Shown here: positions 1 to 35,097 of the stretch, in pieces
Numbering within the stretch: position 1 is the stretch's first letter
Layout of the letters: the number at the start of each line of letters is the position of its first letter
Source: Synechococcus sp. CCY 9618
Lineage (GTDB): Bacteria; Cyanobacteriota; Cyanobacteriia; PCC-6307; Cyanobiaceae
Reading direction: 5' to 3'
NCBI RefSeq assembly: GCF_019038415.1
Contig: NZ_JAFKRG010000036.1
Span: 1-35,097, forward strand
Length of the DNA: 35,097 nucleotides
Made by a program: the position numbers and the translations under genes
The notes under the pieces: model-generated
Databases searched by the model: none
What the model was told of the DNA's origin: nothing
What the model saw: only the letters and a program-made list of their open reading frames with translations

Positions 1-116
1 TCGAGGCCGTGGCCGCCGACGGGGAACAGAAGCGCAGCATCACCATGGAGTTCCGCCGCACCACCCCGGAAGCCGATGTGAACACCCGGGAAGAGGCCCA
101 GCCGGAGTGGTTCTGA
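1..116 (+). CDS. C-terminal fragment of an unidentified protein
   Basis: An open frame entering from the left edge, read from base 3, ends at the TGA at 114-116. It gives 37 residues ending in QPEWF. The tail is hydrophilic and charged, with no visible motif, so no family can be named. The other two plus-strand frames are closed by stops or run into the antisense gene that follows. Only the extreme C-terminus is present, so function is left open. Confidence 0.5.
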   Translation, partial: EAVAADGEQKRSITMEFRRTTPEADVNTREEAQPEWF

Positions 117-134
117 ATCGACTTGTGAACGGTT

Positions 135-362
135 TCAGTGACTCTCGCGCAGCTGCTCGGTGCAGATCGTGATGCACTCACCGTCATCCAGGGAGCAGGT
201 GGTGATGCAGGCGAAGTACTGGTCGACAGGATCTCCGGCCTCCTCCTCAACGGCGATCAACATCTCCGATCCCGCTGCTGGATCCTGGCTGAGCAGGTAG
301 GTTGAAGTACTGAATTCTCCGTGGACCTGGCCGCCTTGTCCGCCATGGAATGCCGTTGACAT
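135..362 (-). CDS. Small hypothetical protein with a CX3C-X6-CX3C motif
   Basis: A 75-residue protein, read from the third of three consecutive ATGs (360-362). The choice rests on GAGGGA (369-374 on the complement), which lies six bases upstream of it; the frame itself stays open to an ATG at 401. The N-terminal third is rich in Gly and Ser. The C-terminal part carries four cysteines at about residues 52, 56, 63 and 67 (CITTC...CITIC), a paired CX3C arrangement that could form two disulfides or a small metal or redox site. No signal peptide or membrane segment is visible. It is transcribed in the same direction as the methyltransferase gene upstream, separated by about 130 bp holding a perfect inverted repeat. 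I do not recognise the family. The regular cysteine spacing makes it likely to be a real gene, but the function is unknown. Confidence 0.6.
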   Translation of the reverse strand: MSTAFHGGQGGQVHGEFSTSTYLLSQDPAAGSEMLIAVEEEAGDPVDQYFACITTCSLDDGECITICTEQLRESH

Positions 363-416
363 CATCATTCCCTCAAGATCGGATTTCACCCTACGTCTCA
401 TCCTCTGTATCCCCTA

Positions 417-444
417 ATTGTTTGAGCATTCCTGCTCAAACAAT
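417..444. repeat. Perfect 12-bp inverted repeat (hairpin or operator)
   Basis: The arms ATTGTTTGAGCA (417-428) and TGCTCAAACAAT (433-444) are exact reverse complements around a 4-base spacer. Transcribed on the minus strand, the loop is GGAA, which fits the GNRA tetraloop pattern. The element lies 48 bases after the methyltransferase stop and about 55 bases before the preferred start of the small Cys-motif gene. The arms are AT-rich, unlike the surroundings, and no T-tract follows on either strand. A simple intrinsic terminator is therefore less likely than an operator, a 5'-UTR hairpin or a processing site. Confidence 0.75.
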
Positions 445-491
445 CATGAGGAGATGTGAAGTCAGGCCACCGGTGGCGTGAATCGGGCGCA

Positions 492-1670
492 TCAGACTTC
501 CGGCTGGCTCAGGAACAGGGGGAGCTGTTGTCCCCCACCCGTCGGTCCGCCTCGGGTGAAGGCGATCCAGCGGAAATCCCCGAGGGCGGCAGGATCCACC
601 AACCGCAACAGCGACTCCCGCCGTTTCAGCAGTTCCTCCAGCCGGGCCGGCTCCCCCGACTGGAGGGCGTGCAGCCGCTGGGCGAGGCCCAGGGCCAGCA
701 GGGCCTCCCCCTGGCGGCAGCTCCCAAGCAGTGACCAGCCTCCCTCCCGGGCCGCCTCGTTCAGGCTCTCCAGGCAGAGGTGGGCCGTCAGGTCCCAGTG
801 ACCCGGATCCCTCAGGGGATCGTCGCTGGCCTGCTGAAGCCGGTAGGCCATCAGGGTGCCGTTGGAGCGCTGGGGCGCGTAGTAGCGATGGGCCTCGTGG
901 GCGTAATCGATCACCAGCAGCGTGCCCTCGGCCAGGGCTCCGGCGCAGGCGGCCAGCCAGGGGGCCAGGCCGGGATGGAGTTCACTGCGCCAGCCCTCCG
1001 GGCGTCGTCCGTCGAGGGGGAGCAATCCCAGGCCCTCCAGCTGGCTCAGCAGCGGCTCCGCCAGGGGCTCAGCAGCCTCCAGGGCCAGCCGGTCGTCGAC
1101 CAGCAGCACCCGCTGTCGACACCAATGGTCGCCACGGCGTTCGATTCTCTCCACGGCGAGGGCATCCAGCACCTCGTGGGCCAGCACCACGCCCCGCAGC
1201 GGTGTCGTCGCCAGGGCCGTGAAATCGGCCCAGCGCACCGGCAGGGGAGAGGCCTGAAGGAGCCGCCGTTGCCGCTCGGCCATGCCGGCGTTCGGCTCCA
1301 CCAGCACCAGTTCCGTCCGTTCGGCCAGATGGGGCCAGCCGGCCTGCAGAGCCTGGGCCAGCTGCAGGGCGAGCTGACCTTCACCAGGACCGGTCTCCAC
1401 CAGGGCCAGGGGGGCGCCCCGGGGGAGGCGCTCCAGCCACTGGGCCACCTGGGGAGCGAGCAGCTGGGCGAACTCCGCAGACAGCGACGGAGCGGTGACG
1501 AAATCCCCGTGGGGCCCGATCGAGAGGCGGCCGCTGCCATAGGCGCCGTGCTCCGGATCATGCAGGACCCACTCCATGTAGGTGAGGAAGGGCACCGAGC
1601 CCCCCGCCCGGAGCAGCCGCTGCCGCAGCCAGGCCGGAACGGCCCGGGGTCCCGGTTGGACGGTCTTCAC
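492..1670 (-). CDS. MidA/NDUFAF7-like SAM-dependent methyltransferase (DUF185)
   Basis: A class I SAM-dependent methyltransferase of the DUF185 (Methyltransf_28) family. Mitochondrial members (NDUFAF7/MidA) methylate an arginine of a complex I subunit during assembly. A role with the cyanobacterial NDH-1 complex is only inference. The N-terminal FLTYMEWVLHDPEHGAYGSG block is typical of the family. The SAM-binding glycine motif follows as VETGPGEGQLA, then GVVLAHEVLDALAVER, which corresponds to the family's acidic Asn/His-Glu-Val-Leu-Asp segment. Length is about 392 residues, within the family range. The frame stays open to a TTG at 1721, but that would abut the divergent ATG of the Psb32-like gene with no room for promoters. 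A GTG at 1670 leaves 50 bp and a family-like N-terminus, so it is preferred. No clear ribosome site supports either start. Confidence 0.85.
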   Translation of the reverse strand: MKTVQPGPRAVPAWLRQRLLRAGGSVPFLTYMEWVLHDPEHGAYGSGRLSIGPHGDFVTAPSLSAEFAQLLAPQVAQWLERLPRGAPLALVETGPGEGQLALQLAQALQAGWPHLAERTELVLVEPNAGMAERQRRLLQASPLPVRWADFTALATTPLRGVVLAHEVLDALAVERIERRGDHWCRQRVLLVDDRLALEAAEPLAEPLLSQLEGLGLLPLDGRRPEGWRSELHPGLAPWLAACAGALAEGTLLVIDYAHEAHRYYAPQRSNGTLMAYRLQQASDDPLRDPGHWDLTAHLCLESLNEAAREGGWSLLGSCRQGEALLALGLAQRLHALQSGEPARLEELLKRRESLLRLVDPAALGDFRWIAFTRGGPTGGGQQLPLFLSQPEV

Positions 1671-1720
1671 GCAGCGACGGAGCGACTCGGTGAGAATGCT
1701 GCCCGACGGAAGGGAAACCA

Positions 1721-2587
1721 ATGGCGACAGCGAAGCCGGCAGCGGGCGCGAGGCAAACCACGGGGTCCGGGCCCCTGAGGAGCCGACTGGGAGCCCTGCT
1801 GGCCGCTCTCGCCCTCGTGCTGCTCACCTGGCTGCTGCCGGAAACCGGCGTCGCCTTCGCGGCGGATAACCCCCAGCTCCTGCCCGATCACCCCACCCCG
1901 GTGATCGACCTGGCCAAGGCCCTCACGGACGGTGAACGGGGGGTGCTGGAGACGGAGCTGGAGGAGTTCGAAGCCAGCAGCGGCTGGAAGCTGCGGGTGC
2001 TGACCCAGTACGAGCGCACCCCGGGCCTGGCGGTGAAGGGATTCTGGGACCTGGACGAGCGCAGCCTGCTGCTGGTGGCCGATCCCCGCGGCGGCAACCT
2101 GCTCAACTTCAACGTGGGTGAGGCCCTGTTCGCCCTGATGCCCCGCACCTTCTGGGTGGAGCTCCAGACCCGCTACGGCAACCAGTTCTACGTACGCGAC
2201 AACGGCGAGGACGGCTCCATCCTCTCGGCGATCCACGCCGTCAAGGGATGTCTGGCCATCGGTGGCTGTCAGGTGGTTCCTGGCCTGCCGCGGGAGCAAT
2301 GGATCCTGACCCTCTGCACCTCGATCCTCGGCGGATTGATCGTGGGCTTCGCGGCCTTCCCACGCCAGGAGGGCCGCCGGATCGAATGGACCTGGGTGCT
2401 GCTGCTCTCCCCCCTCTGGATGATCCTGTTCGTGGCCCTGGGCATGGGACCGATCATCACGCGCACCCACGATGTGCTGCCGCTGCTGCGCAACACCCTG
2501 GGGTTCCTGGGTGCTTCGGTGGTGGCCTATCTGATCGCCCAGAAAACCCTGGGAGGGGTGCGGCTGGAGGGGAAGGGCGATGCCTGA
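1721..2587 (+). CDS. psb32: Psb32-like TPM-domain membrane protein
   Basis: A 288-residue protein with an N-terminal hydrophobic segment at about 22-48 ending in a signal-peptidase-like GVAFAA. A TPM domain follows at about residues 55-190, starting PTPVIDLAKALTDGERG and including LLLVADPRGGNLLNFNVGEAL. The C-terminal third has three hydrophobic segments between about 195 and 275. This layout resembles cyanobacterial Psb32 and plant TLP18.3, thylakoid-lumen proteins linked to photosystem II repair after photodamage. The mature TPM domain would face the lumen or periplasm and be held by the C-terminal helices. The gene starts with ATG directly beside the divergent MidA-like gene. The family is fairly sure; the photosystem II repair role and the symbol are by analogy, since TPM domains occur in other membrane proteins too. 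Confidence 0.75.
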   Translation: MATAKPAAGARQTTGSGPLRSRLGALLAALALVLLTWLLPETGVAFAADNPQLLPDHPTPVIDLAKALTDGERGVLETELEEFEASSGWKLRVLTQYERTPGLAVKGFWDLDERSLLLVADPRGGNLLNFNVGEALFALMPRTFWVELQTRYGNQFYVRDNGEDGSILSAIHAVKGCLAIGGCQVVPGLPREQWILTLCTSILGGLIVGFAAFPRQEGRRIEWTWVLLLSPLWMILFVALGMGPIITRTHDVLPLLRNTLGFLGASVVAYLIAQKTLGGVRLEGKGDA

Positions 2588-2620
2588 GCGCCGGCTGGCT
2601 GAACGCCCTGACCGGGGAGC

Positions 2621-3373
2621 TCAGGGATTGGCTGCCCCAGCACCGACCTTCTCGAGCCGGCAGGAAAGGCTGTCGTCGTCACAGACCGGCGGCAGCGGAC
2701 GAATGGCCACGTCCTCCCAGACGGCGGCAGCTTCGTCGCGGAGCTGGGCCAGGTTCTGCTCGTAGAAGCGACGCAGGTCGGTGAAACGCTTCACGGGCTG
2801 TCCGTAGAAACTGCGGCCGGCGAGGGTGGGGAAGGAGGCCCATTCGGGGGCCAGACGGGCGGCCAGACCTGGGGTCAGCTCGCCACGGTCGGCAAGCTGG
2901 AGCGCTCCGCGACGCTGCACCAGGAACAGGGCGGCCTGATCCTGGGACTCGGGCTGGAAGTCGGCGATGCCGAGGGCCCGGGTGACCATGGTCCAGGTGA
3001 AGGGCATGAACTGGTAGGCACCGGCGGCGGCACTGGCGTAGCGGGCGGTGCGCATCACCCGGTTGGGATGGCGGTCGAGGGAGTCGAAGAGACTGCCGCC
3101 GAACAGGATGCGATACCCCACGTCATGGCCGTTGGCCCAGGTTCCCTCGGCGTAGCGGATGGTGTTGAGCAGGGCCCGCCGCTCCGGAGTGATAGCGAAG
3201 ACACGGGGAGTGGCTGCCGCCGCAGGCAGCACGGCCACCGACCTGGGGCCGTTGACGGACCCCCCGTTCAGGGTCCAGGTGCTGGAGGCCTCAAGGGCCC
3301 TGGCCGGCTCTGCCAGGGAAAGGCTGAGGCCGGTGAAGGCGAGCAGCAGATGGGAGCTCTGAAAAATCCGCAA
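2621..3373 (-). CDS. Secreted lambda-lysozyme-like (GH104) muramidase
   Basis: The protein has a hydrophobic signal-like segment (QSSHLLLAFTGLSLSLAEPARA) followed by a lambda-endolysin-type fold. TIRYAEGT carries the expected catalytic glutamate, and GYRILFGGSLF and ASAAAGAYQFMPFTW match the family's substrate-cleft blocks. GH104 enzymes cleave the MurNAc-GlcNAc bond of peptidoglycan as lytic transglycosylases. A signal peptide suggests export to the periplasm, so a role in wall remodelling is more likely than phage lysis; no holin or other phage gene lies nearby. The frame stays open to a GTG at 3472, but that lies inside a palindrome and adds unstructured sequence. The TTG at 3373 gives the most signal-like N-terminus; a GTG at 3433 is another option. 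The start is uncertain, the family call is firm. Confidence 0.82.
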   Translation of the reverse strand: MRIFQSSHLLLAFTGLSLSLAEPARALEASSTWTLNGGSVNGPRSVAVLPAAAATPRVFAITPERRALLNTIRYAEGTWANGHDVGYRILFGGSLFDSLDRHPNRVMRTARYASAAAGAYQFMPFTWTMVTRALGIADFQPESQDQAALFLVQRRGALQLADRGELTPGLAARLAPEWASFPTLAGRSFYGQPVKRFTDLRRFYEQNLAQLRDEAAAVWEDVAIRPLPPVCDDDSLSCRLEKVGAGAANP

Positions 3374-3672
3374 AAGAGAGGGAGGCGAAGGGCAGATGAG
3401 TGGAGCATTCTGTTCATGGAGAACGGATTGCACCCGGTTGTTGTGCTCATGTCTCCATGTCTTCGGAAGCACGACATCAGGATGTCGTCGTGATCCCGTC
3501 GCAAGGAAAGTGGATTCTTAGCCCTCAAACTTCGCGGTAATTTGCCGACGAACGGCCCGAACCGATTCCCTCTTCGTGACGGTCACACAACTGTCTACCA
3601 GTATCAAGAATGACGCTCAGCGTTCGAGATACAGGGAGGGACTGAATTTTCGCGATCTCGTTGAACAGATGA
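3374..3672. other. Intergenic stretch upstream of the lysozyme gene
   Basis: No convincing gene is seen here. The stretch is AT-richer than its neighbours and contains the palindrome at 3471-3488 and a shorter 5-1-5 palindrome, GTGAC-G-GTCAC, at 3576-3586. On the minus strand it lies between the glycosyltransferase stop and the preferred lysozyme start, so it should hold the lysozyme promoter. No confident -10/-35 pair was found by eye. Confidence 0.5.
3471..3488. promoter_or_regulatory. Perfect 8-2-8 palindrome upstream of the lysozyme gene
   Basis: ACGACATC (3471-3478) and GATGTCGT (3481-3488) are exact reverse complements separated by AG. The site is about 100 bases upstream of the preferred lysozyme start. 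Its symmetry and location fit a dimeric repressor or activator site. No factor can be named. Confidence 0.45.
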
Positions 3673-4773
3673 TCAAATCCTGAAGGTCTGCGCGATAGGG
3701 ACTGCTGATCGGCCCTCCGCCAGCGCCACGATCGCCCGGGCCGCTGTAGCCGCCCCGTCGTCCGCCAGGGGGCCGTCCAGGGGCGGAAGCAGGGGCTGAT
3801 CCAGTTGCCAGTCCCCGCGGCGGAACTGGTCCTGGCTGAGCAGACGGTGCCGGCCATGGAGGCGCAGGTCCTCCTCCAGCACCGGGGCCTCGGCGAATCC
3901 CTCCCGGTGCACCAGATGAATACCCACTCCCTGGCTGAAGGCCTCACAGAAGCTGCTGTAGCCCGGTTTGGTGATCAGTCGCCCCGTCAGGGGCATCAGA
4001 TCAAGCGGACGTACCCCCTCCGGCAGGCGACGGCCGTTGGGGACCTCCGCCAGGACGGGATCGGGTCCGATGAACACATGCTGCGGCCAGCGGGCCATCC
4101 AGGCGGGATCGATCGCCATGCCCAGGCCGCCGAAGCTGACCAGCACCACCCGCTCCCGCTCCGCCGGCAGGCCCAGATCCTCCGCCAGCCGGCGGGTCTC
4201 AAGGCGGGGCCGGGAGCAGGTCAGGCCCAGCCGCACCTCAGGCAGCCCCCAGTCCATGGGCAGGGACAGGGGGCAGTGGAGCAGCAGATCGCCCCGGGCA
4301 TAGCGCCGGCGATGCTGCTCCACCCAGGGCCGGAACGCCGGGCCCATGGGTGCGTGGATGGCATCCCAGCCGAAGCTGGCCAGCCACACCAGGGGCGCCC
4401 CCAGACGGCCGGCCAGAAGCGCAGCGGCCGGTGGCACATCCCCCAGCAGCAGCAACGGCTCCTGCTGGGCCGCGAGCCACGCGGCCTCGCCATCGACCCG
4501 CTCCGGCAGCTCGGCCTCGAGGGCTTCGAGTGCCGTCAGGGTGGCCGAGGCATCGGCCCCCAGGGCATCCGCCTGAATCACACCGACGTCCCAGCGGCAG
4601 GGTCGGTGCTCAAAGGGAACCCGGCCGAAGGACAACCGCAGAAACGCTTGCGGCAGTCCGGTGGAGAGCACCAGACGCCAGTCGGGCCGCAGATCCGCCA
4701 GTTCCGTCAGCACCGCTGCCGTTCGGGAGCCGTGGCCGTAGCCATGGCTGCTGATGCAGGCATAGATCAGCAT
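3673..4773 (-). CDS. Glycosyltransferase-like protein, MurG/UGT fold
   Basis: A 366-residue protein beginning MLIYACISSHGYGHGSR. The N-terminal HGYGHGSR loop is characteristic of GT-B glycosyltransferases that bind nucleotide sugar, as in MurG and the N-terminal domain of plant L-arabinokinase. A second-domain motif is also visible: VVLVSFGGLGM opens the C-terminal Rossmann half, and KPGYSSFCEAFSQGVG resembles the donor-binding segment (compare GGxGTxxEA). No signal peptide or membrane span is seen, so it is probably cytosolic. An upstream GTG at 4800 would overlap the phosphoesterase stop; the ATG at 4773 fits the family N-terminus better and leaves 16 bp. It is probably co-transcribed with that phosphoesterase. 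Substrate and product are unknown. Confidence 0.7.
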   Translation of the reverse strand: MLIYACISSHGYGHGSRTAAVLTELADLRPDWRLVLSTGLPQAFLRLSFGRVPFEHRPCRWDVGVIQADALGADASATLTALEALEAELPERVDGEAAWLAAQQEPLLLLGDVPPAAALLAGRLGAPLVWLASFGWDAIHAPMGPAFRPWVEQHRRRYARGDLLLHCPLSLPMDWGLPEVRLGLTCSRPRLETRRLAEDLGLPAERERVVLVSFGGLGMAIDPAWMARWPQHVFIGPDPVLAEVPNGRRLPEGVRPLDLMPLTGRLITKPGYSSFCEAFSQGVGIHLVHREGFAEAPVLEEDLRLHGRHRLLSQDQFRRGDWQLDQPLLPPLDGPLADDGAATAARAIVALAEGRSAVPIAQTFRI

Positions 4774-4789
4774 GCCCGGCGCAGGGCCA

Positions 4790-5671
4790 TCAGCAGGCAC
4801 TCAGCACGCCTGGCGCCGGCTGGACCGCTCGCCACAGGGTCTGCTCGTAATGCAGGGCACCGTCGATCCCGTACCAGCGATGGCTGATGTGTCGCAGCTC
4901 GCCGTCCCGGAAGACCACCCAGCTGAAGTGACGCAGGGCCCGACCCTGCTGGTCCACACCGTGGCGGGGCACGCAGGCCGTGTTGAGGAAGGCCGTGCCG
5001 TGGGTGTCCCTGCGGAAGCTGATCCGCTCCCCCTGATGGTGGCGCAGGACATGGTGCATGTGACCGAACACCACCAGGGGCAGGGGGCGGCGACGGCGGA
5101 TCTGATCGACCGCCAGGGCCAGATCCTGGTCCCCCCAGTCGCAGGCGGGCGTCTTCCAGTCCCTGCCGCAGGGATCATCCAGCTGGCTGCCGAGACCGCT
5201 GGGGCCGGAATGGGCCAGCAGCACCAGGGGGAGGGCCGGATCCGCCGACAGGGCGGCCCGGCTGATCCGCTCGGCGGAGGCGTGGAGGCCCACCGGGCCG
5301 TAGACCGCCCGGACGGCCTTGGAGAGATGAAAACCGCCACCCGCCGTCCCTGGGCGGGCTCCCACCACCGCCAGGCCGGGCGGGCGGAGCTCCCTCAGAC
5401 CCCAGCCGCAGTGGCGATCTCCCAGCAGTTCCAGCTGCCGACGCAGGGTGCGGCCGCTGCCGTCCTTGCCCGAATCGTGGTTGCCCAGCACGCAGGCCAT
5501 GGGCAGCTCCAGGCTGGCGAGCAGTTCCGGGATCCGGCTCTTTCCGTCGCTGAGATCGCCCACCAGAAGCAGGGCATCGGGACGGATCCGATCGAGCAGG
5601 TCATGGTCGCTGCGATCCCACTGATCATGCAGATCCCCCGCAATGGCGATGTTCAGCTCAGCCAATAGCAA
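4790..5671 (-). CDS. Calcineurin-like metallophosphoesterase (TIGR04168 type)
   Basis: A 293-residue metallophosphoesterase with the family's metal-binding blocks in order: GDLH (about residues 12-15), GDLSD (38-42), GNHD (63-66), LLAHSGPSG and GHMHH near residue 205. These residues would hold a two-metal centre. The overall pattern resembles the cyanobacterial/plant subfamily TIGR04168, whose substrate is not established to my knowledge. The start is TTG at 5671, with an AGGA about seven bases upstream; a second TTG at 5665 is possible. The gene is divergent from nadA (32 bp apart) and lies upstream of the glycosyltransferase on the same strand. It is not the ligase-associated endonuclease PdeM, despite lying near the repair genes. 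Confidence 0.82.
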   Translation of the reverse strand: MLLAELNIAIAGDLHDQWDRSDHDLLDRIRPDALLLVGDLSDGKSRIPELLASLELPMACVLGNHDSGKDGSGRTLRRQLELLGDRHCGWGLRELRPPGLAVVGARPGTAGGGFHLSKAVRAVYGPVGLHASAERISRAALSADPALPLVLLAHSGPSGLGSQLDDPCGRDWKTPACDWGDQDLALAVDQIRRRRPLPLVVFGHMHHVLRHHQGERISFRRDTHGTAFLNTACVPRHGVDQQGRALRHFSWVVFRDGELRHISHRWYGIDGALHYEQTLWRAVQPAPGVLSAC

Positions 5672-5703
5672 CCGCTTCCTAGAGTGCGATCATCCTGCAT
5701 GAG

Positions 5704-6726
5704 ATGGGGCAACGGTTGGTCTTCACGCAGACCCTGACCAGCGGAACCCGGCCCACCGGTACTGGGGTGGCCCCCTCAGAAGCGCCCGATCCGATGCCGC
5801 CGCCGGGGGATCTGCCTGCCGCGATCGATCGTCTGCGGCAGGAGAGAAAGGCTGTGATCCTTGCCCACTACTACCAGGACGACGCCATCCAGGACTGCGC
5901 CGATTTCATCGGTGATTCGCTCGAACTCTCCCGCAAGGCGGCGAGCACCGATGCCGAGGTGATCGTCTTCTGCGGTGTGCACTTCATGGCGGAGACCGCC
6001 AAGATCCTCAACCCGGGCAAGACCGTGCTGCTGCCCGATCTGCAGGCCGGCTGCAGCCTGGCCGACACCTGCCCGGCCGATGCCTTCGCCGACTTCCGCC
6101 GCCGCCATCCTGACCACATCGCGGTGAGCTACATCAACTGCTCGGCGGCGGTGAAGGCCCACAGCGACCTGATCTGCACCAGCAGCAATGCGGTGCAGCT
6201 GGTGCGCCAGTTGCCGGCCGAGCGACCGATCCTCTTCGCCCCCGACCAGAACCTGGGCCGCTGGGTGGCCCGGGAGAGCGGCCGGGAGCTCACCCTCTGG
6301 CCCGGCAGCTGCATCGTCCACGAAACCTTCAGCGAGCAGGCCCTGCTGCGACTGCGTCAGGAGCACCCCGACGCCGAGGTGATCGCCCATCCGGAATGCC
6401 AGCAGCATCTCCTCGATCTGGCCGATTTCATCGGCTCCACCAGCAAGCTGCTGCAGCGGACGGAAACCAGCCCGGCGCCGTCCTTCATCGTGCTGACCGA
6501 ACCGGGAATCCTGCACCAGATGCGCCGACGGGCCCCGGGCAAGACCCTGTTTGAGGTTCCCGGAGCGGATGGCTGCAGCTGCAACGCCTGTCCTTACATG
6601 CGCCTCAACACGCTGGAGAAGCTCTGGCGATGCCTGCAGACGATGGCGCCCGCGATCGAAATCGACGAGGAGACCCGGCGGCGGGCCCTGGTGCCGATCG
6701 AACGGATGCTGGCCATGAGCGCCTGA
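5704..6726 (+). CDS. nadA: Quinolinate synthase NadA
   Basis: Quinolinate synthase condenses iminoaspartate with dihydroxyacetone phosphate to give quinolinate in de novo NAD synthesis, using a [4Fe-4S] cluster. The conserved [15 protein letters not shown] stretch follows a variable N-terminus. Cysteines in cluster-binding contexts are visible in GCSLADTCP (about residue 117), PGSCIVHE and CSCNACPYM, and HPEC lies before the last of these. The 340-residue frame from ATG 5704 has about 30 extra residues relative to common bacterial forms. A second ATG at 5794 ([14 protein letters not shown]) is an equally plausible start. The gene is divergent from the phosphoesterase and 16 bp ahead of the exonuclease gene, so read-through into the repair pair is possible. 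Confidence 0.95.
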
Positions 6727-6742
6727 GCCATCCCTGGCTGCC

Positions 6743-7798
6743 GTGCCGATGAAGCGGACGTCCCACCTGCCTCCGGATGGTCTGATCAGCCTCACCCCCG
6801 AGGGGCTTCACTGTGCCGCCGCCGGCGTCTGGATCGATCCCTGGCGACCCGTGTCCCGGGCCCTGATCACCCATGCCCATGCCGACCACGCCAGGCCCGG
6901 CTGCGGCACCTACTGGGCGATCGGCAGCGCCGAAGGCATCCTGCGGCGCCGGCTGGGGACCGGCATCGACCTGCGACCCGTCAGCTACGGCCAGGAATGG
7001 CGTCTGGGCGATGCCAGCGTGTCGTTCCACAGCGCTGGCCACGTGCTGGGTTCGGCCCAGATCCGTCTGACGGCCGGCGGGGAACGCTGGCTGATCAGCG
7101 GCGACTTCAAACGGGATGCCGATCCCAGCTGCACTCCCTTCGAGCCGGTGGGGGCCGACGTGCTGATCAGCGAAGCCACCTTCGGCCTGCCGATCTACCG
7201 ATGGGCAGCGGGAGCCAGCGTGGCGGAGCAGATCCGTCGCTGGTGGAAGGGGGCGCCCGAACGGACCTCGATCCTGTTCTGCTACGCCTTCGGCAAGGCC
7301 CAGCGGGTACTGGCGGAACTGGCGGCCCTCGGGGACACCGATGAGGTGCTGCTGCACGGTGCCGTCCAGACCCTGATGGAGCCCTACCGCCAGGCGGGGG
7401 TGGCCATGGTGCCCACCCGGCCCGTGAGCGAACTGCCCCGCTCCGCCTCCCTGGCCGGGCGGCTGGTGATCGCGCCGCCCTCCGCCCATCGTTCGGCCTG
7501 GATGAAGCGCTTCCGCGGGCCCCAGACGGCCTTCGCCAGCGGCTGGATGGCCGTGCGTGGTGCCCGCCGCCGGCGGGGCTACGAGCGGGGATTCGTGCTC
7601 AGCGACCACGCCGACTGGGACGGGCTGGTGCGCACGGCCCGGGAGAGCGGCGCCCACCAGATCTATCTGACCCATGGCCAGAGTGATGTCCTGGCCCGCT
7701 ACCTGCGGGAGGTGGAGGGCCTGGGCGCCGATCCGCTGGAAGGGGGCTTCGAGACGGAACGCAGCATGGAGGGCGAGCCGGGACCGGAGCCGGAATGA
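6743..7798 (+). CDS. Ligase-associated MBL-fold DNA exonuclease
   Basis: A metallo-beta-lactamase/beta-CASP-type nuclease. THAHADHARPG (from about residue 43) carries the HxHxDH metal motif; SAGHVLGSAQI, SGDFKRDAD and LSDHADW supply the later metal-binding histidine and aspartate blocks. The layout fits the ligase-associated exonuclease family (TIGR04122), found beside an ATP-dependent ligase and an Lhr-like helicase. It probably processes DNA ends before ligation. The start is GTG 6743 or ATG 6749, six bases apart. Its TGA overlaps the ligase ATG by four bases (ATGA), so the two are translationally coupled. It is shorter than RNase J and has no visible extra RNA-binding domain. Confidence 0.9.
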   Translation: MPMKRTSHLPPDGLISLTPEGLHCAAAGVWIDPWRPVSRALITHAHADHARPGCGTYWAIGSAEGILRRRLGTGIDLRPVSYGQEWRLGDASVSFHSAGHVLGSAQIRLTAGGERWLISGDFKRDADPSCTPFEPVGADVLISEATFGLPIYRWAAGASVAEQIRRWWKGAPERTSILFCYAFGKAQRVLAELAALGDTDEVLLHGAVQTLMEPYRQAGVAMVPTRPVSELPRSASLAGRLVIAPPSAHRSAWMKRFRGPQTAFASGWMAVRGARRRRGYERGFVLSDHADWDGLVRTARESGAHQIYLTHGQSDVLARYLREVEGLGADPLEGGFETERSMEGEPGPEPE

Positions 7799-9441
7799 AG
7801 GCCTTCTGTCGCCTGTTCGAGCAGCTCGATGGCAGCGGCGGCAGCATCGCCCGCGTGGACGCCCTGGCGGGGTACTTCGCCGCGGTGCCGCCGGCGGATG
7901 CCGCCTGGGCACTCCATGCCCTGCTGGGGAAGCAGCGCAAGCGACTGATCACCGGCCGTCGGCTGCGGGAGATCTGCCTGGAGCGGACCGGCATGCCCGC
8001 CTGGCTGTTCGACCAGTGCCATGCCCAGGTGGGCGATTCGGCGGAGACGATCGCCCTGCTCTGGCGCCCCGCCCATCCCCCGGAGAGCGCAGCCGCAGAT
8101 CGGCAGGGAGGGGAGACCAGGCCCCTGCATGTCTGGATGGAAGAGGTGCTGCCGAGGCTGGCGTCCCTGGAGGGACCGGCCCAGGCCGAGGCCGTGGGCG
8201 AGCTCTGGAATGGCCTGGAGCCCCTGGAGCTGCTGGTGGGGAACAAGCTGCTCACCGGCGGCTTCCGGGTGGGCGTGGCCCAGGGACTGGTGCTCCGTGC
8301 CCTGGCGAAGGTGAGCGGCCTGGAGGAATCGCTGCTGGCCCATCGGCTCATGGGTGGTTTCGCGCCATCGGCGGCTGCGTACCGGTCCCTGATGGCGGAG
8401 GGACGTGGGGAGGAGCCTGCCCTGAGCCGGCCCTATCCCTTCTTCCTGGCCTCGCCCCTCGACCCCGCCGCCCTGGCGGAAAGTGCCCCCGGGGACTGGC
8501 TGCTGGAATGGAAATGGGACGGCATCCGGGGCCAGCTGATCCAGCGGGGGGGCGAAAGCTTTCTCTGGAGCCGGGGTGAGGAGCTGCTCAACCCGGTGTT
8601 CCCCGATCTGGTGACCCTGGCGGACGGGTTACCTGACGGCACCGTGCTGGATGGGGAGGTGATCGTCTGGCCCCAGGATGCACCGGTGCCCTCCCCCTTC
8701 GCCGCCCTGCAGCGCCGTCTGGGCCGCAAGGCTCCCGGTGCCGCGATTCTGCGGGAGTGTCCGGCCGCCTTCGTGGCCTACGACCTGCTGGAGAGCGAAG
8801 GGGAAGACCGGCGCTCCTGGCCCCTGGCCCAGCGGCGCCAGTGGCTGGAAGACCTCCGGAACCGGAGCGCCCCTGCCCGCCTGCGGCTGTCCCCATGCCT
8901 GGCCCTGACCAGCTGGCAACAGCTCGATGTCCTGCGGGAGCAGGCCCGGGAGGCAGGCGCGGAAGGACTGATGCTGAAGCGGCTCAACTCCCCCTACCTG
9001 GTGGGCCGGCGCCGGGGCCACTGGTGGAAGCACAAGCTGGCACCGATGGAGCTGGATGCCGTGCTGCTCTATGCCCAGGCCGGCAGTGGCCGCCGGGCCA
9101 ACCTCTTCACCGACTACAGCTTCGGTCTGTGGGATGGGGAGGGCCGGCTGGTCACCTTCGCCAAGGCCTACTCCGGCCTGGACAACGCTGAGATCGACGA
9201 ACTGGACCGCTGGATCCGCCGCCACACCACCGAACGCTTCGGCCCGGTGCGGGCGGTGGAGCCCCTGCAGGTGTTCACCCTGGCTTTCGAGGGGCTGCAG
9301 CGCTCCAAACGGCACCGCAGCGGCCTGGCGGTGCGCTTCCCCCGCATCCTGCGCTGGCGCCGTGACCGCACCCCGGAATCCGCCGACAGCCTGGCCAGCG
9401 CCCTGGCCCTGCTGGGGGAGCCTGGTGCCGCTCAGCGATAG
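7795..9441 (+). CDS. ATP-dependent DNA ligase, cisplatin-response type
   Basis: A 548-residue ATP-dependent DNA ligase. The nucleotidyltransferase motif EWKWDGIRG puts the AMP-accepting lysine near residue 240. DGEVIVW (motif III) and EGLMLKRLNSPY (motif IV) follow, then WWKHKLAPMELDAVLL (motif V) leading into the OB-fold domain. About 220 residues before the catalytic core form the helical DNA-binding region. Length and the upstream coupled exonuclease match TIGR04120, the ligase of a repair set associated with cisplatin resistance in proteobacteria. The housekeeping NAD-dependent LigA is expected elsewhere in the genome. The last 10 bp overlap the convergent DUF4178 gene. Confidence 0.93.
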   Translation: MKAFCRLFEQLDGSGGSIARVDALAGYFAAVPPADAAWALHALLGKQRKRLITGRRLREICLERTGMPAWLFDQCHAQVGDSAETIALLWRPAHPPESAAADRQGGETRPLHVWMEEVLPRLASLEGPAQAEAVGELWNGLEPLELLVGNKLLTGGFRVGVAQGLVLRALAKVSGLEESLLAHRLMGGFAPSAAAYRSLMAEGRGEEPALSRPYPFFLASPLDPAALAESAPGDWLLEWKWDGIRGQLIQRGGESFLWSRGEELLNPVFPDLVTLADGLPDGTVLDGEVIVWPQDAPVPSPFAALQRRLGRKAPGAAILRECPAAFVAYDLLESEGEDRRSWPLAQRRQWLEDLRNRSAPARLRLSPCLALTSWQQLDVLREQAREAGAEGLMLKRLNSPYLVGRRRGHWWKHKLAPMELDAVLLYAQAGSGRRANLFTDYSFGLWDGEGRLVTFAKAYSGLDNAEIDELDRWIRRHTTERFGPVRAVEPLQVFTLAFEGLQRSKRHRSGLAVRFPRILRWRRDRTPESADSLASALALLGEPGAAQR

Positions 9442-10025
9442 ACCGAGTGGCCATCCCCCGGCAGCAGCACCGGGGCTGCGGGGTCGATGCGGCGCCCCAG
9501 GCTCAGCTCCGGCGGGCCCGGATCCACCCCGTCGTCCCAGCGTTCCAGGGAGAGCATCCGGCCGTCCTCCCCTTCGTAGTCGCCGTAGCGGCAACCCTGC
9601 AGCCGGCGGTTCATCACCCGGGCGGCGGTGGTGACCGAGGCCCGCCCCGTTTCCTTCAGGGTGTAGAGCTGGCCGCGGCAGCGCAGGCGGGGGGGAAAAT
9701 CGCCCGTCAGTCCCTGCAGCTCTCCCGCCGGCACGTCCTCCAGCCAGCCCACCTCCAGCCAGTCGTCCTCGCAGACACTCAGCCAGCGGCCGTCGTCGCC
9801 GTCCCGCAGCAGATACTCCAGCCACTGGAAGCCGGCGTCGTCGTAGAGGAGCCGGTCCTCCACCACCCAGTCGCGACCCTCGTACTGGACGATGTCACCG
9901 GTGGTCAGGGTGAAGAGGGTGCGGGCCTGGAGCTTCGGTGCGGTCCGCCGCAGCCGCTGCCGCCTCATCAGCAGAAGGGCCACGGCCACCAGCAGCAGCA
10001 GGGGCAGGATGAACCAGACAGCCAT
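9432..10025 (-). CDS. Membrane-anchored DUF4178 protein
   Basis: A 197-residue protein with one N-terminal membrane helix (about residues 3-22, ending in RRQRLRR) and a cytosolic beta-rich domain. The segment TTGDIVQYEGRDWVVED followed by WLEYLL and WLSVCEDDWLEVGWLE is the DUF4178 pattern; a second similar half begins at RCRGQLYTLKETG. The biochemical function is unknown. DUF4178 genes often lie beside spermidine-synthase-like and DUF350 genes, as here. The ATG at 10025 is preferred over an upstream TTG at 10049. It is the last gene of a minus-strand cassette, 76 bp after the spermidine-synthase-like gene, and ends inside the convergent ligase gene. Confidence 0.78.
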   Translation of the reverse strand: MAVWFILPLLLLVAVALLLMRRQRLRRTAPKLQARTLFTLTTGDIVQYEGRDWVVEDRLLYDDAGFQWLEYLLRDGDDGRWLSVCEDDWLEVGWLEDVPAGELQGLTGDFPPRLRCRGQLYTLKETGRASVTTAARVMNRRLQGCRYGDYEGEDGRMLSLERWDDGVDPGPPELSLGRRIDPAAPVLLPGDGHSVYR

Positions 10026-10101
10026 CGTTCCGATCGGGGTCCGGACCAACCCATCCGGCGCGCTCAGCTTATGGAGGGCTCCCTTCGGGAAGGAGCGCCG
10101 T

Positions 10102-11649
10102 TCAGTTGTCGCGCCAGCGGCCCCGGCGCTGGTAGTCGGCCAGCACGGGACGCTGCAGCCGGTTCGGCAACACCCGCTCCCCGGGCGGCAGGGTCAGATC
10201 ACGGCTCAGGGGGAAAAGGCGGTCCAGCTGCCCCTGGTCGATCCAGCGGCCCTGGAAGGGGAGAACGGCGGGGCCTGGCCGGATCCCCCTGCGGTAGGCC
10301 AGAACGAAGCCCCAGGGACCGAAGCTGGGCACATCGACGCCGTAGGGCCGGGTCTGCAGGTCCAGTTCCGCCAGGGTGGCCTGGATCGAGGCCAGCACCC
10401 TGGGGCTGAAGAACGGCGTGGAGGCCTGGGTGACGAAAATCCCGTCGGGGGCCAGCCGCCGCAGCAGACGGCCATAGAAGGTGACGCTGTAGAGCCGGGC
10501 CAGGGGAGCCGTGGCCGGGTCGGGGAAGTCGGCGATGATCACGTCATAGGTGCCCCGCAGCTGCCGCACCTGCTCGAAGGCATCGCCGACCAGCAGCCGC
10601 ACCCGCCGGTCCTCCAGGCTGGCGCCGTTGAGGCGGCGCAGAAACGGTTGCTCCCGGGCCAGCCGCAGCATGACCGGATCCAGCTCCACCACGTCCACCT
10701 GCCCCACGCCTGGCCAGCGCAGCACCTCCCGCAGCGCCAGCCCATCCCCCGCCCCCAGCAGCAGCACCCTGGCGGGATGGCCCTGAATGGCCATCGCCGG
10801 ATGCACCAGGGCTTCGTGGTAGCGGTATTCATCGAGGCTCGAGAACTGCAGCTGGCCGTCGAGGAACAGGCGCAGGTCGTCGCGGCGACGGGTGAGCACG
10901 ATGCGCTGGTGGCGGCTCTGGATGCGGCTCACCACAGGATCGTCGTAGAGGCCGTCCTCGATCCGGTCACCGAGGGGCACCAGCCCCCAGCCCGCCACCG
11001 CGATCACCGGCAGGGCCGCGGCCACCGACCAGCGCCAGCGGCGGCCGACCGGGAACACCGCAGCGATGGCCGCACTGCTGGCCAGGGGCACCAGGGCCAG
11101 CAGGCCTGCCGTGGGCAGCAGCCCGAGCCAGGGAAGCAGCACCAGGGGAAAGAGCAGGGACCCGACCAGGGCTCCCAGGTAGTCGAGGGCCAGCACCCGG
11201 GCCAGGGCGACGCGAAGCTGCTGGCGGCTCTCGAGCAGGCGAGTCAGCAGCGGCACCTCCATGCCGCCGAGCGCCCCCACCAGCACCGTGAACACCACCA
11301 GGCCGAGCCACACCGGCCCCCCCTGGCGGAAGAGGGCGAACAGGGCCAGGGGGGCCAGCAGGCAGAGGGGCGCCAGGGCGAGCTCCACCGCCAGGAACAG
11401 TCGCAGCAGGACCAGGCCCGGGTCGTCACCGCCGGCGAGGAACTGGCTCACCCAGGCTCCCAGGCCCATGGCCGCCAGGAAGGTGCCCACCACCACGCCG
11501 GTGGCCAGGGCATGGTCACCGAGGAGGTAGCTGGCCTGGGTGGCCAGCATCAGCTCCAGCACGAGGCTGACGGCGGAGGAGAGGGCCGCCGCCGCCAGCA
11601 GCACCCGCACCTGCAGGCCCGTCAGGGGAGCAAGGGCGGTCCGCGTCAC
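10102..11649 (-). CDS. Membrane-fused spermidine-synthase-like aminopropyltransferase
   Basis: A 515-residue two-part protein. The first ~210 residues hold about seven hydrophobic helices, the transporter-like membrane domain seen in long bacterial SpeE-like proteins. The rest is a Rossmann-fold domain: DEYRYHEALVHPAM, then GAGDG (about residue 297), VELDP (about 320) and ADFPDP (about 370), matching the decarboxylated-SAM and polyamine binding blocks of aminopropyltransferases. The start is the GTG at 11649, which overlaps the stop of the small upstream gene as GTGA; the frame is open further upstream but would overlap that gene wholly. The expected reaction is transfer of an aminopropyl group to a polyamine or similar amine at the membrane. 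The acceptor is unknown, and true spermidine synthesis is not proven. Confidence 0.85.
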   Translation of the reverse strand: MTRTALAPLTGLQVRVLLAAAALSSAVSLVLELMLATQASYLLGDHALATGVVVGTFLAAMGLGAWVSQFLAGGDDPGLVLLRLFLAVELALAPLCLLAPLALFALFRQGGPVWLGLVVFTVLVGALGGMEVPLLTRLLESRQQLRVALARVLALDYLGALVGSLLFPLVLLPWLGLLPTAGLLALVPLASSAAIAAVFPVGRRWRWSVAAALPVIAVAGWGLVPLGDRIEDGLYDDPVVSRIQSRHQRIVLTRRRDDLRLFLDGQLQFSSLDEYRYHEALVHPAMAIQGHPARVLLLGAGDGLALREVLRWPGVGQVDVVELDPVMLRLAREQPFLRRLNGASLEDRRVRLLVGDAFEQVRQLRGTYDVIIADFPDPATAPLARLYSVTFYGRLLRRLAPDGIFVTQASTPFFSPRVLASIQATLAELDLQTRPYGVDVPSFGPWGFVLAYRRGIRPGPAVLPFQGRWIDQGQLDRLFPLSRDLTLPPGERVLPNRLQRPVLADYQRRGRWRDN

Positions 11650-11879
11650 TTGGCTGAACCAGGCCCACGCCCCTGGAAGCCCGTCCACTCCTGACGACCG
11701 GGCGTGGCCGGCACCCATCGGCCGGCGCGGTAGCTGCCCCCGTAGCGGACGCTGCTCCCCGCCGGGGGCGTGCCCTCCTGGCCGAGACGCCACACACCGG
11801 GACGGGTCACGGCGGTGGTGGTGCCGATGCCGACCACCAGCACGGCCACGAGCAGCAGCAGGCCTTGTTCCTTGGCCAT
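11646..11879 (-). CDS. Small single-pass membrane protein of the polyamine cassette
   Basis: A 77-residue protein with one N-terminal membrane helix (LLLLVAVLVVGIGTTTAV) and a Gly/Arg/Pro-rich tail of about 50 residues. The tail contains YGGSYRAG and ends RGPGSAK. Two close junctions support it as real. Its ATG lies one base after the TGA of the upstream gene, with GGGAG seven bases before it. Its TGA overlaps the GTG of the spermidine-synthase-like gene. I do not recognise a family; small membrane proteins occur in related DUF350/SpeE neighbourhoods. It may act as a partner or anchor of the downstream enzyme, which is inference from coupling only. Confidence 0.7.
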   Translation of the reverse strand: MAKEQGLLLLVAVLVVGIGTTTAVTRPGVWRLGQEGTPPAGSSVRYGGSYRAGRWVPATPGRQEWTGFQGRGPGSAK

Positions 11880-11880
11880 C

Positions 11881-12915
11881 TCAGCGCTCCCGGGCCGCCC
11901 CTTCCAGGGGCAGAACAGTCACGGGCCAGGCCGTCACCACCCCATCCTCCAGGGTGAGCTGCAGCCATTCGATCTCCCAGGGTTCACCCGCGTCGCGGAA
12001 GTCCTCGGGCAGCTCCACCCGGACCCTCCAGCTGTCACGCTCGGGAAGCCGCAGATACAGCTGCCGGCGGACCGACAGCCAGTGGTCGTCATCGTTGGAC
12101 CAGCGGCCCACCCCGACCATCTCGCGATGGCGCAGCCAGGGCCGCCCCAGGCCATCACTCACCACCAGGTCCAGGGCCGCCGTGCGCAGGGAGCTCCCCG
12201 CCGGGGGACCGTCGTGGGGGCGTTCCCAGCGTGCCGCGACGCTGACGCGCAGCAGCCCGGGCCCGGCGGCCTCCAGGCGGAGCCCCGCGGCGGCCTCCGG
12301 GCTGCGCTGCACCCGGCGGCAGCGGCTGACTGCATAGGTGGCCAGCAGCAGCACCTGCACCGCCGCGAAGCTCATGGCCGCCGTGAACAGCAGCAGCGGC
12401 ACGTCAACGGCATGGTTCCGCAGACTGCCGCGGACGACGATGGGCATCGGCAGCGGTCGGCCCGCCCCATCCAGCAGCTCCTGCAGCTCCACGGCCAGCT
12501 GGAAACGACCCGTCCGGCCCGGCCGCAGGCCCAGGGTCACGCCGGTGTCGCTTTCCTCCCAGGTGCCTGTCTCTCCATCCTCGGCCCAGGTGCCGCTGGC
12601 GCGCCAGCCCTCCTTGGCCAGGTCCAGGACGCTGCGGCCCGCCCCGTCCAGCAGGGCCACGTCCAGCTCGATGGAGCTTTCGGCAGGGATCTCCGCCGTC
12701 AGGGCGAGCCGCGGGCTGCCGAGCCAGCCGTCCTGCAGGGTGAAGGGAACGCTGACCACCCGCTGCCCCTGGGGCACCACCATCACCAGACGACGGGGCC
12801 CCTCCAGGGCCGACAGCAGGATCACCAGCAGCGGCAGCAGTGGCAGAGCCAGGGCGGACAGAGGCCAGAGGACCAGCTCAGGGCCAGGGCCGGAGCCCAG
12901 GGGAGAACGCCCCAT
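11881..12915 (-). CDS. Two-TM protein of unknown function
   Basis: A 344-residue protein with an N-terminal membrane helix (about residues 14-37), a ~130-residue beta-rich segment, a second helix (about 172-195, followed by the basic RCRRVQR) and a ~150-residue C-terminal domain. The first soluble domain would lie outside the cytosol and the C-terminal domain inside, or the reverse. It is rich in Trp, Glu and Arg, with no catalytic motif I can recognise. It is the first gene of a tightly packed minus-strand cassette (gaps of 1 bp, a 4-bp overlap and 76 bp) ending with DUF4178. It faces the DUF350 gene across only 54 bp, where divergent promoters must lie. The function is unknown; context suggests a membrane partner of the spermidine-synthase-like enzyme. 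Confidence 0.75.
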   Translation of the reverse strand: MGRSPLGSGPGPELVLWPLSALALPLLPLLVILLSALEGPRRLVMVVPQGQRVVSVPFTLQDGWLGSPRLALTAEIPAESSIELDVALLDGAGRSVLDLAKEGWRASGTWAEDGETGTWEESDTGVTLGLRPGRTGRFQLAVELQELLDGAGRPLPMPIVVRGSLRNHAVDVPLLLFTAAMSFAAVQVLLLATYAVSRCRRVQRSPEAAAGLRLEAAGPGLLRVSVAARWERPHDGPPAGSSLRTAALDLVVSDGLGRPWLRHREMVGVGRWSNDDDHWLSVRRQLYLRLPERDSWRVRVELPEDFRDAGEPWEIEWLQLTLEDGVVTAWPVTVLPLEGAARER

Positions 12916-12969
12916 CAGTGGATCGCCTCCAGGGTGTTCCTACGGTGAGCCGGGCTTTGCCACGAGGGG

Positions 12970-13179
12970 ATGGTCAAACCACTGCTCCAGTTGCTGCTGA
13001 CGATCGGATGGTCCTTTCTGGGGGTCATCCTCATCTATTTCGGGCTGCTGCTCTTCGACCGGCTCTCGCCGATCGACTATCGCGCCGAGATCCGCAAGGG
13101 GAACGTCGCTGCCGGGGTCGTGCTCGGGGCGGTGATTCTGGCGATCGCCGCCGTGGTGGTCGCCGTGCTGTCCACCTGA
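12970..13179 (+). CDS. DUF350 membrane protein
   Basis: A 69-residue protein with two membrane helices (about residues 8-28 and 47-67). Between them lies SPIDYRAEIRKGNVAAG; an acidic/basic segment followed by KGNxAAG is the DUF350 signature, as in one repeat unit of E. coli YjfL. Larger family members have two to four such units, so this is a minimal form. The function is unknown; family members associate with polyamine-type enzymes, DUF4178-like proteins and PspA-like proteins. It is divergent from the two-TM gene and 12 bp upstream of the helicase, so it may be co-transcribed with the helicase although its likely functional partners lie on the other strand. Confidence 0.82.
   Translation: MVKPLLQLLLTIGWSFLGVILIYFGLLLFDRLSPIDYRAEIRKGNVAAGVVLGAVILAIAAVVVAVLST
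13141..13148. repeat. HIP1 octamer GCGATCGC
   Basis: A palindromic octamer highly over-represented in many cyanobacterial genomes. This copy lies inside the DUF350 gene. It supports the taxonomic assignment only. Confidence 0.8.
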
Positions 13180-13191
13180 TCCGTCGCGTCC

Positions 13192-15702
13192 TTGGCCCGC
13201 CCCTTCGCGGCAACCCTGCGGCCGATCGAGGCCTGGTTCCGCCAGCGCGGCTGGCGGCCGATGCCCTTCCAGCGCCAGTGCTGGCAGGCCTGCCTGGAAG
13301 GAGCCAGTGGCCTGGTGCAGGTGCCCACCGGCTCCGGCAAGACCTACGCCGCCGTGATGGGGCCGATCGCCGCGATGCTGGCCGAGAACGGCGGGGCGGG
13401 GCCGGGTCCTGGCCTGCGTCTGCTGGTGCTCACCCCCCTGCGGGCCCTCAGCCGCGACCTGCTGCTGGCGATCCGCGAGCCGATCGAGGCCATGGGCTGG
13501 CCGCTGCGGGTCGGCCTGCGCAACGGCGACACCGGCAGCTACGAGCGCACCAGGCAGCTGAAGGCTCCTCCCCACATCCTGATCACCACCCCCGAGTCCC
13601 TGGCGCTGCTGCTCGCGGGGCGCCAGGCGGAGCACCTGTTCGCCGACCTGGAGGCGGTGGTGATCGACGAGTGGCACGAGCTGATGGGCAGCAAGCGGGG
13701 CTCCCAGAGCGAGCTGTGTCTCAGCTGGCTCAGGGAGCGTCGCCCCGGCCTGCGCACCTGGGCGATCAGCGCCACCATCGGCAACCTCGAGGAGGCGGCC
13801 CGCGCCGCAGTGGGGCTGGACGGGGAGCCCCGGATCATCACGGCCCGCATCCGGCGGGACACCACGATCCGCAGCCTGCTGCCCGAGCGCATCGATGGCT
13901 TCCCCTGGGCCGGACACCTGGGGCTGCGGATGTACGAGGAGCTGGTGGCCGCGCTGGAACCAGACGTGTCCACCCTGCTGTTTACCAACACCCGCAACCA
14001 GGCCGAACGTTGGCACCAGTGCCTGCGGTTCGCCTGCCCGGAGATGGAAGGGGCCCTGGCCCTGCATCACAGCGCCATCGACCGGGCCGCCCGCGAGGCC
14101 ATCGAGGCCGGTGTGAAAGCGGCTGAGATCCGCTGGGTGGTCTGCACCAGTTCCCTTGATCTGGGGGTGGATTTCCAGCCGGTGGAGCGGGTGGTGCAGA
14201 TCGGCAGCGCCAAGAACCTCGCCCGCCTGCTGCAGCGGGCGGGCCGTTCTGCCCACACCCCCGGTGGCACTGCCCAGGTGCTCTTCATGCCCACCAACGC
14301 CCTGGAGCTGCTGGAGGTGTCGGCCATGCGCCGGGGGCTGAATGACGGGCTGGTGGAACATCGCCGGCCACCGGAGGCCCCCCTGGATGTGCTGCTGCAG
14401 CACCTGGTCAGCCTGGCCTGCGGTCCGGGCTTTGCATCCGAGCCCACCTTCCGGGCCGTCCGCCGCGCCTGGAGCTATCGCGATCTGGAGAGGAGCCAAT
14501 GGGACTGGTGCCTGCGCTTCCTGGAGGAGGGGGGCGACTGCCTTGGGGCCTATCCGCGCTACCGCAAGCTGGAGAGGGAACCCGCAGGACCCCAGGGGTC
14601 CGGTCCCCAGCGGTTCGTGGTCCGGGAGCCGGCCGTGGCGCGGCTGCACCGCCTCAACATCGGCACCATCAGTGCCGACCGGGCCGTGACGGTGCGGTTC
14701 GTGCGTGGGGCTGTGCTGGGTCATGTGGAGGAAGCGTTCATCGGCCGGCTCAAACCGGGGGACGTGTTCTTCTTCGCCGGTCGCCAGCTCCAGTTCGTGC
14801 GGCTCCGGGAGATGACGGCCCAGGTGAAGGCCACCACCGGCCGCCGCGGCACGGTGCCGGCCTGGGCTGGGGGGCAGATGGCCCTATCGGATCTGCTCAG
14901 TGAGCATCTGCGCCGCGAGGTGGATCGTTGCGCCCGCGCCCTGGAGGGCGAGGCGGGGGTCGGCCTCGACACCGCCGAACTGGACGCCCTGCGACCCCTG
15001 CTGGAGCGCCAGGCGATGCTCTCCGCCCTGCCCCGGCAGGACCAGTTCCTGGTGGAGATCTGCGGCAGCCGGGAGGGCAGTCACCTCTACGCCTACCCCT
15101 TCGAGGGACGCTTCGTGCACGAGGGCCTCGGCTTTCTCTGGTCGTGGCGACTTGCCCGACACCATCGGGGCACCTTCACGGTCTCGGTGAACGACTACGG
15201 CTTCGAGCTGCTGGCACCTCGGGGCTATCCCTTCGAGGAGCTGCTCGACCTCCACAGGGGCGCCCTGCTGGATTCCCGGGGGCTGCTGGAGGATCTGGAG
15301 CAGGCTGTCAACCTGTCGGAGCTGTGTCGCCGCCGCTTCCGTTCCATTGCCCAGGTGAGCGGACTTGTGGTGAATGGCTATCCCGGGCAGGCCAAGTCTG
15401 GCGGTCAGTTGCAGATCAGTGCGGCTCTGCTCTTCGATGTCTTCCAGCGCCATGAACCCGGCAATCTGCTTCTGGCCCAGGCCCGAAAGGAGGTGCTGGA
15501 GGAACAGCTGGACCTGGGCCGGTTGATCGCCACCCTGCGACGACTGGGAGACAGTGAATGGCTGCAGCGGCGCACACCCCGACCCGGCCCGATGGCGTTC
15601 CCCCTGCTGGCGGAGCGGCTGAACAACCGGATGAGCAACGAATCGCTGCTGGAGCGCCTGGAGCGATTGCGGGGCCAGGCCGATCAGGCGGAGGGAGCGT
15701 AG
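13192..15702 (+). CDS. Ligase-associated Lhr-type DEXH helicase
   Basis: An 836-residue superfamily 2 helicase of the Lhr-core type. Motif I is PTGSGKT (45-51), motif II DEWH (159-162), motif III SATIGN (from about 193), and motif VI QRAGRS (from about 348). The ~400 residues after the RecA domains form the winged-helix and Lhr-specific C-terminal region. This fits TIGR04121, the helicase of the exonuclease/ligase repair set; Lhr-core enzymes are 3'-to-5' DNA translocases. The start is read as TTG at 13192; an ATG at 13261 would remove the Q-motif-like lead-in and is less likely. It is on the same strand as the ligase but separated from it by 3.7 kb occupied by the polyamine cassette. Confidence 0.92.
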   Translation: MARPFAATLRPIEAWFRQRGWRPMPFQRQCWQACLEGASGLVQVPTGSGKTYAAVMGPIAAMLAENGGAGPGPGLRLLVLTPLRALSRDLLLAIREPIEAMGWPLRVGLRNGDTGSYERTRQLKAPPHILITTPESLALLLAGRQAEHLFADLEAVVIDEWHELMGSKRGSQSELCLSWLRERRPGLRTWAISATIGNLEEAARAAVGLDGEPRIITARIRRDTTIRSLLPERIDGFPWAGHLGLRMYEELVAALEPDVSTLLFTNTRNQAERWHQCLRFACPEMEGALALHHSAIDRAAREAIEAGVKAAEIRWVVCTSSLDLGVDFQPVERVVQIGSAKNLARLLQRAGRSAHTPGGTAQVLFMPTNALELLEVSAMRRGLNDGLVEHRRPPEAPLDVLLQHLVSLACGPGFASEPTFRAVRRAWSYRDLERSQWDWCLRFLEEGGDCLGAYPRYRKLEREPAGPQGSGPQRFVVREPAVARLHRLNIGTISADRAVTVRFVRGAVLGHVEEAFIGRLKPGDVFFFAGRQLQFVRLREMTAQVKATTGRRGTVPAWAGGQMALSDLLSEHLRREVDRCARALEGEAGVGLDTAELDALRPLLERQAMLSALPRQDQFLVEICGSREGSHLYAYPFEGRFVHEGLGFLWSWRLARHHRGTFTVSVNDYGFELLAPRGYPFEELLDLHRGALLDSRGLLEDLEQAVNLSELCRRRFRSIAQVSGLVVNGYPGQAKSGGQLQISAALLFDVFQRHEPGNLLLAQARKEVLEEQLDLGRLIATLRRLGDSEWLQRRTPRPGPMAFPLLAERLNNRMSNESLLERLERLRGQADQAEGA

Positions 15703-15781
15703 GGCCTGATCGGCAGGGAAAATCGAGCTAAAGTCAGCGATAAGACTTGGTTTCAATTAGGCCATTCGGCTGGCGGTCTGC

Positions 15782-17794
15782 GTGGGGACGTCTAGAAAGC
15801 CGAATCGTTCTCCGCGAGGATGGCTCCTGGAGATGGGCCGGAGCTGCAACCAGCTCAAGGTGCATGCCATTCCTCCGATCGTTCTGGTCGTCGGCCTGCT
15901 GATCACCGCCCTGGTCTGCGGGAACCAGCGGCGCCTCAAAGCCGAGGAGCACCTGCGCACCGAACACGGGATTGCCAGAGACGTGGGTTCGGTTCTGCAC
16001 TCCAGGCTGGTGGCCCAGGGCGCCCTGCTCCTGGCCGTGGTGGGTCTGTTCGACGCCTCGGAGGTGGTCAGTCAGGAGGAATTCCGGCGCTTTGTCGCCT
16101 CCCTGGAGCTCTCCGATGAGGCCTTCAAAGGCATGCAGGGTCTCGGCTTCGTTGCCGTGGAGCCCGGCTCCGACAGGATCGGTCTCGACGCCGGACCCCA
16201 GGCCAGAGACCGCGTCGACTCAGGGATCAGGCCTCCCGACCAGCGTCCGATCACCACCACGGTGCTCTACCTGGAGCCGCTGGTCTGGCGCAACCAGCGC
16301 ACCATCGGGTACGACCTTTTCACCCATCCTGTCCACCGGGAAGCCATGCGCTGGTCGGCCATCACCGGGGAGCCTGCCCTCACGGCAACGGTTTCCCTGG
16401 TTCAGGAGCCCGAGGCCGAGAAGGGAAACACTCTCTACAGGCCGCTTTTCGCCCCAGGCCCCCTGCGCCCGTCTTCCGAGGCGGCACGACTGACACAACT
16501 GCGGGGCTGGGCCTTCCTGGTGCTGCGGATGGAACCGCTGATCCAGGCTGCCCTGGCAGAGCTGGACAATCCTGATCTGCCGGAGGCGGCGGTGCTGATC
16601 TATCAAGGCAGCCAGCCCACCAGGGAAGCGCTGCTGTTCGACAACCAGCAGATTCATGGCACCCCCCTGCTCGGCGATCCTGCCTACAGCCGTGTGCAGA
16701 TCGCCAACCGCCAATGGTTGGTGGGCGTGCAGCTGAGCCGGGGCTATGCCGGCGCCAGCGGCCTGGGTGGCGACCTCACCCTGCTCGGCCTGCTGGGGGG
16801 CAGCATCAGCCTGCTTGCGGCCCTCACCTGCCGCTACCTGGTCAACAACCATGTGGCGATCACCCAGGCCCTGCGGGAATCGGAACAGGCCAACCAGGAA
16901 CGGGCCCTGGCCTCGGCGGTGTTCGAAACCAGTCCCCTGGCGATTCTGGTGACGGATCCCAAGGGACGCATCATCAGCACCAACAACGCCTTCACGGACA
17001 TCAGCGGGCTGTCACGAACCCAGGCCAAGGGGGAGAAGGCCAGCATTCTGCGATCCGGTCGTCACGGGCCCGAGTTCTATCGCCAGATGTGGGAACTGCT
17101 GCTTCGAACTGGAATCTGGAAGGGAGAGATCTGGAACCTTCATCGCGACAACCAGATCCGCCGGGATGAGCTGACCATCATCGCTGTGCTTGATCACCAT
17201 CAGACCGTCACCCAGTACGTGGGCATGCTTCAGGACATCACCGACCGTTACACGGAACAGGAGAAAGTGAAGTTTCAGGCCATGCATGATTACCTCACAG
17301 GACTACCGAATCGTGCCCTGTTAATGGAGCAACTTTCTCACCAACTCGCCCTTGCCAGGAGATATCGATCGAAGGTGGCCTTGATGTTCATCGACCTGGA
17401 TGGATTCAAGCCCGTGAATGATCAGCACGGCCATGGGGTGGGCGACCAGCTGCTGCAACTGGTCGCCCACCGGATGCAGCGGGTGCTGCGCGACAGCGAT
17501 GTGCTCTGCCGACAGGGAGGAGATGAGTACGTGCTGCTGATCCCGGAGGCACCGGCCCTTGAGCAGCTGGTGGACATCGCCCGCAAGCTGCGGGCGGCGG
17601 TGGGCCTTCCCTATCCAGAGCTTCCCGCCGACGTGGTGGTGTCGGTGAGCATCGGCATCGCCTGCTGGCCGGAGCACGGCAGCGATGCTGACAGCCTGCT
17701 GGATGCGGCGGATGCGGCCATGTACCGAGCCAAACAGGGAAGTCCGGAGAGTATCGAGCTGGCGACACTCCTGAACGACGGCAGGAAGGACTGA
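15782..17794 (+). CDS. CHASE-PAS-GGDEF diguanylate cyclase
   Basis: A 670-residue membrane sensor. A first membrane helix (about 29-47) is followed by an extracytoplasmic CHASE domain (about 80-320, with VLYLEPLVWRNQRTIGYDL typical of the family) and a second helix (about 335-360). A PAS domain (about 376-490, starting VFETSPLAILVTDPKGR) and a C-terminal GGDEF domain follow. The active-site loop is GGDEY (579-583), an accepted variant. RDSD (570-573), five residues upstream, fits the RxxD inhibitory site for c-di-GMP feedback. It should make c-di-GMP from two GTP in response to a periplasmic ligand. No EAL domain follows. The start is uncertain: GTG 15782 or ATG 15833. Base composition is somewhat less GC-rich than the helicase gene before it. 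Confidence 0.93.
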   Translation: MGTSRKPNRSPRGWLLEMGRSCNQLKVHAIPPIVLVVGLLITALVCGNQRRLKAEEHLRTEHGIARDVGSVLHSRLVAQGALLLAVVGLFDASEVVSQEEFRRFVASLELSDEAFKGMQGLGFVAVEPGSDRIGLDAGPQARDRVDSGIRPPDQRPITTTVLYLEPLVWRNQRTIGYDLFTHPVHREAMRWSAITGEPALTATVSLVQEPEAEKGNTLYRPLFAPGPLRPSSEAARLTQLRGWAFLVLRMEPLIQAALAELDNPDLPEAAVLIYQGSQPTREALLFDNQQIHGTPLLGDPAYSRVQIANRQWLVGVQLSRGYAGASGLGGDLTLLGLLGGSISLLAALTCRYLVNNHVAITQALRESEQANQERALASAVFETSPLAILVTDPKGRIISTNNAFTDISGLSRTQAKGEKASILRSGRHGPEFYRQMWELLLRTGIWKGEIWNLHRDNQIRRDELTIIAVLDHHQTVTQYVGMLQDITDRYTEQEKVKFQAMHDYLTGLPNRALLMEQLSHQLALARRYRSKVALMFIDLDGFKPVNDQHGHGVGDQLLQLVAHRMQRVLRDSDVLCRQGGDEYVLLIPEAPALEQLVDIARKLRAAVGLPYPELPADVVVSVSIGIACWPEHGSDADSLLDAADAAMYRAKQGSPESIELATLLNDGRKD

Positions 17795-17804
17795 GAGCAA
17801 AGAG

Positions 17805-17889
17805 CGGAGGGGGTGGGATTCGAACCCACGGAATCTCTCGATTCGCCGGTTTTCAAGACCGGAGCCATCAACCACTCGACCACCCCTCC
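17805..17889 (-). tRNA. tRNA-Ser (UGA)
   Basis: An 85-base class II tRNA. The acceptor arms GGAGGGG and CCCCTCC pair, with discriminator G at 17805. The anticodon stem CCGGT/ACCGG encloses the loop CTTGAAA with anticodon TGA, reading UCA and related Ser codons. The long variable arm GAATC-GAGA-GATTC is diagnostic of tRNA-Ser. The T arm is GTGGG-TTCGAAT-CCCAC. The 3' CCA is not encoded. Its 3' end faces the end of the CHASE-PAS-GGDEF gene 10 bases away. Confidence 0.97.
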
Positions 17890-17921
17890 AGGCTGGACGG
17901 CCCGGCCCTGAGGCCGGAAGC

Positions 17922-19127
17922 TCAGCCATGATCCCATGGGGGGCCGCTCCGCTCCAGTCGGTTGGGCAGACCCTTGCACCCCCCGGGAACGGTCTGCCGC
18001 GACCGGGCCCCGCTCCAGGCGGCCAGGTAGGTGCGGTTGGCGGGATCCAGCTGCCGCAGGCCCGTCAGGTTGACGTTCTCCACCAGGGCTCCGGTGCCTA
18101 CGCCGCTGACGGGATCCGGTGGCTCGTGGGGATGGCAGGGACTGGCGACCAGGGCTTCGCCATAGAAGAGGCGTGTGCCCTTGAGGCAGGCACCCTGAAG
18201 GTTGGCCCCGCCCAGGTTGGCGGAAGCCAGGTTGGCTCCAGCCAGATCGGCGCCACTGAGATCGGCACCGAAGAGGTCGGCGCCGTTGAAGTCGATCTCC
18301 CGCAGGTCGGTGCCGGCCAGATCTGCCCCCCGGAGAATGGCCTGCAGGCGGATGACGGGAACGCCCCGCAGGCGATCCTCCTCGTAGCTGCCTTCCCCAT
18401 CGAGAATGGCGCGGCCCAGCCGCTGATCCCGGCGCAGAGGGGTCAGCAGGCGCGCGTGGGAAAGGAACCGCAGAATCCGGGCCTTGCCGTCGCCATCGAT
18501 GCTGCTCAGCACCGCCGCCAGCCGACCCTCGGCGAGCATCCTCTCCAGGGGCCAGTCCTCCAGCAGTCCCTCCTCATCGCTGATCAGCTCGGAGATGCCG
18601 TGGATGAAGTTGTCGATGGTCTGAGCCTGGGTGATGCGGTTCTGCTGGGAGGTGAGCCGCTGATCGACCATCACCTGTCGCCAGGCGATCATCAGGGCGA
18701 CCAGGGCCACCAGGATCTGGCCCACCGCACCGATCACCCCTTCGCCGAAGGCTCCGATGGCGGCCCAGTCGCCGTTGCGATAGATCGCCAGCACGGGATC
18801 GAACCAGCCCAGAGCAAGGGGAAAGGCCAGCAGGGCAGCCAGGAGAGCGAGAAGTGCCAGCAGGCGGACGGTGGGGGGCTCTTCCAGGTGACGGGCCAGG
18901 ATCTGCCACAAGGGAGGAAGGAGCTGCCGCAGGGCCAGGGCCACGGTCAGCAGGGAAGCGAGCAGGGTCAGCCAGGCCAGCCCGAGCAGCAGGCTGGTCA
19001 GCAGCAGCGACAGAGCCAGCAGGATCTGCAGACCGGCACCGTGACGCAGACGGGTCCAGATCCCCCCCGCCCGCAGGGCAGGGGGGAGGGGGGGCGGAGC
19101 GGGCGAATCGTCCGGGATTGAGCTCAT
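17922..19127 (-). CDS. Membrane protein with C-terminal pentapeptide repeats
   Basis: A 401-residue protein with a proline-rich N-terminus, hydrophobic helices at about 33-68, 88-108 and 125-150, and a cytosolic linker at about 150-262. A run of pentapeptide repeats spans about 265-320 (units of the A(D/N)LxG type, such as GADLF, GADLS, GADLA, GANLA). About ten units would form a short right-handed beta-helix. A less regular tail with several cysteines and prolines follows. Such proteins are abundant in cyanobacteria, but their functions are mostly unknown. The ATG overlaps the TGA of the upstream Ca2+/H+ antiporter (ATGA), so the two are translated together. This hints at a role tied to ion transport, such as regulator or scaffold, which is inference. 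Confidence 0.88.
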   Translation of the reverse strand: MSSIPDDSPAPPPLPPALRAGGIWTRLRHGAGLQILLALSLLLTSLLLGLAWLTLLASLLTVALALRQLLPPLWQILARHLEEPPTVRLLALLALLAALLAFPLALGWFDPVLAIYRNGDWAAIGAFGEGVIGAVGQILVALVALMIAWRQVMVDQRLTSQQNRITQAQTIDNFIHGISELISDEEGLLEDWPLERMLAEGRLAAVLSSIDGDGKARILRFLSHARLLTPLRRDQRLGRAILDGEGSYEEDRLRGVPVIRLQAILRGADLAGTDLREIDFNGADLFGADLSGADLAGANLASANLGGANLQGACLKGTRLFYGEALVASPCHPHEPPDPVSGVGTGALVENVNLTGLRQLDPANRTYLAAWSGARSRQTVPGGCKGLPNRLERSGPPWDHG

Positions 19128-20239
19128 GGAACGGGACTGTCCTGGAAGTAGAACCCTGCCGCCAGGATGGTGTAAGCCGCCAGCAGCAGCACGCCCTCGA
19201 GCCAGTCGGAACGTCCATCAAGACTCACCAGGTTGCTCACCAGCACTGCAGTGGCCACGGCCACCACCTCGTAGACATTGAAGGTCAGATCAAGGGGATG
19301 ACCGAGCAGCGGGGCCACCAGAAGCAGCACCGGCACCACCAGCAGACCCACCAGCAGAGTGGAGCCGAGCGCCACCGACACCGCCAGGTCCATCTTGTCC
19401 TTGCGGGCCATGCTCACCGCAGTGAGATATTCGGCCGCACCCCCCAGCAGTGGCAACAGCACCACACCGGTGAACATGGCCGAGAGCCCGACGGCTTCGG
19501 TGACCGGCTCCACCACTCCCACGAACAGCTCCGAGGCGTAGGCCAGGCCCAGAGTGGCTGCGAGCAGCACGGCGATCCAGGGGAGCAGGGGCGGGCCGGA
19601 GCCGGCGTGCTCTCCCCCGGCCCCGGCATCGATCTCCTCACGGAGATCCACTTCGGCCACTTCATAGAGGCTGCGGTGGGTTCCGAGCGAGAACAGCAGG
19701 GTCAGCCCGTAGACGAGGAGAAGCACCCAGGCCACGAACACGGAGAAGGATTCGGCAGCCACCGGATCCAGTCCTCCCCCCTCGCCGACCACCATGCCTC
19801 GCAGACTCGGGATCAGGATGGCCAGCAGGGCCAGGGTCATCGCGGAACCGTTGACACGGGCCACCACGGGCTGAAAACGCTGCTCGCTGCGGCCGATGCC
19901 TCCCGCCAGCATGGACAGACCGAGGGCGAGCAGAAGGTTGGCCATCACCGTGCCGGTGATGCTGGCCTTGACGATGTCCACCAGACCGGCTTTCAGGGCC
20001 ACAAGCGCAATGATCAATTCGGTGGCATTGCCGAACAGGGCATTGAGCAGGGCGCCGATCGACGGGCCGAGGCGGATGGAGAGCTCTTCGGTCGCGGTGC
20101 TCAGCCAGATGGCAAGAGGAATGATCGCCAGGATGGCCGTGACGAAAACCACCCCATCGCCCCAGTGCAATCGGTCTGCCGTCGCCGCCAGTGGCAGCAT
20201 CACCAGCAGGCCGAGGGCGATGCGCTGGCGGGTGGGCAT
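19124..20239 (-). CDS. cax: Ca2+/H+ antiporter, CAX family
   Basis: A 371-residue integral membrane protein with about eleven hydrophobic segments. The two inverted repeats of the cation/Ca2+ exchanger family are visible: GNATELIIALVAL (from residue 70) is the first signature, and GGAAEYLTAVSMAR in the second half contains the paired glutamate. An acidic loop in the middle (EVDLREEIDAGAGG) resembles the acidic linker between halves. It should export or store Ca2+ in exchange for protons across the plasma or thylakoid membrane. The start ATG at 20239 is clear. It forms a two-gene unit with the downstream pentapeptide-repeat protein. Other monovalent or divalent cations are possible substrates. 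Confidence 0.92.
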   Translation of the reverse strand: MPTRQRIALGLLVMLPLAATADRLHWGDGVVFVTAILAIIPLAIWLSTATEELSIRLGPSIGALLNALFGNATELIIALVALKAGLVDIVKASITGTVMANLLLALGLSMLAGGIGRSEQRFQPVVARVNGSAMTLALLAILIPSLRGMVVGEGGGLDPVAAESFSVFVAWVLLLVYGLTLLFSLGTHRSLYEVAEVDLREEIDAGAGGEHAGSGPPLLPWIAVLLAATLGLAYASELFVGVVEPVTEAVGLSAMFTGVVLLPLLGGAAEYLTAVSMARKDKMDLAVSVALGSTLLVGLLVVPVLLLVAPLLGHPLDLTFNVYEVVAVATAVLVSNLVSLDGRSDWLEGVLLLAAYTILAAGFYFQDSPVP

Positions 20240-20512
20240 GGACGGGCGGAATCAGACAACCCATTGTGACCGGTTCCTGGCCACAGGGACCATGATCAGG
20301 CTCCAGAAATGCCACTCTTCAAGGCGGCGCGACAGGTCCTACTCCTGCGGTTGTTCTGATGACGACGGCACAAGTGGAGCTGACGACCCACAATGGATCA
20401 AGCAGCGTTCTCCTGATTGTCTGAGCTCCTTCCCACCGCTGTCGTTCCGAAGCCCGTCAGGGCCATACAGATTCCTGTGCCAAGGGCTGAGACTGGACAT
20501 CGCGGTCGCAAC
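20240..20512. other. Intergenic region between cax and siaA
   Basis: No gene is supported here. On the plus strand the siaA frame is open back to a TTG at 20417, but the translated stretch has no family likeness. An imperfect stem GGTTCCT / AGGGACC (20272-20278 and 20285-20291, one G-U pair) lies just upstream of cax on its 5' side. The region should contain the promoters of both cax (minus) and siaABCD (plus). No clear -10/-35 pair was found. Confidence 0.5.
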
Positions 20513-21700
20513 ATGGACCCTGTGATCACCCCCAGCAAGAATCATCCAAGGCCAAGACGTTCAACCATTTCCATTCAGAAGGTTTTCACCCTAATTGCTG
20601 TGATCAACGGACTGGTTCTGGCCTATCTGGTCATTGCCGCCATCCAGCTTCTCAGGGTTCCGGGAACGAGATCGACAGAGGTTTACGTCTCACTGATTCT
20701 CACGATCCTGCTTGTTCTGCTGGCCGTCATCTCCTACCAGATTATTGCCAGACGCATCATTCACCCAGTGGCGCGGTTGGTGAAGGAAGCCAGTTTCATC
20801 GAAAGCGACGACATGAGCAGCTTGCTCACGGTTCGCAGCGATGATGAAATATCAAGCCTCGCCCTGGCCTTCAATGCGGTGCTTGGGAAGATGAGACAGG
20901 CCATCGTGGCTGGCGATGTCGCCAACCAGAAGTTGGTGCATGCCAACGACCAGATTGCCTCCTCAATCAATTACGCGGGTCTGCTGCAGCGGTCGATCCT
21001 CCCGGATCGCCAGTTGCAGGAAACATTCGGCGACGATCATTTCATCCTGTGGCTGCCACGGGACACCGTTGGCGGCGACTACTACATCTTCCACTCAGAA
21101 GGTGGGAACTGCGTTGCCGGCGTTGCCGACTGTGCCGGTCATGGGGTGTCCGGAGCGATGATGACGATGCTGGCGAGGGCTGGGATTGATCGATCCATCC
21201 TGGAAGTGGGCATTTCCTCACCCGCCGCCATTCTGAGCTGCACCGATGCAGCCATGCGCAATCTTCTGCACGGTCCCCGACTGAGCAAGTCGATCGCCAC
21301 GAGCATGGATATCGGACTTGTCCGCCTTGACTTTCAAGCAAGGAAGCTAAGATTTGCAGGGGCAAAGATCAGTCTATACTGGACCGACGGTCAGAACATG
21401 CACATGGTCAGGGGCGACAATCGGGCCATCTGCGATCACCGCATCGGTGCCTACACCGATCACGATCTTGAACTGCTTCCTGATTGCACGTACTATCTCA
21501 CCACCGACGGTCTGCTGGACCAGTCAGGCGGCGACGAAGGTTTCTCCCTGGGCACAGAAAAGTTCAGCCAGTGGCTGGTCCGCCTGGCCCGTAAACCACT
21601 GGCCGAGCAGCGCCGGGCCTTGGCTGAGGCCCTCGCCGAGTACCGGGGCAACCATCCCCAGCGCGACGACATCACGATTCTCTCCTTCCGTTTCAGCTGA
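20513..21700 (+). CDS. siaA: SiaA-type PP2C phosphatase with HAMP domain
   Basis: A 395-residue protein from ATG 20513: two membrane helices (about 24-47 and 56-79), a HAMP-like linker (about 80-130) and a PP2C/SpoIIE phosphatase domain. GGDYY (187-191) and ADCAGHGVSGAMM (from 205) supply the metal-binding aspartates, with TDGLLDQ and RDDITIL near the C-terminus. In Pseudomonas, SiaA dephosphorylates SiaC, which then switches on the cyclase SiaD. Only about eight residues separate the two helices, so the large periplasmic sensor of Pseudomonas SiaA (which is roughly 260 residues longer) is absent. Input may come through the membrane or a partner. It is the first gene of siaABCD, in AT-richer DNA than its flanks. 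Confidence 0.88.
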   Translation: MDPVITPSKNHPRPRRSTISIQKVFTLIAVINGLVLAYLVIAAIQLLRVPGTRSTEVYVSLILTILLVLLAVISYQIIARRIIHPVARLVKEASFIESDDMSSLLTVRSDDEISSLALAFNAVLGKMRQAIVAGDVANQKLVHANDQIASSINYAGLLQRSILPDRQLQETFGDDHFILWLPRDTVGGDYYIFHSEGGNCVAGVADCAGHGVSGAMMTMLARAGIDRSILEVGISSPAAILSCTDAAMRNLLHGPRLSKSIATSMDIGLVRLDFQARKLRFAGAKISLYWTDGQNMHMVRGDNRAICDHRIGAYTDHDLELLPDCTYYLTTDGLLDQSGGDEGFSLGTEKFSQWLVRLARKPLAEQRRALAEALAEYRGNHPQRDDITILSFRFS

Positions 21701-21794
21701 ACCCTGTTCGCCCCCCCATGCCTGCAGCCATGTCCCACCACGACCAGACCCGGCGAGGGATGCCCCTTGCCGACGCGACTGAGGGAGTGCTCCG

Positions 21795-22343
21795 ATGACC
21801 ATCACCACCACGAGCCTGATGTCACTGAAGGATTTCTTCAGTGATCAGAAAATCCTGATCTGCTTCAACGGGCCGATCTCCAGAAATCTGATCGGGGAGA
21901 TCGGCTCTGCCCTGAAAGAACACATTGAATCCAATCACGCTCCGGATCTGGAAGTGATGGATGTGTTCAGCGTGTATATTGAGATGAGTCAGAATATCAG
22001 GAACTACGCCCACAGTCAGGGCTACAGCGATGCTGAATCCTCAGCCACGGTCGTCATTGCGGCTGCCGAGGCTGGCCATTACGCGGTCTGCGCCGGTAAT
22101 CTCGTTGACATGGAGGATGGGAAAGCCTTGGTGGAACGCATCCGTACCCTTGCCGACTGCGACAAGATCCAGCTGAAGGCCCTGTACAAGGAACAGTTGC
22201 GCCAACCACGCTCCGAACTCAAGGGCCGCGGCGCCGGCCTCGGCCTGATCGAGATCGCCCGACGCTCCAGCCAACCCATGGAAGCCTCCCTTGACCCCCT
22301 TGAGACCGGTCGTGCCTTCTTCAGCCTTCGCGCCATCATCTGA
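21795..22343 (+). CDS. siaB: SiaB-type protein kinase (DUF6272)
   Basis: A 182-residue soluble protein with a GHKL-type ATP-binding fold. EMSQNIRNYA (63-72) is the N-box that holds Mg-ATP, and GRGAGLGLIEIARRSS (from 144) is the glycine-rich G2-like box. This matches the SiaB family, which phosphorylates the threonine of SiaC and opposes SiaA. GAGGGAG at 21781-21787 gives a good ribosome site seven bases before the ATG. Its order between SiaA and SiaC is the canonical one. It sits 94 bp after siaA and 3 bp before siaC. Low GC is evident throughout. The alternative, an anti-sigma-factor RsbW-type kinase, is disfavoured by the neighbours. Confidence 0.9.
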   Translation: MTITTTSLMSLKDFFSDQKILICFNGPISRNLIGEIGSALKEHIESNHAPDLEVMDVFSVYIEMSQNIRNYAHSQGYSDAESSATVVIAAAEAGHYAVCAGNLVDMEDGKALVERIRTLADCDKIQLKALYKEQLRQPRSELKGRGAGLGLIEIARRSSQPMEASLDPLETGRAFFSLRAII

Positions 22344-22346
22344 CTC

Positions 22347-22742
22347 ATGAGCACCAGCGAAGCCCTCAACCTCTCCATCCCCGGCTCCCAGTCCAGCCCC
22401 TCGATCCGTGCGGACTGGAATGCTGGCGTGGTCGTGATGAGCGGCGAGTCCTATCCAGAGAATTCCTTCGAGCTTTATGATCAGCTGATTCAATGGATCA
22501 ATTCATATCTTTCGACTGTCGACCATTCGCTCACCCTCGAATTGCATCTGAACTATCTGAATACCAGCAGCATTCGTTTTATGATTGACATCTTCGACCT
22601 ACTCCAAGCCGCCTCTGCCAAAGACAAGGAAGTTCTTGTTCAGTGGATGTATGACGACAGGAATCCACGCTCTGCAGAATTGGGAGCCGAATTCAAGGAG
22701 GATTACACCTTTCCGTTCCTGATTCTTTCGATCAACGCCTGA
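22347..22742 (+). CDS. siaC: SiaC phospho-switch protein (DUF1987)
   Basis: A 131-residue soluble protein of the DUF1987/SiaC family. GVVVMSGESYPENS and LELHLNYLNTSSIRFMIDIF are the characteristic blocks; Thr73 in NTSS corresponds to the phosphorylated threonine (Thr68) of Pseudomonas SiaC. In the known system, unphosphorylated SiaC binds and activates the cyclase SiaD; phosphorylation by SiaB blocks this and SiaA restores it. The fold resembles anti-sigma-factor antagonists. It lies 3 bp after siaB and 2 bp before siaD, implying one transcript and matched amounts. Base use is AT-rich: the 60 bases at 22501-22560 are about 43% G+C by my count. Confidence 0.92.
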   Translation: MSTSEALNLSIPGSQSSPSIRADWNAGVVVMSGESYPENSFELYDQLIQWINSYLSTVDHSLTLELHLNYLNTSSIRFMIDIFDLLQAASAKDKEVLVQWMYDDRNPRSAELGAEFKEDYTFPFLILSINA

Positions 22743-22744
22743 TC

Positions 22745-23599
22745 ATGGCTTCCTCCTCTTCAAATTCTGACGATCAGTTGGAGCAGGAGGTGATGTCCTA
22801 TCTTGCCAACGAGCAGTATTTTGATGACCCATCCAGAGATCTTCTGGCAAGGCTCTGGCAGCGTATCGAGGAGCAGATCGGTCGACTGGAGCGAGTTGCT
22901 GATATCTCTGACCTCTATCAGAATCATGTTCTTGAAAGCACCCGTAGTCTCTCTGATCGCTATGAGAGGCAGCTGCGTCTTCTCGATCGAGTGGTTCGCA
23001 TCTCCGATCTCTACCAAGCCTCTCTGAAAGATCTGAATCTCTCCCTTTTTGAAGCCTCTACCCATGACGCCCTGACAGGAATCGCCAACCGTCGCTTCAT
23101 GGCTGAACGCTGTCTCCAGGAAGATCAGCGGGCCAGCCGGCACGGGACGACATACTCAATGATCGTTCTAGATGTTGATCATTTCAAACTGATCAACGAC
23201 GAGCACGGTCATGCCACCGGCGATCTGATGCTGATTGATTTCGTCAAGGCTCTCACCAAGAGCCTGCGCCACTACGATATCTGCGCGCGCTGGGGGGGAG
23301 AGGAATTTCTGGCCCTGCTGATTGATTCCGACCTTTCCACAGCCGAAATCGTCGCGAAGCGCATGCTCACCAACATTCGCAGCATGCGGGTTTCGATCGA
23401 CGACATAGAGTTGGGCCTCACCGCCAGCATCGGTCTCACCCAGCACAAATCAGACGAAAATTACGACGCCACGTTCAGGCGTGCGGACAAGGCCCTGCTC
23501 ACAGCCAAGAACAGTGGCCGCGACCGTCTTGTGGTGATTGATCCCTCAGATCCGATGGGCCATCGCGAAATCCAAGACCTGGTATCTTCCGGCGAGTAG
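22745..23599 (+). CDS. siaD: SiaD-type GGDEF diguanylate cyclase
   Basis: A 284-residue soluble diguanylate cyclase. The first ~105 residues are helical and probably coiled-coil. They contain a 32-residue repeat: RVADISDLYQ (50-59) recurs as RVVRISDLYQ (82-91). The GGDEF domain follows from about 107. It has GGEEF (184-188) as active-site loop and RHYD (175-178) five residues upstream, fitting an intact RxxD feedback site. In Pseudomonas the N-terminal helices bind SiaC, which orders the dimer for c-di-GMP synthesis; the repeated segment here is the likely equivalent. It is the last gene of the module, ending 72 bp before the convergent nrdJ stop. Confidence 0.92.
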   Translation: MASSSSNSDDQLEQEVMSYLANEQYFDDPSRDLLARLWQRIEEQIGRLERVADISDLYQNHVLESTRSLSDRYERQLRLLDRVVRISDLYQASLKDLNLSLFEASTHDALTGIANRRFMAERCLQEDQRASRHGTTYSMIVLDVDHFKLINDEHGHATGDLMLIDFVKALTKSLRHYDICARWGGEEFLALLIDSDLSTAEIVAKRMLTNIRSMRVSIDDIELGLTASIGLTQHKSDENYDATFRRADKALLTAKNSGRDRLVVIDPSDPMGHREIQDLVSSGE

Positions 23600-23619
23600 G
23601 AATCACCGAACGGTGGGCT

Positions 23620-23661
23620 GCTGCAGGGACGTCCCCGGCCATCCGAAGAAATCCCTGCAGC
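23620..23661. terminator. 10-bp inverted repeat between siaD and nrdJ
   Basis: GCTGCAGGGA (23620-23629) and TCCCTGCAGC (23652-23661) are exact reverse complements with a 22-base loop. The element lies between two convergent genes, so it could end transcripts from both sides. It has no T-tract on either strand, which lowers confidence in intrinsic termination. Confidence 0.45.
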
Positions 23662-23671
23662 GGCGGCCTGC

Positions 23672-26020
23672 TCAGTTCTGGGGTTTGGCCAGAGGCAGCA
23701 GACATTTGTCAGAATCGCATCCGGCAGGGCCGGCTTCAACCATCTCGCCGCGGTCGTAGGTCTGGAGGGCTTCGAAGAAATCCCCACAGGTGCGACGTTG
23801 CTCCACTTCGGTCACCAGCGCGCGATAGGTGGCCTGGTCGATCGGTTCGAACGGAAGCCTGGGGAAGGTGGCATTGGCATCGAAGCGGGCCAGCAGGGCA
23901 GCGGAGATGTAGCCCTCGCCGTCTTCGATCGCCCGGTGAATGGCCTGGGCCAACGGTTCGATCTCGAGCTCGCGGAACTCCACCGTGGCCGAGGTGTTGT
24001 GGGCGGTGTAATGCCGCTGCACCTGCATGTAGAAGTCGAACTGGGCCAGGGCGGAGAAATTATTGATCTCCACCCGGTCAGCGCCGGGGAGGTTGGCCCA
24101 GCTCACCTCGGTGGGGATCTCCACCAGCCATTCAGTGCAGCGGGGATCGAAGGGATCATTCAGCAGCCGACCCTGCTCGTCCTTGTCGGACTGGGACGGC
24201 ACGATGGCGTAGCCATAGTCCATGCAGGCCAGCGCCACCGGATCGTTCTTGCGGAAGGTGATGCGACGGATGAAACGCTGGGCCTTGGGAGGATGCCAGC
24301 CCGGGCTGGCGCCGGTGAGCAGGCTCTTGGTGCCGGCAGGCTGCACGGTGGTGCAGCGGTTGGGCCGGCGAATGCCGTGGCGATCGCAGTAGTCCCACAC
24401 AGCCGTGTTGACACACTCCTTCCAGCGGGAGAGATAGGCGGCCTCTTCGGCCCGGAAGGCGCGCCCCTCTTCGGAGTCCGGACGGCCGGCCTCCCACCAC
24501 TGCAGCCAGGGGGTGCCGAAGGCATGGACAAAGAAGTCGAACAGGCCGGTGAAGCTCACGCCCACGATCGGATCCCAGGCCCGGCTCTGGCGGTAACGCT
24601 CCACCTCGAAGCGGTGGTTCAGCAGGCAGGCGACGGCCAGGCCACCGGCCCGGAAAGCATCCGCCTGGGCCTGATGGTCGGCCGGATCGATCCGGTTGAG
24701 GTGGATCTCGGCCAGGTTGCAGTGGAAGTCGGCACCGAGGATCTCGCCGCAGGGGTTGAGGCCATAGCGGCCGAGCCGGTGCTCCAGTTCGGCAGCGGTG
24801 ATCTCAGGGTGATGCAGCTGCAGCCAGCGGCCTGCTTCCTCCTTGCCCTGGTCGCAGTAGATGCCGATGAACTCGCTGCGCAGCTCCGGAGTGCTCAGCA
24901 GGTCGGCGTTGGAGCGGGCGATGGCCTCGGGCGCGAACTGAATGGCCCCCTCGCCGGACTGGAACTGCTTGGTGACCGCCTCCAGCACCACCTCGCGGCT
25001 GGGGCGCTGGTGAAAGACCCGCGTGTGGTTGGCCATCCGCAGCGCATCCCGCTCGGGATCGATGCTCCAGTTGCCCTGATCGTCCTGCTGCCAGAGGTTC
25101 TCCTTGGCCCCGGCGGCGGAGTCGTCATCGGCGGCGAACTGGCGCATGCCGGCACTGCGGCGGATGTTGCCCGCCACAATCGTGACAGCCGCCTCATCGA
25201 TCAGCAGGCAGCACTCCACCGAGGTGAGCTGGCGACCGCGAGCCTTGTTGAGGATCTGGGCGACGCGGCCGTAGAGATCCCTCAGCTTGACCGGGTTGGC
25301 CATGCCGCCGAAACCCTTGAGGGTTTCGCCCACCGGCCGCACGTCGGAGAGATCCACCGACACGTGCACCGGGCCATCGAAACGGTCATCGCTGCAGAGG
25401 TTGAGCAGCAGGCGGTAGCTCTCCACCCAGCCGTGGCGCGTGTCGCCGACGCGGACCGTGACCCTGTGGCCATCGATCCGGTGGGTGGTGGCCTGCTGGC
25501 GGGAGCCGATGGGCGTCACCCCGATGTCGGTGACCCCATCGATCACCAGGGTGTTGCGTACCGCCGGCAAGCGGGCGATCAGATGGGGCTCGATGATGGC
25601 GCCGGTACCACAGCCCATCATCGCCAGATCCATCATCAGGGCGAAGGCCTCCCAGTCCACCAGGTTGGTGGAGGTGCAGTTGTAGGCCCCGGAGAAGTTC
25701 TCGGGCTGCTCGATCCATTCGGTGCCGCCGATCCACAGCCAGCGGCCGGAGGGGAGGGCCAGCTGATGGCGCTGCATGCGCCGGATCAGCTCCACCTCGG
25801 CCGGGTCGAGGGAGCCCAGGCGCCGCAGGCCCTCCAGGTTGCGCTCCGCCACCTCGTTCCAGCTCTCCCGGCCGCCGGCGGGCGTCTTGCGGCTGTAGGT
25901 CCGGTAGAAGACCGGATTGGCCGCCGGGGCGGTGATCGGAAAATCGACCCCGGCGGCATCAGCGGCGGTGGGGGGCGTGGCCGGAGCCGGCGAGGCGGGT
26001 CGGGCGGCTGACAGGGTCAC
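23672..26020 (-). CDS. nrdJ: Adenosylcobalamin-dependent class II ribonucleotide reductase
   Basis: A 782-residue monomeric ribonucleoside-triphosphate reductase, which reduces NTPs to dNTPs using adenosylcobalamin to make the thiyl radical. Cys115 in SGAYNCTST is one redox cysteine and NPCGEILG (Cys424) is the radical-site block. The C-terminal CX4C (768 and 773, in CDSDKC) is the shuttle pair that re-reduces the active site. MMGCGTGAIIEPH and VQPAGTKSLLTG are further family blocks. The frame is open far upstream, but the added sequence is low-complexity shadow; the GTG at 26020 gives a family-sized protein. Class II enzymes serve as the main reductase in many picocyanobacteria, which makes growth depend on (pseudo)cobalamin. 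Convergent with siaD. Confidence 0.95.
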   Translation of the reverse strand: MTLSAARPASPAPATPPTAADAAGVDFPITAPAANPVFYRTYSRKTPAGGRESWNEVAERNLEGLRRLGSLDPAEVELIRRMQRHQLALPSGRWLWIGGTEWIEQPENFSGAYNCTSTNLVDWEAFALMMDLAMMGCGTGAIIEPHLIARLPAVRNTLVIDGVTDIGVTPIGSRQQATTHRIDGHRVTVRVGDTRHGWVESYRLLLNLCSDDRFDGPVHVSVDLSDVRPVGETLKGFGGMANPVKLRDLYGRVAQILNKARGRQLTSVECCLLIDEAAVTIVAGNIRRSAGMRQFAADDDSAAGAKENLWQQDDQGNWSIDPERDALRMANHTRVFHQRPSREVVLEAVTKQFQSGEGAIQFAPEAIARSNADLLSTPELRSEFIGIYCDQGKEEAGRWLQLHHPEITAAELEHRLGRYGLNPCGEILGADFHCNLAEIHLNRIDPADHQAQADAFRAGGLAVACLLNHRFEVERYRQSRAWDPIVGVSFTGLFDFFVHAFGTPWLQWWEAGRPDSEEGRAFRAEEAAYLSRWKECVNTAVWDYCDRHGIRRPNRCTTVQPAGTKSLLTGASPGWHPPKAQRFIRRITFRKNDPVALACMDYGYAIVPSQSDKDEQGRLLNDPFDPRCTEWLVEIPTEVSWANLPGADRVEINNFSALAQFDFYMQVQRHYTAHNTSATVEFRELEIEPLAQAIHRAIEDGEGYISAALLARFDANATFPRLPFEPIDQATYRALVTEVEQRRTCGDFFEALQTYDRGEMVEAGPAGCDSDKCLLPLAKPQN

Positions 26021-26169
26021 GGGTGGATAGGCCGAGCGTGGTCGAAACCATAACGCCACTGGTGGGGTCCGCAACGGGGTTCGGGCACCAGCCACGGTGG
26101 ATTGGGCAGAATCGCCGCAGTGGAACGGGAAACCCGGCGCAATCCGGGGAAAGACAACAGGCTGACTGG
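26021..26169. promoter_or_regulatory. Divergent upstream region of nrdJ and a methyltransferase gene
   Basis: 149 bp between two divergent starts, expected to hold both promoters. On the plus strand it contains GGGAAACCCGGCGC followed by AATCCGGGG, which resembles the P5/L5 part of a cobalamin riboswitch, but the rest of that core was not found. No confident promoter box is visible. Confidence 0.4.
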
Positions 26170-26850
26170 ATGGAGCGTCGCTGCGAGCCCGAACTGATGG
26201 AGGACGCCGCCCAGGCGCAGGCCTACGCGGAGGCCGACTTCTCCCGGACCGACCGGCAGGTGATCGCGGCGATCGTGGATCTGCTGGGTCACGAAGCGGC
26301 CGGGAGTGGTGAAGGCCTGCGGTTCGTGGATCTGGGCTGCGGACCCGGCAACATCGCTCTGCTGCTGGCGGGCCGATGGCCCGGGGCCGAGGTGCTCGGG
26401 CTGGATGGCTCCAGCGCCATGCTGGCAATTGCCGAGAAACGACGGCTCGCCGCCCCCCTCACCCTGGCGAGGCTTCGGTTCCGGCAGGTGGTGCTGCCCT
26501 GTGGGTCGCTGCCGGCGGGGGCCTTCACGGTGGTCGTCAGCAACAGCCTGCTGCACCATCTCCATGATCCCCAGGTGCTCTGGGCCGGCCTGCGCCAGCT
26601 GGCAGCCCCGGCGGCCTGGATCTACATCAAGGATCTGCGCCGTCCGGCCAGCCGGGAAGCCCTCGAGGCCCTGGTGGCTCGCCATGCCGCCGGCGCCCCG
26701 CCGGTGCTGCGTCACGATTTCGCCCACTCCCTGGAGGCCGCCTTCTCTGCCGGTGAGGTGGCCGAGCAGCTCAGGACGGCCGGGCTCGACGGACTGCGGC
26801 TGCGGGAGCTGGACGATCGCTATCTGGAGGTGGCCGGCCGGCTGGGCTGA
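26170..26850 (+). CDS. Class I SAM-dependent methyltransferase
   Basis: A 226-residue soluble methyltransferase. DLGCGPGN (54-61) is motif I for SAM binding, EVLGLDGSSAML holds the acidic residue for the SAM ribose, and VVSNSLLHHLHDP is the post-II block common in the Methyltransf_11/25 group. The acceptor substrate is unknown. The ATG at 26170 is used because the 49 residues in the open frame before it are low-quality sequence; AGG eight bases upstream is a weak ribosome site. It is divergent from nrdJ, which may only reflect a shared promoter region. The substrate (small molecule, quinone or protein) cannot be told from the motifs. Confidence 0.82.
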   Translation: MERRCEPELMEDAAQAQAYAEADFSRTDRQVIAAIVDLLGHEAAGSGEGLRFVDLGCGPGNIALLLAGRWPGAEVLGLDGSSAMLAIAEKRRLAAPLTLARLRFRQVVLPCGSLPAGAFTVVVSNSLLHHLHDPQVLWAGLRQLAAPAAWIYIKDLRRPASREALEALVARHAAGAPPVLRHDFAHSLEAAFSAGEVAEQLRTAGLDGLRLRELDDRYLEVAGRLG

Positions 26851-26921
26851 GTTCCGCCCCCGACAGATCCCGACCGGGGCGCAGGGCACCTAGAACATCA
26901 GCACAGGAGGGCGACGCCGCC

Positions 26922-27677
26922 ATGGTCCTGCTGCGGAGAAGGGCAAGGGAACGCTGGCGTGCACTGGCGCTCGTCACTGCCCTGCTGGCGCCCCTGGCGG
27001 AGCTGACGAACGCCCGGGCAGGAGGTGTCCTGGTGCCACCCCGTTGGGTGCAACGCTCCCCCACCAGCTCCGGGTCCCTGCGGGCCAGCTGGGAGGCCCT
27101 GCTGTTCGCCCAGCTGGAGGAGGGCGATCGGCGCTGGTTGCCCCGGGCCCAGCGCCTGCCCGATGGCCGCACCCGCTACAGCTACAGGCGCCGCCAGGGG
27201 GAACCGCCGCTCACCCTCCCCCAGATCCAGGAACTGATCAGAAATCCGCCACGGTTCACCGCGGAGCGACGGGCCATCACCGCGCTGCTGGAGCGGTTGC
27301 GGATCCTCGGGGTGCAAGTCGACCTCAAGCCTGCGGGACGCCCCAGCGCCGCCGGGGAATGGGATCCGGCCAGGGCCACGGTGAGGATCCGACCGGATGT
27401 GGCCGCACTGGGCAGCAGGGATTTCGCCCGGGTGCTCAACCATGAGGCGATCCACGTGGCCCAGAGCTGCCGGGGTGGTGGGGTGCGGCGCAACCCGGTC
27501 CCCCTGGGACTCTCCCGACGCCTCACGACAGAGAACGCCGCGTTGCTGGCCCAGCCCCCTTACCAGCGGATCCCCGCCCGTGCCCGCCAGCTGGAGGAAG
27601 AGGCCTTCGCCCATCAGGACGACCTGTCCATGGGCCTCACCCTGCTGGCGCGGCTGTGTCGGCCAGCCGCGACCTGA
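26922..27677 (+). CDS. Secreted HEXXH putative metallopeptidase
   Basis: A 251-residue protein with an N-terminal signal peptide (basic RRRARERWR then a hydrophobic run to about residue 33, ending in ARA). The mature part has LNHEAIHVAQSC with HEAIH at 174-178, the zincin HExxH motif. A conserved acidic block EEEAFAHQ (from 225) could give the third zinc ligand, as in gluzincins. I know no named family for it; similar cyanobacterial proteins exist as hypotheticals. It is probably periplasmic or exported. AGGAGG at 26905-26910 is a strong ribosome site, 11 bases before the ATG. Catalytic activity is inferred from the motif alone. Confidence 0.75.
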   Translation: MVLLRRRARERWRALALVTALLAPLAELTNARAGGVLVPPRWVQRSPTSSGSLRASWEALLFAQLEEGDRRWLPRAQRLPDGRTRYSYRRRQGEPPLTLPQIQELIRNPPRFTAERRAITALLERLRILGVQVDLKPAGRPSAAGEWDPARATVRIRPDVAALGSRDFARVLNHEAIHVAQSCRGGGVRRNPVPLGLSRRLTTENAALLAQPPYQRIPARARQLEEEAFAHQDDLSMGLTLLARLCRPAAT

Positions 27678-27710
27678 AGCCCCTGGCCCAGCCCCGGCAC
27701 CGGCGGCTGC

Positions 27711-27727
27711 CCAGCCTGGCAGGCTGG
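27711..27727. repeat. Perfect 8-1-8 palindrome just before prfC
   Basis: CCAGCCTG (27711-27718) and CAGGCTGG (27720-27727) are exact reverse complements around a single G. It ends four bases before the prfC ATG. As RNA, a hairpin here would cover the ribosome-binding area. It may equally mark the end of the upstream gene's transcript. Confidence 0.5.
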
Positions 27728-27731
27728 ATCG

Positions 27732-29378
27732 ATGGTCAGCAGCCCAACCCCGTCTCCGGATCCCGGAAGCATCGCCCTTGCCGAGGCGGTGAGCCGGCGC
27801 CGCAACTTCGCCATCATTTCCCACCCGGACGCGGGCAAGACCACCCTCACCGAGAAGCTGCTGCTCTACGGCGGCGCGATTCAGCAGGCGGGAGCGGTGA
27901 AGGCCAAGGGGGAGCAGCGCAAGGTCACCTCCGACTGGATGGAGCTGGAGAAGCAGCGGGGCATCTCGATCACCTCCACCGTGCTCCAGTTCGACTACGA
28001 CGGCACCACGGTCAACCTGCTGGACACCCCCGGCCACCAGGACTTCTCGGAGGACACCTACCGCACCCTGGCCGCCGCCGACAACGCCGTGATGCTGGTG
28101 GACGCGGCCAAGGGCCTGGAACCCCAGACGCGAAAACTGTTCGAGGTCTGCCGGATGCGGCGGATCCCGATCTTCACCTTCATCAACAAGATGGACCGAC
28201 CGGGGCGGGACCCCCTGGAGCTGATCGACGAGATCGAGCAGGAGCTCGGGCTGACCTGCTGGCCCGTCAACTGGCCGATCGGCAGCGGCGATCGGTTCCG
28301 CGGCGTGATCGACCGGCGCTCCCAGGATCTGCTGCTGTTCGAGCGTGCCGAGCGGGGCCGCCAGAGCCTGGAGCGGCGACTGGAGCCCGGGGATCCGGCA
28401 CGCCACGAGCTGGTGGAGCCCGAACTTCTGGAGCAGGCCAGCGAGGAACTGGAGCTGCTCGATGGCGCCGGTGCCGAACTGGATCTGGAGCGGGTGCATG
28501 CCGGCGAGCTGAGTCCGGTCTTCTTCGGATCGGCGATGACCAACTTCGGTGTCCGTCCTTTTCTGGATGCCTTTCTCGGGTTGGCCCAGCGACCGGTGGC
28601 CCGGGAGAGCGACCAGGGGCCGGTGGATCCGCTGCGGCCGGAGTTCAGCGGCTTCGTGTTCAAGCTGCAGGCCAACATGGACCCCCGCCACCGGGACCGG
28701 GTGGCCTTCGTGCGGGTCTGCAGCGGCCGGTTCGAGAAGGACATGAGTGTGCGCCACGCCCGCAGCGGCCGCACCATCCGCCTGTCCCGCCCCCAGAAAC
28801 TCTTCGGCCAGGACCGGGAGGTGGTGGAGGACGCCTACCCGGGCGATGTGATCGGTCTCAACAACCCCGGCATGTTCTCCATCGGCGACACCCTCTACAC
28901 CGGTGCCCGGGTGGAATACGAGGGCATTCCCTGCTTCAGCCCCGAGATCTTCGCCTGGCTGCGCAATCCCAACCCGTCGGCCTTCAAGAGTTTCCGTAAA
29001 GGAGTGAACGAGCTGCGCGAGGAGGGGGCCGTGCAGGTGCTCTACGACACCGATCCCAGCAAGCGGGATCCGATCCTGGCGGCGGTGGGCCAGCTGCAGC
29101 TGGAGGTGGTGCAGTACCGGCTGGAGAACGAATACGGCGTCACCAGTCGTCTGGAACCGCTTGAGTTCAGTGTCGCCCGCTGGGTGAGCGGCGGTTGGCC
29201 CGCCCTGGAGAGCGTGGGGCGCCTGTTCAACTGCAAGACAGTGCGGGATGCCTGGGACCGGCCGGTGCTGCTGTTCCGCAACGACTGGAACCTGCACCAG
29301 CTCCAGGAGGACCATCCCGACCTGGAGCTGCACGGAGTCGCCCCGGTGGTGAGCGGGGTGGAGCCGATCGCCCTCTGA
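27732..29378 (+). CDS. prfC: Peptide chain release factor 3
   Basis: A 548-residue translational GTPase. [16 protein letters not shown] is the P-loop (G1), RGISIT lies in switch I, DTPGHQDF is G3, and [10 protein letters not shown] is G4. The ~270 C-terminal residues make up domains II and III typical of RF3, with [17 protein letters not shown] in the last part. RF3 recycles RF1/RF2 from the ribosome after peptide release. The [22 protein letters not shown] stretch (given here only as a family marker, about residues 33-54) separates RF3 from EF-G. It is slightly longer than the E. coli enzyme because of the N-terminus and an insertion around residue 200-220. The ATG at 27732 has no clear ribosome site. 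Confidence 0.95.
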
Positions 29379-29456
29379 GCCGGTAGGGAGATCCAGCACT
29401 CGCATCAGTGCAGAGGAGCCGGCAGAATGAAGCAACAATTTGTCATGCCGTAACGG

Positions 29457-29708
29457 ATGGTCACTGCGATGCCTCGATCCGTGACACCTTTCGTCCTCTG
29501 GCTTGTCCGCCCCCGCAGCGACGGAGGCCGTGATTACGTGACCTTCCAGCCCTCCCAAGGGGTGGTGGAAATGCGGGAGGGCAGTCACCTGCCTCCCCAG
29601 ATGCCCCTCCTGAAGCGCCGCTGCTGTCTGGCCATCGAGGAAGCCGAAGCCTGCCGCCGCCGTCTGCAACAGGAAGCCGGATATCAACGCAGTGAACCGC
29701 TTTTCTAG
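29457..29708 (+). CDS. Small DUF1651-like protein
   Basis: An 83-residue protein with a central PPQMPLLKRRCCLAIEEA and a C-terminal GYQRSEPLF. The order (hydrophobic start, acidic middle, PLLKxR, helical stretch, Gly-aromatic end) resembles DUF1651, a small family found almost only in marine Synechococcus, Prochlorococcus and Cyanobium. Function is unknown. A second ATG at 29469 is possible. It lies alone between prfC and the CPP1-like gene. The DUF1651 match is by pattern and is not certain. Confidence 0.6.
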   Translation: MVTAMPRSVTPFVLWLVRPRSDGGRDYVTFQPSQGVVEMREGSHLPPQMPLLKRRCCLAIEEAEACRRRLQQEAGYQRSEPLF

Positions 29709-29732
29709 CCCTGGCTCGATACGCTCAGTGGT

Positions 29733-30419
29733 ATGAATCAAGGATCCGACCAGCCCCATCCGGCCGCTGACTCCTCCGATCCGTACCAGCGGCTCGGGAT
29801 ACCCCCCGATGCCTCCTTCGACACGGTGCAGGAGGCCAAGCGTGCCCTGCTCGAGGAGGTGGGAGATGACCCCATGGCCCGTTCCCGTATCGAGGCGGCC
29901 TACGACGCCGTGTTGATGGACCGGCTCAAGGAACGTCAGCAGGGCCGGGTCAGCAGCGCCGCCCGCACCGCCTCCCAGCGGGAACAGGCCACCCCGCCCC
30001 CCAGCCGTCCGGCCCTTTCGGCATTGCCGAGTCTGCCCCAGTTGCCCCCTTCAAGGCTTCCCCGGCCGAACCTCTCCCTGCCGCGCCTGCAGCTGGCCAC
30101 GGGACGCGAGCTCTGGTTTCCTCTGGCCGCCGACGGGGCCCTGCTCCTGCTCCTCTTCCTGGTGCCGGGAGCTGCCCCCGAACTGCTGGCGGCCCTGGCC
30201 ACGGGAGTCACGCTGCTGAATCTGCAGCGGCGCAGCGGGCGATTCCTGGCTTCGGTGGGCTGGTGCTTCGCCCTGCTCTGCGGGGGTCTGGTGATCGGGG
30301 GCCTGCTGGTGAGCGGGCTGGGCGCTTCCCTCCCCGCCGGTCTGCCCATCTCCCCCCTCCAGATCCAGAGCCTTCCCGCCATCCTGCTGCTGCTCCTCGG
30401 AGCTCTGCTGATCGACTGA
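29733..30419 (+). CDS. CPP1-like J-domain membrane protein (DUF3353)
   Basis: A 228-residue protein. Residues about 15-68 (SDPYQRLGIPPDASFDTVQEA...ARSRIEAAYDAVLMDRL) form a J-like domain without an HPD motif. A Pro/Ser-rich linker follows, then three or four hydrophobic helices in the last 100 residues. This is the layout of the CPP1-like family, named for the plant chaperone-like protein of protochlorophyllide oxidoreductase, which stabilises POR at the plastid membrane. A role in chlorophyll-related protein handling is inferred by homology. The lack of HPD implies it does not stimulate Hsp70 in the usual way. It is convergent with hslO. Confidence 0.85.
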   Translation: MNQGSDQPHPAADSSDPYQRLGIPPDASFDTVQEAKRALLEEVGDDPMARSRIEAAYDAVLMDRLKERQQGRVSSAARTASQREQATPPPSRPALSALPSLPQLPPSRLPRPNLSLPRLQLATGRELWFPLAADGALLLLLFLVPGAAPELLAALATGVTLLNLQRRSGRFLASVGWCFALLCGGLVIGGLLVSGLGASLPAGLPISPLQIQSLPAILLLLLGALLID

Positions 30420-30464
30420 TCCCCCCCTGGTTCAGGCGCTCGAGCCGAAGGCGAGATGGGACTC

Positions 30465-31379
30465 TCAGGCCACGGCGAGCTCGTCGATCAGCTCCTGCAA
30501 TTCACCAGCCCCAACCCGGTAGATCTCATTGCAGAAGTGGCAGGTCAGTTCCGCTTGGCCGTCCTCGCTGAGCATGGCCCCGAGTTCGTCGCGTCCGAGC
30601 AATTTCAGGGCGCTGACGCTGCGATCCCGGCTGCAGGGGCAGTGGAACTGCACCGGCTGCTCGACCATCCCATCCCCCAGGGGGCGGGCGTCCAGGTCTG
30701 GAAAGATGTCCTCGAGAAGGGCATGGAGATTCAGGGCGTTGGCGGCCAGACGCTCACTGAACCCGGTGATCTCCCGGCAACGCTCCTCGAGCAGGGCCAC
30801 CAGGGCAGGTTCCCGCGCCGCCCTGGGCAGCACCTGCACCAGCACCCCTCCGGAACAACGCACGCCGGAACGGTCGAGGGTCTCCCCCACGAACAGGGCC
30901 GAGGGGGTCTGCTCGGAGTGGAGCAGATAGGAGGCCACGTCCTCCCCGATCCCGCCGCTCACCAGCTCCACCGTGCTGCTGAAGGGTTCGCCCTGGCCCC
31001 GGTCCCGCACCACGTGCAGATATCCGGTGCCGGTGGCGCGACGGAAGTCGAACTGGTGGCCGCCCGCCGCATCGGTCACCAGATCGAGCTCCAGGCCTGG
31101 CCGGCCCACATAGCCGCGCACCGTCCCGTCACGACCCGCGTCGACCATCAGGCCCCGCAGGGGACCATCGGACTGGATGCGCAGGTTGACCCGTCCATGG
31201 GCCACCTTCATGGAGCTGGCCAGCAGCAGCCCGGCGGTCATGGCCCGACCGAGCAGGGCGGTGGTGAGGAAGGAGAGCCCATGGCGGCGCCGGGCGCAGT
31301 CGCTGGCGTCGGTGGTGGTGACCGCCACCAGGCGGATGCCGCCTCCGGCGCCGGTGGCCCTCAACATCCGATCCCCCAT
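30465..31379 (-). CDS. hslO: Redox-regulated chaperone Hsp33
   Basis: A 304-residue Hsp33. The N-terminus [17 protein letters not shown] matches cyanobacterial family members. The C-terminal zinc centre has Cys247-X-Cys249 and Cys280-X2-Cys283, the four ligands that form disulfides on oxidation and turn on holdase activity. The protein acts in the cytosol against oxidative unfolding. The frame is open to a GTG at 31415 with an ATG in between, but Met at 31379 has GGGGGG about eight bases upstream and the family N-terminus. The gene is 74 bp downstream of the ABC ATPase on the same strand, probably a loose operon. Confidence 0.95.
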
Positions 31380-31453
31380 CAGTCGCCCCCCATCTGGGCT
31401 CATCGTAAGGAGCACGACCTGGGGGGCCTGGGGCTCAGCCGATCAGGACGACC

Positions 31454-32107
31454 TCAGAGCTGGGCGGCGGACGACAGGGTCTGCAGCGGACGCAGGGCCC
31501 CCTGCTCCAGGCGCCAGCCCCGCTCGATCACACCGCGGAACAGTTCGGGCTCATGGGTGACCACCAGCAGGGCCCGCTCGCGGGCCAGCTCTCCCAGCAG
31601 CTGAAGGATCTCCTCCCGCACGGTCCAGTCGAGGCCGGCGGTGGGTTCATCCAGCAGCAGCACCCGGGCGTCCCGCACCAGCTGCACCGCCAGGGCCAGG
31701 CGCCGCTGCTGGCCGCCGCTGAGCCGCTCGGGGGCCTGCTGCAGGGAGACGGCGCCGAGACCCACCTGCTCCAGCACAGCCTCTGCCGTCTCGGCCTTCA
31801 GACGTCGCTGTCCCAGCTTCAGCTCCTGGCCGACGGTCAACCCGAGGAAATGGCGTTCGGGGAACTGGAACACCAGCCCGCAGAGCCAGCGGCGCTGGCG
31901 GCTGCTGAGCGCGTCCCCGTTCCAGAGGATGCGGCCGCCGTCGGGCTCGGCCAGGCCGCAGAGCACCTCCAGCAGGGTGGTCTTGCCGCTGCCGCTGCGG
32001 CCGGCCACCAGGGCGGGGTCCCCCACCGGAAGCTGCAGGGTCACGTCGCGCAGCACAGGCGTGGCCGCCGTGGCGGGGTGGTAGCGCAGACCGGTCACGT
32101 CGAGCAT
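31454..32107 (-). CDS. ABC transporter ATPase, CbiO/EcfA-like
   Basis: A 217-residue ABC ATPase. Walker A is GRSGSGKT (36-43), the Q-loop is VFQFPERHFL, the signature is LSGGQQRRLALA, and Walker B is LLLDEPTAGLD. The QFPE(R)xFL Q-loop is typical of energy-coupling-factor ATPases (CbiO/EcfA) for vitamins and metals. No T-component or S-component gene is adjacent, so the partners must lie elsewhere and the substrate is open. It starts with ATG at 32107 and is divergent from the DUF3531 gene across about 95 bp. Confidence 0.9.
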   Translation of the reverse strand: MLDVTGLRYHPATAATPVLRDVTLQLPVGDPALVAGRSGSGKTTLLEVLCGLAEPDGGRILWNGDALSSRQRRWLCGLVFQFPERHFLGLTVGQELKLGQRRLKAETAEAVLEQVGLGAVSLQQAPERLSGGQQRRLALAVQLVRDARVLLLDEPTAGLDWTVREEILQLLGELARERALLVVTHEPELFRGVIERGWRLEQGALRPLQTLSSAAQL

Positions 32108-32202
32108 CTCCCCAGCATGGGCCCCCGGACGGCGGCGGCAGGCACGGCGGCGCCGGAGCGTGTTGGATGGGGGGGACAGGCCCGCGTGGTTTCCCTATCT
32201 CC

Positions 32203-32652
32203 ATGGACGTCCGATTTCGCGAAGTGGATCCGTTCAACTGCTGGATCTGGCTGCGCTTCGCCGACCAGCCCGGCAATGCCGAGCAGGGCTATGTGGAAAC
32301 GGCCTTCGACAGCTGGTTCTTCCTGGGCAAGCTGGGGGCCTTCAACGCCGAGAACCTCCAGACCCACGAAGGGGGCGTCGACCTCGGCTGGCTCGCCTAC
32401 GACACCGAAGCAGCTGAAAGCTCCCTGCCCGCCCTGATGCACAACATGGGGCCGATGGAGTACCAGGACGACTGGGCCCGCTGCTGGGTGGATCTGGGCA
32501 CCAGCGACGCCCTGGCCCTCGACGTGCTCATCAACGCCCTGCGCCAGCTCGACAACGACGTGCTCGAGATCACCGAGCTGGTCATCGGCGGCCTCAACGA
32601 GGACTGGCCGATCGAGGAGGAACCCGACAGCCCGTTCTCCCTGGATTCATGA
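32203..32652 (+). CDS. DUF3531 family protein
   Basis: A 149-residue soluble acidic protein starting MDVRFREVDPFNCWIWLRF, with ETAFDSWFFLGKLGAFN and a C-terminal acidic stretch (NEDWPIEEEPDSPF). This matches DUF3531, conserved in cyanobacteria and plastids, function unknown. The frame opens at 32167 but the ATG at 32203 gives the family N-terminus. Its TGA overlaps the rsmE ATG by four bases (ATGA), which couples translation to a 16S rRNA methyltransferase and hints at a ribosome- or RNA-related setting. Confidence 0.88.
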   Translation: MDVRFREVDPFNCWIWLRFADQPGNAEQGYVETAFDSWFFLGKLGAFNAENLQTHEGGVDLGWLAYDTEAAESSLPALMHNMGPMEYQDDWARCWVDLGTSDALALDVLINALRQLDNDVLEITELVIGGLNEDWPIEEEPDSPFSLDS

Positions 32653-33452
32653 GCCGCGAGCTGCGGCGGCTGCTGGTCGCCCCGGAACGTCTCGCCGCCA
32701 TGCCCGCAGGAGACGGCAGCGGTGGCCTGCTCGACCTCGAACCCGAGGAAGCCCACTACCTGGAACGGGTGCTGCGCTACCGCCCGGGCGAGCGGCTGGC
32801 GGTGGTCGACGGCTGCGGCCGGCTCTGGACGGCGGTGCTGGAGCCCCAAGGCAGGCTGCGGCTGGAGCAGCCGCCGCAGACTCCCCGGATCCGGCAGGAG
32901 GCCCCCTGGCCCCCTCTGCTGCTGGCCATGGCGGTGCCGAAACGGGAGGCGGACCTGGTCTGGCGCATGGCCACAGAACTGGGCGCCGACCGGCTCCAGC
33001 CCCTGCTCGCCAGCCGTGGGGCCCCCGGGGAGCGTTGTCCCCTGCCCCGCTGGGAGGGGATCGTGCGGGAGGCCACCGAACAGTGCGAACGGCTGTGGCG
33101 CCCCAGCCTGATGGCGCCCCAGCCCGCCGAAGCCTGGCTGGGGCGCCCTTTTCAGGGCATCGCCCTGCTGGCCACCACTCGCCGGGAGGGGCTGCCGCTC
33201 TGCGGCGGTGTGCTGGGGGAACTGGTCGACAGGGAGAGGGAGGCGGCCCTCAGGGGCGGCCTGCATCTGGCCATCGGTCCGGAAGGAGGCTGGAGCCCGC
33301 AGGAAGAGCAGGCGGCCGAGGCGGCCGGCTGGCGGCCGGTGAGCCTTGGAGAGTCGATCCTGCGCACCGCCACCGCCGCAGTGAGCGGGCTGGCGCTGCT
33401 GGCCCACTGGCGGGCACTCAGTTGCGCATCATGCCGGCAGCCATCTCCTTGA
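32649..33452 (+). CDS. rsmE: 16S rRNA m3U1498 methyltransferase RsmE
   Basis: A 267-residue SPOUT methyltransferase that makes m3U1498 in 16S rRNA. An N-terminal PUA-like domain (EPEEAHYLERVLRYRPGERL, about 32-51) is followed by the SPOUT domain. LAIGPEGGWSPQEEQAA and VSLGESILRTATAAVSGLALL form the trefoil-knot SAM site. The order and spacing are typical. Translation is coupled to DUF3531 upstream. The last 35 bp overlap the convergent small gene. Confidence 0.95.
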   Translation: MSRELRRLLVAPERLAAMPAGDGSGGLLDLEPEEAHYLERVLRYRPGERLAVVDGCGRLWTAVLEPQGRLRLEQPPQTPRIRQEAPWPPLLLAMAVPKREADLVWRMATELGADRLQPLLASRGAPGERCPLPRWEGIVREATEQCERLWRPSLMAPQPAEAWLGRPFQGIALLATTRREGLPLCGGVLGELVDREREAALRGGLHLAIGPEGGWSPQEEQAAEAAGWRPVSLGESILRTATAAVSGLALLAHWRALSCASCRQPSP

Positions 33453-33777
33453 AGACACCGAGGTTGGCCCCACCGGTGCGGCGACGCATCGGCGTCGCAC
33501 CGCCAGGGGTGAGACATTCGGGAGCGAAGGTGGCCATGGTGGGTGCGGGCCGCAGGGCCTCGGCAGCGGCCAGCTCGGCGGCGATCGCCTCGGCGGTGGT
33601 GAGAGCGGTGGCGCCTTCCGGGACGTCTGCGCCCGTCGGGACAGGCTCCGGGGAGGCCGGAGGGGCGGCTTTGGCCTGGGGCTTCGGCTCAGCCTGCGGC
33701 GATGCCACCGTCGCCTGGGGCTGCTCACCATCGCCGCCGCCCAGATCGAGGAAGAATTTGGGTCGTTTGAAGACCAT
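33418..33777 (-). CDS. Conserved hypothetical protein, Pro/Ala-rich centre
   Basis: A 119-residue protein with a short conserved start (MVFKRPKFFLDLGGG), a low-complexity Pro/Ala/Glu centre (about 20-85) and a conserved basic end (PMRRRTGGANLGVFKEMAAGM). No membrane segment or signal. The ends look constrained and the middle does not, as in other cyanobacterial hypotheticals of this shape. It overlaps the end of rsmE by 35 bp on the other strand and is divergent from the DUF92 gene. Function unknown. Confidence 0.7.
   Translation of the reverse strand: MVFKRPKFFLDLGGGDGEQPQATVASPQAEPKPQAKAAPPASPEPVPTGADVPEGATALTTAEAIAAELAAAEALRPAPTMATFAPECLTPGGATPMRRRTGGANLGVFKEMAAGMMRN
33581..33588. repeat. 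HIP1 octamer GCGATCGC
   Basis: Second copy of the cyanobacterial palindromic octamer, inside the conserved hypothetical gene. Confidence 0.8.
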
Positions 33778-33867
33778 CGGAGCACACCACCGGATGCAGG
33801 GATTATCCGCCGAGGCCGGCGCCAGCAGCGGGTCCGCTTAGATCTGTGCAACACATCGGTCGCCTCC

Positions 33868-34629
33868 ATGGTGTCGCTGCCCCCCCAGGATCCGCTGCAC
33901 TGGCTGGCGGCGCTGGCGATCAATGCCCTTCTGATCGCGCTGGCCCAGCGGCTGCCGCTGCTCACCCGGGCCGGCTGGGTGCACGCGGGGGTGCTGGGCA
34001 CCCTGTTGTGGGGAAGCCTGGGCTGGCGCGGCTGGCTGGCGGTGGTGGCCTACCTGGGGCTGGGCAGCCTGGTGACGAAGCTGGGCTTCCGGCGCAAGCG
34101 GGAGCTGGGTCTGGAGGAGGGTCGCGGGGGGCGCCGCGGACCCGAGAACGTCTGGGGCTCCGCCCTAGTGGGCACGGTCCTCGCCCTGCTGGCCACCCAG
34201 GTCCCAGCCGGGGCAGTGCAGCTGCTGCTGGCCGGCTTCGCCGCCAGCTTTGCCGCCAAGCTCGGCGACACCTTCGGAAGCGAGATCGGCAAGCGCTGGG
34301 GTCGTCACACGGTGCTGATCACCAGCCTGCGGCCGGTGGCTCCCGGCACCGAGGGGGCCATCAGCCTGGAGGGCACAGCGGCCAGCCTGCTGGGCAGCCT
34401 GCTGATGGCTCTGGTGATGCTGGCCCTGGGGCTGATCCGCAGCTGGCCCCTGGCGGCCCTGGTGGGGGGCGTGGGGCTGGTGGCCACCCTGGCGGAGAGC
34501 GTGGTGGGCGCCACCCTCCAGCGCCGCTGGCGCTGGCTCACCAATGAACTGGTCAATGGGCTCCAGACGCTGGTGGCCGCCCTGCTGACCATGGCAGTGC
34601 TGGCAGGGCGTGGCCCACTGGCGGGCTGA
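33868..34629 (+). CDS. DUF92/TIGR00297 membrane protein, VTE6-like
   Basis: A 253-residue membrane protein with about six hydrophobic helices. AGWVHAGVLGTLLWGSLGWRG near the start, FAAKLGDTFGSEIGKRWG in the centre (about 128-145), and SLRPVAPGTEGAISLEGT after it are DUF92 family blocks. The plant member VTE6 is a phytyl-phosphate kinase in tocopherol and phylloquinone synthesis, and cyanobacterial homologues are thought to do the same. The acidic-glycine block may bind nucleotide or metal. The ATG at 33868 is clear. It is convergent with the sigma factor gene (6 bp between stops). Confidence 0.85.
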   Translation: MVSLPPQDPLHWLAALAINALLIALAQRLPLLTRAGWVHAGVLGTLLWGSLGWRGWLAVVAYLGLGSLVTKLGFRRKRELGLEEGRGGRRGPENVWGSALVGTVLALLATQVPAGAVQLLLAGFAASFAAKLGDTFGSEIGKRWGRHTVLITSLRPVAPGTEGAISLEGTAASLLGSLLMALVMLALGLIRSWPLAALVGGVGLVATLAESVVGATLQRRWRWLTNELVNGLQTLVAALLTMAVLAGRGPLAG

Positions 34630-34635
34630 CCCCCC

Positions 34636-35097
34636 TCAGCCGGCCGCAGCGCCGCTGTCCCGGTTCTCCTGCCAGAGAAGGGCGGCGCGACGCAGGCGAT
34701 CGAGGGCCGCATCGTGGCGACGCTGGGCCTGACGGGCCGGCAGACCCAGTTTCCGGCCCAGTTCCACCCAGGTGCATCCCACCTGGATCCGGCCCACCAG
34801 CAGCTCCCGCTGCTGGGGATCAAGGGCTTCGAACTGCTGGCGCAGCCACTGGCGTTCGGCGGCCTGGGCATCCACCTCCTCCCCCTCCTCCGGACCCGGG
34901 CCGCCGGGGGCGGCCAGCAGATCCAGCAGGGAACCGGCCCCTTCCGCCTCACTGCCGCTGCCCCCCAGGGGGGCGTCCAGGCTGCGGACGCTGCGGCTGC
35001 CGTTCAGGGCCTGGGCCTCCGCGAGCCGCTGCGGATCACAGCCCAGGCAGGACGCCAGAGCAGCCGCCGCCAGGGGCTGGAGCCCCTGGCGGCGGCG
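34636..35097 (-). CDS. Sigma-70 family factor, 3' part (regions 3-4)
   Basis: The frame runs off the right edge; 153 codons are present. The N-terminal part seen has a region-3-like helix (LAAAALASCLGCDPQRLAEAQ) and SRSVRSLDAPLGG, the typical SLDxP linker. The C-terminus has a region-4 helix-turn-helix: LDPQQRELLVGRI...TWVELGRKLGLPARQAQRRHDAALDRLR (about 60 residues from the stop), which binds the -35 box. It resembles group 3 sigma factors of cyanobacteria rather than the primary sigma. Regions 1-2 are outside the window, so the class is not certain. Confidence 0.8.
   Translation of the reverse strand, partial: RRRQGLQPLAAAALASCLGCDPQRLAEAQALNGSRSVRSLDAPLGGSGSEAEGAGSLLDLLAAPGGPGPEEGEEVDAQAAERQWLRQQFEALDPQQRELLVGRIQVGCTWVELGRKLGLPARQAQRRHDAALDRLRRAALLWQENRDSGAAAG

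Follow-up and report, generated by a model that had tools for sequence, protein, structure and literature searches.

The sia locus

The window, as we call the whole 35,097-nucleotide stretch of Synechococcus sp. CCY 9618 DNA analysed here, carries four adjacent genes that encode a phosphatase, a kinase, a phosphoprotein and a diguanylate cyclase. The SiaABCD switch of Pseudomonas is well described, and the initial annotation had read positions 20513-23599 as a siaABCD set in the Pseudomonas gene order. All four open reading frames were confirmed at these positions, and the order A-B-C-D, together with the family and structure matches below, bears out this reading. The intergenic gaps are 94 bp (siaA-siaB), 3 bp (siaB-siaC) and 2 bp (siaC-siaD), the last two in agreement with the 2-3 bp reported earlier. 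The features of the locus are as follows:

20513..21700, + strand: siaA, ATG start, 395 aa; membrane hairpin, HAMP and PP2C/SpoIIE phosphatase, without extracytoplasmic sensor domain
20570..20656, + strand: first membrane helix of SiaA, residues 20-48 (from the alignment of 30 cyanobacterial SiaA; helix limits in the model 21-48)
21795..22343, + strand: siaB, 182 aa; SiaB-family protein kinase, E63 in IEMSQN, GAGLG at 146
22347..22742, + strand: siaC, 131 aa; DUF1987/SiaC phosphoprotein, acceptor Thr73 in LNTSS
22745..23599, + strand: siaD, 284 aa; two SiaC-docking motifs on a stalk helix (29-106), followed by a GGEEF diguanylate cyclase that has an RxxD I-site
22904..22921, + strand: SiaD distal docking motif ISDLYQ, residues 54-59; gap-free alignment with the motif that holds S50/Q54 in P. 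aeruginosa
23000..23017, + strand: SiaD proximal docking motif ISDLYQ, residues 86-91, 32 residues beyond the distal motif
23672..26428, - strand: nrdJ-like B12-dependent ribonucleotide reductase, Pfam RNR-II insertion domain; convergent with siaD

The nrdJ-like gene, whose real start probably lies inside the annotated frame, is a conserved genomic neighbour outside the switch. A promoter and terminator scan returned two promoter-like sites (1.6 expected) and five terminator-like sites (2.1 expected), all within coding sequence.

Family and structure matches

In Pfam, SiaA matched SpoIIE (E 3.5e-20, with HAMP above the Pfam cut-off), SiaB, which we take to have a GHKL-like fold, matched DUF6272 (2.1e-38), SiaC matched SiaC (2.2e-36) and SiaD matched GGDEF (9e-40). 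Profile searches against the four Sia families, as proposed in the initial annotation, placed three of the proteins in their families. SiaB (NF038264; 255.9 bits, cut-off 225), SiaC (NF038265; 185.4 bits, cut-off 150) and, narrowly, SiaD (NF038266; 298.9 bits, cut-off 290) pass their NCBIfam equivalog models and are already nameable from sequence by NCBI family models, but SiaA scores below the NF038263 cut-off (415.5 vs 700 bits).

For each of the four proteins, the closest solved structure is the P. aeruginosa Sia counterpart: 6k4e for SiaA (E 1.5e-88), 6kko_A for SiaB (2.1e-60), 6k4f and 6kko for SiaC (4.3e-37 and 4.6e-37) and 7e6g for SiaD (1e-70). Foldseek searches with structure models likewise returned 7e6g_A as the top match for SiaD and 6k4e, at 54% identity, for SiaA. 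Over the four sia genes, dN/dS was 0.018-0.168 (eight pairs of carriers, the genomes with the operon), indicating purifying selection; these ratios and the profile E-values rule out chance or mis-annotated ORFs.

Distribution and age of the operon

Within cyanobacteria, strong SiaC matches came from one family only (32/400 genomes). All 32 SiaC-positive genomes of that family have the four genes in ABCD order; siaA is truncated in L060 and in L057, where it lies at a contig end. Across the phylum, SiaC matched 7/386 genomes; five belong to the window's genus and have full scores, while the remaining two matches are weak (G504 at 24.5, just above the cut-off, and 23.5 bits; G501 at 20.6). The named relatives are Cyanobium, Synechococcus, Aphanothece and Vulcanococcus, and the host is a picocyanobacterium, as assumed before. 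In the open-access literature, judged by titles and the beginnings of abstracts, we found no description of SiaABCD in picocyanobacteria, which accords with the initial annotation's view of it as undescribed there; a named c-di-GMP switch is now placed in this group.

In the window, the operon's GC content lies 11 points below that of the flanking DNA, and it is lower than the flanks in 32/32 carriers (mean 10 points), compared with an average of 0.7 points in 55 Pseudomonadota loci. Combined with the patchy presence of the operon, this could suggest a recent foreign acquisition by this strain, with its role unsettled. We consider this highly improbable, however, and a recent island is largely refuted by four observations. 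The cyanobacterial copies form one clade (SH-aLRT 100, in a 64-row tree that took in 35 of 58 Pseudomonadota loci); nrdJ adjoins siaD in 28/32 carriers, including the window, and in 5/6 carrier genera; a near relative (G001) has a deletion remnant of the sia operon at the equivalent place beside nrdJ; and sia distances track nrdJ distances (rho 0.79 over 26 taxa, the pairs not being independent). The deep branches of the 26-taxon sia tree are weakly supported, and the sia and nrdJ trees disagree there, which leaves room for transfers within the family. A single clade, found mostly beside nrdJ, and a remnant imply an operon of old standing in the family, with at least one loss.

Conserved residues of SiaB, SiaC and SiaD

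The Glu of IEMSQN in SiaB aligns with the catalytic Glu of P. aeruginosa, and Thr73 of SiaC with the acceptor Thr (E61 and T68, respectively, in the numbering of the P. aeruginosa paper). Thr73 is the NTSS threonine picked out in the initial annotation, and the surrounding YLNTSS is unvarying in a 12-row alignment. The RHYD feedback site and GGEEF described for SiaD are present at 175 and 184, and both motifs (RxxD and GGEEF) occur in 32/32 cyanobacterial SiaD. The docking motifs have the same 32-residue spacing as S50-S82 in P. aeruginosa, where S50/Q54 are docking residues (PMC8457831); the 7e6g chain numbers in our alignment are one above the paper's numbering of these residues. The proximal motif ISD.YQ is unvarying in 28/28 aligned SiaD.

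Every carrier SiaD retains at least one docking motif (strict pattern, 32 carriers), with a single motif in 7/32 carriers by the strict pattern and 6/32 by a looser one; in L056, the proximal motif is the one lost. SiaB has K in place of the catalytic E in L054, while in L057 and L061 the E is kept and the residues after it are altered. In L060, where SiaC reads LNASS, a stop occurs and SiaA is truncated, the operon looks like a decaying copy. These non-canonical carriers, with a single docking motif or an altered SiaB, SiaC or SiaA, are a point against the mechanism set out below, as is the SiaA score under its equivalog threshold.

A SiaA without its sensor domain

The alignment of the window's SiaA to NF038263 covers only profile positions 286-657 of 658, and the protein falls short of the equivalog cut-off for lack of the sensor, a stretch of about 285 residues at the N-terminus. 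The operon was thus not "complete" in the sense first claimed. Four further cyanobacterial SiaA scored 408.9-440.1 bits against this model, while one Pseudomonas SiaA scored 998.7. After excluding the truncated proteins of L057 and L060, we compared 30 of the 32 cyanobacterial SiaA: their open frames span 392-483 codons, against at least 661 codons in 56/56 Pseudomonadota SiaA. None of the 30 has an extracytoplasmic sensor, and the domain is also absent from the structure model of one. SiaA keeps HAMP and the PP2C domain with its metal-binding Asp residues; D189, D206, G209, D332, G333 and D385 match, with equal spacing, the six P. aeruginosa active-site residues D457, D474, G477, D600, G601 and D653 (PMC7647112). 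This sensor-less protein is a new variant of SiaA within an already known type of system.

In the window's SiaA, a tight two-helix membrane hairpin takes the sensor's position. AlphaFold2 (mean pLDDT 79.9) predicts helices at 21-48 and 54-97 with a 5-residue turn between them, while hydropathy gives an 18-residue loop between the membrane helices. Six residues of helix 1 (I21, Q22, F25, N32, L36 and L39) and S74 of helix 2 are identical in 30/30 intact cyanobacterial SiaA, and residues 48-57 show no conservation in the 30-row alignment. A search of 40 genomes with the 71-residue hairpin segment (E up to 0.1) found only the sia locus (14 genomes) and the G001 remnant, leaving no source among these genomes from which the hairpin might have been borrowed from another protein.

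Without an extracytoplasmic sensor, SiaA would either be triggered by way of its membrane helices, its HAMP domain or a partner, or act as a constitutive phosphatase. A SiaA without signal input, with the switch governed by SiaB, by the level of ATP or by expression, is possible, if short of an even chance. The missing sensor domain, the short inter-helix turn and the unconserved residues 48-57 fit this reading, but the retention of HAMP, the purifying selection on siaA and the identity of Q22, N32 and S74 in 30/30 proteins, beyond the needs of an inert anchor, argue against it. We tentatively suggest that cyanobacterial SiaA may instead be an intramembrane sensor, which would read membrane state (temperature, fluidity or light-driven membrane change) through these three polar hairpin residues.

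Membrane perturbation has been pointed to as the cue for P. aeruginosa SiaA, and three polar residues at its first membrane helix were suggested as a possible sensor (JBC, December 2025, PMC12834913). The same paper reports that a SiaA chimera with its first 336 residues replaced did not sustain room-temperature biofilm. If cyanobacterial SiaA does sense within the membrane, it would be a stripped-down form of this sensing reported in 2025, and a planktonic phototroph could convert membrane stress into c-di-GMP and aggregation. A clade that has the helices, HAMP and phosphatase without the outside domain amounts to a natural deletion experiment on signal sensing by SiaA.

Proposed switch

SiaABCD here is very probably a partner switch that sets c-di-GMP, with SiaC phosphorylation controlling the diguanylate cyclase. 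Its steps were demonstrated in P. aeruginosa by others, and we infer them here from the conserved residues. SiaB would phosphorylate SiaC on Thr73, and SiaC-P would be unable to bind SiaD. SiaA, through its PP2C domain, would strip the phosphate from SiaC, allowing the unphosphorylated protein to dock on both ISDLYQ motifs of the SiaD stalk and hold SiaD as an active dimer, at which point c-di-GMP would rise. Binding of c-di-GMP in the RHYD I-site would then switch the cyclase off. Input might arrive through the membrane helices, HAMP or a partner; with a constitutive phosphatase, ATP or SiaB could set the balance.

The genome has 13 GGDEF, 10 EAL and 7 PilZ matches, and can therefore make, remove and read c-di-GMP; as a reader, ComFB was found in 0/42 genus genomes. 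The output likely runs through one or more PilZ proteins, such as a PilZ-bearing cellulose-synthase-like glycosyltransferase, to aggregation or matrix, as we infer. This PilZ synthase is absent from 5/19 genus carriers at E 1e-100, which counts against the link to aggregation. The many GGDEF matches, and the control of different cyclases by partner switches in other bacteria (PMC8457831), would also suit a SiaABC acting mainly on another target, such as another GGDEF protein, with SiaD secondary. We regard this as very unlikely given that siaD is adjacent in 32/32 carriers and that its product always keeps a docking motif by the strict pattern. The picocyanobacterial SiaABCD is a small system suited to in-vitro rebuilding.

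Comparison with known systems

The window's operon resembles P. aeruginosa SiaABCD (PA0172-PA0169) in gene order, in equivalog-level matches of SiaB, SiaC and SiaD, and in the PP2C residues, SiaB Glu, SiaC Thr, and SiaD A-site, I-site and both docking motifs with equal spacing. It differs in SiaA, which has 395 rather than 663 residues, no sensor between its two membrane helices and, across the cyanobacterial proteins, a first membrane helix with its own conserved residues. The ABCD order is shared with other Pseudomonadota (Halomonas, Stutzerimonas, Bordetella, Telmatospirillum and others), where it occurs in 55/58 loci; of the remaining three, two are contig ends without siaA and one has siaA displaced. 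Unlike the cyanobacterial gene, siaA has the long frame wherever present in these loci, and in the tree (35 of 58 loci used) the deepest split with good support parts the Pseudomonadota copies from the cyanobacterial clade.

Among cyanobacterial systems, the IcfG cluster and PmgA/Ssr1600, Rsb/Spo-like switches of Synechocystis, presumably use kinase and phosphoprotein families different from SiaB and SiaC. They share the partner-switch logic of a kinase and a phosphoprotein, although no diguanylate cyclase partner is described for them in the parts of the source cited here (PMC11863333). Cyclases under partner-switch control are known from HsbD/HsbA of P. aeruginosa and BgrR/BgrV of Sinorhizobium, whose partners are of the STAS-domain type (PMC8457831), unlike the SiaC/DUF1987 protein found here.

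Identity and distribution of the sia operon

The four sia open reading frames lie at 20513-23599, where the initial annotation had placed them, and Pfam assigns them HAMP and SpoIIE/PP2C (SiaA), DUF6272 (SiaB), SiaC and GGDEF (SiaD) domains. The accompanying claim that all four belong to the Sia families was borne out by the NCBIfam equivalog models for SiaB (255.9 bits against a cut-off of 225), SiaC (185.4 against 150) and SiaD (298.9 against 290), but not for SiaA (415.5 against 700). For each protein, the top solved-structure match is its P. aeruginosa Sia counterpart: 6k4e for the SiaA phosphatase domain (E 1.5e-88), 6kko for SiaB (E 2.1e-60), 6k4f/6kko for SiaC (E about 4e-37) and 7e6g, the solved SiaC-SiaD complex, for SiaD (E 1e-70). 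The module is already known, and by the NCBI models the predicted SiaB, SiaC and SiaD are ordinary members. Among the open-access papers listed, judged by title and the start of the abstract, we found neither a cyanobacterial siaABCD nor a SiaA without its sensor.

We found the SiaC family in 19 of the 42 genomes of the window's genus. Samples of its family and of the phylum contained it in 32 of 400 genomes (6/59 genera) and in 7 of 386, respectively; of these 7, five belong to the window's genus and two are weak matches. Genes A, B, C and D occur in order in all 32 family carriers. The weak matches outside the family (L031 and L033 in genome G504, L032 in G501; 20.6-24.5 bits) may represent distant DUF1987 or STAS proteins. 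A named scan, whose patterns derive from an alignment made up mostly of cyanobacterial sequences and thus favour close copies, retained the best 80 of its 384 loci: 22 are cyanobacterial (Cyanobium, Synechococcus, Aphanothece, Vulcanococcus and uncultured relatives), and record titles assign the other 58 to Pseudomonadota.

Probable gain and loss beside nrdJ

In a 64-row tree of the joined SiaA-D proteins (made with a quick method, the midpoint root serving only for drawing), one branch with an SH-aLRT of 100 separates 29 cyanobacterial from 35 other rows; the tree shows no donor. siaD adjoins the convergent nrdJ, the gene for a B12-dependent ribonucleotide reductase, in 28/32 carriers and 5/6 carrier genera, the remaining loci being L036, L061, L063 and L057 (at a contig end). 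Sia and nrdJ protein distances gave a rho of 0.79 over 26 taxa, whose pairs are not independent. We read this history as a single old gain in the window's family followed by descent, although transfer between relatives may also have taken place. That the operon is so narrowly distributed among cyanobacteria suggests that it came from outside them.

Among 30 non-carriers searched, nrdJ was matched in 28; the two exceptions, G012 and G041, may lack sia through an assembly gap. We read the nrdJ region in 20 of the 28. One, L185 (G001:C37, about 9480-10240; nrdJ 92% identical), has SiaA residues 35-56 fused straight to SiaD residue 49 and onward; the frame changes, GWEEF stands where GGEEF is expected, and by its sequence the locus is a deletion remnant of the operon. 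In three others (L189, L194, L195) the exchanger and pentapeptide genes, which are the neighbours of siaA in the window, come immediately after nrdJ; this fits either clean loss or sia never having been present. The remaining 16 regions gave no match to sia genes, and there the exchanger does not adjoin nrdJ. On our reading, the operon was lost in the family at least once, and probably more often.

Operon GC is below that of the flanks in 32/32 cyanobacterial carriers, by a mean of 10 points (0.557 vs 0.670 in the window); in Pseudomonadota the mean deficit is just 0.7 points (55 loci). Synteny points to an old operon; if it is one, its base composition has not caught up.

c-di-GMP context

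The genome has profile matches to 13 GGDEF, 10 EAL and 7 PilZ domains, and none to ComFB. Within the genus, medians for the 19 carriers exceed those for the 23 non-carriers in GGDEF (17 vs 5, p 1e-5), EAL (9 vs 3, p 3e-5) and PilZ (6 vs 1, p 3e-6), with Mann-Whitney p values that ignore kinship and genome incompleteness. Among the PilZ proteins is a glycosyltransferase that also matches cellulose synthase; its gene adjoins an HlyD-type gene at locus L204 (G000:C9):

2963-5158, minus strand: PilZ cellulose-synthase-like glycosyltransferase
5158-6474, minus strand: HlyD-type gene

Relatives of the glycosyltransferase at E 1e-100 occur in 14/19 carriers vs 4/23 non-carriers of the genus (Fisher p 4e-4, likewise ignoring kinship and incompleteness). 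We regard it only as a candidate for the output of the sia switch.

A second diguanylate cyclase gene (15782-17794, plus strand; CHASE-PAS-GGDEF) lies 2.7 kb upstream of siaA and adjoins a tRNA-Ser. Comparison with 31 carrier stretches gave no match to its frame over half the length.

A short SiaA

The window SiaA aligns to its NCBIfam model only from profile position 286 onward. Four further cyanobacterial SiaA score 408.9-440.1 bits and a Pseudomonas SiaA 998.7 bits; residues 55-298 of the latter match dCache_1 under the Pfam cut-off (30.5 vs 45 bits, E 3.3e-7). Measured stop to stop, with starts not fixed, siaA spans 392-483 codons in the 30 carriers where it is intact (L057, at its contig end, and L060 were left out as truncated). 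It was present in 56 of 58 non-cyanobacterial loci, with at least 661 codons in 56/56; the other two loci lie at contig ends.

Hydropathy places two membrane segments 18 residues apart in the window SiaA, and the predicted structure (mean pLDDT 79.9; residues 1-17 below 50) has helices at 21-48 and 54-97 with a 5-residue turn between. The hydropathy loop measures 12-23 residues in 26/32 cyanobacterial SiaA; the other six comprise two truncated rows, L064 with a single segment, and three with both segments assigned to helix 1. Across 30/30 intact rows, I21, Q22, F25, N32, L36 and L39 of helix 1 and L67 and S74 of helix 2 are identical, while loop residues 48-57 show no conservation.

According to passages of PMC12834913, the cue of P. 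aeruginosa SiaA is membrane perturbation, polar R8, K10 and S11 are its proposed sensor, and a chimera without SiaA's own first 336 residues did not sustain room-temperature biofilm. The cyanobacterial hairpin, with Q22, N32 and S74 fixed and its loop unconserved, would fit an intramembrane sensor, though an unregulated phosphatase is almost as good a fit.

Comparison with the P. aeruginosa switch

Key P. aeruginosa residues were taken from passages of PMC7647112 and PMC8457831 (SiaD and SiaB structure-chain numbering is one above theirs) and sought in the window proteins. The PP2C residues D457, D474, G477, D600, G601 and D653 of SiaA correspond to D189, D206, G209, D332, G333 and D385, with identical spacing. 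Glutamate E61 of SiaB is E63, in IEMSQN, and the SiaC acceptor T68 (published peptide LLYLNTSSIK) is T73. In SiaD, the I-site R170/D173 is RHYD at 175, and the docking motifs S50/Q54 and S82/Q86 are ISDLYQ at 54 and 86, spaced 32 in both species. The SiaD model, whose closest fold is 7e6g, has both motifs on a single 78-residue stalk helix, with the cyclase domain after it.

GGEEF and RxxD are each present in 32/32 cyanobacterial carriers, LNTSS in 31/32, and both docking motifs by strict pattern in 25/32. The copy L060/L094 (Cyanobium sp. E1_MAG_00006) has LNASS in a SiaC shortened by a stop, and a SiaA without its N-terminal part; it is probably decaying, or an assembly fault. The proximal docking motif is invariant in 28/28 aligned SiaD, and a degenerate distal motif occurs in L052/L077 (with an insertion), L059/L078, L061, L062 and L064. 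This agrees with the report that proximal-motif mutation is more harmful than distal in Pseudomonas SiaD; L056, outside the 28, is contrary, having lost the proximal and kept the distal motif.

The carriers thus have the parts and residues of the switch, and the sia genes stay together and evolve under selection, with dN/dS of 0.018-0.168 in eight pairs. As others have demonstrated in P. aeruginosa, SiaB would phosphorylate SiaC and SiaA dephosphorylate it; free SiaC would dock on the SiaD stalk and activate the cyclase, which c-di-GMP would in turn inhibit through the I-site.
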